NCBI RefSeq assembly: GCF_004365175.1
Contig: NZ_SOCE01000001.1
Coordinates: 1,165,154-1,229,153, forward strand
Origin: Kribbella voronezhensis
GTDB taxonomy: Bacteria > Actinomycetota > Actinomycetes > Propionibacteriales > Kribbellaceae
Direction of reading: 5' to 3'
Length of the DNA: 64,000 nucleotides
Shown: in pieces, positions 1-64,000 of the stretch
Numbering within the stretch: position 1 is the first letter of the stretch
Layout of the letters: each line of letters opens with the position of its first letter
Translations under genes and position numbers: made by a program
Notes under the pieces: generated by a model
Database searches by the model: none
What the model saw: only the letters and a program-made list of their open reading frames with translations
Told to the model about the DNA's origin: nothing

Positions 1-2257
1 CGAGTTTGGCGCCGGTGGATTGGATGAAGGCAGGGTCCTGTTGAGCGGAACCGTGGTGCGGGACCTTGAGCACGTCGGCTCGAAGGTCGACTCCAGTGGC
101 GAGGACAGCTCGCTGGGATTCTGGTTCCAGGTCGCCGGTGAGGAAGAGGCGCAGGCCGGCGACCTCGACCATCATGGCGATGCTCGCGTTGTTCTCCGGT
201 GAACCTTCGTCGGTGGAAGTCGCAGAGGATCTGCCTGGCTGGGGCACTGCGGGAACTCGCGCCGGCCAGAAGGTGGTCCAGCTGACTGGGCCGATCGTGC
301 GTTGTTCATGAAAGGCAACGGTTCGGAGCGGTATCCGATGCAACTCAGCCAGTTCGGCGACGCGCCTGTACTCGGCAGCGGGCGACGAATACGGCGTCAC
401 CTCGATCTCATCCACCTGCCTGCCACGCAGTACGCCGGCCAGTCCGCCGACGTGATCGGCGTGGAAGTGGGTGAAGACGAGCACCGGCACGCGAGTCACC
501 TGCAACTCTCGCAGACAGCGGTCCATCGCTGCAGGGTCTGGCCCGGTGTCCACCACAACGGCGACGCCGGCACCAACTCGCAGTACTAGTCCATCGCCTT
601 GGCCCACATCGCAAGCAACGAGGAGCCAGCCGTTCGGCGGCCAGGTGAGTGAACCGACGGGACGTAGTACGAGCACGGCGACCAGTACTACGGCGAGCAC
701 GACAGCGATCGGCTTCGCCAGGATGCGGTGGAGGCCGATGATCAGGGCGAGGCAGAGCAGGGTGAGTACGCCGACGCCGATCACCGTGGCGGGCCAAGCG
801 CTTGCGGCGCCGGGAAGGTTCGCTCCTCGCTGGGCGACGAGGATGATCCAGCGAGCCGGCCAGCCCGCGAGCCAACCGGTCAGGCGAGCCAGATCCGCGC
901 TGAGCAAGGCAATACCGGCCGTACCGAATCCGATGATCGTGGCCGGGCTGACTGCTGGGCCGGCGAGCAGGTTCGCCGCTACGGCGATCAACGAGACCTG
1001 GCCTGACAACCAGGCGACCACCGGAGTACAGGCGATCTGTGCGGCGAGAGGGCAGGCGATTGCTTCCGCCAGACGCACGGGCATCCATTTCGCGAGCGCG
1101 TCACGCCAATCCGGGCCGAGCAGAACGATGCCGGCGGTGGCCAGTGCCGAGAGGGCGAACCCGGCAGACCTTGCCAGTGACGTGTCGAGCAACAACAAGA
1201 TGAATACGGCGACCGAGAGAGTCCGCACCGCTCGCCGACGGCCTCCGTTGCCGGTCATTGCTGCCAGGGCGACCAGTCCCATCACGGCGGCACGGAGCAC
1301 GCTTGGTTGCGGGCGAGCGAGTACGACGAACACGACCACCATCGCCAGGCCGACGACGTTCAGGCCGCGGGCACGGATGCCGAGCAACCTGGCCAGCGGC
1401 AGCACGAACGCGAGCAGCAGGGTCAGGTTCGTTCCTGAGACCGCTGACAGGTGGGTCAGGCCGGTGACTTTGAAGTCGTCGGACAGGTCGGCGGGGAGGC
1501 CGGACTCGTCGCCCATCACCAGGGCGGGGACCAGGCCGCGGACTGCCTCCGGCTGACCGGAGACTGCTTGCCGCAGCCCGGCTCGCACTCGTTCCGCGGC
1601 TCTCAGCCACCAGGCTGGTTCGTCCAGGATCTTCGGGGCCGCGCGTGCTGAGAGCATTGCGGCGACGTCGGAACCGGACTCGACCGGCGCCAACCTCCCG
1701 CCGGCTTCGAGGTGTTGGCCGAAACGGACCTCCTTCCAGCGGGCGGGGCCGACTACCAGCACCGGCGTATTCACTCGGGTGGTCTGCCCCCTACCGGTCA
1801 CCTCCTCGATCGTTGCTCTGACGACGACGTACGGCGGTCGTCGTCTGCTGGTGCTGGTCCGAACGGCTGGGTCGCCGTCGATCTTCAAGCGCACCTTCAC
1901 TGCGGCTTCGGTGGAGGCGAGTTCACGCACGGGACCGGCGCGGAGGCTCTGCGCTTGCAGGGCGGACGCGAATGCCATGCCCGCCACGACGACGGTCACG
2001 CCGGCCGCCGTCACCACCCTGGGTCTGCGACGGAATCCGATGAACAGCACACAGGCAAGCAGGAGCGCAATCGCACCGGCCAGAACACCAGCAGCCGGCC
2101 GCTGACCGATCAGGATCACAGCCGTTAGCCACCCACCCGCCGCCGGCCCCAGCAACCGCAGATCCAGCAACCCCTCCCCCGACATCTCAGCCGCCGACGT
2201 GGTCCCCTCGCCGGAGGTGGCCTCGGGTGTGGGGCTCGGGTGGTCAGACGTGGACAT
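1..2257 (-). CDS. comEC: ComEC/Rec2 family DNA-uptake channel protein (3' end beyond window)
   Basis: Integral membrane channel that brings single-stranded transforming DNA into the cytoplasm. Reading the minus strand from the ATG at 2257 gives an uninterrupted frame to the window edge. It has N-terminal hydrophobic segments, then the ComEC-family motif LTHLSAVSGTNL (about 1420-1480), then a C-terminal metallo-beta-lactamase-like part with DVGQGDG, THFHADHVGG (near 430-480) and LKVPHHGS (near 50-70). The start overlaps the comEA stop by 14 bp, so the two are co-transcribed and probably translationally coupled. The C-terminus is cut off by the window. Family assignment is secure; that this organism is naturally competent is not shown. 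Confidence 0.93.
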   Translation of the reverse strand, partial: MSTSDHPSPTPEATSGEGTTSAAEMSGEGLLDLRLLGPAAGGWLTAVILIGQRPAAGVLAGAIALLLACVLFIGFRRRPRVVTAAGVTVVVAGMAFASALQAQSLRAGPVRELASTEAAVKVRLKIDGDPAVRTSTSRRRPPYVVVRATIEEVTGRGQTTRVNTPVLVVGPARWKEVRFGQHLEAGGRLAPVESGSDVAAMLSARAAPKILDEPAWWLRAAERVRAGLRQAVSGQPEAVRGLVPALVMGDESGLPADLSDDFKVTGLTHLSAVSGTNLTLLLAFVLPLARLLGIRARGLNVVGLAMVVVFVVLARPQPSVLRAAVMGLVALAAMTGNGGRRRAVRTLSVAVFILLLLDTSLARSAGFALSALATAGIVLLGPDWRDALAKWMPVRLAEAIACPLAAQIACTPVVAWLSGQVSLIAVAANLLAGPAVSPATIIGFGTAGIALLSADLARLTGWLAGWPARWIILVAQRGANLPGAASAWPATVIGVGVLTLLCLALIIGLHRILAKPIAVVLAVVLVAVLVLRPVGSLTWPPNGWLLVACDVGQGDGLVLRVGAGVAVVVDTGPDPAAMDRCLRELQVTRVPVLVFTHFHADHVGGLAGVLRGRQVDEIEVTPYSSPAAEYRRVAELAELHRIPLRTVAFHEQRTIGPVSWTTFWPARVPAVPQPGRSSATSTDEGSPENNASIAMMVEVAGLRLFLTGDLEPESQRAVLATGVDLRADVLKVPHHGSAQQDPAFIQSTGAKL

Positions 2258-3080
2258 GGGGTTTCAGGGATTCGAACTTTTTCTCGCCTACGCCGGTGAC
2301 CTCCTGGAGCTCGTCGACTGTGGTGAAGCGGCCGTGTTCGGTCCGCCAGTCGAGGATTCGCTGGGCCAGGACCGGGCCGACGCCGGGGAGGGATTCCAGC
2401 TCGGCGAGGGTTGCCTTGTTGAGATCCACTGGCGTCGCGGTGGGGTTGGTGGAGGACGTGCCGGGGCCAGGAGTTGCGGCTGGTGGGGCGCCCGGGAGGC
2501 CGACGAGGATCTGCTCTCCGTCGGAGACCTGACGGGCGAGGTTGAGGTTGGTCAGGTCGACGCCGGGCAGGGCTCCGCCCGCGAGCACCAGCACGTCGGC
2601 TACTCGGGAGCCAGTGGTGGCGCGGACCAGGCCGGGCCGGCGGACCTTTCCTGCCACGTCGACGACGACTTCCTGTGGCGACGGTGACGTGCCGGGTGAG
2701 CCTGAGGTCGAGGATTGAGGAACGACGGAGCCCGAGGTCGACGGTTGGGCGACGGGCGATCCGCCGATGGCTGACGGCGCTGACGGATGGGCGTCGGGGA
2801 TGACCTCGGGTCGGCTGTGGAAGACCGACCAGGCCGCCCAGGCGAGTCCGAGCACCAGGATGACGGTGAGCACCGCGATGTGTCGCGGGGCCAGCGTCCA
2901 GTTGCTTGCGCGGAGTCGATCGGGAACCACTGTCTCGGGAATCCATCCACCTCGCACCTCCTCATCACTCCCCAGTTGCTCGTCGCGTCGCACCGCTCCT
3001 GGCGCAGCCGCGTGCAGCCGGGCGAGCGCGCGGCGGCGCCCGTCCGGATCGGGCGCTGGGGTTCGGCGTCTGACCTTCAC
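2244..3080 (-). CDS. comEA: ComEA family DNA-binding competence protein
   Basis: Membrane-anchored protein that binds incoming double-stranded DNA and hands it to ComEC. The 278-residue product has a charged N-terminus, one transmembrane segment (about 67-87), a Ser/Thr/Pro-rich linker, an SLBB-like domain (about 137-195, VVDVAGKVRRPG) and a C-terminal pair of helix-hairpin-helix motifs (about 216-278, LPGVGPVLAQRI and VTGVGEKK). This is the standard Gram-positive ComEA layout. It is the first gene of a two-gene unit with comEC. The exact start is uncertain, but the conserved part lies well inside. Confidence 0.93.
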   Translation of the reverse strand: MKVRRRTPAPDPDGRRRALARLHAAAPGAVRRDEQLGSDEEVRGGWIPETVVPDRLRASNWTLAPRHIAVLTVILVLGLAWAAWSVFHSRPEVIPDAHPSAPSAIGGSPVAQPSTSGSVVPQSSTSGSPGTSPSPQEVVVDVAGKVRRPGLVRATTGSRVADVLVLAGGALPGVDLTNLNLARQVSDGEQILVGLPGAPPAATPGPGTSSTNPTATPVDLNKATLAELESLPGVGPVLAQRILDWRTEHGRFTTVDELQEVTGVGEKKFESLKPHVHV

Positions 3081-3225
3081 GCCAGAGAAGGTACGAGCGT
3101 TGGAGCCGCCGGCCAGAACCAGTTCCAGGCCTGTGGAAACCGCTGCTCAAGAGGAGCGGTCTGGCGGGGGTGTCGGCGCAGGGTGAAGCGGACGCGGGGC
3201 TGGGTGAGCGGCGCCGCGGCTCGGG

Positions 3226-4068
3226 TTAGTAAGGCGCTACAACTACGGCGAGCATGCCGGGGCCGACATGGGCACCGATCACGGCGCCTACCTCGCGGAG
3301 GACGATCTCGTCGGCTTGCGGCAGGCGCTCGGCCAGGCCGTCGGCGAGGGTCTGGGCCTTGTCGAGGTTGGCGAGGTGGTGGACCGCGAGCTGGACCGGA
3401 CCGTCCCCGGCGCGCTGGACGGCAATGTCGGCGAGGCGGGCGATCGCGCGACTCGACGTACGGACTTTTTCGAGGGGGACGATTCGGCCGCCGCTGATGG
3501 TCAGGAGCGGCTTGACGGCGAGCGCCGTGCCGAGCAGGGCCTGGGCGGCGCCGATCCGGCCGCCACGGCGCAGGTACTCGAGGGTGTCGACGTAGAAGTA
3601 GGACGACACGGCCGACATTCGAGCCCGCGCGGCTGCCTCGACACCTGCCTGGTCAGCGCCGCCGGCAGCGGCTGTCGCAGCCGCGAGCACGGGGAAACCG
3701 AGCCCCATCCCGAGGGAGCGCGAGTCGACCACCCGGACCGGGATCGGTGACTCCTTGGCTCCGATCATCGCTGCCTCGAACGTGCCGGACATGTCGCCGG
3801 ACAGGTGGATCGAGACGATGGACTCGGCACCGGCGGCGGCACACGACGCGTAGGTGTCGGCGAACGACTGCGGAGCCGGCCGACTGGTGGAAACGGGCGT
3901 GAACGTCTTCAGCGCCTCCGCGACGGCGTCCGCGCTGGTGGCACCGTCGTCGTACGACGTGCCGCCGATCACCACCTGCAGCGGTACGACGGTCAGCGGG
4001 AGCCGGAGCACCTCGTGCGCCGACAGACCCGCGGTGGAGTCGGTGACGACGTGCACGCGGGCAGACAT
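3226..4068 (-). CDS. DegV family fatty-acid-binding protein
   Basis: DegV proteins (FakB type) bind a fatty acid in a two-domain fold, and in Firmicutes present it to the FakA kinase. The 280-residue product is full length for the family. It has the N-terminal TDSTAGLS motif (about 9-16), the HLSGDMSGTFEAA loop near residue 103, DSRSLGMGLGF near 137, and the C-terminal HVGPGMLAVV motif. It is a single gene transcribed with comEA/comEC, 145 bp upstream of comEA. No FakA kinase gene is visible here. Confidence 0.92.
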   Translation of the reverse strand: MSARVHVVTDSTAGLSAHEVLRLPLTVVPLQVVIGGTSYDDGATSADAVAEALKTFTPVSTSRPAPQSFADTYASCAAAGAESIVSIHLSGDMSGTFEAAMIGAKESPIPVRVVDSRSLGMGLGFPVLAAATAAAGGADQAGVEAAARARMSAVSSYFYVDTLEYLRRGGRIGAAQALLGTALAVKPLLTISGGRIVPLEKVRTSSRAIARLADIAVQRAGDGPVQLAVHHLANLDKAQTLADGLAERLPQADEIVLREVGAVIGAHVGPGMLAVVVAPY

Positions 4069-4120
4069 GCAGCGAGGTTACCGGACAGTTTCGTCGGCGC
4101 CTGGTGTCAGACTGCCAGGC

Positions 4121-4642
4121 ATGTTGGACAGCCCCGAGGAAATCGCCGCGCTGCAGCGGCTACTGGATGCGGCTTACGAGGGCTCGACCGAGCATCTCCG
4201 CAACATCATCACCGACCCGCGCCGGCTCGACGCACAGAATCTGGTCGACCTGCTGACCGGGATGCGCACGCTCAACCTGGCCACCGTGACGGCCCACGAC
4301 GAGCCCCGGATCAGTGCCGTCGACGGGCACTTCCTGCATACCCGATGGGTCTTCACGACCTCCGGCACGGCGGCGAAGGCGCGCCACCTGCGAGCCAGAC
4401 CGGCCGCGAGCATCTCGTACGTCGACGGCGAGCGGATCGGCGTCTTCAGCCACGGCCAGGTGGAGTTCCTCACCACCGAGCACCCCGACTTCGGCGAGAT
4501 CGAGGCGCATCTGACCAAGCACTACGGGAGCTCACCGAGCAGCTGGGGTCCCGAGATCGTCTACTGCCGCCTGCAACCCACCTGGATGGTCGGTTACGCC
4601 TTCGACAAGGCAGCGCTGCTCGACGAGAAAACGGCGCGGTGA
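4121..4642 (+). CDS. Pyridoxamine 5'-phosphate oxidase-fold protein
   Basis: Likely flavin- or F420-binding split-barrel protein of 173 residues. The start is the ATG at 4121 (MLDSPEEIAALQ); reading further upstream would run into the divergent degV gene. The barrel begins around residue 50 (MRTLNLATVTAHDEPRISAVDGHF) and contains the KARHLRARPAASISY strand typical of PNPOx-like proteins. The first 45 residues form a helical extension. The substrate cannot be read from the sequence. It diverges from degV with only 52 bp between the starts. Confidence 0.8.
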   Translation: MLDSPEEIAALQRLLDAAYEGSTEHLRNIITDPRRLDAQNLVDLLTGMRTLNLATVTAHDEPRISAVDGHFLHTRWVFTTSGTAAKARHLRARPAASISYVDGERIGVFSHGQVEFLTTEHPDFGEIEAHLTKHYGSSPSSWGPEIVYCRLQPTWMVGYAFDKAALLDEKTAR

Positions 4643-5232
4643 GGCGGAGGCCAACCCCTCCCGCTGGCCTCCACCTCACCGATAGAGCTGGCTCCCCCTC
4701 GGTGTCAGCTCTTCAACGCCTGGTACCGGCTGTGCGGCGAACCGTCCCCTGTGCGGTTCACCGCGAATAACCCCGGGAGACCCCAGCGGCCGACCCACCG
4801 GTGGGTGACCAAACCCACCGGCTTTCCCGTATCGGCCGGGTCAGCACTCGTCCCCTGTGTCGTGTGCCTGACCGCTGCTGGGACCTCACCCCGGGTCCGG
4901 TGCCCTGACGGCGCACGGCACCCGGTTTGTCGTAGAACAGACCCGCACGCTGCAGCACTCCGGAGCCCTCGCCAACCGGTCGGCGCCCCCACCGTCCGGC
5001 CGTCGGATGTACTCCGCGTCGCCTGCTCCAGGTGTTCGAGCCGAACCGGCAGTCCGGTGGACTGTGCTTGCCTCGTCACAGCCACCACCCCGTTTCTCTG
5101 CCGTCAGCCCGAACCCGGTCTCGGATCTCTGTCTCGTGGACCCTGTCCTACGGCTGTAATTCTTGTGTCGGGCCGCATGTCAGGACGAGGCAGAAGTACC
5201 GGCAGTTCCCCGGCAGCTTGGCCGGATCCGCG
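4643..5232. other. 590-bp intergenic region with several inverted repeats
   Basis: No convincing coding frame on either strand; the open frames here have no SD, no domain and proline/arginine-rich composition typical of chance frames in GC-rich DNA. Visible inverted repeats: 4685-4711 (GAGCTG...CAGCTC), 4734-4764 (11-bp arms with one mismatch and a 9-nt loop) and 4793-4806 (ACCCACCGGTGGGT). The first could end transcription of the PNPOx-like gene. The region could hold a structured RNA, but it lacks the RNase P RNA and tmRNA signatures I looked for. Confidence 0.4.
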
Positions 5233-7794
5233 TCAGGAAAGCGCAGTCAGTACGTCGTCCGCCAAGCGCTGGACGGACTCGGCAGGGTCCGGCTCGGGCC
5301 AGCCGGAAGCCTCCGTGGCGCGGGCACACGACTCCTGCAGCACTCCCCAGGCAGTCGGCAGCATGGGCGGGTCCATCGTGCGCTGCCAAGCCAGTAGCTG
5401 CCCGCAGAGCCGGTCAGCCTGCTCGTGCTGACCCAGCGCGTGCAGCACGGCTACAGCTTCGGGCAGCACGTCCAGCAGGTACACGACCCGCCCCTCGGCC
5501 AACAGACGGCTTACAGCGTCTCGGATGGACAGGCGAGCCTGTTCGAAGTCCTGGCCCTGCCGGGCCAGCCTGCTGCGGTACAGCATCACAAGGTAGTCGA
5601 AGTAGCCCCGGTGACCGCGAATGTCCGCGTCGGCCTCGTCCAGCAAGGCCTGAGCCTGGTCGTACTTGCCGGCCTGGAACTCCACCATGGCCAGGCAGCC
5701 CGCCACCTTGGTCCGGTCCGGGTCGTCCGAGGCCTGACTGTCCCTGGCCAGCTCCGCCCAGCGACGCGCCTCGTCCAGGTTGCCGAGCTCCAGCTCCACC
5801 CGGCTCAAGGCCATGTAGGCGATCTCGTCCGGATAGACCCCGGGGTTCGACAGAGCGGCAGCCCAGGCGAGCAGTAGCTCCTTGGCCTCGGGGAGCCGTC
5901 CCCAGCGAGCCAGGGCGAGCCCACAGATCGCCTGCACGGTCGCGGACCGCTGTGCGTCGCCGTGCCCCCGGGCGTCGTCCACCAGCGCCGGTATCTCGGC
6001 CAGGCTCACAGTGTCGAGCAGCAGCGACCCCGACGACACCCAGCCACCTCTGGCGACGAGACCCATCTCCGACTCCGGCGGCATCAAGGTACGAGCCTCG
6101 CCGTAGTGCCGACGCGCAGCCCGGACGTCCCCAGTGAGACTCGACAGCCGACCGGCGATCGCCAACAGCCGGCCGCTCGTCTCCTTGTCGGCCACGTTCT
6201 CCGCCGCGGCGCTGGCCCACTGGATCCCGCTCTGCGCCACACTCGCCTGGTACTGCCAGGCGATCCGGAAGCCGAGCACGATCCGCGCGGCGGTGTCCCA
6301 GTCGCCCAGCTCGGCCGTGCGTTCCAGTGCGACCTCGAAGGTGGCCGAGTTCGCGTTCGCGGCGCGGTACCGGCGATCACGGTCCGGCGAGGACCAGGCC
6401 CCGTCCAGCCCTTCCACGTACGTCGAGCACCAGGCGACCGTGCGATCGCGGAACTCGGTCAGGTCGGAGTCCTGCGACGACAGCCCGGCGTACGCGTGCT
6501 CGCGGATCGTCTCCAGCATCTTGTACCGCGCGCCGTACAGCGCCTCGAACTCGAGCACCGGTTGCAGCAGCGACTTGTCCACCAGCTCGGCCAGCAGCAT
6601 CGGTACGTCGGCGGCGTCGATCGGCGGCCCCGTACAGACACCGACGACCGCGTCGAGAGTGAACGGCGACCCCAGCATCGACGCGCGGTACAGCAACTGG
6701 CGCGCGGGGTCGGAGAGCGCGTCGACGCTCCAGGCGATCGTGTCGGCAAGGGTGCGCTGGTGGGGTGCTCCGAACCGGCGCGGCCCGGACAGCAACCGGA
6801 ACCGGTCGTCCAGTGCGGTCAGGATCGTCTCCACCGACAGCGACCCGGCCCGAGCGGCCGCAAGCTCCAGGGCCAACGGCAACCCGTCCAGCCGCTGGCA
6901 GAGGCGAGCGACGGTGGTGGCGTTCTCCGGCGTCAGCTGGAAGTCCGGCCGCACCCGAGCGGCACGCCGTACGAACATCTCGACGGCAGGGCTCGCGGCG
7001 ATCTCGGCGAAGTCGGTGTCGTTCGCCGGTACGCCGAGCACCTGCACGCGGCGGACGACCTCGTCCGGCAGGCCGAGCGGGATCCGCGAGGTCACCAGTA
7101 CGCCGATGCCGGGGAAGCTGCGCACCATCCGGTTGGCCACAGTCGCGACACCGTCGAGCACGTGCTCGGCGTTGTCCTCCACGATCACCAGATCACCGGG
7201 CTTGCGGCCGGCCAGCACATCGTCGAGATCAGACGTCCCAGGAGCAGTCCCGAACGCGTCGAGGATCGCGGACGGTACTGCGGCGTCGCGCTGAACCGTG
7301 GTCAGGTCGACGACGACAACCGTCGTGTCGGCTCCCGAGAAGCGGTCGGCCGCGGCCAGCGCGAGCTCGGTCTTGCCGACGCCACCCGGACCGACCAGGG
7401 TCACCAGGCGGTTCTGCCGCAGCAGCGCCTCGAGCTCGACCAGTTCGTCCTCACGGCCGACGAGACCGTCCGGGATCGGTCTGGTGCCGCGCCAGCGCAA
7501 CCCGGTCGGAGCCGGAGCGGCCACCGCGATCACCGGCCGGATGGTGGCGTGCCCGGCCGCGGCCAGGAACCTGCCGGCATCGCCGTCGCGCAGACCGAGC
7601 CCCTCGGCGAGCAGCCGGACGGAGTCCTTCCGCGGTCGCGCGACCCGGCCCGCCTCGAGCTCGCGGATCGTGCGCACACTGAGCCCGGCGCGATCGGCCA
7701 GCTCCTCCTGGGAGAACCCTGCCTGGACCCTCAAGTCGAGCAAGAGGTCGGCAAAACCCCGCCGTCCCTCGACCCGGCCATCAGCGTCCGACAA
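5233..7794 (-). CDS. XRE-family HTH / NB-ARC ATPase regulator with TPR-like C-terminus
   Basis: Large transcriptional regulator of 853 residues. An N-terminal XRE helix-turn-helix (about 14-75, AGFSQEELADRAGLSVRTIRELE) is followed by an NB-ARC/STAND NTPase domain with Walker A GPGGVGKT at 135-142 and a Walker-B-like DLVIVEDNAEHV. A winged-helix part follows, then a long helical TPR-like region to the C-terminus. Such proteins act as nucleotide-switched regulators, often of secondary metabolism; the signal and targets are unknown. It is monocistronic. Confidence 0.9.
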   Translation of the reverse strand: MSDADGRVEGRRGFADLLLDLRVQAGFSQEELADRAGLSVRTIRELEAGRVARPRKDSVRLLAEGLGLRDGDAGRFLAAAGHATIRPVIAVAAPAPTGLRWRGTRPIPDGLVGREDELVELEALLRQNRLVTLVGPGGVGKTELALAAADRFSGADTTVVVVDLTTVQRDAAVPSAILDAFGTAPGTSDLDDVLAGRKPGDLVIVEDNAEHVLDGVATVANRMVRSFPGIGVLVTSRIPLGLPDEVVRRVQVLGVPANDTDFAEIAASPAVEMFVRRAARVRPDFQLTPENATTVARLCQRLDGLPLALELAAARAGSLSVETILTALDDRFRLLSGPRRFGAPHQRTLADTIAWSVDALSDPARQLLYRASMLGSPFTLDAVVGVCTGPPIDAADVPMLLAELVDKSLLQPVLEFEALYGARYKMLETIREHAYAGLSSQDSDLTEFRDRTVAWCSTYVEGLDGAWSSPDRDRRYRAANANSATFEVALERTAELGDWDTAARIVLGFRIAWQYQASVAQSGIQWASAAAENVADKETSGRLLAIAGRLSSLTGDVRAARRHYGEARTLMPPESEMGLVARGGWVSSGSLLLDTVSLAEIPALVDDARGHGDAQRSATVQAICGLALARWGRLPEAKELLLAWAAALSNPGVYPDEIAYMALSRVELELGNLDEARRWAELARDSQASDDPDRTKVAGCLAMVEFQAGKYDQAQALLDEADADIRGHRGYFDYLVMLYRSRLARQGQDFEQARLSIRDAVSRLLAEGRVVYLLDVLPEAVAVLHALGQHEQADRLCGQLLAWQRTMDPPMLPTAWGVLQESCARATEASGWPEPDPAESVQRLADDVLTALS

Positions 7795-7979
7795 AGCCCG
7801 TCACCCCTTCAGAGCCTCACACGTCCCTCGCACAACATAGCGTGACAGCTTCTCAGATAACGGACGCACCTGGCGACCGCAGTCCGGGACGGCGTCCCGC
7901 CGAAGGACGGACAAAATGGCCGAATTCGACCGGGCCGGGCGAAAAGAACGGCTTTACTGACGCGGCAAGAATGCCATTG

Positions 7980-8231
7980 TCAGGCCGTCGCGCCGACCGC
8001 CACCGGCTCATTCTGCGGCTCGGTCCGCGGCTCGGTCCGCGGCTCGGCCAAAGAAACCAAAGAAAGCTGGGGCTCGTAGAGGGAAAGCACTCCGGCCCAC
8101 TCCTCGATCCGCGCCCGGGTGACGGCGCGACCGAGCTCGGCGTTCAGGACGCTCCCCGCGCAGATGCCACGGGTCGCACGGACCAGCAGTTCAGTGCTCA
8201 CCGAGAGCCACTGTTCGCGAAGGGTTGCCAT
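7980..8231 (-). CDS. Hypothetical small protein with C-terminal EP-rich repeat
   Basis: An 83-residue product I do not recognise. The first 50 residues look like an ordinary soluble helical protein (LREQWLSVSTELLVRATRGICAGSVLN). The tail is a repeat (RTEPRTEPQNEP) encoded by direct 12-bp GC-rich repeats around 8018-8050. It lies between the XRE/NB-ARC gene and the YjbQ gene on the same strand. Coding status is plausible but not proven. Confidence 0.5.
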   Translation of the reverse strand: MATLREQWLSVSTELLVRATRGICAGSVLNAELGRAVTRARIEEWAGVLSLYEPQLSLVSLAEPRTEPRTEPQNEPVAVGATA

Positions 8232-8347
8232 AGCCAGTATTCAAGCGAAGCTGTGTTTCGCGAACGTAACGTGACAGGCAACATCGCGATAAGTCACCAA
8301 ATACCGCAATTACCGCATTGCCGGTAGTCCAGCAACAGCTTGAACAC

Positions 8348-8767
8348 TCAGCTTGGCAACCAGGACAACCGGACCTGCCGGCGTGGATTGTCCACGTTGG
8401 TGTCGACCAGGCAGATCGACTGCCAGGTCCCGAGCATCATCCGGCCGCCGATCACCGGCACCGTCGCGTACGGCGGGATCAGGGCCGGCAGCACGTGATC
8501 GCGCCCGTGACCCGCTGAGCCGTGCCGGTGCTGCCACTCGAAGTCCTTCGGCAGCAACTGCTCCAGCACCGCCAGCAGGTCCGTATCGCTACCGGCTCCG
8601 GTCTCCAGGACCGCCAGTCCGGCGGTGGCATGCGGCACGAACACGTGCAGCAGCCCGTCGCCCTGGGCCTGGTGGGCCTCAGCGGCGACGAACTGCTCGC
8701 ACCTGCTGGTCAGATCGAAGACGACCTGCTGACTACCGGTACCGATGTCGATCAGCTCGGAACGCAT
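8348..8767 (-). CDS. YjbQ family protein (secondary thiamine-phosphate synthase-like)
   Basis: A 139-residue UPF0047/YjbQ protein; E. coli YjbQ shows weak thiamine-phosphate synthase activity, but the physiological role is unclear. Family motifs are present: VFVPHATAGLAVLETG in the middle and GHGRDHVLPALIPPYATVPVIGG followed by LGTWQSICLVDTN at the end. The start is the ATG at 8767 (MRSELIDIGTGSQQ). The frame is open further upstream, but that stretch overlaps the 3' end of leuS and is not YjbQ-like. It follows leuS with an 11-bp gap, so it may be co-transcribed. Confidence 0.9.
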   Translation of the reverse strand: MRSELIDIGTGSQQVVFDLTSRCEQFVAAEAHQAQGDGLLHVFVPHATAGLAVLETGAGSDTDLLAVLEQLLPKDFEWQHRHGSAGHGRDHVLPALIPPYATVPVIGGRMMLGTWQSICLVDTNVDNPRRQVRLSWLPS

Positions 8768-8778
8768 ACGGCAGCGTC

Positions 8779-11268
<2,490 letters not shown>

Positions 11269-11327
11269 CGTCGTACTCCTGCGTCTTGAGATGTCATGGG
11301 AACCCTGCCAGAAAGTGCTGATAAATG

Positions 11328-11351
11328 AAAAAACCCCTCACACAGGAGGGG
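11328..11351 (-). terminator. Intrinsic terminator (attenuator) in the leuS leader
   Basis: On the minus strand CCCCTC pairs with GAGGGG around a 6-nt loop and is followed directly by six T residues (11333-11328). It sits between the leader peptide (11396-11422) and the leuS start (11268), so it ends transcription before leuS unless read through. Confidence 0.88.
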
Positions 11352-11354
11352 ACG

Positions 11355-11395
11355 CCGTACTGACCGGCGCAGAAGGCGCCTGATTGCCAGTACGG
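11355..11395 (-). promoter_or_regulatory. Stem-loop between leader peptide and attenuator
   Basis: CCGTACTG (11395-11388 on the minus strand) pairs perfectly with CAGTACGG (11362-11355), and an inner stem pairs GGCGC with GCGCC. The 5' arm begins directly after the leader-peptide stop codon, so a ribosome sitting at that stop would cover it. It ends 3 nt before the terminator stem and does not overlap it, so how it affects termination is not obvious. Confidence 0.7.
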
Positions 11396-11422
11396 CTAGC
11401 TAAGGAGCAGGGTCACTCGCAT
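11396..11422 (-). CDS. Leucine leader peptide MRVTLLLS
   Basis: An 8-codon reading frame ATG-CGA-GTG-ACC-CTG-CTC-CTT-AGC-TAG with three consecutive leucine codons, placed about 130 bp upstream of leuS on the same strand and followed by a stem-loop and an intrinsic terminator. This is the layout of ribosome-mediated attenuation: slow decoding of Leu codons when charged tRNA-Leu is scarce would change downstream RNA folding. There is no SD; a -10-like TAATCT ends 6 nt before the ATG, so the peptide is probably translated from a leaderless transcript. Confidence 0.8.
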   Translation of the reverse strand: MRVTLLLS

Positions 11423-11428
11423 ACGCCC

Positions 11429-11434
11429 AGATTA
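11429..11434 (-). promoter_or_regulatory. Candidate -10 element of the leuS leader promoter
   Basis: TAATCT on the minus strand, 6 nt before the leader-peptide ATG, which would put the transcription start at or next to that ATG. No good -35 element is visible at the expected spacing. The box lies just outside the 3' end of the upstream AraC-type gene. Confidence 0.5.
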
Positions 11435-11439
11435 GCGCA

Positions 11440-12336
11440 TCAGACGAACGACGTCCCCCCGGTACGGCGGAACTCGCCAGGCGTCCGGCCGTAGTGACGT
11501 TTGAAAGCGGTGGAGAACGGCCGTACGTCGGAGTACCCGCAGGCGCGCGCCACGTGGGTGACAGTGAGGGTGTGGTCCAGCAACAGCTGTGCTGCGAGCT
11601 CCAGGCGCATCCGGCGCAGCGTGGACATCAGGGAGGCTCCCGTGACCGTCTGGAAGAGCCGCTCCGCGTGCCGCTCGGACAGGTGCACGGCTGCCGCGAC
11701 CTCTCGTACGGTCACCGGTCGGGCCAGGTTGTCGAGCAGATGCCGCTGCATTGCCTCCACCACCACTGGACCGCGGTCGCGCACTATCGGCTCTACTGAG
11801 AGGTCCTGGTCGAGCGCGAAGGCTCTGGCGGTGTCGAGCACCAGAGCAGCGCCGAAGGCCGCCAGCGATTCGCTGTAGCCGGAGCGTGGCGACGCAGCCT
11901 CACCGGCCAGAGCCGCGACGACCGCAGGTAGTCCACCGACGGCTGTGGACACCACCGGCCCGTCCGGTCGAGTCAGTCCCGACCACCAGCCGTTCCCCGG
12001 CGTACCGGACATCGCCCGGAAGGTGAAGCCCCAGAAGGCGATGCCCAGCGGCGACGACCGGCTCGACTCGATCTCGTGGACGTCACCCGGCCGCGCCAGG
12101 AACACGTCCCCCTCGCCGACCGCGTACTCGGCTTGACCGGAGTTGAAGCGCCCCTCGCCGGCGTACGCCAGGCAGACCTCGTGGAACGAGTGGCTGTGCC
12201 AGTAGTTGCGCCAGTACTCCGGCCGGTAGTGCCCCCAGCTCACGAAGTCGGCCCGGAAGCCGCCGACCTCGCAGGACTCCAGCAGTCCCGCGAGGTCCAC
12301 GAACCGGTCCGCTGTCGCGACAGCCGCCAGACTCAA
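11440..12336 (-). CDS. AraC family transcriptional regulator
   Basis: A 298-residue regulator: N-terminal cupin-like sensor (HSHSFHEVCLAYAGEGRF and EGDVFLARPGDVHEIE, typical AraC_binding) and a C-terminal double HTH (about 195-292) with VREVAAAVHLSERHAERLFQ and the second-helix signature CGYSDVRPFSTAFKRHYGRTPGEFR. The start overlaps the stop of the PhyH gene by 4 bp (ATGA), so the two form an operon. It probably controls that dioxygenase and perhaps the neighbouring symporter in response to a small carbon source. The ligand is unknown. Confidence 0.93.
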   Translation of the reverse strand: MSLAAVATADRFVDLAGLLESCEVGGFRADFVSWGHYRPEYWRNYWHSHSFHEVCLAYAGEGRFNSGQAEYAVGEGDVFLARPGDVHEIESSRSSPLGIAFWGFTFRAMSGTPGNGWWSGLTRPDGPVVSTAVGGLPAVVAALAGEAASPRSGYSESLAAFGAALVLDTARAFALDQDLSVEPIVRDRGPVVVEAMQRHLLDNLARPVTVREVAAAVHLSERHAERLFQTVTGASLMSTLRRMRLELAAQLLLDHTLTVTHVARACGYSDVRPFSTAFKRHYGRTPGEFRRTGGTSFV

Positions 12337-13100
12337 GCGCCACTCCTACCGGTCGGGTCCACTCCCCTCAGCATCATGCCCTGCCCCAGCGAGTGGTCGT
12401 GGGTCTTCACCGTGGGCGGGTCGGACGGGTCGCGGTACTGCACGAGCCAGGTGGTCCGCGGCTCGTTGCTGACGTTCACCCCCGAGCCGTGCACGGTCAG
12501 ATAGGTGAAGAACAGCACGTCGCCGGCCTCGGCGGGCTGCGGTACCGCGTCGTCGAACGGTACGTCGGGCAGGTGGAACGAGCCCTCCGGGTCGTGCTCC
12601 CGCGGACCGCCGAGGTGGCTCCCGGGGATCACCCGGACGCAGCCCTTCTCCTCCGGTGCGTCGTCGAAGTGGAAGATCGCGGCGCCGACCCGGTGGTACT
12701 TGTGCGGGAAGAACGGGTAGTCCTGGTGCAGCGGGAACGGCGACCCGTTCTCCGGCGGCTTCACGAACAGCTTGGTGTGATGCAGCTGGACGTCCTCCAC
12801 CCCCATCACCGCGGCGGCCACGTCGGTGAACCGCGGGTCCACCAGCAGCCGCGAGAACGCCGCGTCGTAGAACTGCGCGTCATGCAGATGCTGTAGCCGC
12901 GTCCTGCCGCCCGACATCCCCATCGCGGACTGCCAGGTCGGGTCGTCGTCGCGGTTCAACCGCTCCAGCAGCGCATGGCTGGTGGCGCGATAGGCGGCCG
13001 CTTCTTCCTTGCTCAGCAGGCCTTTCACCAGTACGAAGCCCTGCTCGGCGTACTGCGACGCCAGCGCCGGCAGGTCCGTCGTACCTTGCGTGATCGTCAT
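12333..13100 (-). CDS. Phytanoyl-CoA dioxygenase family Fe(II)/2-oxoglutarate oxygenase
   Basis: A 255-residue PhyH-family non-haem iron oxygenase that would hydroxylate a small organic substrate using 2-oxoglutarate and O2. The iron ligands are visible as H125-x-D127 (LHQDYPF) and H204 (TVHGSG), followed by an arginine in the TTWLVQYRDP strand for 2-oxoglutarate. RVIPGSHLGG is also family-typical. It is first in an operon with the AraC-type regulator. The substrate cannot be inferred from sequence alone. Confidence 0.9.
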   Translation of the reverse strand: MTITQGTTDLPALASQYAEQGFVLVKGLLSKEEAAAYRATSHALLERLNRDDDPTWQSAMGMSGGRTRLQHLHDAQFYDAAFSRLLVDPRFTDVAAAVMGVEDVQLHHTKLFVKPPENGSPFPLHQDYPFFPHKYHRVGAAIFHFDDAPEEKGCVRVIPGSHLGGPREHDPEGSFHLPDVPFDDAVPQPAEAGDVLFFTYLTVHGSGVNVSNEPRTTWLVQYRDPSDPPTVKTHDHSLGQGMMLRGVDPTGRSGA

Positions 13101-13208
13101 CTCGGAATCCTCCTGTTCGGGTACTCCGAGCCTAGGAACAGCACGCGCGGAACGGCAGGACCGTGCCGGACACCGATGTTCGCCGAACGGACATCGTCCG
13201 CGCCCGGA

Positions 13209-13481
13209 CTACTCCCTGTCCTGCCTCGCGGCCTGCTCGGCGGCCTGCTCCACCGGTACGACGATCGGCCGCAGGCGGGCCCAGAGCACGAACAGGGCGG
13301 CGAAGACCAGCATCGCGATGCCACCCCAGAGGTTGATGTTGATACCGGCCGCCTTGTCCACCTCCGCCGGGTCCGCGATGATGCCGAGGATCGTCAGCAC
13401 CACACCGTAGATCGCGATCAGCGCGGCGATCACCACCCGGATGTCGAACGCTCCGGCCTTCTTCTTCTGTTGCGCAGCCAT
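13209..13481 (-). CDS. Small two-helix membrane protein paired with the symporter
   Basis: A 90-residue protein with a lysine-rich N-terminus, two transmembrane helices (about 15-36 and 49-66) and a charged Gln/Arg-rich tail. It starts 22 bp after the stop of the symporter gene and is almost certainly co-transcribed with it. Small membrane partners next to SSS-family transporters are common in actinobacteria; a role as accessory subunit is an inference. Confidence 0.8.
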   Translation of the reverse strand: MAAQQKKKAGAFDIRVVIAALIAIYGVVLTILGIIADPAEVDKAAGININLWGGIAMLVFAALFVLWARLRPIVVPVEQAAEQAARQDRE

Positions 13482-13503
13482 GTCGAGTCTCCTTTCCGGG
13501 CGT

Positions 13504-15186
13504 TCAGCCGAAGACGACGTTCAGGACGACGACCAGTGCCAGCGAGATCCCCGCCAGCAGGGTCGGCTTGCGGTACCAGCCGTGGTCGCCTTCCTGGGCG
13601 GCCTCGGACCGGTCCTCCTTCGGGGTCAGCGAGTACACCAGCCCCTTCAGCTCCTCGTCCGTCTTCGGCCTCGTCACCAGGCTGACCACGACGCTGAGCA
13701 GGATGTCGACCACGAACGCCGCACCGGCGCCGACGAAGCTCGCACCCTGGCCCGGCAGGTCGATCGCGCCGTTCTCCGAGAGCACGAAGACGACGATCGC
13801 GGTCGCCGTACCGCTCACCAGACCGATCCAGCCGGCCGCGGCGGTCATCCGCTTCCAGAACATACCGAGGATGAACGTGGCGAACAGGGGTGCGTTGAAG
13901 AACGAGAACAGTTGCTGCAGGTAGTCCATCAGGTTGCTGTAGCCGGAGGCGATCGCCGCCGTACCGATCGCGACGATCGTGCCGCCGACGGTCAGCCAGC
14001 GACCGGTCCGCAGGTAGAACGCGTCGTCGCGGTCCTTGATGATGTACCGCTCGATCAGGTCGTAGGTGACGACGGTGTTGAACGAGCTGAGGTTGGCCGC
14101 CATGCCGGCCATGAACGAGGCGAGCAGACCGGTGATCGCCAGGCCGAGCATGCCGTTCGGCAGCAGGTCACGCATCAGCAGCAGCAACGCGTCGTTGTAG
14201 TCGACCGAACCGCCACCGGTCTGCTTGTACTTCTGCAGGTCCGGTACGGCGACCGCGGCGATCATGCCGGGGATGATGACGATGAACGGCACGAACATCT
14301 TCGGGAACGAGCCGATGATCGGGGTCCGCCGGGCCGCCGACATGTTCTTGCTCGCCAGCGCGCGCTGGACCTCGACGAAGTTGGTGGTCCAGTACCCGAA
14401 CGACAGCACGAAGCCGAGACCGAAGATCAGGCCGATCACCGACAGGAAGCTGTTGTGGAACCCACTCAGCTCGGCGCCGGGCCAGGCGTGCAACTGGGCC
14501 GATCCGCCCTTCGGATCCGCGGTGATCTTGTCCACCAGGCCCTGCCAGCCACCGACCTTGTGCAGCCCGACGATGGTCAGCGGCAACAAGGCGGCCACGA
14601 TCACGAAGAACTGCAGCACCTCGTTGTAGATCGCCGCCGACAATCCGCCCAGGGTGATGTAGCTGAGCACGATCACCGCGGCGATGACCACCGACAGCCA
14701 GATCGGCCAGCCCAGCAGCACGTTCACGATCGTCGCCAGCAGGAACAGGTTCACGCCGGCGATCAGCACCTGGGCGAGCGCGAAGCTGATCGCGTTCACC
14801 AGGTGCGCCGGCTTCCCGAACCGTCTGAGCATGAACTCCGGCACGCTGCGGACCTTGGAGCCGTAGTAGAACGGCATCATCACGACGCCGAGGAACAGCA
14901 TCGCCGGAATGGCGCCGATCCAGAAGTAGTGCACGGTCGGCATCCCGTACTGCGCGCCGTTGGCCGACATCCCCATGATCTCGATCGCGCCCAGGTTGGC
15001 CGAGATGAAGGCCAGGCCGGTCACCCAGGCCGGTAGCGACCGGCCGGAGAGGAAGAAGTCGAGGCTGTTCGACACCGCGCGTTTGGCCAGATAGCCGATC
15101 CCGAGCACGAAGGTGAAGTACAGAGCAATGATGATGTAGTCGATCGCCTTGGCATCCAGCCGCAGGATCGAATCAAGCGCGAGCAT
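13504..15186 (-). CDS. Sodium:solute symporter (SSS/SLC5 family)
   Basis: A 560-residue secondary transporter with about 13-14 transmembrane helices. SSS signatures include DFFLSGRSLPAWVTGLAFISANLGAIE near the N-terminus, LGGLSAAIYNEVLQ near the middle, and a long helical C-terminal half with SFMAGMAANLSSFNTVVTYDLIERYI. This resembles the sugar/inositol branch rather than the proline or pantothenate branches, so a sugar-like substrate is the best guess. It is followed by a small membrane protein gene and the PhyH/AraC pair on the same strand. Confidence 0.93.
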   Translation of the reverse strand: MLALDSILRLDAKAIDYIIIALYFTFVLGIGYLAKRAVSNSLDFFLSGRSLPAWVTGLAFISANLGAIEIMGMSANGAQYGMPTVHYFWIGAIPAMLFLGVVMMPFYYGSKVRSVPEFMLRRFGKPAHLVNAISFALAQVLIAGVNLFLLATIVNVLLGWPIWLSVVIAAVIVLSYITLGGLSAAIYNEVLQFFVIVAALLPLTIVGLHKVGGWQGLVDKITADPKGGSAQLHAWPGAELSGFHNSFLSVIGLIFGLGFVLSFGYWTTNFVEVQRALASKNMSAARRTPIIGSFPKMFVPFIVIIPGMIAAVAVPDLQKYKQTGGGSVDYNDALLLLMRDLLPNGMLGLAITGLLASFMAGMAANLSSFNTVVTYDLIERYIIKDRDDAFYLRTGRWLTVGGTIVAIGTAAIASGYSNLMDYLQQLFSFFNAPLFATFILGMFWKRMTAAAGWIGLVSGTATAIVVFVLSENGAIDLPGQGASFVGAGAAFVVDILLSVVVSLVTRPKTDEELKGLVYSLTPKEDRSEAAQEGDHGWYRKPTLLAGISLALVVVLNVVFG

Positions 15187-15382
15187 CGGCCCTCCGCATC
15201 GTCGTCATGACGCAAGGTGGTGTTACCGGTGAGGAACGTTACTCCTGTGCCCACCCGCATTCGCGCCGGGCCGCGCGGGCAGTTTCGTCACCGCGAGGCA
15301 CGGTCGGACGGCCGCCTTCTCCACCCGGGTCTCCACCCGGGGAAGGTTCAGCGCGACGGCCCGCGAACCTAACTTCGAGGTC

Positions 15383-15868
15383 ATGACACTGTTGAACGCT
15401 GCCGTCGTGATCGCGATCGTGATCGCCGTCGTGGCCCGCCGGCTGTCCTGGTCACCGCTTGCGAACTCCGATACGGACGTCTGGCGCGGCCCACTGGTGA
15501 TGATCGGCGTCGGCGTCTACCAACTGCACGACAAGCTCCCGCACGCACAACTCGGCGTACTCGACATCGTCCTGCTCGTCGCCGGCGTCGGCCTCGCGCT
15601 GATCGCCGGACTCGCGGCCGGCCGGGTCGCCCAGGTGCAGCTCCGCGACGGCGTGGTGTTCTACCGCCTCGGTCTGCCCGGGCTCGGCATCATGGTCGGC
15701 TACCTCGTCGTCCGGCTGGCTCTCGCGGGACTCGGTCATCTGCTCGGTGCGACGATCACCTCGGGCGGCGGGTCGATCCTGCTGACCGTCGGTGCCAACC
15801 TCCTGGTGCAATCCTTGGTGGTCCAGGCGAAAGCACAGCGTGATGCCGAGGAGTACGCGACCAGGTGA
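15383..15868 (+). CDS. Membrane protein of unknown function upstream of two-component genes
   Basis: A 161-residue protein with about four hydrophobic helices (near 4-20, 33-50, 55-75 and 95-120) and a final hydrophobic stretch before a charged tail. I do not recognise the family. Its stop overlaps the GTG start of the histidine kinase gene by 4 bp (GTGA), so it belongs to the same operon and may take part in sensing or be a product of the same regulon. Confidence 0.8.
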   Translation: MTLLNAAVVIAIVIAVVARRLSWSPLANSDTDVWRGPLVMIGVGVYQLHDKLPHAQLGVLDIVLLVAGVGLALIAGLAAGRVAQVQLRDGVVFYRLGLPGLGIMVGYLVVRLALAGLGHLLGATITSGGGSILLTVGANLLVQSLVVQAKAQRDAEEYATR

Positions 15869-16974
15869 CGAAGCGGGAGATGCACGGGGATTCCGGCTGG
15901 CTCGGCCGGACCCTGGCCGGGATCGTGGCCGTCGGCGTCCTCGCGACCGCCCGGCCGGATCCGCCCTGGGCCTGGGCCGTCCTCGGCACGGGCCTGCTCA
16001 GCTTCTTGCTCGGCACCTTCCAGATGAAGCGCCGGCAGCCGGTCGCGCTCGCGCTGCTGGCGTACGCCGCCGTGAGCGCGGCCCTGATCGCCGGTCTGCC
16101 GGGGTCGAACTCCCTCGTGCTGGTGCTGCTCGCGGTTGCCGATATCGCGGTGATGGTGTTCCCGCAGGGATATCGGCCGGTCATTGCCGTGGGCATCGGT
16201 TGCGCCGTCGCCTTCGGCATCTCCGCCTGGTGGTGGGACGAGTCCGACAGCTGGTATCTCAGTCAGGTGGTGTGGACCTGCGTGCTGATCGCCTTCGGGC
16301 TGAACCGGCGGCAGGCCGAAGTACAGGCCCGGCAGACGGAACAGCTCCTCGAGCAGACCCGGCTCGCCCAGCGTGAACACGCTCGGGCGGCGGCGCTGGA
16401 CGAGCGCGGCCGGATCGCGCGCGAGTTGCACGACGTACTGGCGCATTCGCTCGGCGCGCTCAGTGTCCAGCTCGAACTGGCCGAGGCACTGCTTGACGAA
16501 GGCAACGATGTACCCGCGGCCCTTGACCGGGTGAAGCGGTCGCGGCGGCTCGCAGTCCAAGGGCTGGTCGAGGCGAGGAATGCGGTCGCGGCGCTGCGAG
16601 CGGACGAGATACCGGCCCTGCCGGAGGCGCTCGCGGCTCTGGTCGAGCAGCACCGCAAGGACCACCGGACCGAGGTCGGTCTCACCGTCGAAGCTCCTCC
16701 CTCGCCGACGCCTGATGTGGTCGTGGCTCTCCTTGGTGCCGCCAGGGAGGCTTTGACGAACGCGGCGAAGCATGCGCCCGGGAGGCCCGTCGACGTACGG
16801 CTCGATGGTCGCCGGGGTGCCCGGCTGACGGTCAGGAACGCGGGAGCGACGGTCGGCGAGAACGGGTTCGGGCTGGCCGGGATGCGGGAGCGGCTGGCAC
16901 TGGTGAATGGCAAGCTGGAAGCCGGTCCGGACGGGGACGACTGGCTGGTGGTCGCGGAGGTGCCTGATGAATGA
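15865..16974 (+). CDS. Histidine kinase (NarX/LiaS-like, HisKA_3)
   Basis: A 369-residue membrane sensor. About five transmembrane helices occupy residues 13-145. A short coiled segment leads to the HisKA_3 dimerisation domain, with the phosphoacceptor H189 in RIARELHDVLAHSLGALS. The HATPase domain (about 270-367) has the N-box AREALTNAAKHA and a G-box GFGLAGMRERL. It has no large extracellular domain, so it probably senses membrane stress or a membrane partner. Its end overlaps the response regulator start by 8 bp. Confidence 0.93.
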   Translation: MTKREMHGDSGWLGRTLAGIVAVGVLATARPDPPWAWAVLGTGLLSFLLGTFQMKRRQPVALALLAYAAVSAALIAGLPGSNSLVLVLLAVADIAVMVFPQGYRPVIAVGIGCAVAFGISAWWWDESDSWYLSQVVWTCVLIAFGLNRRQAEVQARQTEQLLEQTRLAQREHARAAALDERGRIARELHDVLAHSLGALSVQLELAEALLDEGNDVPAALDRVKRSRRLAVQGLVEARNAVAALRADEIPALPEALAALVEQHRKDHRTEVGLTVEAPPSPTPDVVVALLGAAREALTNAAKHAPGRPVDVRLDGRRGARLTVRNAGATVGENGFGLAGMRERLALVNGKLEAGPDGDDWLVVAEVPDE

Positions 16975-17608
16975 ACACGTTCGGGTCGTGGTGGCCGACG
17001 ATCAGCAGGTGGTCCGGGAGGGCCTGGTCGCGTTGCTCGGACTGCTCGACGGCGTCGAGGTGGTCGGCGCGGCCGCCGACGGCGCCGAGGCCGTCGAACT
17101 CGTTGCGCAGGGCAACGTCGATGTGGTGCTGATGGATCTGCGGATGCCGGTCCTCGACGGCATCCAGGCGACGGCGCGGATCACCGCGGAGTACCCGGCG
17201 GTCGCCGTCCTGGTGCTGACCACGTACGCCGACGACGAGTCGATCACGATGGCGCTCAAGGCCGGGGCGCGCGGCTACCTCACCAAGGACGCCGGCCGGG
17301 TCGAGATCGGAGCGGCGCTCAGGTCGACCGCGGCCGGGCAGGCGACCTTCGACCCCGAGGTGTCGCGCCGGCTGGTGGCCGCGATGACTCCGGCTCCCCC
17401 GGCGGCCAACGACGGCCTGACCGGCCGGGAGACCGAAGTACTGAAGCTGATCGCACGGGGCCTGAGCAACTCCGAGATCGCCGAACAGCTGTTCATCGGC
17501 GAGACGACGGTGAAGACACACATCAACAACACGTTCGCCAAGATCGGCGCCCGCCATCGCGCGGAGGCGGTCCGCTACGCCTACCGCAACGGGCTGGTGG
17601 ACGGCTGA
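16967..17608 (+). CDS. NarL/FixJ family response regulator
   Basis: A 213-residue DNA-binding regulator. The receiver domain (about 4-120) has acidic D11 and D12, phosphoacceptor D57 (VVLMDLRMP) and the conserved lysine in YLTKDAGR. The C-terminal LuxR-type HTH (about 146-208) reads LTGRETEVLKLIARGLSNSEIAEQLFIGETTVKTHI in part. The start is the ATG at 16967, overlapping the kinase stop; frames further upstream lie inside the kinase gene. It is the cognate partner of the preceding kinase. Confidence 0.95.
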   Translation: MNEHVRVVVADDQQVVREGLVALLGLLDGVEVVGAAADGAEAVELVAQGNVDVVLMDLRMPVLDGIQATARITAEYPAVAVLVLTTYADDESITMALKAGARGYLTKDAGRVEIGAALRSTAAGQATFDPEVSRRLVAAMTPAPPAANDGLTGRETEVLKLIARGLSNSEIAEQLFIGETTVKTHINNTFAKIGARHRAEAVRYAYRNGLVDG

Positions 17609-17611
17609 GGC

Positions 17612-18619
17612 TCAGATCCGGATCTCGGCGACCACGGGCCGATGGTCGCTCCCGGTGGAACCCATCACCCAGGCCTTGGTCGGGACGACACCGCGGACCA
17701 TGATGTGGTCGATCCGGGCCATCGGGAACTTGGCCGGCCAGGTGAACCCGAAGCCGAACCCGGCCGCGCCCTGCGCCGAGCGCAGCCCGGCGGTGATCGG
17801 GGCCAGACTGCGATCGTTCGCGGTCCCGTTGAAGTCACCCATCACGACCACCCCGGCCAGCTTCTCCTGGGCGATCTGCTGACCGAGCTGCTTGATGGTG
17901 TCGTTGCGCTGGTTCGAGGTGAAACCGCTGGTGCCGACCCGGACCGACGCGAGGTGCGCGACGTAGAAGGCGACCTTGCCCTGCGGCGTACTGATCTCGG
18001 CCCGCAGCGCCCGGGTCCAGGCGAAGCCGACGTCGACCGACTCGCTCTCCTCGACCGGGTACTTCGACCACAGGGCGACGGTGCCGCGCGAGACGACATG
18101 CGGGTACTTCTCGGCGAACTCCTTCTTGTAGATCTTCAGGTCCGCCGACGTGATCTCCTCGAGCGCGATCACGTCCGCGTTCGCCGCGAGCAGGTCGGTC
18201 GCGGTCCTGGCCGGATCGGGGTTGGCCGCGTCGACGTTGTGCGACAGCACCCGCAGGTCGTGCGGGCCGCCACCCTTGCCGGGGATCAGCGCGTTCCCGA
18301 ACATCATTCCCCAGACCGCGAGCGGGACCAGCAGAGCGACGCCGGCCGTGGCGGACCGGCGTACCAGCGCCGCGATGCCCAGGACCGGGATCGCCACCCC
18401 GACCCACGGCAGGAACGTGTCGAGCAGGCTGCCGAGGTTACCGACCGAGTTCGGCAGGTGCCGGTGCAGAGCCATCGGCAGCGCGGACAGCACCGCGAGC
18501 ACGGCGATGAACCAGCCGCGGCGCCACTTGCCGGCGTGGCGTTGCCGCCGCGAGGTCGAACGCGAGGTCGATCGCGACGGCGGCTTCGGGCTGGCGACAG
18601 CGGTCTGGCGGTTGGACAT
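17612..18619 (-). CDS. Membrane-anchored endonuclease/exonuclease/phosphatase family protein
   Basis: A 335-residue protein of the DNase I-like (EEP) fold. It has an Arg/Ser-rich N-terminus, two or three transmembrane helices (about 35-110) and an extracellular EEP domain from about 120: LRVLSHNVDAANP, the catalytic E in DVIALEEITSAD, VVMGDFNGTAND and the C-terminal GSDHRPVVAEIRI. The start is the ATG at 18619 (MSNRQTAV). Relatives hydrolyse phosphodiesters or phosphate esters outside the membrane; the substrate is unknown. It is convergent with the response regulator gene (3 bp apart). Confidence 0.88.
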   Translation of the reverse strand: MSNRQTAVASPKPPSRSTSRSTSRRQRHAGKWRRGWFIAVLAVLSALPMALHRHLPNSVGNLGSLLDTFLPWVGVAIPVLGIAALVRRSATAGVALLVPLAVWGMMFGNALIPGKGGGPHDLRVLSHNVDAANPDPARTATDLLAANADVIALEEITSADLKIYKKEFAEKYPHVVSRGTVALWSKYPVEESESVDVGFAWTRALRAEISTPQGKVAFYVAHLASVRVGTSGFTSNQRNDTIKQLGQQIAQEKLAGVVVMGDFNGTANDRSLAPITAGLRSAQGAAGFGFGFTWPAKFPMARIDHIMVRGVVPTKAWVMGSTGSDHRPVVAEIRI

Positions 18620-18756
18620 GCCCCGATTGTTCACGACACCGCCCGCACGCCAAAGCCCAGGAGCGATTCCTCGTCCTGGTCTTACCGCGATTTCATCCGT
18701 CCGGACGACGAACCCGGCCGAACGGACCAGCCGAGGTGGTGATTTAGGGTCATCGG

Positions 18757-19245
18757 ATGGATGAGCAGACCTTCCGATGGGTCGACCCGGCCCAGGTGCT
18801 GGCGGAGACCGTGAAGTTGAGCGGGCTGGAGTACATGCAGGGGCTCCAGGACGGCTCGGTGCCACCGCCGCCGATCGCCGTACTGATGCAGATGTCGGTC
18901 GTGGAGGTCGCCTTCGGCAAGGTGGTCTTCGGGTGCCTGCCGTCCCACGCCCACTACAACCCGATCGGGATGGTGCACGGCGGACTCGTCTGCACCCTGC
19001 TCGACACCGTCACCGGCTGCGCCGCGCACAGCACCCTGGCCGCCGGCGTCGGCTACACCTCGATCGAGATCAAGGTGAACTACCTGCGACCGGTCCTCGC
19101 CGACACCGGCCCGCTCACCGCCACCGGCCAGGTGATCAAGGGCGGCAACCGGGTGATATTTGCTGAAGGCAACGTTGTGACGAGCGCCGGCGACCTGGTG
19201 GCGACCGCCAGCAGCACCCTGTTGGTCCGCCCCAAGCCCGCCTGA
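18757..19245 (+). CDS. PaaI family hotdog-fold thioesterase
   Basis: A 162-residue acyl-CoA thioesterase-like protein. The PaaI/4HBT signature is clear: HYNPIGMVHGGLVCTLLDTVTGCAA (about 66-92), then a strand with SIEIKVNYLRPV and a final TASSTLLV strand. The acyl-CoA substrate is not predictable. It is upstream of and probably co-transcribed with the carboxymuconolactone-decarboxylase-like gene 31 bp downstream. Confidence 0.9.
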   Translation: MDEQTFRWVDPAQVLAETVKLSGLEYMQGLQDGSVPPPPIAVLMQMSVVEVAFGKVVFGCLPSHAHYNPIGMVHGGLVCTLLDTVTGCAAHSTLAAGVGYTSIEIKVNYLRPVLADTGPLTATGQVIKGGNRVIFAEGNVVTSAGDLVATASSTLLVRPKPA

Positions 19246-19276
19246 GCTGACCCGGCCTTCACTTAGCTTCTCCGGT

Positions 19277-19729
19277 ATGACCGAACACTTCGACCACGTG
19301 CCCACCATCGACAGCGCCGAGGACAGAGCCCGGTACGAGCGCGGGCTGGCCGTCCTGCAGGCAATCGACGGCGGCTCCGGTGCGGCGGTGATGGACGCGC
19401 TCCAGGACATCGCACCGGCACTCGCCCACCACGTGGTCGCGTACGGATTCGGCGACATCTATGCCCGCCCGGGGCTCGACCCGAAGCAGCGGCAACTGGT
19501 GACGCTGGGGATGCTGACCGCACTCGGTGGCTGCGAGCCGCAACTCGAGGTGCACGTGAAGACCTCGCTCAACGTCGGCCTGACCACGACCGAGATCGTC
19601 GAGGCCCTCATCCACGCCTCCGGCTACTGCGGCTTCCCGAAGGCCCTGAACGCGATCTTCGTCGCCAAGAAGGTCTTCGCCGAGCGCGGCCTGCTCCCCG
19701 TCCAGGACCACCTCACCCCAGAGGGCTGA
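19277..19729 (+). CDS. Carboxymuconolactone decarboxylase family protein
   Basis: A 150-residue CMD/AhpD-fold protein. Family features are PKQRQLVTLGMLTALGGCEPQLEVHVKTSLNVGLT (about 73-107) and EALIHASGYCGFPKALNA. The C-x-x-C thiol pair of AhpD is absent; only single cysteines occur at these places, so a peroxidase role is not supported. The 3' end overlaps the convergent GH95 gene by 17 bp. Confidence 0.9.
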   Translation: MTEHFDHVPTIDSAEDRARYERGLAVLQAIDGGSGAAVMDALQDIAPALAHHVVAYGFGDIYARPGLDPKQRQLVTLGMLTALGGCEPQLEVHVKTSLNVGLTTTEIVEALIHASGYCGFPKALNAIFVAKKVFAERGLLPVQDHLTPEG

Positions 19730-22001
19730 GCCTGGTCGAGCTGCCGGCCGTCACCGTCACGGTCCGTTCGTCCTGCTCCGCGAGCGCGATCCGGAAGGTG
19801 CCGTCCACCTCCGCGTGCACGGTCGCCTCGACGAGGCGGCCACCCTGCCAGACCAGGTCGAACGACAACCCGCCGCGCGCGCGGAGCCCACGGAAAGAAC
19901 CGTCCGGCCATTCGGCGGGCAGCGCCGGCAACAGCCGGATGACGTCGGTGTGGCTCTGGATCAGCAACTCCGCGATCCCCGCCGTCATCCCGAAGTTCGC
20001 GTCGATCTGGAAGATGTCGCCGTCGCGGTGCAGCAGGTTGTCCGAGACCAGCTTGCTCAGGTAGTACCGGATCGCCCCCGCGGCCTTCTCGGGCTCGAAA
20101 AGCCTTCCCCACAAGGCCGTCAGCCACGCACTGGTCCACCCGCCCGGCGTACCGGTGGCAGTCCGTACGGCGAGGCTGGCGCGCGCGGCCGAAGCCCAAT
20201 CCGGCGTACGGCGCGGGTCGATCTCCGCGCCGGGATACAACCCGTAGAGGTGGGACTGGTGACGATGATCCGGCTCGGACGGCTGCCAGTCGGTCGGCCA
20301 CTCCATCAGCCGTCCGTCGGGAGCGACGGGGATGTCCGGCAGTCGTCCGACGGCCGCCCGGGCTCGCGAGGCCAGTTCGGTGTCGAGTCCGAGCGCCTGC
20401 TCGGCCTCGGTCAGGTTGCCGACCAGTTCGCGGATGAGCCACAGGTCGTACGTCGTGGTCAGGTCGACCGACGCCTTGTCCCCCGACGGCAGCACGAAGT
20501 GGTGCTCGGGCGCCGTCGACGGGACGAACTGCAGCCGTCCGTCGCGGTCCTCCACCAGCATGCTGAGCACGAACTCGGTCGCACCGGCGAGCAACGGGTA
20601 GGCCCGGTCCCGCAGGAACTCCCGGTCCTGACCGAACCGGTAGTGCTCCATCAGGTGGGCCGAGAGCCAGACACCGCAGGTCGCGGCCATCGCCCAGACC
20701 GGGTCGTCCTCTCCGTCGCCGACCGGCCAGGTCGCCCGCCAGATGTCGGCGTTGTGGTGCGACACCCAGCCGGGGGCGTCGTACAGGATCCGCGCGGTCT
20801 CCCGGCCCGATTCGGCGAGGCCTTCGAGCAGGTCGGTCAACGGGTCGAAACACTCGCTCAAGCCGGTGACGTCGGCGAGCCAGTAGTTCATCTGGGTGTT
20901 GATGTTGTTCGTCCAGTCGCTCGCCCACATCGGCCGGCGATCGGCGTTCCAGATCCCCTGCAGGTTGGCCGCCTGGGTCCCCGGCCGCGACGAGGCCATC
21001 AACAGGTAGCGGCCGAACGCGAACACCAGCGCGGCCAGATCAGGATCGTTGCCCCCGGCAGCGAACGCCCGCAACCGCTCGTCGGTCGGCAGGTCGATCG
21101 GTACGCCGAGGGTCAGTGCCGCGCGATCGTAGAGCGCGACGTGATCGTCGAGGTGCCGCTGCCGCACCTTCGCCAGGTCGACCGCGTCGAGCAGATTTGT
21201 CGCCTCCTGCAACGCAACGAGTGGATCGCGGCCGGGTTCCACCTTCCAGCCGGCGAAAGTGCTTGCCGCTGACAACACCAGGGTCAGACTGTCCGCTCCA
21301 CGCACCGCGATCCCGGCCTCGGTCGCCTGCACCGACCCACCGGCGGCGTGCGCACGCAGTACGACACCGAAACCGATGCCCTGGCCGTCGTGGTAGCGAA
21401 TCGGGTCGGGGCTTCTGCGGTACTCGATCGTGAGCTCCGACGGCGCGTGGCCGGTGATGGCGACTGTGGCGTCGTCGAGCACCGAAGGCCGAACCGGATG
21501 CTGGCTGGACAGCGTTATGTCGAGATCCACAGCACCTGAGGTGTCGGCCAGCACCGTCCAGACGAAGACCTGGTCCGGCGTGGAGACGTACGACTCGCGA
21601 TGGAACCGCACTCCCCCGCGGGTGTAGTCGACGGCGACGATGCCGGTGCGCAGATCGAGACTGCGGCGGTAGTCCTCGGCTCCTTCGGCTTCGGTGATCA
21701 CGAGGTCGCCGAGTGGCTGGTAGGACTCGACCAGCGGTCCTTGCAGCGCACGGGTCCGCTCGGTGGCCGCCAGGCGATCACCTTCGTCGAGCAACAGCCG
21801 CCGTACGTCGGCCAGCACTTCGGGGCCATCGGTGACCTCGAGCTTGCGGGGGCCGTCACCGGACCAGACGTCGTCGAGGTTGAGCGCGATCCGCTCGGTG
21901 CCGACCCGGCCGAACACCTTGGCGCCGAGGTGGCCGTTGCCGATCGGGAGCGCCTCGAACCAGTCGGCGGCGGGGGTACGGAACCACAGTTCGTTCGACA
22001 T
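19713..22001 (-). CDS. Glycoside hydrolase family 95 protein (alpha-L-fucosidase/galactosidase type)
   Basis: A 762-residue intracellular glycosidase without a signal peptide. It starts with the GH95 N-terminal motif (DWFEALPIGNGHLGAKVFG, LNLDDVWSGDG) and has the (alpha/alpha)6-barrel region with NINTQMNYWLADVTGL, holding the active-site asparagines known from family members, and VPSTAPEHHF near the expected catalytic glutamate. It would cleave alpha-L-fucosides or related alpha-galactosides imported by the ABC system encoded just upstream on the same strand. It is the last gene of that four-gene cluster, 121 bp after the binding-protein gene, with a large stem-loop in the gap. Confidence 0.92.
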   Translation of the reverse strand: MSNELWFRTPAADWFEALPIGNGHLGAKVFGRVGTERIALNLDDVWSGDGPRKLEVTDGPEVLADVRRLLLDEGDRLAATERTRALQGPLVESYQPLGDLVITEAEGAEDYRRSLDLRTGIVAVDYTRGGVRFHRESYVSTPDQVFVWTVLADTSGAVDLDITLSSQHPVRPSVLDDATVAITGHAPSELTIEYRRSPDPIRYHDGQGIGFGVVLRAHAAGGSVQATEAGIAVRGADSLTLVLSAASTFAGWKVEPGRDPLVALQEATNLLDAVDLAKVRQRHLDDHVALYDRAALTLGVPIDLPTDERLRAFAAGGNDPDLAALVFAFGRYLLMASSRPGTQAANLQGIWNADRRPMWASDWTNNINTQMNYWLADVTGLSECFDPLTDLLEGLAESGRETARILYDAPGWVSHHNADIWRATWPVGDGEDDPVWAMAATCGVWLSAHLMEHYRFGQDREFLRDRAYPLLAGATEFVLSMLVEDRDGRLQFVPSTAPEHHFVLPSGDKASVDLTTTYDLWLIRELVGNLTEAEQALGLDTELASRARAAVGRLPDIPVAPDGRLMEWPTDWQPSEPDHRHQSHLYGLYPGAEIDPRRTPDWASAARASLAVRTATGTPGGWTSAWLTALWGRLFEPEKAAGAIRYYLSKLVSDNLLHRDGDIFQIDANFGMTAGIAELLIQSHTDVIRLLPALPAEWPDGSFRGLRARGGLSFDLVWQGGRLVEATVHAEVDGTFRIALAEQDERTVTVTAGSSTRLSPLG

Positions 22002-22066
22002 ACAACAAGATCCTTGACTACGCGGCTGCGCCGCGGGCGACCGGGGCCGCGGCGATGGGGGTGTGC

Positions 22067-22108
22067 GGTCGCGCCGCGGAGCCAGGACGGTGGCTCCGCC
22101 GCGCGACC
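22067..22108 (-). terminator. Large intergenic stem-loop between binding-protein and GH95 genes
   Basis: Two 18-nt arms (22067-22084 and 22091-22108) pair with a single mismatch around a 6-nt loop. There is no T-run. Structures like this after the solute-binding-protein gene of an ABC operon often protect the upstream mRNA and reduce read-through, giving more binding protein than downstream enzyme. That role is inferred here. Confidence 0.7.
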
Positions 22109-22122
22109 CCGGAGGATGGCTG

Positions 22123-23790
22123 TTACTTGCTGCCGGCCTTGTACTTGTCGTAGGCCTGCTGCTGGATCTGCAGGTACCGGGTCATGCCGGTGCTGTCGAG
22201 ACCCTTCACGTAGGCGTCCCAGCCGGTGTCGATGTTCTTCGACCCGGTGATGAACGCGAGCTGGTTCTGGTTGACGTAGCTGCTCAGGTTCGTCTGCAGG
22301 GTGGCCAGCTCACCGCTCAGGCTGGGGTCCGGCCAGACCGAGGTCTGCGGGAACCACTGGGCCTTGTCCTCGTGGCCCTGGTACAGCTTGGTCGCCTGGA
22401 ACAGCCGGCGCTCGAGGCCTGCCTCGGAGTAGATGTCGGTCGGCACGACCTGGGCGTTGCGGTAGGCCAGCGTGTTGTTGTACTGCCCCATCGCGCCCCA
22501 GCTGATGTTCTTCGGCACCTTGTCGCCCTGGATCGGCTTGTACAGCGGCTTGGTCTTGGCGTCGAGGGCGATGTCACCAGGACCGGGCTTCGTCCAGCCC
22601 ACACCCTCCGGACCCATGTTGGCGATTTCCTGGCCCTCGTCGGTGTAGATGTAGTCCAGCATCTTGATCGCCGCGACCTGCGCCTCCTTGCTGGCCTTGT
22701 TGGTCAGCATGAAGGTGTAGCCGGTGGAGGTCGGGTAGTTCAGCCCGGTGTAGCTCTTCCCGTCGGGCCCGGTCAACGGCGGCACGGCGTCGTACTGCTT
22801 GTCCCGGCCGTCCTTGGAACCGAGCTGGACGAAGATGCCCGGCCACAGCACCGGCACGGAGCCGAGGACGACGGCCTTCGGGTTGTTGCCCTGGGCCTGC
22901 AACGCCTGCGCGTTCTGGGTGAACGCGGCCTGGTCGATCAGACCCTCCTTGTAGAGGGAGTTGATGTACTTCAGGCCCTGCCGCCAGGCGTCGGTGTTCA
23001 CCGGCGTCGTGACCTTGTCGCCGTTGAGGGTGAGCAGCGAGCGCTGGCCGTTGTTGGCGCCGACCGGGTCGTAGGCGAACGCGCCCATCAGGTAGGCGAT
23101 CAGGCTGCTGTCCTGCGGGTCGCTGGTCATCGGGATCTCGTCGGCCTTGCCGTTGCCGTTCGGGTCCTTCGTCTTGAAGGCCTCCAGCACCGTGCGCAGC
23201 TCCTCGGTCGTCCTCGGCTGCTGCAGGCCGAGCTTCTTCAGCCAGGCGCTGTTCATCCAGAGCTTGTCCGGGTAGTTGCAGTGGTAGCAGTCCGCCCACT
23301 GCGGCAGCGCGTAGATGTGACCGTCGGGCGCGGTCGACATCTCCTTGTACGTCTTGTTGGAGTCCAGCGCCTTCTGGATGTTCGGCGCGTTGTCCTTGAT
23401 CAACTGCTCCAGCGGCAGCGCCACGCCCTGCGTGCCGAGTTTGAGCACCTCGGCCTGGGTGAAGGCGTCGACCCACGGGATCAGGAAGAACAACGCCGGG
23501 TAGTCACCGCTGGCCAGCGAGATCTGCCGCTTCTCCTTGGCCGGACCGGAGTCGAAGGTGGTGGTCTGCCACTTGAACTGGATCTTGAACTTGTCGCTCA
23601 TGAGCTTGGTCACCCGGTTGGTGTCCAGATTCATGGTCGGGTCGGACGGCGAGAAGACGGTGATCACGGTCTTGCCGTCCGCGGTCGTCTCGTTCGCGGC
23701 CCCGTCGGCCGCCTTGTTCGAGCTGCACGCCGCGGCGGCGAGCGCGAGGACCGCCGCCAGTGCGGTCGCCTTGCTCAGAGTTGAGCGCAT
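22123..23790 (-). CDS. Carbohydrate ABC transporter substrate-binding lipoprotein (LplA-like)
   Basis: A 555-residue extracellular solute-binding protein. The lipobox LAAAACSS places the lipidated cysteine at C22. The mature part resembles cluster-1 binding proteins of the LplA type (IYALPQWADCYHCNYPDKLWMNSAWLKKLGL, then a long C-terminal domain). It would capture an oligosaccharide and deliver it to the two permeases encoded upstream. It is followed by a large stem-loop, consistent with higher expression than the downstream GH95. Confidence 0.93.
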   Translation of the reverse strand: MRSTLSKATALAAVLALAAAACSSNKAADGAANETTADGKTVITVFSPSDPTMNLDTNRVTKLMSDKFKIQFKWQTTTFDSGPAKEKRQISLASGDYPALFFLIPWVDAFTQAEVLKLGTQGVALPLEQLIKDNAPNIQKALDSNKTYKEMSTAPDGHIYALPQWADCYHCNYPDKLWMNSAWLKKLGLQQPRTTEELRTVLEAFKTKDPNGNGKADEIPMTSDPQDSSLIAYLMGAFAYDPVGANNGQRSLLTLNGDKVTTPVNTDAWRQGLKYINSLYKEGLIDQAAFTQNAQALQAQGNNPKAVVLGSVPVLWPGIFVQLGSKDGRDKQYDAVPPLTGPDGKSYTGLNYPTSTGYTFMLTNKASKEAQVAAIKMLDYIYTDEGQEIANMGPEGVGWTKPGPGDIALDAKTKPLYKPIQGDKVPKNISWGAMGQYNNTLAYRNAQVVPTDIYSEAGLERRLFQATKLYQGHEDKAQWFPQTSVWPDPSLSGELATLQTNLSSYVNQNQLAFITGSKNIDTGWDAYVKGLDSTGMTRYLQIQQQAYDKYKAGSK

Positions 23791-23847
23791 TTCTGTTGTT
23801 CCTTCCTAGACGTTCACAAGCCTTGTTTCGTGGGGTTTTCGCTTCGC

Positions 23848-24759
23848 TCAACCCTTGACCGCGCCGACCATCACACCCTTGGTGAAGTGGCGGGCGACGA
23901 ACGGGTAGATGACCAGTACGGGCAGGCTCGAGATGACGATCAGCGCGTACTTGAGCACGTTGGCCAGCTGTTGCTGTTCGAGTTGCTGGGCCAGGCTCGT
24001 GGTGGTGGTCGAGCCGGTGCCGGAATTGAGGATGAGGACGTTGCGGAGCACGATCTGCAACGGGTACAGACTGGGGTCCTTGAGATAGACCAGGGCGTCG
24101 AAGTAGCTGTTCCACTGGTAGATCGCGTACATCAGCGCGATCACGGCGATCACCGGCTTGGACAGCGGGAGCACGATCGACCAGAGGAAGCGCAGGTCGC
24201 TCGCGCCGTCGATGGTGGCCGCCTCGTACAGCTCGTCGGGGATGGTGGACCGGAAGAAGGTCCGGGCGATGATCACCTGCCAGACCCCGATCGCACTCGG
24301 GATCACCATCGCCCAGCGGGTGTTCAGCATGCCGAGGTTCTGCACCACCAGGTAGGTGGGGATCAGGCCGCCGGAGAACAGCATCGTGAAGACCAGCGCG
24401 CTCATGATCAGGTTGCGGCCGAAGAACGTCTTCCTCGACAGCGGATAGGCGATCGCGATCGTCAGCGTGACGCTGATCAGCGTGCCGCCGATCGCGTAGA
24501 TGAACGAGTTCAGGTAGCCCTTCATGATCAGGGGGTCGCTGAAGGCTTCCTTGTACGCGCGGATGCTCGGCTCGACCGGCCACAGCAGCACCCGGCCGGC
24601 ACTGACCGCGCTCGCGCTGCTGAACGAGTTCGCCACGATGTAGATCAGCGGGACCGCGACCACGATCAGGGCGATCCACAACATGACCTTGATCCCCACC
24701 AGGAAGATCCGGTCGCCTCGCGTCTCCGCGATGGTGGTGTCACCTGCGCCCCGGGTCAT
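23848..24759 (-). CDS. Carbohydrate ABC transporter permease (LplC/MalG-like)
   Basis: A 303-residue inner-membrane permease with six helices. The EAA loop for ATPase docking is visible as DELYEAATIDGASDLRFLWSIVLPLSKP. The start is the ATG at 24759 (MTRGAGDTTIAETRG), overlapping the stop of the upstream permease gene by 4 bp; the frame stays open further upstream but that part lies inside the other permease gene. No ATPase gene is in the cluster, so a shared MsiK-type ATPase encoded elsewhere probably energises it. Confidence 0.93.
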   Translation of the reverse strand: MTRGAGDTTIAETRGDRIFLVGIKVMLWIALIVVAVPLIYIVANSFSSASAVSAGRVLLWPVEPSIRAYKEAFSDPLIMKGYLNSFIYAIGGTLISVTLTIAIAYPLSRKTFFGRNLIMSALVFTMLFSGGLIPTYLVVQNLGMLNTRWAMVIPSAIGVWQVIIARTFFRSTIPDELYEAATIDGASDLRFLWSIVLPLSKPVIAVIALMYAIYQWNSYFDALVYLKDPSLYPLQIVLRNVLILNSGTGSTTTTSLAQQLEQQQLANVLKYALIVISSLPVLVIYPFVARHFTKGVMVGAVKG

Positions 24760-25754
24760 GACCACAGTCCGTTCCCGGTGATCCGCTTCGCGACGAAGTT
24801 CACCGCGACCAGCAGGAAGAGGTTGAGCACCGAGTTGAACAGGCCGACCGCGGTCGCCATGCTGAAGTCCGCGTTCAGCAGGCCGGTCTTGTAGACGTAG
24901 GTGGCGATGATCTCCGACTGCGACTGGTTCAGCGGGTTCTGCAGCAAGAAGGCCTTCTCGAAGCCGATCGACATGATGTTGCCGACCCCCAGCACCAAGA
25001 TGATCACCGCGGTCGGCATGATGCCGGGGAGGTCGACGTTGCGGATCCGCTGCAGCCGGCTCGCCCCGTCGATCTTGGCCGACTCGTGCAGGGCCGGATC
25101 GATCCCGGACAGCGCGGCCAGGTAGATCACCGCGGAGTACCCGGTGGTCTGCCAGACGTCCGACCAGACGTAGATGTGCCGGAAGTAGTTCGGGTCGCCC
25201 AGGAAGTCGACCTGCGGGATGCCGAACAGGCCGATCGCATCGTTGACGAAGCCCAGCCGCGGCGACAGCACCAGCAGCGTCATCGAGACCACGACGACGG
25301 TGGAGATGAAGTACGGCGCGTACGTCACCAGCTGCACCGTCTTCTTGAAGGCGCCCTGGCGGATCTCGTTCAGCGCGATCGCCAGCACGATCGGGATCGG
25401 GAAGCTGGCCAGCACCAGGTAGACGGCCAGGATGAAGGTGTTCTTCAGCAGCGTCCAGAAGACCGGATTGTGGAAGAACAGGTCGAAGTTCTTGAAGCCG
25501 ACCCAGTCGCTGCCCCACGGCCCCTTGACCGGGCTGTAGTCCTTGAACGCGATCACCGCGTTCGAGATCGGGATGTACTTGAAGATGACGAAGTACGCGA
25601 GCGGGACGAGGATCAGCAGGTAGAGCTGCCAGTGCCGCCGGAAGCTGCGCCGGGCCTCGGTCCAGCGGCCCGGCCGCTGGATCCGGGCCGGCGACCGCAC
25701 CGGTTCCCGTACCGGCGCGGGCGGCGCCGGACTCACCTCGATCGTTCCACTCAC
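24756..25754 (-). CDS. Carbohydrate ABC transporter permease (LplB/MalF-like)
   Basis: A 332-residue permease with a proline/arginine-rich cytoplasmic N-terminus and about six transmembrane helices. The first helix region is YLLILVPLAYFVIFKYIPISN. The EAA-type loop is DPALHESAKIDGASRLQRIRNVDLPGIMP. It is the first gene of the importer/GH95 cluster and pairs with the downstream permease. The promoter must lie in the 338-bp gap upstream. Confidence 0.93.
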   Translation of the reverse strand: MSGTIEVSPAPPAPVREPVRSPARIQRPGRWTEARRSFRRHWQLYLLILVPLAYFVIFKYIPISNAVIAFKDYSPVKGPWGSDWVGFKNFDLFFHNPVFWTLLKNTFILAVYLVLASFPIPIVLAIALNEIRQGAFKKTVQLVTYAPYFISTVVVVSMTLLVLSPRLGFVNDAIGLFGIPQVDFLGDPNYFRHIYVWSDVWQTTGYSAVIYLAALSGIDPALHESAKIDGASRLQRIRNVDLPGIMPTAVIILVLGVGNIMSIGFEKAFLLQNPLNQSQSEIIATYVYKTGLLNADFSMATAVGLFNSVLNLFLLVAVNFVAKRITGNGLWS

Positions 25755-26092
25755 ACTGCTTCCCTTTCTCCGCGGATCCTGCCGCCAAGCCGATATCCGA
25801 TAGGATTCCTGCTCGCATCACGGAGAATGACACAGAACTCCGGTGAGCGGAAGTCCCTTGTAAAGAAGGGAAATCAGAAGTTGCCCGAAGCAATCAACCG
25901 GCCGGGAACGCCGACAGATCCCACCGGCGAAACCAGGGGATCCAGGGCAGCACAGATCAGCCGGGGAAGGAGTTCTGAGCAACCACTTCCCGGTCGGCCG
26001 GATTTATTTTCCTACGTGAACTATATCCCAGTCAACCGCCACCCGCCGACCGTGTCAAGAAGTGACCGCTCGCGCGCCAATACTCTGCTGCC
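25755..26092. promoter_or_regulatory. Divergent intergenic region with candidate operator
   Basis: Separates the importer operon (minus) from the GNAT gene (plus). It is more AT-rich than its surroundings. A perfect inverted repeat TCCCTT-(6 nt)-AAGGGA lies at 25854-25871, about 100 bp before the first permease ATG, a position suited to a sugar-responsive repressor. No regulator gene is adjacent. I see no clear -10/-35 pair. Confidence 0.45.
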
Positions 26093-26896
26093 ATGACCTT
26101 GCAGCTGCGCGCACCTCGGAGCGGGGACTCTGTCGAGCCGGCCGGATTCGCACCGCAGTTCGTGGCTGAGGCCGACGGTGACGTCGTGGGCTGCGCGAAG
26201 AACGTCTGGTGGGACGAGGCCGACGGGACGCGGCTGCACCTGCTGCTCGGCTGGATCGCTCCTCGTCACCGCGGACGGGGACACGGCCGCGAACTGCTTG
26301 CCTGGCAGGAGGACCGGGCCCGGTTGGAGGCGATCGGCACTTCGTGCTTCGGGGTGAATGTCGACCACGAATCCGTCCGCCGGTTGGCTGTTGCCGCGGG
26401 CTACGGCATCGCCTTCACCCGGATCCGGATGACGGTGGAGCTCGATGAGCCCGGGACGGTCGAGTTGCCTGCGGGCGTCGAGGTCAGGCCTGCCGGCCCC
26501 GCCGATCACCGGGCAGTCTTCAACGGGAACGCCGCCGCCTTCAAGGGGAGTTCGTCCGGGTACCGGCAGGACACCTTCGAGGAGTTCGCACAGGATGTCG
26601 CCGACGACTTCCCCGACCACCGGTTGTGGACGCTCGGCTGGGAGGGTGATCGACTCGTCGGCTGGGTGGTCTCCGGGGCGGCCGACACTCCGTGGGTCGG
26701 AGTCGTGGCCGATTGGCGGCGACGCGGGTTGGCGAGTGCGTTGCTGCGGATGAATCACGCGGCGTTGTGGCGACACGGCGTACGGCGTACCGGGTTGTGG
26801 ACCGTTGCCGAGAACCGGACCGGGAGCGTGGCGCTGTACGAGCGAGCCGGGTATCGCGTCACCGAGCGGCAGCCCCGCTACCGGAAAGGTGTTTGA
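26093..26896 (+). CDS. Tandem GNAT-fold N-acetyltransferase
   Basis: A 267-residue protein with two GNAT domains. The N-terminal one (about 1-115) has LGWIAPRHRGRGHGRELLAWQE. The C-terminal one (about 128-265) has GVVADWRRRGLASALLRMNHAALW and NRTGSVALYERAGYRVTER, both acetyl-CoA-binding signatures. Such double-GNAT proteins are common in actinobacteria and acylate small amines or antibiotics, but the substrate is unknown. Confidence 0.9.
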   Translation: MTLQLRAPRSGDSVEPAGFAPQFVAEADGDVVGCAKNVWWDEADGTRLHLLLGWIAPRHRGRGHGRELLAWQEDRARLEAIGTSCFGVNVDHESVRRLAVAAGYGIAFTRIRMTVELDEPGTVELPAGVEVRPAGPADHRAVFNGNAAAFKGSSSGYRQDTFEEFAQDVADDFPDHRLWTLGWEGDRLVGWVVSGAADTPWVGVVADWRRRGLASALLRMNHAALWRHGVRRTGLWTVAENRTGSVALYERAGYRVTERQPRYRKGV

Positions 26897-26983
26897 CGTT
26901 CAAGACCCGACCCGACCATCACGGGGGAACGGCCGGGCCGGGCTATTGCGATAGTACCCGTGCGTAGTGCTGTGAACCGGTGT

Positions 26984-27014
26984 GCCGGGCCGCTATTTTC
27001 TGCTGCGGCCCGGC
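26984..27014. terminator. Stem-loop between convergent genes
   Basis: Perfect 10-bp inverted repeat GCCGGGCCGC / GCGGCCCGGC with an 11-nt loop, in the gap between the GNAT gene (plus) and the collagen-like gene (minus). There is no T-run on either side. It is probably a bidirectional, U-tract-less terminator. Confidence 0.6.
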
Positions 27015-27036
27015 GGTCAGCTCAGCGGGGCGGAGG

Positions 27037-28122
<1,086 letters not shown>

Positions 28123-28151
28123 GTACACCTCTCCAGTCCGGCCGTTCGGCC

Positions 28152-28216
28152 GGAGCGTGCAACGGGCGGGAGTCGAACCCGGCCACCCCCCAAGTAGGGC
28201 CGCTGCTCCTGCACGC
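28152..28216 (-). other. tRNA-like stem-loop (acceptor-like stem plus T-arm)
   Basis: On the minus strand a perfect 7-bp stem GCGTGCA/TGCACGC encloses a T-arm with the tRNA-type loop GGGTTCGACTCCC. An alternative acceptor pairing GCAGCGG/CCGTTGC overlaps it. Only about 62 nt are present, and I cannot place a D-arm and a 7-nt anticodon loop, so it is not a functional tRNA gene. It lies 30 bp upstream of the collagen-like gene on the same strand, within its likely 5' UTR. Confidence 0.5.
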
Positions 28217-28331
28217 TTCCTAGGCGCAATCATCAACGTACGGTGAGTAGTCACCCACCACTAGGGCCGAAAGACCCGAACCGAAACAATTCGAAGGCGT
28301 TGCCGGGCACCGCTGCCCTACGCTGACCGGT

Positions 28332-28349
28332 ATGCAAACTCGTTCCTGA
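28332..28349 (+). CDS. Candidate leader peptide MQTRS upstream of the MFS gene
   Basis: A five-codon frame ATG-CAA-ACT-CGT-TCC-TGA, preceded by a -10-like TACGCT ending 7 nt before the ATG, so it could be leaderless. It lies 165 bp upstream of the MFS transporter start, and the gap holds repeated CTGA(A/G)-GCGC words and a GGCG...CGCC stem-loop (about 28372-28398). Short leader peptides precede some drug-efflux genes. This one is a guess from position only. Confidence 0.3.
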   Translation: MQTRS

Positions 28350-28514
28350 AAGCGCACCACCGCGCCAACTCGCTGAGGCGCCGTCTTCACCTGCTGAAGC
28401 GCCGTCGTGCGTCACGTTCAGCGTCGACCCGTCGACTGCCCGCGAATCGTCCGGCAGCGACCCGGTCGGGCTTCGTCATGCCCGCACACGTGCTGCTTCC
28501 AGGAGTCACCGACG

Positions 28515-29782
28515 ATGTCTTTGCCTGCCTACCGGGCCGCCGATCCGGCCCGCACCTACTACGCCTTCCAGGGCGGCTGGTCCTTCCTGTCCGCGCTGGC
28601 CTTCACGCTCAACATGGTCTACTTCGTCAAGGACGTCGGCCTGAGTCCGCTGCAGCTGGTCCTGGTCGGAACGACCCTCGAAGTCGCCTGTTTCGCCTTC
28701 GAGAGATCCCGACCGGCATCGTGGCCGACCTGTACAGCCGCCGGTTGTCGGTGGTCATCGGCTTCACGCTGATCGGTGCCGGGCTACTTCTTCAGGGTCT
28801 GGTTCCGGCGTTCCTGGCGGTACTCGCCGCTCAGGTCCTCTGGGGAATGGGGTACACCTTCACTTCGGGCGCCGACCAGGCCTGGATCACCGACGAGGTC
28901 GGTGAGGAGCGGGTCGGCCTGGTGTTCGTCCGGGCCCAGCAGGTGGAGCTGGCCGCCACCATCGCGGGTACGGTCGCAGCGGGCCTGCTCGGCCTGACCG
29001 CGTTGTCGCTGCCGATGAAGGTCGGCGGGGCCGGCACGATCCTGCTGGCGCTCGCCCTGGCGATCTTCATGCGGGAGGACAACTTCCACCCGACGCCGCG
29101 GGGCGAGCGGGAGACCTTCAAGAACCTGACCGACACCTTCAAGCACGGCCTCGCGGTCGCGCGGAGTCGCCCGGTGATCCGGAATCTGGCCCTGATCAGC
29201 CTCATCTCGGGGCTGTCCAGCGAGGCTTTCGACCGGCTGTGGTCGGTGAAGATCCTCGACGACTTCCGCTTTCCGGAGTTGTTCGGTACGGCGGATCCGG
29301 CGCTCTGGTTCACCGTGTTCGCGCTGATCGGAACGCTGCTGTCGCTGGCCACCTCGCTGGTGGTCAACAAGGTCTCGCCGGAGCGGATGACCGCGCTGCA
29401 TCCCAACGGGCTGCTCGCCTTGCTCAGCATGTTCCAGGTGGCCGGCGTGCTCGGGTTCGCGCTGGCCGATCACCTCTGGCTCGGGCTCGCGGCCATGTGG
29501 CTCGGCAGCGTCGCCGCCACCATCGCCTATCCGGTCGAGTCCGCCTGGCTGAACCGCAACGTCGAGTCGCGATCGCGGGCGACCGTGATCTCGATGGTGT
29601 CCCAGTCCAACGCGATCGGCCAGGTCATCGGCGGACCACCGCTGGGCGCCCTGGCCGGCCGGACCTCGATCCGTACGGCGTTGGTCGTGTCCGGCCTGAT
29701 CCTGACTCCGATCCCGGCTCTGTACCTCCGCCTCCGTCCTACCAAGGAAGCAGTCGAGGAGCCCACCGAGCTCAGGGCCTGA
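28515..29782 (+). pseudogene. MFS transporter gene with a 2-bp frameshift
   Basis: The gene starts at the ATG at 28515 (MSLPAYRAADPARTYYAFQGG) after an AGGAG sequence and encodes a roughly 420-residue 12-helix major facilitator. The frame breaks near 28701-28706: GAGAGATCCC is read where GAGATCCC would give the family motif FEIPTG(I/V)VADLYSRR. An extra GA dinucleotide shifts the rest to another frame, which then stays open to 29782. Without the insertion the protein is complete. It is either an inactivated efflux gene or a sequencing error in a GA repeat. The family includes tetracycline/macrolide-type exporters. Confidence 0.8.
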
Positions 29783-29824
29783 CCGGCCTGGGTTGCGGGT
29801 CCGCGGCCACCCGCAGTACCAAGG

Positions 29825-30814
29825 TCAGTCGGCTTCGACCTCGACGCGGCGGCGGTCGCGGCCGGACTTGATCAGGCTGGCGACCGTGGTGACGATCAGG
29901 GTGGCGGCGATGAACCCGAGCGAGGTCGCGATGCCGATGTGCGGCAGGTGGATCGCGCCGATGTCGTCGATGTGCGAACCGTGCAGGGCCTCGATGATCA
30001 GCTTGACGCCGATGAAGGCGAGGATCACCGACAGGCCGACGTTGAGGTAGATGACCCGCTCCAGCAGGCCGCCGATCAGGAAGTACAGCTGACGCAGGCC
30101 CATCAGGGCGAAGGCGTTCGCGGTCAGCACGATGTACGCGTCCTGGGTGAGGCCGAAGATGGCCGGGATCGAGTCGAGCGCGAAGATCACGTTCGCCATC
30201 CCGATCGCGGCGATCACGATCACCAGCGGGGTGAGCATCCGCCGGCCGCTGGTCCTGGTGACCAGATTCGCGCCGTCGTAGTCGTGCTGCAACGGCAGCA
30301 CTCGGCGCATGCCGCGGATGACGACGTTCTCCTGGAAGTCGGTGTCGTCGTTCTCGCCCTCGAGCGCCAGCCGGACAGCGGTGTACACCAGGAACGCGCC
30401 GAAGATGTAGAACACCCAACTGGCCGCCGAGATGGCCGCGGCGCCGGCCAGGATGAACACCGCGCGGAGCAGCATCGAGACCACGATGCCGATGTAGAGC
30501 ACCTTGTCCTGCGCCAGCGACGGCACCGCGAACCTCGCCATGATGATGACGAAGACGAACAGGTTGTCGACGCTGAGGCTGTACTCCGTGATGTACCCGG
30601 CGACGAACTCGCCACCCGACGCGCCCGGGCTGAAGACGAACAGGCCGACCGCGAACAGTCCCGCCAGACCGACGTAGAACAGCACCCAGCGGGTGGCGTC
30701 CTTGATCGTGACGCTGCGCTTCCGCCGGGCGATCACGACCAGGTCGAAGGCGACGATCGCCAGCAGACCGGCGATGGTCAGAATCCACACGGTCGGGGAC
30801 ATATCGGACACCAC
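29825..30814 (-). CDS. TerC family integral membrane protein (likely Mn2+ exporter)
   Basis: A roughly 329-residue membrane protein with nine or so helices. TerC hallmarks are TEYSLSVDNLFVFVII and ANVIFALDSIPAIFGLTQDAYIV, with acidic residues inside helices that probably bind metal. In other bacteria TerC/Alx proteins export manganese. I place the start at the GTG at 30814, 7 nt after the GGAGG that is sequestered by a riboswitch stem; an ATG at 30820 is too close to that GGAGG, and an ATG at 30802 is the other option. Longer frames read through the riboswitch. Confidence 0.92.
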   Translation of the reverse strand: MVSDMSPTVWILTIAGLLAIVAFDLVVIARRKRSVTIKDATRWVLFYVGLAGLFAVGLFVFSPGASGGEFVAGYITEYSLSVDNLFVFVIIMARFAVPSLAQDKVLYIGIVVSMLLRAVFILAGAAAISAASWVFYIFGAFLVYTAVRLALEGENDDTDFQENVVIRGMRRVLPLQHDYDGANLVTRTSGRRMLTPLVIVIAAIGMANVIFALDSIPAIFGLTQDAYIVLTANAFALMGLRQLYFLIGGLLERVIYLNVGLSVILAFIGVKLIIEALHGSHIDDIGAIHLPHIGIATSLGFIAATLIVTTVASLIKSGRDRRRVEVEAD

Positions 30815-30949
30815 AGGCATACCTCCGGACGGGCTCACTCGGCTGGTCCGGAGGTCTCTTCCGCCCGACAAGCTCGGACCGACAGCACCGGGTCGGCCTG
30901 GGGCCTTCCGTGATGACGACGCTGCCGCGAAGGAATACTCCCCTCCACA
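30815..30949 (-). promoter_or_regulatory. yybP-ykoY family manganese riboswitch upstream of terC
   Basis: On the minus strand the leader begins with GGGGAGTA (30943-30936), continues with CGTCATCACGG and a CCGACC-containing stem, and ends with GAGACCTCC, all signature elements of the yybP-ykoY (Mn2+) class. A perfect 9-bp inverted repeat CCTCCGGAC / GTCCGGAGG (30854-30846 and 30830-30822) hides the ribosome-binding GGAGG. The 5' arm overlaps the GAGACC aptamer element, so Mn2+ binding would free the SD and turn on translation. TerC-family genes are a known target of this class. Confidence 0.85.
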
Positions 30950-31148
30950 AACGTACCTACCCTACCCGCGCACGGACGGCGACCGCCGTGCCCGGGGTCA
31001 CAGTAGACCGCCCTGCTTGCATCGTAGGCGCCCTACGGATTCCCGGGGCCACTCGACCGGACCAGTTTGTGAACGTGTGCGGTCGGGTACCCGCAGCAAG
31101 TGTCGCCGGACGGCTGTCCCGCGGCGCACCAACCTGTGGAGGTCTGTG

Positions 31149-31373
31149 ATGGGAATCGGTGCGGGAATCTTTCTGCTCGCGGTCGGCGGCATCCTCGCGT
31201 TCGGCGTATCGGACCGGATCAGCGGCGTCGACCTGACCGTGGTCGGTTACATCTTGATGGGCGCCGGCGCGCTCGGCCTGATCCTGGTCGTCCTGCTCAA
31301 CAGCCAGCGCACGCGCAGTTCGCACACCACCGTCGTCGAGGAGCGCCGCGACCCCCGCGACCCGCGGTACTGA
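31149..31373 (+). CDS. Small membrane protein, DUF6458-like
   Basis: A 74-residue protein with two transmembrane helices (about 4-22 and 28-50) and a charged tail (TVVEERRDPRDPRY). It matches the short actinobacterial DUF6458 pattern MGIGxGIFLLAVGAIL. The ATG at 31149 is preceded by GGAGG at good spacing. Function unknown. Between the riboswitch and this gene (30950-31148) I see only promoter-type sequence. Confidence 0.85.
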   Translation: MGIGAGIFLLAVGGILAFGVSDRISGVDLTVVGYILMGAGALGLILVVLLNSQRTRSSHTTVVEERRDPRDPRY

Positions 31374-31448
31374 GAACCCTCCCGGAATAACAGCGGCGCG
31401 ACGACGGCTGTAGCCCCAGTACGCGATCGCTGATCCCTGGGAGTTCTG

Positions 31449-32477
31449 ATGAAGGCAGTCGTTCATGACCAGCACGGCCCGGCCGAGTCCGTACTGCGGC
31501 TGGTGGACCGAGAGATCTCCGAGCCGGCCGCGGGCGAGGTCCGGGTCCGCGTGGTGGTCTCGGGCGTGAACCCGACCGACTGGAAGGCTCGTACCGGCAT
31601 GTACGGCGGCGAGCCCGCGGCCGAATCGGTGCCGAACCAGGACGGCGCCGGTGTCGTGGACGCGGTCGGCCCGGAGGTCGAAGGCCTTGCGGTCGGGGAC
31701 CGGGTCTGGCTCTCGCTGGCGGCGTACGAACGGCCTGGCAGCGGTACGGCGCAGGAGTACACCGTCGTACCGGTCAATCGTGTCTTTCCGCTGCCCGAGG
31801 GTGCCGATTTCGATCTCGGTGCGAGCATCGGAATCCCTGCGATCACGGCGTACCGAGCATTGACGGTTGCCGAAGACGGTCCTGACCGGCTGGCTCCTGG
31901 AGCCCTCGAGGGCAAGGTCGTTCTGGTCGCGGGCGGAGCCGGAGCGGTCGGCCATGCGGCGATCCAGCTCGCGCGCTGGGCCGGTGCCACCGTCATCGCG
32001 ACAGTGAGTAGCGAGGCGAAGGCGGCGTATCCAACCGCCGCGGGCGCGCAGTACGTCGTCAACTACCGGGACGCCGATGCCGCCGAGCAGATCCGCTCGC
32101 ACGCGCCTGACGGCGTCGACATCGTGGTGGAGGTCGCGGCAGGGGCCAACAACGCGCTCGATCTGGCCGTACTGCGAACGCGCGGCACCATCGCAATCTA
32201 CGCGAACAACGGTGACCAGCCGTTCGAGGTGGACGTCCGCGCCAACATGGGCCTGAACTCGCGCTACCAGTTCGTGCTGCTCTACTCGATGGGCTGGCCC
32301 CTGATCACGGCCGCCGCCGAGGACATCAACGCCGCCATCGCGGCCGGCGCTCTCCCGGTCGGCGAGGCCGCCGGCCTGCCGCTGCATCACTTCTCCCTCG
32401 ACCAGACGGCCGACGCCCACCAGGCGGTCGAATCCGGCACCACCGGCAAGGTGCTCATCACCATCAGCGAGGCGTGA
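31449..32477 (+). CDS. NADPH:quinone reductase-like zinc-independent MDR oxidoreductase
   Basis: A 342-residue medium-chain dehydrogenase/reductase of the quinone-oxidoreductase branch. The GroES-like domain (about 1-130) contains SGVNPTDWKARTG; the Rossmann domain has VVLVAGGAGAVGHAAIQLARWAGATVI (about 156-184). The cysteine/histidine zinc ligands of alcohol dehydrogenases are missing, consistent with quinone or enone reduction with NADPH. SD GGGAG precedes the ATG. Confidence 0.9.
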   Translation: MKAVVHDQHGPAESVLRLVDREISEPAAGEVRVRVVVSGVNPTDWKARTGMYGGEPAAESVPNQDGAGVVDAVGPEVEGLAVGDRVWLSLAAYERPGSGTAQEYTVVPVNRVFPLPEGADFDLGASIGIPAITAYRALTVAEDGPDRLAPGALEGKVVLVAGGAGAVGHAAIQLARWAGATVIATVSSEAKAAYPTAAGAQYVVNYRDADAAEQIRSHAPDGVDIVVEVAAGANNALDLAVLRTRGTIAIYANNGDQPFEVDVRANMGLNSRYQFVLLYSMGWPLITAAAEDINAAIAAGALPVGEAAGLPLHHFSLDQTADAHQAVESGTTGKVLITISEA

Positions 32478-32517
32478 GCTGCCGGCGGCTCGCCTGTGGG
32501 CGGGCCGCCGCAGCGGG

Positions 32518-32546
32518 TTGACAGCGGAATTGCCGGGTGGTGTGAT
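32518..32546 (+). promoter_or_regulatory. Candidate promoter of the CBM/dehydrogenase gene
   Basis: TTGACA at 32518-32523 and TGTGAT at 32541-32546 are spaced by 17 bp, a good match to a housekeeping promoter. The predicted start site near 32553 lies just before a 19-bp palindrome. Confidence 0.5.
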
Positions 32547-32559
32547 GCAGAGCACGGTA

Positions 32560-32578
32560 GTTAGGAAACTTTCCTAAC
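32560..32578. promoter_or_regulatory. 19-bp perfect palindrome, candidate operator
   Basis: GTTAGGAAACTTTCCTAAC is a perfect inverted repeat with a single central base, AT-rich in a GC-rich context, placed between the predicted promoter and the GTG start of the secreted sugar-dehydrogenase-like gene. This symmetry suits a dimeric repressor (LacI or ROK type) acting as a roadblock. The regulator is not encoded nearby. Confidence 0.75.
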
Positions 32579-32613
32579 GAACTTTGCTCCTCCGTCCGCC
32601 CCAGGAGGCTCCT

Positions 32614-34713
32614 GTGACACCTCGTTCCCTTTGGCGCGCCGTCGTCTCCGGCTCAGCCACTCTCGCCGTCGTCCTGGCGCTCGCACCGTCGGCGCTGCCA
32701 TCAGCAACCGCTGCATCGACCACTCCACAGGCACAAGCGGCCTCGACGGATTATCAGGCAGAGGACGCCACGATCTCGCAAGGCGTCGTCGAGTCGAACC
32801 ACGCCGGGTACACCGGCAGCGGGTTCGTCAACTACGACAACCTCGTCGGCGGCTATGTCGAGTGGACGATCACGGCACCCGCCGGCCCGGCCGACGTGAC
32901 GCTTCGCTACGCCAACGGGACGACCGCGGCCCGGCCCCTCGACTTCACCGTCAACGGAGTGGCCGGGGCCGTCGGCATCACCTTCCCCGGCACCGGCGAC
33001 TGGACCACCTGGCAGACCAAGACGGTCCGGCTGACGCTTGCCGCCGGCACCAACAAGATCCGGGCCCGCGCGACCACCGCCGACGGCGGGCCGAACGCGG
33101 ACAAGCTGACCGTCACCCCGACCAGCGACGACACCCAGCCGCCGTCCGCACCCGGGAACCTTGCCGTCAGCAACATCAAGTCGAACGCGGCCACCTTCAC
33201 CTGGACCGCGGCGACCGACAACGTCGGCGTCGTCCGGTACGAGATCAACCGCGGCGGCAACGTGCTCAAGGTCGTCGACGCCAACACCTTGACCGCCACC
33301 GTCGACACGCTCACCTCGAACACCTCCTACGACGTGTCGGTCGGCGCCTTCGATGCCGCAGGCAACGCTTCGCAGCAGAGCAACGTGGTCACCTTCACCA
33401 CCCCGACCAGCGGCGACACCCAACCGCCGACGGCACCCGGCAGCTTCCGCAGTACGAGTGTCAGTTCGAACAGCGTTTCCCTTGCCTGGAACGCTTCCAC
33501 GGACAACAGCGGCAGCATCGCCGGGTACGACGTGTACCAGGGATCGGCCAAGGTCTCGACCACGAACTCCCTGACGGCGACGATCACCAACTTGTCGCCG
33601 AACACCGCCTACACGTTCATGGTCAAGGCTCGCGACCCCGACGGCAACGCGTCGAGTCCGAGCAATGCACTGACGGTGCGGACTGCGAGCGCGGGGACCG
33701 GCGGCATTCCGCAGTACGAGAAGGACATCGCGCGGGTCGACCTCGGCTGGAGCATCGCGTTCCTGCCGGACAACTCGGGGTCGGCACTCGTCACCGAGCG
33801 GGACCGGTTCGAGGTACTGCTGGTGACGGCGGCCGGGCAGAAAACCACGCTGGGCAAGGTTCCTGGGGTGGTCACGACCACCGGTGAAGGCGGTCTGCTC
33901 GGGATCGCGCTGTCGCCGAACTTCTCGACCGACCACTGGGTGTACCTCTATCACACGGCCGCGAACGACAACCGGATCGTGCGGATGAAGTACGAGAACG
34001 GCGTGCTGGCGTCGACCTCGGAGCCGATCCTGACCGGACTGGCGAAGAACCGCTACCACAACGGCGGCCGGCTGCGGTTCGGTCCGGACGGCAAGCTCTA
34101 CGCGACCGTCGGCGACGCCAAGAACAGCGCCAACGCGCAGAACAAGGGCTCGCTGAACGGCAAGATCCTGCGGATCAACCCGGACGGTACGCCGCCGAGC
34201 GACAACCCGTTCTTCAGCACCGGCGGCAACGCGCGCTACGTCTACAGCTACGGCCATCGCAATCCGCAGGGCCTGGCCTGGGACTCCCGGGGCCAACTGT
34301 GGGCGGCGGAGTTCGGCGAGAACAGCCAGGACGAGCTCAACCTGATCCAGAAGGGCGGCAACTACGGCTGGCCCGCGTGCGAAGGCACGATCGGCGACTG
34401 CGGCGGCTACATCGCCCCGAAGCGCACCTGGTCGACCTCCCAGGCGGGACCGAGTGGTGTCGAGATCGTCAACGACTGGATCTACATCGCCGGTGTCACC
34501 GGACAGCAACTGTGGGTCACCCAGATCAACTCCACCGGCACCGGTGTCGGTACGCCGCAGGCCGTCTTCTCCGGTCGCTGGGGCCGCCTGCGCAGTGTCA
34601 CCAAGACGCCCGACGGCGCGCTGTGGCTCACCTCCACCAACAACGACATGAACGGTGGCTCTCCGGGCACGATCGACAACTACATCGTCCGCCTCAAGTT
34701 CCCGGCCCCGTGA
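32614..34713 (+). CDS. Secreted PQQ-dependent sugar dehydrogenase-like protein with CBM and two FnIII domains
   Basis: A 699-residue exported protein. Signal peptide (about 1-40), a CBM6/35-like carbohydrate-binding module (about 43-165, YQAEDATISQG... GYTGSGFVNYD), two fibronectin type III domains (about 175-265 and 272-360) and a C-terminal beta-propeller of the glucose/sorbosone dehydrogenase family (about 370-695: GEGGLLGIALSPNF, NRYHNGGRLRFGPDGKLYATVGD, YGHRNPQGLAWD, GENSQDELNLIQKGGNYGWP). The start is the GTG at 32614, 6 nt after AGGAGG. It probably binds a polysaccharide and oxidises sugars outside the cell; PQQ biosynthesis genes are not in this window. Confidence 0.92.
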   Translation: MTPRSLWRAVVSGSATLAVVLALAPSALPSATAASTTPQAQAASTDYQAEDATISQGVVESNHAGYTGSGFVNYDNLVGGYVEWTITAPAGPADVTLRYANGTTAARPLDFTVNGVAGAVGITFPGTGDWTTWQTKTVRLTLAAGTNKIRARATTADGGPNADKLTVTPTSDDTQPPSAPGNLAVSNIKSNAATFTWTAATDNVGVVRYEINRGGNVLKVVDANTLTATVDTLTSNTSYDVSVGAFDAAGNASQQSNVVTFTTPTSGDTQPPTAPGSFRSTSVSSNSVSLAWNASTDNSGSIAGYDVYQGSAKVSTTNSLTATITNLSPNTAYTFMVKARDPDGNASSPSNALTVRTASAGTGGIPQYEKDIARVDLGWSIAFLPDNSGSALVTERDRFEVLLVTAAGQKTTLGKVPGVVTTTGEGGLLGIALSPNFSTDHWVYLYHTAANDNRIVRMKYENGVLASTSEPILTGLAKNRYHNGGRLRFGPDGKLYATVGDAKNSANAQNKGSLNGKILRINPDGTPPSDNPFFSTGGNARYVYSYGHRNPQGLAWDSRGQLWAAEFGENSQDELNLIQKGGNYGWPACEGTIGDCGGYIAPKRTWSTSQAGPSGVEIVNDWIYIAGVTGQQLWVTQINSTGTGVGTPQAVFSGRWGRLRSVTKTPDGALWLTSTNNDMNGGSPGTIDNYIVRLKFPAP

Positions 34714-34763
34714 CGGCCTGATCCGCAGTACCGGCGGCGGCGTGCGCTGGATAGGGTTGCTGG

Positions 34764-35525
34764 ATGAAGCCCTCGGCGCACGCTGCCAGCCAATATGCGG
34801 AGACCACGGAGAATCTCGCCGCGCGGATCGCGCTGCACGCCTACAGCACCAATCCGCAGGACTGGTTCGCGTGGCTCGAGGAGCGGCTGCCGCTGGAAGG
34901 CGACGTGCTGGAGGTCGGCGCCGGTACGGGCAAGCTGTGGTCGCAGATCGACCACGTCGCTCGCGGTGTGCGACTCACGCTGGTCGACTTCTCCCCCGCG
35001 ATGTGCGCCGAACTGCGCAAGATCCCGAGCGCCCAGGTGCACGAGGCGAACGCACTCGACCTGCCGTTCGACGACGCGAGTTTCGACACCCTGATCGCGA
35101 ACCACATGCTGTACCACGTGGACGATCCCGCCCTCGCTCTGCGCGAGTTCGCCCGCGTACTACGCCCTGGCGGCAGGCTGGCCGTCGCGGTCAACGGCGG
35201 CGCCCATCTGGCCGAGCTCTTCGCGCTCACCCCGGTCATCGGCCACCCCGAACTGGCTCGTGGCCTGATCATGAACGACTTCACCGCCGAGGCCGGCCCC
35301 GGCTACATCGCCCGCTACTTCTCCGACGTCGAGGTCGAGCGCTACCCCTGCGACCTCGCCGTTCCCAGCGCGGACCCGATCATCGCCTACCTGGCCAGCC
35401 TGGTCGGCGGCCCGCTCACCCCGGCCCAGGAAGCCGCCGCCCGCGCCGCCGTCCAGCCCATCATCGATGCGCAAGGCAACTTCCCCATCCGCAAACACAC
35501 CGTCCTGATCACCGCCACCCGCTAG
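34764..35525 (+). CDS. SAM-dependent methyltransferase (class I)
   Basis: A 253-residue Methyltransf_11-type enzyme. Motif I is VLEVGAGTGKLWSQ (about 50-63), motif II region LTLVDFSPAMCAELRK, and motif III/IV FDDASFDTLIANHMLYHVDDPALALREFARVLRPGG. The methyl acceptor is unknown. It is followed 96 bp later by the SUMF1-fold gene on the same strand, with no sign that they work together. Confidence 0.9.
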   Translation: MKPSAHAASQYAETTENLAARIALHAYSTNPQDWFAWLEERLPLEGDVLEVGAGTGKLWSQIDHVARGVRLTLVDFSPAMCAELRKIPSAQVHEANALDLPFDDASFDTLIANHMLYHVDDPALALREFARVLRPGGRLAVAVNGGAHLAELFALTPVIGHPELARGLIMNDFTAEAGPGYIARYFSDVEVERYPCDLAVPSADPIIAYLASLVGGPLTPAQEAAARAAVQPIIDAQGNFPIRKHTVLITATR

Positions 35526-35621
35526 GACTGCCCCGGCGGTCATCGAGTGATCGCCCGCTGCCGGACCGGCCGTTCCGTGGTACGTTCCGCCGGACTCGTG
35601 CGTGCTGGGGAAGGCGGTGCC

Positions 35622-36302
35622 GTGAAGCTGGATTCGGCTTCGGTCGGGGCCGTCGGGCTGGTCGGCATCGCGGCCGGCGCGATCGAGCTGCGCGACGAGG
35701 GCAGCCGGACGAGCTGGCGGGTCGACGTACCGGCGTACCGGATCGGCACGCGGGCGGTCACACCGGAGCTGTACTGCGCCGTAACCGGCGAACCGGAGCC
35801 GGCGGATCCGCGGCTGCCGGTGACAGATGTGTCCTGGCTGGATGCGATCCGGTTCTGCAATCTGCTCTCGGCCGCGCAGGGACTGCGGCCTGCCTATTCG
35901 TCGGGCGCCGATCGCGACGGGCTCGACGTGGTCTGGGACCGGGCGGCCAACGGGTATCGGTTGCCGTCCGAGGCGGAGTGGGAGTACGCCTGCCGGGCGG
36001 GCAGCTCCGGCGTACGGTACGGCGAGTTGGACAAGATCGGCTGGTACCGGGAGAACTCCGGCACGCATCTGCACAAGGTCGGTGGCAAGCTCCCGAACGC
36101 GTGGGGGTTGTACGACACCATCGGCAACGTCTGGGAGTGGTGCTGGGATCGCTACGACCCGGTGGTCTACGGCCCCTACCGCGTGTTCCGTGGCGGCGGG
36201 GCCTTCGACCACTCGCGATCCTGCCGGGCATCCTGCCGTCGCAAGAGCCATCCCACCTTCCGGATCGACGACCTCGGATTCCGCATCGCGCGCAATCCCT
36301 AG
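35622..36302 (+). CDS. SUMF1/EgtB/FGE-fold protein
   Basis: A 226-residue protein of the formylglycine-generating-enzyme fold. Signatures are GYRLPSEAEWEYACRAG, WGLYDTIGNVWEWCWDRYD and a C-terminal YRVFRGGGAFDHSRSC...LGFRIARNP. In true FGEs two catalytic cysteines sit four residues apart near the C-terminus; here the pair is C-x3-C (CRASC), so sulfatase activation is doubtful. No sulfatase gene is nearby. The GTG start at 35622 is the best of several. It overlaps the convergent NmrA-like gene by 4 bp. Confidence 0.82.
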   Translation: MKLDSASVGAVGLVGIAAGAIELRDEGSRTSWRVDVPAYRIGTRAVTPELYCAVTGEPEPADPRLPVTDVSWLDAIRFCNLLSAAQGLRPAYSSGADRDGLDVVWDRAANGYRLPSEAEWEYACRAGSSGVRYGELDKIGWYRENSGTHLHKVGGKLPNAWGLYDTIGNVWEWCWDRYDPVVYGPYRVFRGGGAFDHSRSCRASCRRKSHPTFRIDDLGFRIARNP

Positions 36303-37051
36303 GACTGCTCGGTGACGTACTGGTCCCAGGTGCGCTTGCCGGTGGTGGCGCCGGTGAGGGTGAGGTTGTCGGCGTTGCGGTAGGCGCGGCCGACCTTGCC
36401 CGGCATCCGGATCGGCAGCTTCGGGCGCCGCTTTCCCTGGGCGTGCAGGTAGCTGTCGACCAGCTCGCGCAATCCGTAGACGGCCGGCCCGGCGAGATCC
36501 GGTACGGCGCCGGCCGGCTCGCCCAGTGCCAGTTCGACCATGCGGTCCGCCACGTCCCGCTCGTCGACCGGCTGGAACCGCAACCCGCCCGGCACCGGGA
36601 CGATCGGCATCCCGGCCATCTTCTTCACGATCGTGTAGGTCAGGCTGTTGAACTGGGCCGCGCGCAGGATCGTCCACGGCACCCCGGACTCCCGGACGGC
36701 CTGCTCGGCGCCGAGCTTCTCCCGGAAGTAGCCGATCGGCATCTTGTCGGCGCCGATCACGGAGATGTGCACGAGGTGCCGTACGCCGGCTGCCGCGGCG
36801 GCACGGGTCAGGTTCGCCGCAGCGACCGCGTCGCCCTTCGCGCCACCCGCCAGGTGCACCACGATGTCGATGCCGTCGAGCTTGAGACCCTCACCCTTCA
36901 CCAGGTCGCCCTGGACGTGCTCGATCCCGTCGCTGTTCACCCCGCCGCGGCGGCTCAGCACGCGGACCTCGTACCCGGCAGCCTTCAACTGCGGCAGCAC
37001 CAGCTTGCCCAGCGTGCCGGTCCCGCCGGTCACCAGAATCGTCTCGGTCAT
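36299..37051 (-). CDS. NAD(P)-binding NmrA/SDR-like protein
   Basis: A 250-residue atypical short-chain dehydrogenase. The dinucleotide-binding motif is TGGTGTLGKLVLPQL (about 8-22), followed by GDLVKGEGLKLDGIDIVVHLAGG. The catalytic YxxxK of classical SDRs is not evident, but GYFREKLGAEQAVRESGVPWTILRAAQF is typical of NmrA-like or complex-I-NDUFA9-like sensors and reductases. It lies downstream of guaB1 on the same strand with 87 bp between. Confidence 0.87.
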   Translation of the reverse strand: MTETILVTGGTGTLGKLVLPQLKAAGYEVRVLSRRGGVNSDGIEHVQGDLVKGEGLKLDGIDIVVHLAGGAKGDAVAAANLTRAAAAAGVRHLVHISVIGADKMPIGYFREKLGAEQAVRESGVPWTILRAAQFNSLTYTIVKKMAGMPIVPVPGGLRFQPVDERDVADRMVELALGEPAGAVPDLAGPAVYGLRELVDSYLHAQGKRRPKLPIRMPGKVGRAYRNADNLTLTGATTGKRTWDQYVTEQS

Positions 37052-37138
37052 GTCAGCTCCCAGTTCTCAGTGTTTCCGTCTTCTGCTCCTTCGACGGATC
37101 GACTTCGGGGACTGTGACCGGGTGCTTTGTGAGCTGGC

Positions 37139-38602
<1,464 letters not shown>

Positions 38603-38666
38603 TCACGGTACCCAGTTCGGTGATGCGGGAGCAGCGATTGCACCTTTCTGCACGCCGTGGTGACGA

Positions 38667-40394
38667 TCAGTGGAACAAGAGTCGCTGGCGGTAGCTGGGC
38701 GTCGTCTTGTCGTAGTACCGGCCGACCCAGCTGTCGTCGGGGCTCAGGTACGCCGTGGCGTCGGCGGCGTGGAACTTCTGCACGAGATAACGGAAGTAGA
38801 AGTGGTTGAAGACCCGCATGAACTCGCCGAGATAGATGTCGGCCACCCGGCTGTCGCCCTGGATGATCAGCATGTTCTCGTCGTTCTCGTGCACCGACGG
38901 GTCGCTGAAGTTCCCCGACCCCGAGATCACCAGCGGCTTGTCGCCGAGCGGATCGATCAGCATGAACTTGGTGTGGGTGTACTGCACCATCGGGTTGAGA
39001 CCGGTGAGCTGTTCCTTGGTCCAGCGGTCCAGGATCGCCGTGTGCAGGAACGAGCCGACTGCGACCTTGACGTCGTGGTCGGTCTCGAAGCGCACGCCAC
39101 CAGGGCCCTGCTCCTTCTCCAGCACGAGGTAGCGCATCACGTCCGACTCGGGGGCGACCGCCGCGGCGATCTTGTCGTGCACCCCGAAGGCCGCCGTCAT
39201 GAAGAAGGACTTCTTCGCCTTGGCCGCCTCCCCGGCGTACCAGTCGATCATGTCCAGCGTCGTGCGCGGACTGAAGATCGGCGCGACTCCCGCCGGCGGC
39301 GGAATGCTCGGCGTCGGTGTGGCCTCCGTATCGGCCGGACGCAGGCGGTCGTACTGCGGATCGACCGCGATCCGTTGCCAGTAGTCGAAGTACTGGTTCG
39401 CGATCTGCGCGTCGCGGACCAGATGGCCGACGTTCGACTGGCCGAAGACGCCACCCCAGGTGATGTTGGTCGAGCCGGTCCAGACCTCCTGCGGAACGCC
39501 GTCCTGCAGCAGCACCAGGAACTTGTTGTGCGCGATCGCGCTGTTGGACTTGCGCGGAATCATCGCGTCTTCGAGCCCGGCCGCCTTGATCGCCGGCTCG
39601 CTCTGCTGCCAGACCTTCTTCCGCTTCGGATCGTCGCTCGGCTTGCCCCGCCGGTCGTAGACGATCTGTACGTCGACTCCGCGCGCGACGGCAGCCGCAA
39701 GCGCCTCCAGCACGGGCGGATAGGTGAACTCGTAAACCGCACCCCGCAACGCGAACCCGGGCCCGGTCGCCTTGTTGATGTACGCGAGCAGCGCCTCTTC
39801 CAGCCCCCTGGACAACCAGTCGTACGCCGGATCGCTGCGATCACCTTCTCGCGGCGGCCGGCCGAACTTCTGCGCATAGGCCTGGCTACCGGCCACTCCC
39901 CGGTTGAAGTGCACGGCGTGCCGACCGGTGTCGACGGACTCCGTCATCACCTTCACGGTCACGTCCTGGCGTACTTCGAGGTTCTTCGGCTTCCCATAGA
40001 GGGCCACCACGCGGTACTCGTAAGGGCGGCCCGGCTTGGCCGTGTAGTCGCCCCAGAGGAAGCTCTGCAGCGGATGTTCGCGCAGGCTCACCGAGGACCC
40101 CGGCGGAATCCCGGCCGACAACTCCTTGAACACCTTCATCCCGCGCAACCAGTACCGCTCGTTCTCGACCGGATCGAACCGCTCGATCGCGAACCCCAGC
40201 AGGCCTTTCGTCCGCGCCTTCGGCAGGTCCAGCCCGAGCAGCACCACATAGGTGCCCGCGATCGCGTGCACCTTCAACCCTCCCGCGACACCCGCGCGAC
40301 TACGCATGACTCCCCCAAAGCCGATTCCCCAAGGCAACTGGTCGTCACCGCCAGTCACCACCCTGTTCTGACGGTACTGCGCGGAGTCGGGCAT
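38667..40394 (-). CDS. Phospholipase D-like (PLDc_2) protein
   Basis: A 575-residue protein with two HKD-type motifs: HNKFLVLL...WTGSTNITWGG (about residues 295-320) and HTKFMLID...SGSGNFSDPS (about 485-510). Each supplies H, K and the downstream G-S-x-N that form the phosphodiesterase active site. The N-terminal 170 residues look like an FnIII-like beta domain (YEYRVVALYGKP). No signal peptide is visible. It could act on phospholipids or on nucleic acid. The start at 40394 has an SD-like GAGG; the ATG at 40307 is an alternative. Confidence 0.85.
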   Translation of the reverse strand: MPDSAQYRQNRVVTGGDDQLPWGIGFGGVMRSRAGVAGGLKVHAIAGTYVVLLGLDLPKARTKGLLGFAIERFDPVENERYWLRGMKVFKELSAGIPPGSSVSLREHPLQSFLWGDYTAKPGRPYEYRVVALYGKPKNLEVRQDVTVKVMTESVDTGRHAVHFNRGVAGSQAYAQKFGRPPREGDRSDPAYDWLSRGLEEALLAYINKATGPGFALRGAVYEFTYPPVLEALAAAVARGVDVQIVYDRRGKPSDDPKRKKVWQQSEPAIKAAGLEDAMIPRKSNSAIAHNKFLVLLQDGVPQEVWTGSTNITWGGVFGQSNVGHLVRDAQIANQYFDYWQRIAVDPQYDRLRPADTEATPTPSIPPPAGVAPIFSPRTTLDMIDWYAGEAAKAKKSFFMTAAFGVHDKIAAAVAPESDVMRYLVLEKEQGPGGVRFETDHDVKVAVGSFLHTAILDRWTKEQLTGLNPMVQYTHTKFMLIDPLGDKPLVISGSGNFSDPSVHENDENMLIIQGDSRVADIYLGEFMRVFNHFYFRYLVQKFHAADATAYLSPDDSWVGRYYDKTTPSYRQRLLFH

Positions 40395-40445
40395 AGCGAG
40401 ACCTCGGATGATCGCGCCGCTCAGCCGGTTGGAATACTTGGCTCG

Positions 40446-40892
40446 GTGGATTCAGTACTGCGTTCCGCTGTGGCCGGCGATGTCGAGAAGGTCGCGGAGC
40501 TCCGAGCCGTGGTGATGCGGCCCGATCTGGAACGGCTCGGGCGCTACGACGAGCAGCGGGTGAGGCAACGGCTGCGGGACACGTTCTCGCCGCAGTACTC
40601 GTCGATCATCGAGGTCGGCGGGTCGTTCGCGGGGAGCGTCACTGTGCGACCGGTCGACGACGGATTGTTGCTCGAGCACTTCTATCTGGCTCCGCCGTTC
40701 CAGGGCCGCGGGCTCGGATCGTCGCTGTTGCGCGACTTGCTGGAGCGCATCGACGCCGACGGTCTCCCTGTCCGGTTGAACGTGCTGCAGGGCAGTGCGG
40801 CCCGGCGGCTCTACGAGCGCCACGACTTCGTGGTGGAGTCCGAGGACGCGATCGACGTCTTCATGGTGCGCCTACCTCGCAGTACGAGCTAG
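40446..40892 (+). CDS. GNAT family N-acetyltransferase
   Basis: A 148-residue single-domain GNAT with the acetyl-CoA loop LAPPFQGRGLGSSLLRDLLERI and the C-terminal strand NVLQGSAARRLYERHDFVVESEDAI. The start is the GTG at 40446; longer upstream frames overlap the divergent PLD-like gene. Its stop overlaps the end of the convergent VOC gene by 4 bp. The acceptor is unknown. Confidence 0.88.
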   Translation: MDSVLRSAVAGDVEKVAELRAVVMRPDLERLGRYDEQRVRQRLRDTFSPQYSSIIEVGGSFAGSVTVRPVDDGLLLEHFYLAPPFQGRGLGSSLLRDLLERIDADGLPVRLNVLQGSAARRLYERHDFVVESEDAIDVFMVRLPRSTS

Positions 40893-41233
40893 GTCGCGGG
40901 ACCACCGCCGTACCCGAACTCGTTGCCGTCCGGGTCGTTGTAGGTGACCTTCCGTACGCCGTTGTCGTAGGTCTCCCGCTCGACCGGCTCGATTCCGCGC
41001 GCGCTGATGCCGTCGATCACCGGGTCCAGGTCTTCCAGGAACACCGTGTTCACCGCATGACCGGCCCGCTCAGGCGCCTCGATGATGTAGACGTAGCGAT
41101 GCTCGGCGATCTCCCACACCGCCTCCTCGTCATTGGGCAAGAACGCCGGCGGCCCACCCAGGAACCGCTCGTACCACGCCTTCGCCGCCCCGATCTCCCG
41201 CACCGCGATCCCGGCAAACAAGTCAATCGTCAT
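40889..41233 (-). CDS. VOC (glyoxalase/dioxygenase-fold) protein
   Basis: A 114-residue single-domain vicinal-oxygen-chelate protein: LFAGIAVREIGAAKAWYERFLGGPP at the start, EIAEHRYVYIIEAP in the middle and VTYNDPDGNEFGYGG at the end. The start is the ATG at 41233. The frame is open upstream, but those residues are low-complexity and overlap the cysteine dioxygenase gene. Function among bleomycin resistance, isomerase or lyase types cannot be told. Confidence 0.87.
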   Translation of the reverse strand: MTIDLFAGIAVREIGAAKAWYERFLGGPPAFLPNDEEAVWEIAEHRYVYIIEAPERAGHAVNTVFLEDLDPVIDGISARGIEPVERETYDNGVRKVTYNDPDGNEFGYGGGPAT

Positions 41234-41295
41234 CCTCTCAGTACACCCCACCACCGGCTCTCCGCGAAGCGCGTCCCCGCCAGGCCGAAGGTCGA

Positions 41296-41775
41296 TCAGT
41301 TGTAGAACCGGCGGGCGCTGGTGCCGATTCGGGTGACGTCGGTGCCGTAGATGTGGAGGGAGATGGCGGTGGTGTCGCCGGTGTTGTGGACGCGGTGGAT
41401 GTCGCCGGGGGGCGCGAAGCCCCTGACGTCGCCGGTGTGGTTGTCGCTGCGGCCGACCAGGTTGAGGTCGGCGTCGTACAGCTCCTCGTGCTCGGTGCCC
41501 TGGATGACGCCGAAGACGCACCAGGTCACGTGGTCGTGGATCCGCGTCAACTGCCCCGGCCGCCAGACGAGCGCGATGATCGAGAACGAGCTGTCGGGTT
41601 CGACGTACAAGGTGTGGCTTGTGTACCGATCGGGTGAGCCGAGTCGCTGCTGTGCCGTCAGTACTGCGGGAGTCGGCAGGTGCCGGCGTAACTGGTCGGC
41701 GACGAGCTCGGCTGTGCCCGACCAGTCGGTGCGGGCAGCGACCGCCGTACGGACGCCATCGATGAGTTCGGTCAT
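41296..41775 (-). CDS. Cysteine dioxygenase family protein
   Basis: A 159-residue cupin that would oxidise cysteine (or a related thiol) to the sulfinate with O2 and Fe(II). Cupin motif 1 gives TRIHDHVTWCVFGVIQGTEHEELY (two iron-binding histidines) and motif 2 PPGDIHRVHNTGD the third. The start is the ATG at 41775 (MTELIDGVRTAV). It is divergently arranged with a LysR-type gene whose start region it overlaps. Confidence 0.9.
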   Translation of the reverse strand: MTELIDGVRTAVAARTDWSGTAELVADQLRRHLPTPAVLTAQQRLGSPDRYTSHTLYVEPDSSFSIIALVWRPGQLTRIHDHVTWCVFGVIQGTEHEELYDADLNLVGRSDNHTGDVRGFAPPGDIHRVHNTGDTTAISLHIYGTDVTRIGTSARRFYN

Positions 41776-42612
41776 CGACGCACTCGCTCGGCACGGCTCG
41801 TCACCGGGGCGGCCAAAGAGCTGCACTACTCGCAGCCGACGGTCAGTCACCACCTCGCCCGGCTCGAGGCGGAGACCGGTGCGCAACTACTGCAGAAGGT
41901 CGGCCGCGGCGTGCGGCTCACGCAGGCAGGGCAACTCCTCGCCGACCGCGCCGCCGAGATCATCGGCCGGGTCGACGCCGCCGATGCGGAACTCGCGGCT
42001 CACGTCGGGCTCACCGCCGGGCGGGTCCGGTTGGCCGGCTTCTCTTCGGCGATCGGATCCTTCGTACCCCGAGCGGCGGCCGCCCTCGCCGCCGGCTACC
42101 CGGGCCTGCAGATCACCCTCACGGACACCCATCCGATCGAAGCGCTCGACCTGCTGCGCGCGGGCCGGATCGAGGTCGCGATCATCTTCCGGTACGACGA
42201 GAGCGAACCCGAGCCGCCCGGCGTACGCCTGCATCACCTGCTCGACGACCCCATCTACCTGCTCACTCCGAAGCGCGTGAAGAACCTGGCCGCTCTGCGC
42301 GACGCCACCTGGATCGCCGGTTGTGAACGTTGCCGCAGTCATCTACTTTCCGTCTGCGACGCCGAGGGCTTCGAACCCGACGTCCGCTACACGACCGACG
42401 ACATGGTCGTCATGCAGGAACTCGTCGCAGCCGGCCTCGGCGTCACCACCATCCCCGGTCTCGCCCTCCAGGCCCACCGCACCAAGAAGATCGTCGCCAC
42501 CCGGCTCCCCGGCTCCAACCGCCACGTCTACGCCGCCACGTACGGCGAACCCCCCGACCCACCCGCCACCACCGCCCTCCTCACAGCCCTGACCCAAGCC
42601 ACCGCCGGCTAG
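41762..42612 (+). pseudogene. LysR family regulator with a broken N-terminus
   Basis: From 41800 the frame gives a typical LysR regulator: TGAAKELHYSQPTVSHHLARLE (HTH), GRGVRLTQAG and a substrate-binding domain to 42612. Codons before that point in the same frame contain no start codon. The missing first part is found one frame over, from the ATG at 41762 (MSSVIDALARHGS), joined by a -1 shift at 41800, where one G appears lost from TCG-GTC. The first internal start in frame is the GTG at 41911, which would remove the HTH. It is either a pseudogene or a sequence error. The likely target is the divergent cysteine dioxygenase gene. Confidence 0.75.
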
Positions 42613-42958
42613 CTCCGATCCCCCGGGCCGTCATCAGCTGAACGAGTGCGGGCGGATACGGCAGGCCCGTGGCCATCACCGCCCGCCGCGTCCTCGTCAA
42701 CGGCGGGCCCGGAATCATCGCCTGATCCACCACCACCGGCAAAACCCCTCACCGTCATGTGCGCTTTCCGGCTCGGCCACCGCAGAGGGCTAGTGGATCC
42801 ACTGGGGGGCACGGGGGACGGACCCCAGCGTGTCGACCAGGGTGTTTCACGGGCGCGTGGCGGACGAGACGTCGACATGCTGGTGTGCGTCCAGGGAGCT
42901 GGTTTCGCTCGGACCTGGATGTCTTCGTGCCGGTTCCGATTGAGAGGCAGTGCGTGAC
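42613..42958. other. Intergenic region upstream of the epoxide hydrolase genes
   Basis: 346 bp without a convincing gene. Frames on both strands are short and lack SD or domain features. The promoter for the epoxide hydrolase cluster should lie here. A GAGAGG at 42942-42947 is the SD for the first gene. No clear operator palindrome is seen. Confidence 0.4.
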
Positions 42959-44161
42959 ATGACCACGCTCGAACGGCAAGTGAGCCATGCGATCCGACCG
43001 TTCACCGTCCGTTTCCGCGACGCGGCGCTCGACGATCTGCGCCGCCGGCTGAGGGCGACGCGCTGGCCCGCCCGGGAGCTCGTCGGCGATCGCTCGCAGG
43101 GGGTGCAGCTGGCCACGATGCGGGCGCTGGGCAAGTACTGGGAGAAGGACTACGACCTACGGCGAGTGCAGTCCCGGCTGAACGCGCTGCCCCAGTTCAC
43201 CACCGAGATCGACGGCGTGAACATCCACTTCGTCCACGTCAGGTCCAAGCATCCGGACGCGCTGCCGCTGATCATGACTCACGGCTGGCCGGGATCGGTC
43301 ATCGAGATGCTCGACTCCGTCGGCCCGCTGACCAACCCGACCGCGCACGGCGGCACTCCGGCGGACGCATTCCATCTCGTGCTGCCGTCACTGCCGGGGT
43401 ACGGCTTCTCGGCCGAGCCTGCCGAGGTCGGCTGGGACCTTGTGCGCACCGCCCGGGCCTGGGCAGTGCTGATGCGCCGGCTCGGCTACGACCGCTACGT
43501 GGCGCAGGGCGGTGACGTCGGCGCCGGTGTCACCGACGCGCTCGGACGGCTGGGCCCGCAGGGGCTGGTCGGCATCCACACCAACCTGCTGGTGCCGGCG
43601 CTCAACGACCCCACCTCGCTGCCGGACGACACCGAGGAGGAACGCGCCGCGCTCGCCGCGATCAAGGTCTTCCAGACCAGCGGCAACGGGTACTTCGTGG
43701 AGATGGCGACCCGGCCGGAGACGATCGGGTACGCGCTGCTGGACTCGCCGTCCGCGCTCGCCGCCTGGATGATCGACCACGACACCGACGCCTACTACAA
43801 GATCGCCGGCGCCTTCGTCGACGACAACCCCTCGGGCAACCTCACCCGGGACCACATCCTCGACGACATCACCGCCTACTGGCTGACCGGCACCGGAGCG
43901 TCAACGGCCCGGTCGTACTGGGAGGCGTACGGGCCGGACGCGCCTGCCGCGGGCGGCCCGCCGCTGCCGGATCCACGGGTTCCGGTCGGGTTCAGCACGT
44001 TCCCCGGCGAGATCTGGCGGACACCACGCAGCTGGGCCGAAAAGGCCTACCCCACGCTCAACTACTTCGGGGTAGCGGAACGCGGCGGCCACTTCGCTGC
44101 CTGGGAAGAGCCGGAACTGTTCGCGGCGGAACTTCGGGCCGCGTTCCGTCCACTGCGATAG
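42959..44161 (+). CDS. Epoxide hydrolase family protein (EHN type, cytosolic)
   Basis: A 400-residue alpha/beta hydrolase with the EHN N-terminal domain (about 10-110: FTVRFRDAALDDLRRRLRATRWP). The oxyanion motif is MTHGWPGSVIEML, the nucleophile Asp is in VAQGGDVGAGV, and the catalytic His is in RGGHFAAWEEPE. It would open an epoxide to a diol. It is followed by a paralogue about 60% identical by eye that carries a Tat signal. The ATG at 42959 fits the SD better than the GTG at 42950. Confidence 0.9.
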   Translation: MTTLERQVSHAIRPFTVRFRDAALDDLRRRLRATRWPARELVGDRSQGVQLATMRALGKYWEKDYDLRRVQSRLNALPQFTTEIDGVNIHFVHVRSKHPDALPLIMTHGWPGSVIEMLDSVGPLTNPTAHGGTPADAFHLVLPSLPGYGFSAEPAEVGWDLVRTARAWAVLMRRLGYDRYVAQGGDVGAGVTDALGRLGPQGLVGIHTNLLVPALNDPTSLPDDTEEERAALAAIKVFQTSGNGYFVEMATRPETIGYALLDSPSALAAWMIDHDTDAYYKIAGAFVDDNPSGNLTRDHILDDITAYWLTGTGASTARSYWEAYGPDAPAAGGPPLPDPRVPVGFSTFPGEIWRTPRSWAEKAYPTLNYFGVAERGGHFAAWEEPELFAAELRAAFRPLR

Positions 44162-44257
44162 CCGCAGGCCACGAACCCGAACACCGCAGCCACGCCGACA
44201 GTGGCGCGCAGCGAGCTGAGTGCGCCGCCCGTACATCGAACCTTGAGGTGGAGAACC

Positions 44258-45553
44258 ATGACTTCGTCCGCATCCCAACCCACTCGACGGCAGGTGCTGC
44301 AGGGCGGCCTCGCGGCCGGCGTCACCGTCGCCGCGTACGCCGCGCTCGGCCAGGCGCCGGCGAGCGCGGCACCGTCCACCGGCCCGACCGGGATTCGCCC
44401 GTTCCGGGTCGCGATCCGGCGTGAACAGGTGGCCGACATGCGCCGCCGCATCGCCGCAACCCGGTGGCCGTCTGCCGAGCTCGTCTCCGACCGCTCGCAA
44501 GGCGTACAGCTGGCAACCGCTCAGGCCCTGGCCCGGTACTGGGCGAGGAGCTACGACTGGCGGCGGTTCGAGGCGAAACTCAACGCGCTGCCGCAGTTCA
44601 CGACGGAGATCGACGGCGTCGACGTGCACTTCATCCACGTCCGCTCGCGGCACCGCAACGCACTGCCGCTCGTCATGACCCACGGCTGGCCCGGCTCGAT
44701 CGTCGAACTGCTGGAGACGGTCGGCCCCCTCACGAATCCGACCGCACACGGCGGCACGGCGGCGGACGCATTCCATCTGGTACTGCCGTCGATCCCGGGC
44801 TACGGCTTCTCCGGCAAACCGACCGAACTTGGCTGGGACACCAACCGAACGGCCCGCGCCTGGGCTGAACTCATGCGCCGCCTCGGCTACACCCGCTACG
44901 TCGCCCAAGGCGGTGACGTCGGCGCGGCCGTCACCGACAACATCGGCCGCCTGGCACCCGCGGGACTACTCGGCATCCACCTGAACCTGCTGGTCCCGGC
45001 GTTGGCCGGCACCGGCACTCTGCCGAAGACGACCGACGAGGAGAAGGCCGCACTCGCCGCACTCCAGGTCTTTTCGACGAGCGGCAAGGGCTACCTGGTC
45101 GAGCAGTCGACGCGGCCGCAGACGATCGGTTACGCACTGCTGGACTCCCCGGTCGCGCTGGCGGCCTGGATGCTCGACCACGACACCGACAGCTACCTCA
45201 AGATCTCCCGCGCCTTCCGCGGCGGCTCGCCGTCGGGCAACCTCACCCGCGACCACGTCCTCGACAACGTCTCGGTGTACTGGCTGACCGGCACCGGGGA
45301 GTCGGCTGCCCGCACCTACTGGGAGAGAGCGCAGACCGCCGCCGCGGGCCGCACCCCTGCGCCGGTGACCGTCCCAGTCGCGTTCAGCGCCTTCCCGGGC
45401 GAAATCTTCCAGGCACCGCGCACCTGGGCCGAGAGCAGCTATCCGACCCTCAGCTACTACAACAAGCCCGCGCGAGGCGGACACTTCGCCGCCTGGGAGG
45501 AGCCCGAAGTGTTCACTCAGGAAATTCGTGCCGCCTTCCGATCACTTCGCTGA
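44258..45553 (+). CDS. Epoxide hydrolase family protein (EHN type, Tat-exported)
   Basis: A 431-residue paralogue of the preceding gene with the same catalytic motifs (MTHGWPGSIVELL, VAQGGDVGAAV, RGGHFAAWEEPE). It differs by a twin-arginine signal (R10-R11, TRRQVLQGGLAAGVTVAAYAALG, cleavage near ASA-AP at about 37), so it should fold in the cytoplasm and be exported. The ATG at 44258 follows GGAG. The pair is a tandem duplication with one copy kept inside and one outside the membrane. Confidence 0.9.
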   Translation: MTSSASQPTRRQVLQGGLAAGVTVAAYAALGQAPASAAPSTGPTGIRPFRVAIRREQVADMRRRIAATRWPSAELVSDRSQGVQLATAQALARYWARSYDWRRFEAKLNALPQFTTEIDGVDVHFIHVRSRHRNALPLVMTHGWPGSIVELLETVGPLTNPTAHGGTAADAFHLVLPSIPGYGFSGKPTELGWDTNRTARAWAELMRRLGYTRYVAQGGDVGAAVTDNIGRLAPAGLLGIHLNLLVPALAGTGTLPKTTDEEKAALAALQVFSTSGKGYLVEQSTRPQTIGYALLDSPVALAAWMLDHDTDSYLKISRAFRGGSPSGNLTRDHVLDNVSVYWLTGTGESAARTYWERAQTAAAGRTPAPVTVPVAFSAFPGEIFQAPRTWAESSYPTLSYYNKPARGGHFAAWEEPEVFTQEIRAAFRSLR

Positions 45554-45620
45554 CCCGAGTAGCGCGGCGGACGACCAACCCCGGCCGGAGGACCGGCCCG
45601 AAAGTCAGGAGCAGCAGGAC

Positions 45621-46463
45621 ATGGGTGCGACAGAACAATTCCACATCAACGAGGTCTCCCCGGCCTACTGGCGGGTGACCTTCGACAACGGCCCGGTCAA
45701 TCTGCTGGATCCCGACACCGTCGAGCAGCTCGGCGCGCTCATCGGACGCATGGAGAACGACCCGGACCTCACGGTTGTCGTCTTCCGCAGTGACAAACCG
45801 GGGTACTTCATGGCCCACTGGGATTTCCTGGCCGACACCGCCCGCGTGGCGGGAATGCGGCCCGGCCCGACGGGCCTGCATCCGTACGTAGACAACTTCG
45901 TGCGGCTGAGCAGGCTGCCGGTAGCCACGATCTCGGAGATCCGCGGGCGGACCCGTGGCGCCGGCAGCGAGTTCGTTCTCGCCACCGACATCCGCTTCGC
46001 GTCGGAGAAGGCGGTCCTGGGGCAGTTCGAGGTCGGTGTCGGCGCCGTCCCCGGCGGAGGTCCGATGGCACGGCTGGGGCGCCTGGTCGGCCGCGGCCGT
46101 GCGCTGGAGATCCTGCTCGGCGGCGACGACATTCCCGCCGACCTGGCCGCTGAGTACGGCTATGTGAACCGGGTCGTCCCGGACACTGACCTCGAGGCTT
46201 TCACCGACGCGTTGGCCCGCCGAATCGCAGCCTTCGACAAAGTCGCGGTCAGCGGCATCAAGAAGCTCGTCGACGCGGCCACCCTGCCAGGCGACGAAGA
46301 ATTCGCGGCCGGGCTTGCCGCCTACTTCGCCACCGCGGGCCGCCCGCAGCACCGGCCCTTCGTCCAGCTCCTGCTCGACAAGGGACTCCAGCAGCCCGAC
46401 GGCATCGAGGTCAACCTCGGTGCTGCGATCGGAGAGCTGCAACAGACCCCGTCGGCCGGCTGA
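45621..46463 (+). CDS. Enoyl-CoA hydratase/isomerase family protein
   Basis: A 280-residue crotonase-fold protein. Recognisable parts are YWRVTFDNGPVNLLDPDTVEQL, VVVFRSDKPGYFMAHWD, ATISEIRGRTRGAGSEFVLATDIRFAS (oxyanion hole) and GQFEVGVGAVPGGGPMARLGRLVGRGRALEILL. The usual second catalytic glutamate is replaced in this stretch, so isomerase or hydrolase activity is possible. The ATG at 45621 follows AGGAG. It lies 67 bp after the Tat-exported epoxide hydrolase gene and is probably in the same operon. Confidence 0.88.
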   Translation: MGATEQFHINEVSPAYWRVTFDNGPVNLLDPDTVEQLGALIGRMENDPDLTVVVFRSDKPGYFMAHWDFLADTARVAGMRPGPTGLHPYVDNFVRLSRLPVATISEIRGRTRGAGSEFVLATDIRFASEKAVLGQFEVGVGAVPGGGPMARLGRLVGRGRALEILLGGDDIPADLAAEYGYVNRVVPDTDLEAFTDALARRIAAFDKVAVSGIKKLVDAATLPGDEEFAAGLAAYFATAGRPQHRPFVQLLLDKGLQQPDGIEVNLGAAIGELQQTPSAG

Positions 46464-46568
46464 AGTCATCGAACCGCCTGGTGCGCGTGAGCCAGGTGGC
46501 CGTCGTCGCGGGTCCTTCCCCCTGTACGGCGGAGTGGCGGACTTGCCCGCCTCGCATGGCAAGATCGG

Positions 46569-49500
46569 GTGGTGCAGATCGGGATGCTAGGGCCGTTCGA
46601 GGTTCGTACCGGCGACGGCGTCCTCGCCGAGGTGCCGGGGGCTCGGTTGCGGGGACTGTTGGTGGCGTTGGCGCTCAGGCCGGGGCAGGTGGTTCCGAAG
46701 GCGACGCTCGTCGACTGGATCTGGGGTGAGCAGCCGCCGGCCGAGGCTGCGAATGCCCTGCAGCGCTTGGTTTCCCGGCTGCGAAAGGTGCTGCCGATCG
46801 AGGGGCATCCGGACGGCTACCGGCTGGCCGTGGAGCCGGACGCTGTCGACGCCGTACGGTTCGAGCGCCTCCTCGGTCAGAGCCGCGGCGGCGAGCGGAT
46901 CGAGCTGCTTCGCGAGGCGCTGAGCTTGTGGCGTGGCGATGCGCTGCAGGACATCGGTTTGCAGGACAGCGGCGCGTTCGACGCCGCGGTCACCCGGCTC
47001 GAAGGACTACGCCTGGCGGCCCTGGAGGACCGGTTCGATGCGGAGATCAGCCTCGGCCACGGCGCCGACCTGGTCACCGAACTGACCGATCTGGTCGCTG
47101 CCCACCCTGTCCGGGAACGGCTCGTCGCAGCGCTGATGCGTGCCCTCGTTGCGGCAGGACGGGACTCCGAAGCACTGGGCGTCTACCAACGCACGAGAGA
47201 AGCCCTGGCCGACGAGCTGGGCGTGGACCCATCGGCGGACTTGTCCGCAGTGCACGTCGCGTTGCTGCGCGGCGAATTGAGTAAGCCCGCGGACGCCGCC
47301 CTCGAGACCAACCTCCGCGCCGAGCTGACCAGCTTTGTCGGCAAGGAGGCTGACGTCGCCGAGGTTCGCGAGCTCATCGGCGGGCATCGGCTGACGACGC
47401 TGATCGGTCCGGGCGGCGCCGGGAAGACCAGGCTGGCAACGGAAACCGGACAGACACTGCACGGCGAGCTACCGGACGGCGTCTGGCTGGTGGAGCTCGC
47501 GCCGATCGGGGCCGACGGTGACGTGGCGCAGGCGACGCTCGCTGCGCTCGGCTTGCGTGACGCGCTGTTGAGCGACACGTCGGATCTGCAGCCGACCGAC
47601 CGCGCGATCGCAGCGCTTCGCGAGCGGGAGGCGCTGCTGATTCTGGACAACTGCGAGCACGTGATCGAGTCCGCGGCGGCGTTCGCCCACCGGGTCCTCG
47701 GCGAATGTCCGCGGTTGCGAATCCTCGCGACGAGCAGGGAGCCACTCGGCATCACCGGTGAAGCGCTGTGGCGGGTCGTGCCGTTGTCTCTGCCGTCGGC
47801 GGAAGCGGATCCCAAGGAGATCGAGTCCTCGCCGGCTGTCCGGCTGCTGCGGGACCGGGCGAGCGCAGTACAGAAGGAACTCGCAGCCGATGCCCGGACG
47901 TTGGCGACCATGGCACGTGTCTGCCGGGCACTGGACGGCATGCCGCTCGCCATCGAACTGGCCGCGGCCCGGTTGCGCACCATGTCTCTCGATCAGCTCG
48001 CCGAGCGGCTCGACGACGTCTTCCGCCTGCTGACGGGCGGCAGCCGCACTGCGCTCCCCCGGCAGCGGACGCTGCGCGCGGTGATCGACTGGAGCTGGGC
48101 GCTGCTGAGCGATGCCGAACGGGCCGTACTGCGAAGGCTCTCGGTGTTCGCAGGTGGCGCGAGTCCGGAGGCAGCCGAGCGAGTCTGCTCCGGCGACACG
48201 GTCGAGGCAGGCGAGGTGTTCGAGCTGCTGACCGCGCTGACCGAGAAGTCGCTGGTCGTCGCCGACATCGACGCCGCACCGCGGTACCGGATGCTCGGCA
48301 CGATCAAGGAGTACGCCGGGCAGCGGCTCGCGGAGGCGGGCGAGGCCGAGTCGGCGCGCCGTGCTCATCTCGCCTACTTCACAGAGCTCGCCGAGACCGC
48401 GGAGCCGCATCTTCGCCGCGCCGACCAGCTGGAATGGCTTGCGGTGCTCCGGGCCGAGCACGACAACCTCAGTACGGCGATGCGCGGTGCGATCTCGGTC
48501 GGCGAGGCCCAGGAGGCGATGCGGCTCGCGGCGTACGCCGGCTGGTACTGGTGGCTCAGCGGCCACAAGGCCGAGGGCAACGATCTGGTCATGGCGGCCA
48601 CCAGGGCGCCTGGCGAAGTTACCGATGAGATCCGGGCGAGGGTGTACGCACTGGTCGTGTTGTTCCTGAACTCGGGGCCGGGCGACCAGCGCGTGGCCAA
48701 GGAGTGGATCCACGAGGCCCACCGGATCAGCCGGCGCCTTCAGGCGGCGCCCGCGTTCCTGGAGCTGGTCGACCCGCTGGAGCGGATGCTGGAAGGGCCA
48801 GGTGACTTCCTGTCCGCCTGGGAACCCTTGCTGGACAACGAAGACCCGTGGGTCCGCGCGCTGACCCGGCTGCAACTCGGCAAGCTGCGGATCGTGCTCG
48901 GCCATGCCGGGCGGGAGGCGGACGACAATCTCGAGCTCGCCCTGACGGAGTTCCGGTCACTCGGCGAGCGGTTCGGCATCTCGTTCGCCCTGAGTGAGCT
49001 GGCGGAACGGATGGCCGTCCGCGGGGATTTCGCCGGCGCGTGCGAGTACTACGATCAGGCGGCCGCGGTGGTCATCGAAGTCGGTGCCGTGGAGGATGTC
49101 CTGCCGATCCGCTCGCGCCAGGCTCAGCTGTACTGGCTCCTGGGTGACAAGGAATCGAGCGACGCCGCGATGGCCGAAGCGCGGCGGTACGCCGAACGGG
49201 TCACCTGGCCGGGCTCCTTGGGCATGCTGGCCCTCACGAAGGCAGAACTGGCCCGCTGGGGCGGCGACACCGCGGAGGCACGCCACCAGGTCGGCGTCGC
49301 GCGAGAGATCCTGGGTGACGAGGCGGAGCAGCCGGGCATCCGGGCGGTGACCCACAGCCTGCTCGGCTTCCTCGCCACCGATCCAGCCGTTGCCCGTGAA
49401 CACTACGCTGCCGCGTGCCGGTCGGCGGCCGAAGGTGGGCACGCACCGGCGACGGCACAGGTGCTGGTCGGCGTGGCAGAGCTTGCCTTGCGCAACGACC

Positions 49501-49694
49501 AGTACGAGCAGGCCGCGCGACTGGTTGCCGCAGCCATCGGCGTACGGGGACTGCCTGATCGGTCCCAACCCGATGAGGCCAGGATCGAGCAGGCAGCGCT
49601 GAGCCGCCTCGGCGAAGCGAAGTTCGCGGAGGCGGCTCGAGAAGGCGCGGAGTCGAACTGGAGTCAGCTGGTCGAGATCACGCTCGCTTCGTGA
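46569..49694 (+). CDS. AfsR/SARP-type regulator with NB-ARC ATPase and TPR region
   Basis: A 1041-residue regulator. It has an OmpR-like winged helix (about 1-95, MLGPFEVRTGDGVLAEV...), a BTAD bacterial transcriptional activation domain (about 100-245), an NB-ARC NTPase with Walker A GPGGAGKT (about 279-286) and Walker-B-like ALLILDNCEHV, then a winged-helix/TPR C-terminal half. SARPs of this size activate secondary-metabolite clusters; no biosynthetic cluster is obvious here, so the targets may be the neighbouring epoxide-hydrolase or ABC-exporter genes. Its 3' end overlaps the ABC permease gene by 17 bp. Confidence 0.93.
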   Translation: MVQIGMLGPFEVRTGDGVLAEVPGARLRGLLVALALRPGQVVPKATLVDWIWGEQPPAEAANALQRLVSRLRKVLPIEGHPDGYRLAVEPDAVDAVRFERLLGQSRGGERIELLREALSLWRGDALQDIGLQDSGAFDAAVTRLEGLRLAALEDRFDAEISLGHGADLVTELTDLVAAHPVRERLVAALMRALVAAGRDSEALGVYQRTREALADELGVDPSADLSAVHVALLRGELSKPADAALETNLRAELTSFVGKEADVAEVRELIGGHRLTTLIGPGGAGKTRLATETGQTLHGELPDGVWLVELAPIGADGDVAQATLAALGLRDALLSDTSDLQPTDRAIAALREREALLILDNCEHVIESAAAFAHRVLGECPRLRILATSREPLGITGEALWRVVPLSLPSAEADPKEIESSPAVRLLRDRASAVQKELAADARTLATMARVCRALDGMPLAIELAAARLRTMSLDQLAERLDDVFRLLTGGSRTALPRQRTLRAVIDWSWALLSDAERAVLRRLSVFAGGASPEAAERVCSGDTVEAGEVFELLTALTEKSLVVADIDAAPRYRMLGTIKEYAGQRLAEAGEAESARRAHLAYFTELAETAEPHLRRADQLEWLAVLRAEHDNLSTAMRGAISVGEAQEAMRLAAYAGWYWWLSGHKAEGNDLVMAATRAPGEVTDEIRARVYALVVLFLNSGPGDQRVAKEWIHEAHRISRRLQAAPAFLELVDPLERMLEGPGDFLSAWEPLLDNEDPWVRALTRLQLGKLRIVLGHAGREADDNLELALTEFRSLGERFGISFALSELAERMAVRGDFAGACEYYDQAAAVVIEVGAVEDVLPIRSRQAQLYWLLGDKESSDAAMAEARRYAERVTWPGSLGMLALTKAELARWGGDTAEARHQVGVAREILGDEAEQPGIRAVTHSLLGFLATDPAVAREHYAAACRSAAEGGHAPATAQVLVGVAELALRNDQYEQAARLVAAAIGVRGLPDRSQPDEARIEQAALSRLGEAKFAEAAREGAESNWSQLVEITLAS

Positions 49695-50427
49695 AGGTGG
49701 AGCGCGCCCAGAAGTAGCCGACGAGGGAGATCGCGACGCACCAGGCGACGGCGGTGATCGCGTCGCTGGACGACGGCGTACCGGCGAGCAGGCCGCGCAG
49801 GGTCTCGATGATCGGCGTGAAGGGCTGGTACTCCGCGAACTGCCGGACGCCCGGGCCCATCTTCTCCGCCGGCACGATCGCGCTGCTGAAGAACGGCAGC
49901 ATGATCAGCGGTACTGCGGCCAGCCCCGCGGTCTCCGGCGACTTCGCGAACAACCCGAGGGCGACCGTGAACCAGCCGGTGGCCACGCCGAGCAGTACGA
50001 CGATGCCGAGCACACCCAGCCAGTCGGTGAAGCTCGCGGACGGCCGGAAGCCGAGTGCGAAGGCGACCCCGACGAGGACCACGATGGCGACCAGGTTGGT
50101 CAGCACGCTCGCGACGACCTTGCCGGTCAGTACCGCGCCGCGGGGTACGTCCATCACCTTGAACCGGTTGATGATGCCCTTCGTCATGTCCGCGTTCGCC
50201 GAGGTCGCGGTGGCGCCGAGGCCGTAGCAGACGGCCAGCAGCATCATCCCCGGCGTCGCGTAGTCGACGTAGTCGACACCGACGGAGAAGGCGTCGCCGA
50301 GCAGGTACACGAACATGAACAGCATCACGACCGGCATCAGGATCGCGTTGAAGACCGACGTGGGGTTGCGGGCGATGTGCTTGAAGTCGCGACGCAGCAT
50401 GACGATCGAGGGGGACTTGGTGCTCAT
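49678..50427 (-). CDS. ABC-2 type exporter permease (DrrB-like)
   Basis: A 249-residue membrane component with six helices of the ABC-2 family (RDFKHIARNPTSVFNAILMPVVMLFMFVYLLG; MTKGIINRFKVMDVPRGAVLTGKVVASVL). It pairs with the upstream ATPase, whose stop it overlaps by 4 bp. DrrAB pairs export antibiotics or lipids; the substrate is unknown. Confidence 0.92.
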   Translation of the reverse strand: MSTKSPSIVMLRRDFKHIARNPTSVFNAILMPVVMLFMFVYLLGDAFSVGVDYVDYATPGMMLLAVCYGLGATATSANADMTKGIINRFKVMDVPRGAVLTGKVVASVLTNLVAIVVLVGVAFALGFRPSASFTDWLGVLGIVVLLGVATGWFTVALGLFAKSPETAGLAAVPLIMLPFFSSAIVPAEKMGPGVRQFAEYQPFTPIIETLRGLLAGTPSSSDAITAVAWCVAISLVGYFWARSTFTKRA

Positions 50428-51356
50428 TTCGCGACTACCTCCGTGGAGTGGCCCGTCAGGGCGAGGAAAACGTCATCGAGATCGGGGGTGTGCACGGAGA
50501 ACTCCTCCGCGCTGAGTGCGTACTCGTCGAGCCGGTCGAGCACGGCCCGCAGCGACCTGGTGCCGCCGTCGCTGGGGACCTTGAGGGCCAGCGCCTCGTC
50601 GTCCCGGGTGGAGTCGGGGAAGATCGCGGCCGCCTCGTCGAGCTCGGCCTCCGTGCTGAAGCGCAACCGGACGTGGGTGCCGGGGAGCTGCCGCTTGAGC
50701 TCCTCAGGGGTGCCCTGGGCAACCAACTTGCCCTGGTCCAGGACGGCGATCCGGTCGGCCAGCTGGTCGGCCTCCTCGAGGTACTGCGTGGTGAGGAACA
50801 CCGTCACGCCATCGGCCACCAGGTCGCGGATGATCGCCCACATCGTCCGCCGGCTGCGCGGGTCCAGCCCGGTCGTCGGCTCGTCGAGGAAGATGATCCG
50901 CGGGTTGCCGACCAGCGTCATCGCCAGGTCCAGCTTGCGCCGCATACCGCCGGAGTACGTCGAGGCCGGTTTGTGCGCCGACTCGGCCAGATCGAAGCGC
51001 TCGAGCAGGTCCGTCACCGTGCGCTGATCGGCGCCGGAGGTGAGATCCACCATCAACTGGAGGTTCTCCTGCCCGGTCAGCAGTTCGTCGACGGCCGCGA
51101 ACTGCCCGGTGACGCCGATCGACGCCCGCACCGCCTTGGCCTCGGTCGCCACGTCGTGCCCTGCGACCCGGATGTTGCCGGCGTCCGCCTGGATCAGCGT
51201 GGTCAGCACGTTGACCGTCGTCGTCTTGCCCGCCCCGTTCGGCCCCAGCAACGAGAACACCGTCCCGGCCGGCACCTCCAGATCGATGCCGTCCAGCACG
51301 ACCTTGTCCTTGAATCCCTTACGCAGCCCGGAAACCGCGATCGCCATATCTGTCAT
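50424..51356 (-). CDS. ABC exporter ATP-binding protein (DrrA-like)
   Basis: A 310-residue ATPase. Walker A GPNGAGKT (38-45), signature YSGGMRRKLDLAM, Walker B RIIFLDEPTTGLD and the H-loop TTQYLEEAD are intact. The C-terminal extension (VRLRFSTEAELDEAAAIF) is DrrA-specific. The start is the ATG at 51356; a second ATG nine bases on is possible. The pair could be a self-resistance or lipid exporter under the adjacent AfsR-like regulator. Confidence 0.93.
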   Translation of the reverse strand: MTDMAIAVSGLRKGFKDKVVLDGIDLEVPAGTVFSLLGPNGAGKTTTVNVLTTLIQADAGNIRVAGHDVATEAKAVRASIGVTGQFAAVDELLTGQENLQLMVDLTSGADQRTVTDLLERFDLAESAHKPASTYSGGMRRKLDLAMTLVGNPRIIFLDEPTTGLDPRSRRTMWAIIRDLVADGVTVFLTTQYLEEADQLADRIAVLDQGKLVAQGTPEELKRQLPGTHVRLRFSTEAELDEAAAIFPDSTRDDEALALKVPSDGGTRSLRAVLDRLDEYALSAEEFSVHTPDLDDVFLALTGHSTEVVAK

Positions 51357-51454
51357 GCCTTGAGCTTCCCGGCCCGCCCGGACACCGCCCTGACACGCCC
51401 CTGACACGCCCTCTGACACCGACGTCGCGGGCCGCTCCGGGTGGTGTGAGCGGT

Positions 51455-52207
51455 CTAGAAGAAGCTTTTCGGCTGAACGGCGAGGGTGAAATCGTCGGCC
51501 GTGGCGGCGCCACCGGCGTCGCCTTCGATCCGGACGACGTCGAGGCCCACGTCCACGCACATCTCGCGGGCCGACGTCTGCGTGTGCCAATGCAGGACCC
51601 AGTCACGATCCGCGCTTTCGACGGCTCCGTCCGGACTCCGTCGCTCATAGCGAACCGTCGTGACCCTCGTGCGGAGAACCGGGTCATACGTCTCGGACAG
51701 CGGCGTGTAGACGAGGGTCGCGCCCTCGTCGTCGACTGCCTCGCGCTGCCGGCCGAGCTCGGCTTCCGGAGTGGGGCCCGGAATCCAGAGCGGGATCATC
51801 GCCTGTCCGTCAGGAGTCAGGTGCTGCCGAATCGCCGCGAGCGCTCGACGGGCGGTCTCGTCGTCGGGCAGCAGGTTGAAGGTCGGCCCGGCCAGGTAGA
51901 TCGAGCGATACCGCCGCGGCAGGCTCAGATCCTCCATCCGCTGGTGGTAGAGCGTGACCTCGACGCCCGTCGCAGCCGCATTGGCGCGACACCGCTCCAG
52001 CATGTCGGCCGACGAATCCACGCCGTCGACCTCAAGCCCGGCCTGCCGCAACGAAAGTAGCGGCTCCCCATCTCCACACCCGATCTCCAGACCAGGCTCA
52101 CCAGCCGCGCCAACAAAGTCGGCGTACGGCTTCGGGTCGAAGCTGGTCGACTTCAGCTTGGAGTACGCGTCGACAACGATCCCCGTATAGAACTCAGCGG
52201 CATCCAT
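51455..52207 (-). CDS. SAM-dependent methyltransferase (class I)
   Basis: A 250-residue methyltransferase: motif I LEIGCGDGEPLLSLRQAGLEVDGVDSSADML, then a central domain and the insertion GRQREAVDDEGATLVYTPLSETYDP typical of Methyltransf_25-type enzymes. It stands 98 bp upstream of the ABC exporter genes on the same strand. The acceptor is unknown. Confidence 0.88.
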   Translation of the reverse strand: MDAAEFYTGIVVDAYSKLKSTSFDPKPYADFVGAAGEPGLEIGCGDGEPLLSLRQAGLEVDGVDSSADMLERCRANAAATGVEVTLYHQRMEDLSLPRRYRSIYLAGPTFNLLPDDETARRALAAIRQHLTPDGQAMIPLWIPGPTPEAELGRQREAVDDEGATLVYTPLSETYDPVLRTRVTTVRYERRSPDGAVESADRDWVLHWHTQTSAREMCVDVGLDVVRIEGDAGGAATADDFTLAVQPKSFF

Positions 52208-52252
52208 TGCCCCGCAGCGTAGACCCCCGCGAAACCACTGACAACCAACTTC

Positions 52253-52792
52253 TCATTTACGTGCCTCCGGCAACGACCGCTCGTCGAAGGGCGGCAACTC
52301 CGCCAGTTTCAGAACACTCGCCGGCGGAAAGTCCGGCCAGGAGCCCAGCACAGCTTGGTCGAGATTGCGCAGATGCGTGTCGACAAAGCGCTGAGTACTG
52401 CGCAACACCCGGAGCGCCGTCGCAGCATCGATCGAACCGTCCTCGATCGCGTCGGCGAACTCGTCAAGATCAAGCATCTCGTAGCGAAAACTCCCCGGCG
52501 GCACGAGGATGTCCACCTTGAGATCGTGAACCACCAGTTGGTTCGGCTCCGTTTCCTCCACCTCGACCAGATCGACGTACCAGCCACCCTCGAGCGCACC
52601 GGTGAAGGTGTTCGGCCTCATGACCTGAACTCCTTCGTCGACCAGCACGAAGCAGCGATCGACCGTCGGCCGCCCGGGCGCCTGCCACTGCGGGAGAATC
52701 GGCACGTCGTACGCCACGACGTTGTCCCCACTCCGCACACCTGCACACCATTGGCCGGTGCGATGGTAGACCCGCACATCCTCGAGAATCAC
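52253..52792 (-). CDS. DUF402 domain protein (FomD/YgaC-like)
   Basis: A roughly 179-residue DUF402 protein. This family includes nucleoside di/triphosphatases (YgaC) and FomD, which hydrolyses a CMP-phosphonate. Visible motifs are YDVPILPQWQAPGRPTVDRCFVLVDEGVQ and YEMLDLDEFADAIEDGSI, which carry the acidic metal site. I place the start at the GTG at 52792 (VILEDVRVYHR); an in-frame TTG at 52855 would overlap the upstream gene. The substrate is unknown. Confidence 0.8.
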   Translation of the reverse strand: MILEDVRVYHRTGQWCAGVRSGDNVVAYDVPILPQWQAPGRPTVDRCFVLVDEGVQVMRPNTFTGALEGGWYVDLVEVEETEPNQLVVHDLKVDILVPPGSFRYEMLDLDEFADAIEDGSIDAATALRVLRSTQRFVDTHLRNLDQAVLGSWPDFPPASVLKLAELPPFDERSLPEARK

Positions 52793-52821
52793 TCGGACAG
52801 TATTGCCGGACCTACATAGTC

Positions 52822-53808
52822 TTAGCTCTTGCTCGCGAAGACTTCTTGGAGCCAACTCAAGATTGTCTCGAGCGCCTCCGGATCGAGCCTGGTCCCCTCC
52901 GCGTTGTAGCCGTTCCCCGGAGACGCCACCACCTCCTCAGGAGTGCGGGTGTCCTCCTTGAAGACATGATTCGCGTTCGGCGGGAAGGCAAACGTCACGT
53001 TCGCCTTCCCCGCGGCCGCCGCCTGCAGCGGATCCCCGTCGGCATGAGCGTCGACCTGCAGATCGTTGCCGCCGATCAGCACGAGAGTCGGAATCTCCAT
53101 CTCCGGCAGGCGATCGACGGCAGACTCGGCCCACAACTCACGCGCGAGCGGAAGATTCGCGGGCGTCTCGAAGCTGGCGAGCACCATCCGCACACTCTCG
53201 GGCAGCCGCGGATCAGGATCCATCGGCAGCCCCGCTTCATAACGCTCGGTCGCCTCCCGTACCGCGGGCATCAGCTCGTCGCCACCGGGAATCTGCGATG
53301 CCTGCAATGCAAGTTGCGCCAACAGCAGCTCACCGACCGGCCTCCCCGGCGGCGCGGCAAGCACGATCCCGGCGAACGGCACATCCTGCACGCTGGTCGC
53401 GTAGTGCAGCACATGCAACGTCCCCTCACTGTTGCCAAGGCCAACAATCCGCGACGCATCAACCCCCTCATCAGCAGCCAGTACGCCGACAGCCGCCACC
53501 AGTTCGTCGAGATGCGACCCCATACTCAGCCGGCCGATCAGCTTGGGCACGTTCTCCATCGCATGCGGCCCCGACGCCCGCTTGTCGTACCGCAACGAAG
53601 CAATCCCCGCCTCGGCAAACGCCTCCGCGAACAACCGCCCCGACCCATTACTGCCAGGCAACAACGGCGAACACCAGTTCCGATCAGTAGGCCCACTCCC
53701 AGCAACCATCACCACCGCCGGAAACGGCCCATCCCCTTCGGGCCGGACGAGACTGCCATACATCGCAATCCCATCCGACTCCCAACTCACCTCAGCCGCA
53801 GTCGCCAT
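52822..53808 (-). CDS. Alpha/beta hydrolase
   Basis: A 328-residue serine hydrolase. The oxyanion region is VVMVAGSGPTDRNW; the nucleophile motif is GLGNSEGT (G-x-S-x-G variant with Asn), the acid probably in GGNDLQVD and the histidine in NANHVFKED. The start is the ATG at 53808 (MATAAEVSWESDG). It resembles peptidase/esterase-like hydrolases of the YqiA/S9 group. It lies 29 bp upstream of the DUF402 gene and may share a transcript. Confidence 0.88.
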   Translation of the reverse strand: MATAAEVSWESDGIAMYGSLVRPEGDGPFPAVVMVAGSGPTDRNWCSPLLPGSNGSGRLFAEAFAEAGIASLRYDKRASGPHAMENVPKLIGRLSMGSHLDELVAAVGVLAADEGVDASRIVGLGNSEGTLHVLHYATSVQDVPFAGIVLAAPPGRPVGELLLAQLALQASQIPGGDELMPAVREATERYEAGLPMDPDPRLPESVRMVLASFETPANLPLARELWAESAVDRLPEMEIPTLVLIGGNDLQVDAHADGDPLQAAAAGKANVTFAFPPNANHVFKEDTRTPEEVVASPGNGYNAEGTRLDPEALETILSWLQEVFASKS

Positions 53809-54000
53809 ACGCCATTCGACCACACCCCACCACCGGAGGCCCCCACAGATCAGCGACCGCCTCATGCCGGAAACGCATAGCCGCTCCGTAGAAGCAAATT
53901 CTTGAAGTTGCTACGAGCGGGCCGATCGCGGCAGAAGCGGACGTTGCATTTCGATGACGGCAAGCCCGCGGCGAAATGATGTGTGCAAGGTTTTGCTGTG

Positions 54001-54570
54001 ATGTCTCTTCATTCGCCAGGGCGCGCCCGCTGGCGAGCCAAGGCCGCGGCCGGCTTGTTGGCGGCTGCGTTCATGACGGCCTTGGCCGGGTGCGAGACCG
54101 TTGCGGGCGCTGGGTCGACAGGCATCAGTGTCGATGCGCAGGCTCGACCGGTGATCGTGTTCGCTGTCTGCAACGACCACATCGATGGGGCAACGATCTA
54201 CCGGGATCGCACCAAGGCCGACCCAACCGGAGAGGACACGACGGTCTCAGTCGCTAGCTGGGACGCGGTCTCGCCAGTGACGCCGACGACTGCGATGCAT
54301 GCCATGTTGAACAGCGTCGCGCCGTCCCGGTCGTGGTCCCGCACGGGTAGTTCTGAGCCACTGAGACCTGGTGTCGTCTATCAGGCCTACGGATGGACGC
54401 GCGACAACACTTGGTTCACGGGTCACGTCGAGTTCACCCTGGAACGTCTCTCCAGACTGACGCCCGGTCAAGTGCTTACGCAGACCTACATCCCTTCCAA
54501 AGACCAAGACGTGGACACCGTGCAGTCCTACGAGCAGTTCAGCGCCGAGGCGTGCAAGGGAACGCGTTGA
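54001..54570 (+). CDS. Hypothetical lipoprotein
   Basis: A 189-residue protein with a positively charged N-terminus (RARWRAKAAAG) and a lipobox LAGC placing the lipidated cysteine at C31. The mature part has no recognised domain; beta-rich segments (ARPVIVFAVCNDHIDGATIYRD, FTGHVEFTLERL) suggest a small extracellular beta-domain. It sits at the edge of the accessory region. The ATG at 54001 is the likely start. Confidence 0.75.
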   Translation: MSLHSPGRARWRAKAAAGLLAAAFMTALAGCETVAGAGSTGISVDAQARPVIVFAVCNDHIDGATIYRDRTKADPTGEDTTVSVASWDAVSPVTPTTAMHAMLNSVAPSRSWSRTGSSEPLRPGVVYQAYGWTRDNTWFTGHVEFTLERLSRLTPGQVLTQTYIPSKDQDVDTVQSYEQFSAEACKGTR

Positions 54571-54654
54571 AACCTACGTCTCTCGTGAACCGAGCCATCT
54601 CCCGTTCAAGGTGGCTGACCTGGCCGTCGGTGACGAGCAGATAGGTCGCTCGGT

Positions 54655-54757
54655 AGGAGGCAAGCCGCACCCTCGGCAAGCGCTGCGACGGAGGAGCGGC
54701 GCGCGGGCTACACGTAGTACAAGCAGAAGGCCGGTCTCCCCGAGTGGATGACGGCCT
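54655..54757. repeat. Repeat copy A (shorter copy)
   Basis: Matches 55475-55634 over its ends: both begin AGGA(G/A)GCAAGCCGCACCCT and both end with GTACAAGCAGAAGGCCGG followed by a CCGAGTGG-centred hairpin. This copy lacks about 60 bp in the middle. Together the two copies bracket the YCII gene in direct orientation. Confidence 0.75.
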
Positions 54758-54847
54758 CAGCACTTAGCACGTTCAGGAGACACGGGTCAGTGCCTCGCCA
54801 CACGAGGCTAGCCGTGCACGGACGGGCAATGCTGCATCAACGTGATC

Positions 54848-55207
54848 TCAATCGACCAACTCCGGGTCGAACATGAACTTGCGGACGTCTTGCGCACACC
54901 GGCAGGCAACCGCGATCTCGGCCGCCCACTCCAGCGCCGCCTCCCGGGTCGGTACGTCGACGATCAACACACCGCCGATGAGTTCCTTGCTCTCCGGGTA
55001 CGGCCCGTCGGTGACCGTCCCGTCAACGGCAACCACGGCAGCCTCCACGTCGCCGTCGTCATACCGCAGCCCGCCCGCAAAGACGAACACCCCGGCATCC
55101 TTGGCCTCCTGGCACACCGCGTGCGCGGCCTTACCCACCTCGGCCCAGTCTCCCGCCGGGATGTGGTCCATCGAGCCCTTCTCGAACGAGATCAGGTACT
55201 TCGGCAT
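54848..55207 (-). CDS. YCII-related (DGPF) domain protein
   Basis: A 119-residue ferredoxin-like-fold protein: MPKYLISFEKGSMDHIPAGDW, VFAGGLRYDDGDVEAAVVAVDGTVTDGPYPESKELIGG and the DGP motif characteristic of the YCII/DGPF family, often fused or next to ECF sigma factors. Here it stands alone between two repeat copies. The ATG at 55207 is the natural start; upstream open sequence is low-complexity. Confidence 0.88.
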   Translation of the reverse strand: MPKYLISFEKGSMDHIPAGDWAEVGKAAHAVCQEAKDAGVFVFAGGLRYDDGDVEAAVVAVDGTVTDGPYPESKELIGGVLIVDVPTREAALEWAAEIAVACRCAQDVRKFMFDPELVD

Positions 55208-55646
55208 CTCATCACTCCTAGTCCCAGCAGCCTTCCTCCGGCCACTCTCACCCTTGCTACGAACACCTCGCACCGAATCCGACAAGCTACCGACAGAAAT
55301 TCTCACGCCGAGTCGCTCCACAGCCCACGTCGCCGGCTCCACATCCGATCCACGAGCATCCTCCCCTGAGGTGAGCGACCGACCTCGCCCGAATGCCTGA
55401 AGCGAGTGGCCGACTCGCCCGAACGGCAGACATTGCCGTCCGTCTGACACCGGTGATCGGGCGGATCGTCCGTCAGGAAGCAAGCCGCACCCTGGGCACG
55501 AGCCGCGACAGAGGAGCGGCGGCCTGGGCGGGCGGCAGCGTCGGAGTGTGAGCGACCCAGGAGCGAGCACGCAGACGCGTGGGCTACACGCAGTACAAGC
55601 AGAAGGCCGGTCACCCGAGTGGGTTGACCGGCCTAGTTGCTACTGG
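55208..55646. other. Intergenic region holding repeat copy B
   Basis: 439 bp with no convincing gene on either strand. It contains the longer repeat copy at 55475-55634 and, before that, short tandem words (CGGTGATC, GAGCGACC-type) of unclear meaning. Frames here are the Arg/Ser/Ala-rich type that appear by chance. Confidence 0.45.
55475..55634. repeat. Repeat copy B with terminal 10-bp stem-loop
   Basis: About 160 bp, similar to 54655-54757 at both ends. It ends in a perfect inverted repeat AGGCCGGTCA / TGACCGGCCT (55604-55613 and 55625-55634) with an 11-nt loop. The stem-loop could be a transcription terminator carried with the repeat. It lies directly before the first of two tandem HTH genes. 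Confidence 0.75.
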
Positions 55647-56087
55647 GTGGAGGTTCTAGTTCGTTACTCCAACCATTCCCATCTGGCGGAGCGGCTACGC
55701 AAAGTAGCAGAGGCTGCAACGAGTGATCCTGCGCGTGCCTACTCGACTGCACCATCACGCAAAGTAATTATACCATTACAAGAACGGTTGACCGAAGAAA
55801 CCGTTCGTGGGATTGCTGAGCTCTACCAGGCAGGGGAGTCGAGCGGTCGGCTCGGGGAGATGTACTGCTTGCCGAAGAGTGTCGTCCTCGACGTACTTCG
55901 CAAGGCAGGCGTGCAGGTTCGACTGCCCCGGATGAGTTCGGCGGAGATTAGGGAAGCAGCGAGACTGTACGGCACTGGCCTGTCACTAGCGGAGGTTGGT
56001 AAGCGAATGGGGCGCGGCTACTCCACGATCCACAAGGCACTTCACCGGGCTGGAGTGCGGCTGCGAGATACACATGGACGGCCCTAG
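55647..56087 (+). CDS. HTH protein 1 of a tandem paralogous pair
   Basis: A 146-residue protein with an N-terminal VEVLVRYSNHSHLAERLRKV segment and two helix-turn-helix units of the recombinase/resolvase-like HTH type (about 57-90, ERLTEETVRGIAELYQAGESSGRLGEMYCLPKSVV, and about 105-140, AEIREAARLYGTGLSLAEVGKRMGRGYSTIHKAL), ending RLRDTHGRP. It has no catalytic domain. These HTH-only proteins are common in actinobacterial accessory DNA and resemble the DNA-binding parts of serine recombinases. The GTG at 55647 is the only usable start before the conserved RYSNH segment, but it lacks an SD; the nearby GGAGG lies inside the frame. Confidence 0.72.
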   Translation: MEVLVRYSNHSHLAERLRKVAEAATSDPARAYSTAPSRKVIIPLQERLTEETVRGIAELYQAGESSGRLGEMYCLPKSVVLDVLRKAGVQVRLPRMSSAEIREAARLYGTGLSLAEVGKRMGRGYSTIHKALHRAGVRLRDTHGRP

Positions 56088-56200
56088 CTGGCAGCAACCG
56101 CCGGGAGGTTATATCCCGTTACTCGAACCATGCCCCACTACTGGAAAAGCTCGAGAATCTGGCAACATCCATAGCATTTGAAACAACACTCGAAAAACCG

Positions 56201-56545
56201 GTGACCGAAACCACGCCGACCCCACGAGTCCACAAGCTGGACGAGCGGCTCGACAGCGAGACGGTGGCCAAGATCGTCGCCGAGTACGAGGCGGGCGGAT
56301 CATCGGAGTCAATCGGCGCGCTCTTCTGCTTGAGCAAGAGAAGTGTCATCAAGATCCTCCGTGAAGCAGGAATCAAGGTTCGATACCCGCGGATGACCGA
56401 AGCAGAGCTCAGACGAGCGACGATGCTCTACAACAGCGGATCGTCTCTTGTGGGGGTCGGCAACCGACTGGGACGCGAGCACTCGACCGTCTACAAGGCG
56501 CTGAAGCGGGCACGCGTGAGAATGCGAGACACCCACGGCCGATAG
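56201..56545 (+). CDS. HTH protein 2 of a tandem paralogous pair
   Basis: A 114-residue paralogue of HTH protein 1 with the same two HTH units (ERLDSETVAKIVAEYEAGGSSESIGALFCLSKRSV and AELRRATMLYNSGSSLVGVGNRLGREHSTVYKAL) and the same RDTHGR end. The GTG at 56201 is the first start in frame. DNA upstream to 56105 reads in the same frame as a close match to the partner's N-terminus (ISRYSNHAPLLEKLENLA) but has no start codon, so the N-terminus has decayed or starts unusually. Confidence 0.7.
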   Translation: MTETTPTPRVHKLDERLDSETVAKIVAEYEAGGSSESIGALFCLSKRSVIKILREAGIKVRYPRMTEAELRRATMLYNSGSSLVGVGNRLGREHSTVYKALKRARVRMRDTHGR

Positions 56546-56612
56546 ATCCCACTCACCAGCCGTCCAGCCGAAACCAACCCGACCGCGCTCCGAACCATGT
56601 CCAACATGGCGA

Positions 56613-57608
56613 CTATCGGGGCGTGTCGACGTCCAGCATCTTGAGCAAAGACGTCACATGCATCAGTGACAGCGTTGCGTTGATCTTTGTGTACTGACGT
56701 CGCGATACGCCATGAGCGCTGGCATGCCGGCTAAACGTATGCGGTATCTTGTGGCCCTTGTCAGGCCAGTACTCGCCATGGGCAGCCCACACAGCGCCGA
56801 GGACAATCGCCACACGAATGGGATAATCCTCCATATCGAGGCGCGTCTTTTGGCTCGTTACCGTTTTTCGAGCCGGGCTACTGAACTCTGCGCGAAGCAC
56901 ACTGTCAAGCAGGTTTGCGCTGAGTGCCTGGGACGGCGCAGGGCTTCCGCCGAGGAGCGACACGGCCGACAGGCGTGCGAACTGCACATGCTCACCAAGG
57001 CTCGGATCCTCGATGCTGTCGAGTACCTGGACGCAAGACTCCCCTATGATCTTCCAGTTTCGCCCAATGACATTCCGACGCTGGGCGGGCGTGGGAGCAG
57101 CAAACACTTTCTCCAGTACAGCCTTCGGCGGAACCCATGCGAGCGGTAGACCTTCATCCAGCAGTAGCGTCTCAAGTAGGTCGACACTTAAACCGTTAGC
57201 TCCGTGCCAGTTTGGTGGCAGGATTCGCTCGGCCACTCGACGTAGCTGTTCAAAAATCTTGCCGAACTGTTCGCGCTGTAATAGATGCGTAGCCTCGAGC
57301 GCTGGCTTCAGGCCCGAGAGTAACGTCTCATTAAACTCGGCGAGATTTGGGAAGAGTGTCTCATAGTCGATCTTCAGCGGAGGAAGCACAAAGTTCGGCA
57401 GGACCTTAGGTATGTTGGCTGCGGCGGCCCTCACTATGCCTTCGACCTGTGGCGCAATTCGGGCCGCAATGACCCTATTGACCTCATTAAGCTGCGGCTG
57501 CGCAGCCCTTATAGCATCAGCTAGTCTCTTTTGGAGCTCTGGTGATAAGTCGCCGATACGTATATCGCCCAGCGTTTTGCCCGATCGAGTGTCCTTGTTG
57601 TCGTTCAT
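56613..57608 (-). CDS. Uncharacterised protein with C-terminal R-x4-H (HEPN-like) motif, third gene of the OLD/UvrD operon
   Basis: A 331-residue protein I cannot assign to a named family. The N-terminal half is helical (LSPELQKRLADAIRAAQPQLNEVNRVIAARI), with a central hydrophobic/proline stretch (LPNFVLPPLKIDYETLFP). The C-terminal end has IPHTFSRHASAHGVSRRQYTKINATLS..., with R294-x4-H299 followed by G, the pattern of HEPN ribonuclease-like domains (R-x4-6-H) found in many toxins and abortive-infection proteins. It starts 34 bp after the helicase gene stop, so it is the last gene of that operon. Its codon use is less GC-rich than the flanks. Confidence 0.75.
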   Translation of the reverse strand: MNDNKDTRSGKTLGDIRIGDLSPELQKRLADAIRAAQPQLNEVNRVIAARIAPQVEGIVRAAAANIPKVLPNFVLPPLKIDYETLFPNLAEFNETLLSGLKPALEATHLLQREQFGKIFEQLRRVAERILPPNWHGANGLSVDLLETLLLDEGLPLAWVPPKAVLEKVFAAPTPAQRRNVIGRNWKIIGESCVQVLDSIEDPSLGEHVQFARLSAVSLLGGSPAPSQALSANLLDSVLRAEFSSPARKTVTSQKTRLDMEDYPIRVAIVLGAVWAAHGEYWPDKGHKIPHTFSRHASAHGVSRRQYTKINATLSLMHVTSLLKMLDVDTPR

Positions 57609-57642
57609 TGGCCCCTATTGTGACACATGAGGCGAGTTGTCG

Positions 57643-58719
57643 CTATCTAGGCGACCACGCGGGAAGCTGATACGAGCTAGCGTCATCAAGAACAAAAGCG
57701 ACACTATGACGAGCGCGAGTCACAGCAACGTAGAAACCGCATGATGTCTTCGGAGCCAGGGGATCGCCAGACTTCAGGAATTTTGCGATGGGCTTCGTGG
57801 GGTATATCAGCACTCGTTCAGTAGTGATCCCCTTAACAACGCCGAAGTTCCTAAACGGAAGGTCTACGTTGGCCGCGGTCCTCCTACTCTCGCGGAGACA
57901 GAGCGGATCGTACCGCTCGACATAGGCAGTGACATGATCGGGTTCGAGCACGAACACGCCATCGTGAGTCGTCGCTTCATTCGCCATCGACTCTGTCGCA
58001 GGGAAGTTGAGAGTCGCCGGGAATATGGTGTCTGAGAACGCCGCTATCTGCTGATTGGAGCGCCACGTCTGGACAGACTTCTCCACATCGAGCAAACCAG
58101 ATTTCTCGTGCTTGGCGAACCAGTCAAGCTTCTTGAGGCCGCGATACTGCTTGAGGTTCGGGTCCTGGGAGTTAGTCTCAAGGACCGATTGTCGAATGTC
58201 CCCGACCATCGTGAGGTCAATTCGTGACTGCATGATTTCCTCTAACATATAGAGATCGCAGCCGGTCAAGTCTTGAACCTCATCGATGTAGATCTCGTCA
58301 TAAATCCGCTGCAGACGGCTAATCGCCATACCCTTGCTTGCTTTCGACGCTTCGGTAGCAAGTTTAGAAAGATACAGCTTGTAGGCGCGACCGTCTCCGT
58401 CGAGATGCCGCTGTTCGCCCTTGGTATACCATCCATTGGGCGGCTTGCCGTCGAAGTTGAGCCCTCGTAGCCGCCGGCCAGGATAGACGAGTGGCAGAAA
58501 TGGGCGGATCCAGTGCCGAAGCAGGAAGGAGTACCACCCCATGACCTCCGGGACTTCCCCGGCAGGACATGCAGCTCGGAGGCGGCTCTCCAACTCTAGT
58601 TGACCAGCAAGTGTGAAGGTGATCGTCAAGATGCGACGCCCCTCGGGAGCCTTCGCGCAGGCATCTACAATTGACTGGGTCTTCCGCGACCCCGCAACCG
58701 CCAAGACCACCTTATTCAT
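57643..58719 (-). CDS. Compact UvrD-like (SF1) helicase, GajB-like
   Basis: A 358-residue superfamily 1 helicase. Motif I AVAGSRKT (7-14; the usual AGSGKT has Arg in place of Gly), motif II IYIDEVQDL (DEVQD at 146-150), motif III VGDIRQSVLE, motif IV TWRSNQQIAAFSD and C-terminal motif VI FYVAVTRARHSVAFVL are all present, but the protein is about half the length of UvrD and shorter than B. cereus GajB. It overlaps the ATPase/Toprim gene stop by 4 bp. This gene order, OLD-family protein then UvrD-like helicase, is the Gabija arrangement. Confidence 0.88.
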   Translation of the reverse strand: MNKVVLAVAGSRKTQSIVDACAKAPEGRRILTITFTLAGQLELESRLRAACPAGEVPEVMGWYSFLLRHWIRPFLPLVYPGRRLRGLNFDGKPPNGWYTKGEQRHLDGDGRAYKLYLSKLATEASKASKGMAISRLQRIYDEIYIDEVQDLTGCDLYMLEEIMQSRIDLTMVGDIRQSVLETNSQDPNLKQYRGLKKLDWFAKHEKSGLLDVEKSVQTWRSNQQIAAFSDTIFPATLNFPATESMANEATTHDGVFVLEPDHVTAYVERYDPLCLRESRRTAANVDLPFRNFGVVKGITTERVLIYPTKPIAKFLKSGDPLAPKTSCGFYVAVTRARHSVAFVLDDASSYQLPAWSPR

Positions 58720-60317
58720 GCGACGAAGTCGATCGCGTCTAGCAAGTACTTCGGGAAGTTCACTTGAGCCTTCGACTCAGCAATACGTAGGGCCGCCTCG
58801 GTCTTGTTGCTGGTCATGTACTCCGGAACTGTCTTGTCGCCCGTGTAGTTCAGGAGGGTCCTGACGTGCGCCTCGCCGCCGTTCGCTTTGATCAGCTGCG
58901 GCTCAAGCGTCCTCCCGTCGATCGGATCGCCGATGAACAACTCCCGAACACCGTTCTCGAGGTACTGGGCGTACAGATCCCTCCAGTGAGAGGGTGCCTT
59001 GTTGTCGTTGTCCCGGAGTGCAGCGAGGCGTCGGTCAAGTGCAGCGCACACCGCCAAGCTCCGAGCGAGGGCAACACCGCCCATCGAGATCACATCCACG
59101 CCGCGAGCGATCGGCGGCACACCATGCTTGTCCTGAAAGGCTCGCTCGAACAACATCTCATCGGATGGGCCTTCGACGAGAACTATCTTCTCCGCCAGGA
59201 CGAGCCTCAGCGTGTCGTAGCCCGACAACTTCTTGAAGTACTTGACGGTACCGGTCGAAAGCTCTGCGAACTGCATCGTCTTGCCTGCGTGCAGGAGGAT
59301 CAGTTTATCCAAGCCAAGTCGGTTGAGAACGAACGAGCTGTGAGTCGTAAGGAAGACCTGCCGACTACCCGCAAGTGTCTCGATCCGGGAAACCAGCTTC
59401 GTCAGGCTCGTGTGAGACAGATGGTTCTCGGGCTCCTCAACCAGCACAAACGCCGTACCGGTGGCACTACGGTTCATCGCCAGAGCGACTTTGATAGCCG
59501 CTTGTTGCCCCTGGCCGGCCATCGCAAATGGCACATCAGCCACCTGCGGCACGATGCCAGATTCCCACGAGGCACTAGAAGACTGGTCCATCTGGAGGCC
59601 GATGGCTCGATCGTGGATTCCCGGCGCTTCGGCTGCTATTCGCTCATTGACCGTATTGAGGGTTGTGCGTGTGATGGTGTGGCGAGCGTTTCGGTGAGCA
59701 ACTGAAATCGCCGCCCGCTCCTTCGCGTCCACATAGTCGCCGAGCATCTCGCGCGTGTGGTAGTCCACCCCTGACGTCGATCGAATGGTCCGCGAGTCGA
59801 TGACCGACACGCCGAGGTCCTTCGGTCGGCGTTTCAAGGGTCCATCGGAAAAGTCGAGCCATTCAACATCGTAGAACTCGACTGGCAGAATGTCCGGACG
59901 GTCCTCGCTTGCGAGGTACTCGGCGCACTCGACCGCGAAATCGCTCGACGGCGTGATCTTAATCCTCACACCTGGCACAGCTTCTTGCCGAGAGTTGTGG
60001 ACGCCGAGAAGCGGCTGCAAAGCATCATCATCGTTCGTGAGGTACAGCTCGATGAGAATTTCCGGCAGCGGTAGTGGCTGATCAGTCGCAAGAGACCTGA
60101 AGTACTCAGCCACTACATCTTGGTTGAACCAGTACGGATTCAGCTCTTCCCGAGCCCACCTACCACTGATCCTCCCCGTCAGCGCCATGGCAATTGCTTC
60201 CATCAGCGTCGACTTCCCAGCTTCGTTATCGCCGACGATGATGTTCATGCCCTGATGAGGCTGTAAGTCGAGATCCTTGAACAGCCGGTATCCCTTGATG
60301 ACGATTCGATCGATCAT
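58716..60317 (-). CDS. OLD-family ATPase/Toprim endonuclease, GajA-like
   Basis: A 533-residue protein. The ABC-type ATPase part has Walker A GDNEAGKS (29-36), signature-like AMAGQGQQAAIKVAL, Walker B AFVLVEEPENHL and the H-loop VFLTTHSSFVL. The C-terminal Toprim domain has KIVLVEGPSDEMLFE (metal-binding Glu), the acidic RDNDNK and DGRTLEPQL, a pattern of OLD class 2 nucleases such as GajA. GajA senses nucleotide depletion and nicks DNA in Gabija. The ATG at 60317 follows AGGAG; an earlier in-frame start lies upstream of the promoter repeat and is rejected. Confidence 0.9.
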   Translation of the reverse strand: MIDRIVIKGYRLFKDLDLQPHQGMNIIVGDNEAGKSTLMEAIAMALTGRISGRWAREELNPYWFNQDVVAEYFRSLATDQPLPLPEILIELYLTNDDDALQPLLGVHNSRQEAVPGVRIKITPSSDFAVECAEYLASEDRPDILPVEFYDVEWLDFSDGPLKRRPKDLGVSVIDSRTIRSTSGVDYHTREMLGDYVDAKERAAISVAHRNARHTITRTTLNTVNERIAAEAPGIHDRAIGLQMDQSSSASWESGIVPQVADVPFAMAGQGQQAAIKVALAMNRSATGTAFVLVEEPENHLSHTSLTKLVSRIETLAGSRQVFLTTHSSFVLNRLGLDKLILLHAGKTMQFAELSTGTVKYFKKLSGYDTLRLVLAEKIVLVEGPSDEMLFERAFQDKHGVPPIARGVDVISMGGVALARSLAVCAALDRRLAALRDNDNKAPSHWRDLYAQYLENGVRELFIGDPIDGRTLEPQLIKANGGEAHVRTLLNYTGDKTVPEYMTSNKTEAALRIAESKAQVNFPKYLLDAIDFVA

Positions 60318-60582
60318 AAATGCTCCTATTATCGCACAGATTGCGCGATAATAGTAAGTTTTATATATACCGAAGCAACGCCATATGAACACGATATGAC
60401 AATGGCTTCGCAACGCAAGCGCGTTGGCATAGTTCACCCACCCCTAGGTATCGATTGCGAGCACCCCCGCTCGCCTCCACCACGAGCAGTATCGCCCGAT
60501 CACGCTCAGTTGCCAAGTGTCAGCTCACGCCGTCCATCTCAAAGAGGCCAACTCCGACCACCAGGACGACTAAGGTCGTGCC
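60318..60582. promoter_or_regulatory. Divergent promoter region with perfect 10-bp inverted repeat
   Basis: On the minus strand a TATATATA-rich stretch (about 60358-60370) precedes CTATTATCGC-(9 nt)-GCGATAATAG, a perfect inverted repeat at 60326-60354. It lies just upstream of the OLD gene SD and overlaps the most likely -10 element (TATTAT). This is the most AT-rich stretch in the window. The repeat is a strong candidate for a repressor or silencer site. The opposite end supplies the promoter for the HNH gene. Confidence 0.72.
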
Positions 60583-61497
60583 GTGAGCCGCGACTACACC
60601 AAACCGACACTCAAGCTTCTCTTCGGCCGCGCAACGCACTGTGCTTACCCCAATTGCACCTCGCCCCTGATCTTCGAGGATCGCGGGCGCTTAACGGTAT
60701 CCGTGGACATCGCACACATCCGGTCCGAGTCGCCTGACGGCCCGCGATACGACTCCACCTACCCAGAGCCGTTGATCGACTCAGAAGAGAATCTCTTGCT
60801 GCTCTGCGGGATCCATCACCGACCCGTCGACCAGCACGAGGTGGACTATCCGGTCTCTGAGCTTCTCGAATGGAAGCGCCGACAGGTCACCGCTAGCTCT
60901 GGTAGGCAGCTCTCCGAACAGCAGCTCGAACAGATCGTGCAGCAGGTACAACAGTCGCTCGCAACACTGACCGAAGTGAAGCTCGCCGTTCAGCCGGTCG
61001 GGTTGGTCCTGGTAAATCACGGGTGGCTGAGCGTCCCGCTTGAAGGCCTCGGGGCGACCACACTCTCCAAGCCGGACCAGGGGCAGTACCTGGGCGTCGA
61101 GGTCACCAACGAAGGGCTCGTGCCAGTGACAGTCAATGCCGTCGGCATCGACGTCGACATCGATGCATCACCCTTCTACGCCAGCTACCAATTTCTGCTG
61201 GACGACTCGTCGTTCCTGCCCTCACGACGGCTCGAGGGCAAGTCGAGTGCCTCATGGCCAGCGCATATCCCTACTGTCCAGGCGAGCATCTTGGAGATCG
61301 CGAAGACGTATAGACGAGTGCCGCGTCGTTTCCGGTGCTTCGTCAAGCCTGGCGCAGGCGACCGAGCGGAGGGTACGTGGATGTCCATCCTGCATCTACC
61401 GATCTGGAAGTCGGACATCACCGAGGAGCGGCTCCTCGACGTCAATACGTCGGCTGCCGAGAGCCAGCAATGGGAGTCCGGCCAGGGCACGTCCTGA
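60583..61497 (+). CDS. HNH-type endonuclease-like protein with C-terminal beta domain
   Basis: A 304-residue protein. The N-terminal domain (1-95) has C20 and C25 (THCAYPNCTSPL), H45 in DIAHIRSESPDGPRY and CGIHHRPVDQHEVDYP (C75, H78, H79, H85), matching the zinc-bound HNH fold of restriction-type endonucleases. A coiled helical linker (LSEQQLEQIVQQVQQSL) leads to a beta-sheet domain (about 130-290) of unknown type. It is divergent from the OLD/UvrD operon. It may be a separate defence nuclease. GTG start at 60583 with AAGG upstream. Confidence 0.83.
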   Translation: MSRDYTKPTLKLLFGRATHCAYPNCTSPLIFEDRGRLTVSVDIAHIRSESPDGPRYDSTYPEPLIDSEENLLLLCGIHHRPVDQHEVDYPVSELLEWKRRQVTASSGRQLSEQQLEQIVQQVQQSLATLTEVKLAVQPVGLVLVNHGWLSVPLEGLGATTLSKPDQGQYLGVEVTNEGLVPVTVNAVGIDVDIDASPFYASYQFLLDDSSFLPSRRLEGKSSASWPAHIPTVQASILEIAKTYRRVPRRFRCFVKPGAGDRAEGTWMSILHLPIWKSDITEERLLDVNTSAAESQQWESGQGTS

Positions 61498-61499
61498 AC

Positions 61500-61640
61500 A
61501 TGGGGGTTGGCCTCGGTGTCGGCAGGGTTCACGAAGCCGAGCTCCTCGTCGCTCGCGACCTGTAGGACCTCGCGCAGGCCTTCGCGGTAGTCCGTGTGGG
61601 GCCATCGAGCAACGCCGCGGATGAGCCGCGGTGACGCACC
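61500..61640 (-). pseudogene. Fragment of an XRE-type regulator gene
   Basis: On the minus strand this segment translates to RLIRGVARWPHTDYREGLREVLQVASDEELGFVNPADTE, a pattern I know from the region following the HTH in actinobacterial XRE regulators. No start codon, HTH or C-terminal part is connected to it, and the frame continues into unrelated sequence. It lies between the HNH gene and the Nudix gene, antisense to both. It is probably the remnant of a gene broken by insertion of the accessory DNA. Assignment is from pattern memory only. Confidence 0.45.
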
Positions 61641-61658
61641 CTTGGGTAGTGTCGTAGC

Positions 61659-62219
61659 GTGACGGCTCATGGCGGTACGGAATCCACGCTCTGGAAGATC
61701 CATGGCGAGCGGCTGATCGATGACACCCGCCGGCTGCGGTTGAGCATCGCGTCGGTCGAGCTACCCGATGGTGTCCAGTTCGAGCAGTACGTCCTGCGGA
61801 TGCCCAAGGCCGCCATGATGGTGGTGCTGGATGACAAGCAAGAGAACGTGTTGATGATGTGGCGACACCGCTTCATCATCGACCGCTGGGTCTGGGAGCT
61901 GCCAGGCGGCTATGTCGATCCTGACGAGGATCCGGCGGTGACGGCGGCGCGGGAGGTTGAGGAGGAGACCGGGTGGCGGCCGCGGAATGTCAAGCCGCTG
62001 GTGTCTCTGCAGCCCTCGGTAGGAACGACAGACGCCGAGAACCTGCTGTTCGTGTCCTACGGTGCCGACTACGTCGGTGAGCCGGAGGACATCAACGAAG
62101 CGGAACGGATCGACTGGGTGCCGCTCGACTCGATCCGCGAACGTATCGACACTGGCCAGATCATCGGCGCGGCGTCCCTCGTCGGTCTGCTGCACGTGCT
62201 GGCGTTCCAGGCCGGCTGA
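61659..62219 (+). CDS. Nudix hydrolase
   Basis: A 186-residue Nudix-fold pyrophosphatase. The Nudix box G-x5-E-x7-REVEEETGW runs from about residue 83 to 106 (GGYVDPDEDPAVTAAREVEEE). The N-terminal part (LRLSIASVELPDGVQFEQYVL) and the later domain (ENLLFVSYGADYV) resemble ADP-ribose pyrophosphatase-type members. The start is GTG at 61659. Its 3' end overlaps the convergent regulator gene by 59 bp. Confidence 0.9.
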   Translation: MTAHGGTESTLWKIHGERLIDDTRRLRLSIASVELPDGVQFEQYVLRMPKAAMMVVLDDKQENVLMMWRHRFIIDRWVWELPGGYVDPDEDPAVTAAREVEEETGWRPRNVKPLVSLQPSVGTTDAENLLFVSYGADYVGEPEDINEAERIDWVPLDSIRERIDTGQIIGAASLVGLLHVLAFQAG

Positions 62220-63789
62220 TCTCGTCCAGCGGTGACACCCCGATCTCGATCAAGCTCTCGAACAGAGAGCTGACAGGCTTGACCTTCTGGTATGGCGCCA
62301 ATTGCGTGCCCAGGTCCAGCAGGTAGCTGCCGCCGCGCATCGATCGCACCGACGCAGCGAGTGTCGTTGCCTCCATTCCAAGCGCGCAGGACTCCTCCAG
62401 CCGACGCTGGTCCGCCAGGATGGTGGCGAGGATGGCTGTGTTGAACAGACGGCCGCGCTCGTACCCGTCGGTCATCTCGAGGGAGCGCCGGGCGAAGGGT
62501 TCAGCATCCTCGGCAAGCCCCAGATCGCGAAAGGCGTGTGCGAATTTTGCTGCCAAGTAGGCGTGGTCGAAGTAGATGAGCCAGTGCGGTCGCTCTTCAG
62601 CGTCCGACTTATTGAACGCCTCCTCGGCGCGGCTCAGTGCAGCCAGACAACCGGTCTTGTCGCCCTGCAGCGCGAGGCCATGGGCTTCCATGACAGCCGC
62701 CTCAGCTTGCAGGAGCTTCGAGCCTGATCGTTTCGCGCTGTGCTGAGCTGCGAGCGCCAGGTCGACGGCGCTGTCGGGGGCACCGTGGAAGGCCGCCTGA
62801 TGACTCATCCCGGCCAACATCTCGCTGGCGAGCCGTTCATCGTCGGCCTCATGACAGAGACGCAGCGCCTGACGCAGATGAGTGTGACCGTCGCCATGGT
62901 GGCCGGTGTCATATGCCATCCAGCCAGCTAAGTGGTGGAGTTCGGCGGCAGCCGCGAACAGGTCGGATCGGCCTCCGCCCGAGGTGCTCTCCCGCAACAG
63001 TGGTGTGACCGTCGAGTTCAGATACGAGCTCACGACCGAACGGCTGTGACCGCCGCCGTACCGGTTGTCGAGGCGACGGAAGACCTGCGTCATCTCGCGA
63101 ATCTCGGTGCTGGCCTCTGGTCTTCCTCGGCTGATACGCCGGTTCGGGCTGGGCGCTGTCCCTGTCAGCAGGCTGGCCCCCACCGCAGTGAGACCCACGC
63201 CGGCCGACTTGATGAACTGCCTCCGATGCACTCCGTCTCCTTCGGCAGGTGATTGAGTCTGCACGATAGAGCGGCGGTCGGGGCGCGTGTATGCGTCGAT
63301 GCCATGCTGGCTGTCGTGGTACTCGGCTGGCGCATGCGACGCTGTCGGACCGGCATGCTCGTTCCCAAGCCCGACGGGCCGAGCCGTCAGGTTGAACCAC
63401 AGCAACTGCTCTGGGATGTGCAGGGCCTGGGCCCAGCGATCGAGCTTGTCGAGGTCGTGCACTGGTATCGCGCTGCGCTCGATCCGGCTGACCTGCCCCT
63501 GAGTGAGTCCGAGCCATTGGCCGACGAGCGCTTGCGTCGGTTCAGGGCGCTGGAGCTTGCGGTAGGCCAGTAGCAGCTTGCCGAAGTGTCGCTCAGCCGC
63601 AGCCTCGGCAAGGGCGTCAGCCTCCCAGAAGTCAGCTGAGAGACGCGGCGCCGCACGGGTCAGCTCGGGGGCACGCCGCTGGCACGGTCCACACTGGTCA
63701 CCATCGTTGTCCGCTGCCAGATATGCACCGCATGAGGGACACAGCCGCCGCTGGGAGCGCGTCACAGGGGCAACACTACCCGTGACCAT
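62161..63789 (-). CDS. Zinc-ribbon/XRE/TPR transcriptional regulator
   Basis: A roughly 542-residue regulator. Two CxxC pairs (C17/C20 and C33/C36) form a short zinc ribbon, followed by an XRE-like HTH (about 85-125, ALVGQWLGLTQGQVSRIERSAI), a stretch with the Tat-like motif HRRQFIKSAGVGLTAVGASLL, and a long TPR-like helical region (about 265-510). Actinobacterial NsdA-like regulators have this combination. The start is ATG at 63789; an ATG further upstream at 63918 overlaps the divergent gene start. Regulated process unknown. Confidence 0.82.
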   Translation of the reverse strand: MVTGSVAPVTRSQRRLCPSCGAYLAADNDGDQCGPCQRRAPELTRAAPRLSADFWEADALAEAAAERHFGKLLLAYRKLQRPEPTQALVGQWLGLTQGQVSRIERSAIPVHDLDKLDRWAQALHIPEQLLWFNLTARPVGLGNEHAGPTASHAPAEYHDSQHGIDAYTRPDRRSIVQTQSPAEGDGVHRRQFIKSAGVGLTAVGASLLTGTAPSPNRRISRGRPEASTEIREMTQVFRRLDNRYGGGHSRSVVSSYLNSTVTPLLRESTSGGGRSDLFAAAAELHHLAGWMAYDTGHHGDGHTHLRQALRLCHEADDERLASEMLAGMSHQAAFHGAPDSAVDLALAAQHSAKRSGSKLLQAEAAVMEAHGLALQGDKTGCLAALSRAEEAFNKSDAEERPHWLIYFDHAYLAAKFAHAFRDLGLAEDAEPFARRSLEMTDGYERGRLFNTAILATILADQRRLEESCALGMEATTLAASVRSMRGGSYLLDLGTQLAPYQKVKPVSSLFESLIEIGVSPLDEISRPGTPARAADRRGTPRR

Positions 63790-63916
63790 CTGCCGGTATG
63801 CGCGGCACGCATATCTTGCCTCGACCCCGCCGCGCATATGTATCGCCGTCGTTTCCCACCACGCAGCGTCATTGGATGGTGGTCGTCCGATAACCCAATC
63901 GACGGGGGTGAGGACC

Positions 63917-64000
63917 ATGTATCACCTGATGTGGCCCCTCTGGCTGCTGGCCAGTGTGCTCTACGCCTTGATGCTCCGCGACATCGTCCGGGAGGTGCGC
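63917..64000 (+). CDS. Start of a small membrane protein gene (3' end beyond window)
   Basis: The ATG at 63917 follows GGTGAGGAC and opens a frame MYHLMWPLWLLASVLYALMLRDIVREVR, a single hydrophobic helix with a basic end, running off the window. Divergent from the XRE/TPR regulator gene. Too little remains to name it. Confidence 0.6.
   Translation, partial: MYHLMWPLWLLASVLYALMLRDIVREVR

Follow-up and report, generated by a model that had tools for sequence, protein, structure and literature searches.

The leader upstream of leuS in Kribbella voronezhensis is probably a leucine-sensing, ribosome-mediated transcription attenuator, a reading drawn from its sequence and from comparison with relatives. 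Leucine-responsive attenuation of leuS appears likely on these grounds, and the element would probably let the cell make more leucyl-tRNA synthetase when leucine is short. The locus is another instance of a leuS leader already proposed in Streptomyces, and the notion that such a leader governs the synthetase dates from 2005, when it was put forward for Streptomyces leuS (PMC1262725). A regulator proposed for two Streptomyces is present in about half of the sampled genomes of the class, has no Rfam match and keeps a constant geometry. Its class-wide range, the preference for CTT described below, the constancy of the spacings and the absence of a mutually exclusive antiterminator were not found in the literature covered, whose scope ended short of subscription journals. 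The leader also poses a problem: its best-kept features are the distances from a rare Leu codon to a first hairpin and from that hairpin to the terminator, yet no base-paired antiterminator was found. This raises the question of ribosome-mediated attenuation through neighbouring, non-overlapping hairpins.

All parts of the element lie on the minus strand of the window (the whole 64-kb stretch of DNA analysed). The leader ORF, MRVTLLLS followed by a stop, has 8 codons (11422-11396, with ATG at 11422-11420 and TAG at 11398-11396) and is probably leaderless, judging from its sequence and from the conservation of the leader. The -10 element of its promoter, TAATCT (11429-11434), ends 6 nt before the ATG, and a TANNNT/C box is also found in the 89 leaders compared below. 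The three Leu codons (11402-11410), namely CTG (11410-11408), CTC (11407-11405) and CTT (11404-11402), are putatively regulatory on sequence and comparison. The first hairpin, stem1 (11354-11396), starts at the last base of the leader stop codon (11396) and has, by folding and alignment, a conserved 9-bp base (GCCGTACTG/CAGTACGGC). A 2-nt gap, GT (11352-11353), leads to an intrinsic terminator (11328-11351) seen by terminator scan, folding and alignment, which consists of CCCCTC-CTGTGT-GAGGGG (11351-11334) and six T residues (11333-11328). Downstream, the Shine-Dalgarno sequence AGGAG (11276-11280) stands 7 nt before the GTG start (11268) of leuS (8779-11268), whose 829-aa product is a leucyl-tRNA synthetase by NCBIfam TIGR00396 (leuS_bact; 935.8 bits against a cut-off of 548.4), with 98% identity to K. 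monticola over its first 66 residues. A preliminary description of this DNA had listed the eight-codon frame with its three Leu codons, a stem-loop right after the stop, and a six-T terminator ahead of leuS, and all of these are confirmed. It had also held that the two hairpins do not overlap, and in the fold at the locus they indeed share no bases.

The terminator is the sole terminator-like site between 10800 and 11800 (mean of 0.2 in shuffles), and the 101-nt segment 11328-11428 has a folding energy of -44.5 kcal/mol (z -2.64). When we scanned for a -10 box, a 5-8 nt spacer and an ORF of at most 15 codons containing LLL, the leuS leader was the single case in the 64-kb window; 60 Markov-1 random windows that kept the dinucleotide make-up gave 0.03 cases per window and none with a terminator. 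A sigma-70 promoter scan of 10800-11800 found none, which at the leader is explained by the scan also requiring a -35 element. No Rfam family matched anywhere in the window at its gathering score, a T-box RNA upstream of leuS included, and the single match within 11200-11500 was at chance level (13.9 bits against a gathering score of 45). The stop codon of a gene for an AraC-type regulator (11440-12336, minus strand; assigned from profile matches below their cut-offs) lies 17 nt before the leader start, which puts the leuS promoter at or inside the 3' end of that gene. By eye, comparable gene ends precede several Kribbella leaders.

The distance from the -10 box to the start codon is 6 nt in 76 and 7 nt in 13 of 89 leaders, and 99% of 121 leaders have a pyrimidine at -1. 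The constant spacing and the -1 pyrimidine both fit a transcript whose first nucleotide is that of the start codon. No conserved -35 element was found across the 121 leaders. In S. lividans, leuL2 is reported as leaderless by RNA-seq in the relevant part of its reannotation (PMC8079986). The earlier suggestion that the peptide is probably leaderless gains support from all three observations (spacing, pyrimidine and RNA-seq).

A DNA search over the leader matched all 37 genomes of the genus (its own included) and 46 of 58 genomes overall. A strict pattern, which demanded a -10 box 4-9 nt before the start codon, found a leader in 116 of 126 loci (L002-L127), 89 of them distinct. Of the 10 loci without such a leader, L043 lacks upstream DNA and three (L063, L064 and L078) hold the decayed leaders described below. 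On inspection, L006 and L111 (from one organism), L050 and L052 carry variant leaders that failed the strict pattern, and L036 and L040 have no leader of the leuS type. The Kribbella peptide, MRVxLLLx, is shorter than the commonest one in other families, MR-x-LLL-S-x-PR. A leader of the Kribbella type also occurs in L004, a record named Streptomyces sp. SID13031 that is probably misnamed. In an alignment of 41 leaders, with 9 pairs in stem1 and 6 in the terminator, 98.4% of cells were paired, compared with 42.8-53.8% when the same alignment was slid out of register. Both sides had changed in 37 cells (10.5 in shuffles); 35 of these fall in stem1, at 4 of its 9 pairs, while the terminator varies little and the four basal pairs of stem1 are near-invariant. 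Sequence and comparison thus establish the parts of the leader, their conservation and constant spacings, and the pairing of stem1.

A covariance model of the leader (R1) extended this range. Because R1 includes the window's own sequence, its score on the window is not independent evidence; matches in families outside its building set are. In the Kribbella genome there was one match (1.3e-17; the next was 0.24). Across the class, R1 matched 195 of 394 genomes at E 0.001, spread over 82 of 138 genera, and missed 199 genomes under strict filters, and in the phylum it matched 28 of 296 genomes at E 0.01. Class-wide matches gave 41 loci; seven incomplete ones were excluded, and leuS motifs lay downstream in all 34 complete loci checked, which are among the best-scoring R1 matches, in keeping with the preliminary assignment of the element to leuS. 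Two of the 34 duplicate earlier leaders, and the other 32 together with the 89 make up the 121 leaders used here; loci from other classes (L143-L156) stand outside these counts. With its Leu-codon leader, hairpin, terminator and shared covariance model, the Kribbella locus is of the actinobacterial leuS leader type. In many leaders a short stretch recurs just past the T tract, for example GTTTCC in L132, L133 and L135-L137 and GTGCCC in L163, L164, L169 and L170; no role was found for this stretch after the terminator.

Three leaders upstream of leuS appear, by eye, to have decayed (L063 of Microbispora; L064 and L078 of Planotetraspora). They have ACG, CCG or TCG where the Leu frame should start, 4 nt past the -10 box, and the T tract is gone too. 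Such paired loss of the leader start and the T tract, though it stands for no more than one or two events, is consistent with the two working together.

Conservation of the Leu codons in relatives had been named beforehand as a check on the preliminary description, and it held: LLL is present in 80 and LL in 87 of the 89 distinct leaders, and LLL in 111 of 121 once the class-wide loci are added. The third Leu codon is CTT in 78 of 80 cases (109 of 111 with the class-wide loci), and CTT makes up 1 of 197 Leu codons in four genes of the window. Nine of the 10 leaders without LLL (of 121) still have CTT as the last Leu codon, L031 ending with CTG instead, and in L142 CTT is the sole Leu codon. 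The end of the Leu run is 5 nt from stem1 in 73 of 78 leaders (105 of 109 with the class-wide loci). In 72 of 89 leaders, 2 nt separate stem1 from the terminator, and we take the gap statistic from this strict count only: looser patterns (3 nt in 92 and 1 nt in 26 of 118) miscount part of the GT gap or the first C, and a second looser tally has the same fault (n = 121; 2 nt in 78, 0 nt in 26, 1 nt in 10, 3 nt in 4, 4 nt in 1, none in 2). The stop codon varies in position, lying most often at -2, +7, +13 or +16 relative to the first base of stem1. With the distance from Leu run to stem1 fixed and the stop variable, what is held constant is the distance of a stalled ribosome to stem1, rather than that of a finishing one.

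A simple isoacceptor explanation for the choice of CTT in the last position is unlikely from the typed tRNAs: the genome gave 51 tRNA hits, of which 44 could be typed, with Leu anticodons CAG, GAG, TAG and TAA and no AAG among them, and the 7 untyped hits, at 72-74 nt, are too small to be typical of Leu. A single tRNA probably decodes both CTC and CTT, so the preference must reflect something beyond tRNA identity, which might be, for example, slower wobble decoding of CTT. Codon bias in attenuators has long been discussed, with the rare CUA of leu and selective charging among the cases treated in PMC1183508. A frameshift reading of the CTT-spacer-stem layout was dropped, as inspection found no conserved slippery site.

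The position of the ribosome decides, in folding calculations, whether stem1 forms. We placed the ribosome edge 12 nt past the first base of the A-site codon at four positions in 109 of the 121 leaders (ten of them of the Streptomyces MRAVRLLLS type), in an equilibrium calculation only. The mean stem1 probability was 0.98, 0.81, 0.26 and 0.00 with the first, second or third Leu codon or the stop in the A site, whereas the mean terminator probability stayed at 0.97-0.98 in all four states. An earlier set of folds (87 of 89 leaders) was similar, with a terminator probability below 0.5 in 5 unoccupied leaders. The ribosome-sensitive part of the leader is, by this calculation, stem1. No base-paired antiterminator was found in the 109 leaders at the four ribosome positions. 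In transcripts ending before the 3' arm of the terminator, the mean antiterminator probability was 0.01-0.24 and exceeded 0.5 in at most 9 of 109 leaders; before this arm emerges, the 5' arm pairs upstream with a probability of 0.24 with the ribosome at the stop and 0.03 at the first Leu codon. Since an antiterminator that shares bases with the terminator is absent, we do not file the leader as a classical attenuator, in agreement with the preliminary view that the switch is not the classic exclusive pair. It does have a Leu-codon ORF, an intrinsic terminator before the gene, and a structure (stem1) whose formation is calculated to depend on ribosome position.

That the terminator is predicted to form in every ribosome state would also suit an attenuator of constant strength, in which the terminator stops the same proportion of transcripts at all times and the peptide, though made, senses nothing useful. 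In S. coelicolor, mutation of the candidate codons of an ilvB leader had no effect, as related in the passage of PMC1262725 on that gene. Against this, different families share the run of Leu codons, the rare CTT and the 5-nt spacing to stem1 although they differ in the remainder of the peptide, and we consider a constant attenuator improbable.

The leucine-sensing attenuator that we prefer would work as follows. Transcription would begin with the A of the leader start codon, giving a leaderless end on which a ribosome initiates. With ample Leu-tRNA it would pass the three Leu codons, reach the stop and melt stem1, and RNA polymerase would then halt at the terminator, short of leuS. A scarcity of charged Leu-tRNA would hold the ribosome within the Leu run, above all at the rare CTT ending 5 nt before stem1; stem1 would stay folded behind the polymerase, and more polymerases would enter leuS. 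In this scheme we infer the exact start site, leucine shortage as the signal, and the rise in read-through. Stem1 might weaken the terminator without competing for its bases, through crowding at the RNA exit or through a pause. Folded stem1 is taken to reduce termination because the logic of a synthetase demands more enzyme in shortage; the direction of its effect is a guess, and we favor this sign over the opposite one at moderate odds. Against the mechanism count the terminator, which does not change across ribosome states and so leaves out the defining part of a classical attenuator, the loci without a leader (L036 and L040), and the genomes missed by R1.

The same attenuator could work with the opposite sign, which is possible and distinctly less probable. 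Stem1 would then aid termination, either by pausing the polymerase or by forming a two-hairpin stop signal with the terminator: when leucine is plentiful, the ribosome would finish and leave, allowing both stem1 and the terminator to form, and in shortage a ribosome at CTT would cover the invariant first bases of stem1 and termination would fail. A ribosome stalled at CTT, given the 12-nt footprint, already leaves stem1 partly open (the 0.26 above), which suits this sign at least equally; a rare CTT at the edge of stem1, together with partial opening at that very stall, argues for it. So do the constancy of CTT among the Leu codons, including its place as the last one in leaders lacking LLL, the near-invariant basal pairs, and the greater upstream pairing of the terminator 5' arm when stem1 is open. 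However, a ribosome at the stop codon likewise keeps stem1 open, so that release would have to be fast relative to transcription, and the terminator hairpin is predicted to be stable by itself.

Control could instead act on translation of leuS, if the Leu codons or neighbouring leader bases paired with the ribosome-binding region of leuS, in the manner proposed for the leuA LEU element. Between the terminator and the Shine-Dalgarno sequence, Kribbella loci carry a block complementary to leader codons 3-5 (11302-11308 on the minus strand in the window, and the like place elsewhere): ACCCTGC in the leader matches GCAGGGT, and TGAGCCT matches AGGCTCA. The two main Kribbella forms covary, with a mean longest perfect helix of 7.0 and 6.8 for own partners and 4.7 and 5.0 for swapped ones, and in the Nocardioides/Actinopolymorpha group own pairs have an advantage of 1.3 kcal/mol over swapped ones (-17.6 against -16.4). 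However, duplex energies were no better than in dinucleotide shuffles (mean z -0.24 for 35 Kribbella leaders, -0.28 for 34 of the Nocardioides/Actinopolymorpha group and +0.22 for 20 of the Streptosporangiaceae group), own and swapped pairs were close in Kribbella (-16.6 and -16.1) and equal in the Streptosporangiaceae group (both -14.6), the GTGAACCTG leaders (n = 2) gained nothing from their own region over others (5.0), and the independent changes are few and come from one genus. On the same shuffles, LEU-type pairing of the Leu codons with the Shine-Dalgarno region finds no support in the leuS leaders. Long-range pairing between leader codons and the leuS start region, attractive by eye, was therefore set aside on the shuffles, with a hint remaining within Kribbella, and translation control is very unlikely.

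Returning to attenuation, R1 also points beyond the class and beyond leuS. By motif, it matches before leuS in other parts of the phylum (L138, L143). Weaker matches outside the class lie before leuA (L144, L148 and L154, over the NCBIfam cut-off) and before an acetolactate synthase gene of the ilvB type (L146 and L155 by best NCBIfam hit on partial genes; L145, L150 and L151 by eye), with E-values for these other-class matches of 5.8e-7 to 0.009. The ilvB-type leaders have LVLI or VLLI codons before the stop (CTC GTA CTT ATT in L145, L146 and L155) and a small ORF downstream (107 aa in L150). By eye, the gap from stem1 to terminator is 2 nt in L144, L145, L146, L148 and L151, 3 nt in L155 and longer in L150. 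The leuA and ilvB-type matches outside the class are leads rather than counts, and other matches of that set (L153, for instance) resemble chance. When CTT occupies the A site, the first pair of stem1 stands 11 nt from the start of the P-site codon, about where the ribosomal helicase sits. A speculative form of the preferred mechanism, to which we give a slim chance, is an attenuator that needs no antiterminator: stem1 would act by position rather than by pairing and, when folded, bring the stalled ribosome up to the polymerase at the T tract, crowding out the terminator hairpin at the RNA exit. The same ruler would then be common to the leuS leaders of the class and perhaps to leuA and ilvB leaders elsewhere in the phylum.

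Enterobacterial leu, his and trp leader peptides start with a Shine-Dalgarno site. Like the leuS leader, their attenuators carry successive codons for the amino acid they sense, among them rare or selectively charged ones (CUA in leu); unlike it, they have exclusive hairpins, as outlined in parts of PMC1183508 and PMC11805395. The ilvB1 attenuator of Mycobacterium tuberculosis shares a branched-chain amino acid uORF, an intrinsic terminator and ribosome footprint logic, but it serves another gene, has a proposed exclusive antiterminator and is not described as leaderless in the sections of its report available to us (PMC13236596). The LEU element of leuA operons likewise has a Leu-codon leader in Actinobacteria; pairing of the Leu codons with the Shine-Dalgarno sequence and a pseudoknot are proposed there, and the portion of the source that presents it describes no terminator (PMC1262725). 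Elsewhere, leuS is mentioned as a neighbour of trpP (PMC11995493), whereas in PMC9413887 and PMC3896937 a search for leuS finds just the author name Leustek; PMC1262725 and PMC8079986 are the two papers found to describe leuS leaders.

Closest are the Streptomyces leaders. Seliverstov et al. (2005) predicted leuS attenuators in Streptomyces avermitilis and S. coelicolor with a Leu-codon leader peptide, a hairpin and a terminator before leuS, and their text, as far as available, describes classical antiterminator and terminator hairpins, whereas we found no exclusive pair in 109 leaders (PMC1262725). The 2021 reannotation of S. lividans TK24 includes, in the part concerned, leuL2 (MRAVRLLLSEPR), which is leaderless and has three Leu codons, with a hairpin and U stretch before leuS (PMC8079986); the same peptide, MRAVRLLLSEPR, occurs in the model matches L132-L136, L139, L140, L185 and L186. 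The Kribbella peptide, at 8 codons, is shorter than leuL2, and its stop ends where stem1 begins, whereas the leuL2 stop lies deeper in the 5' arm.
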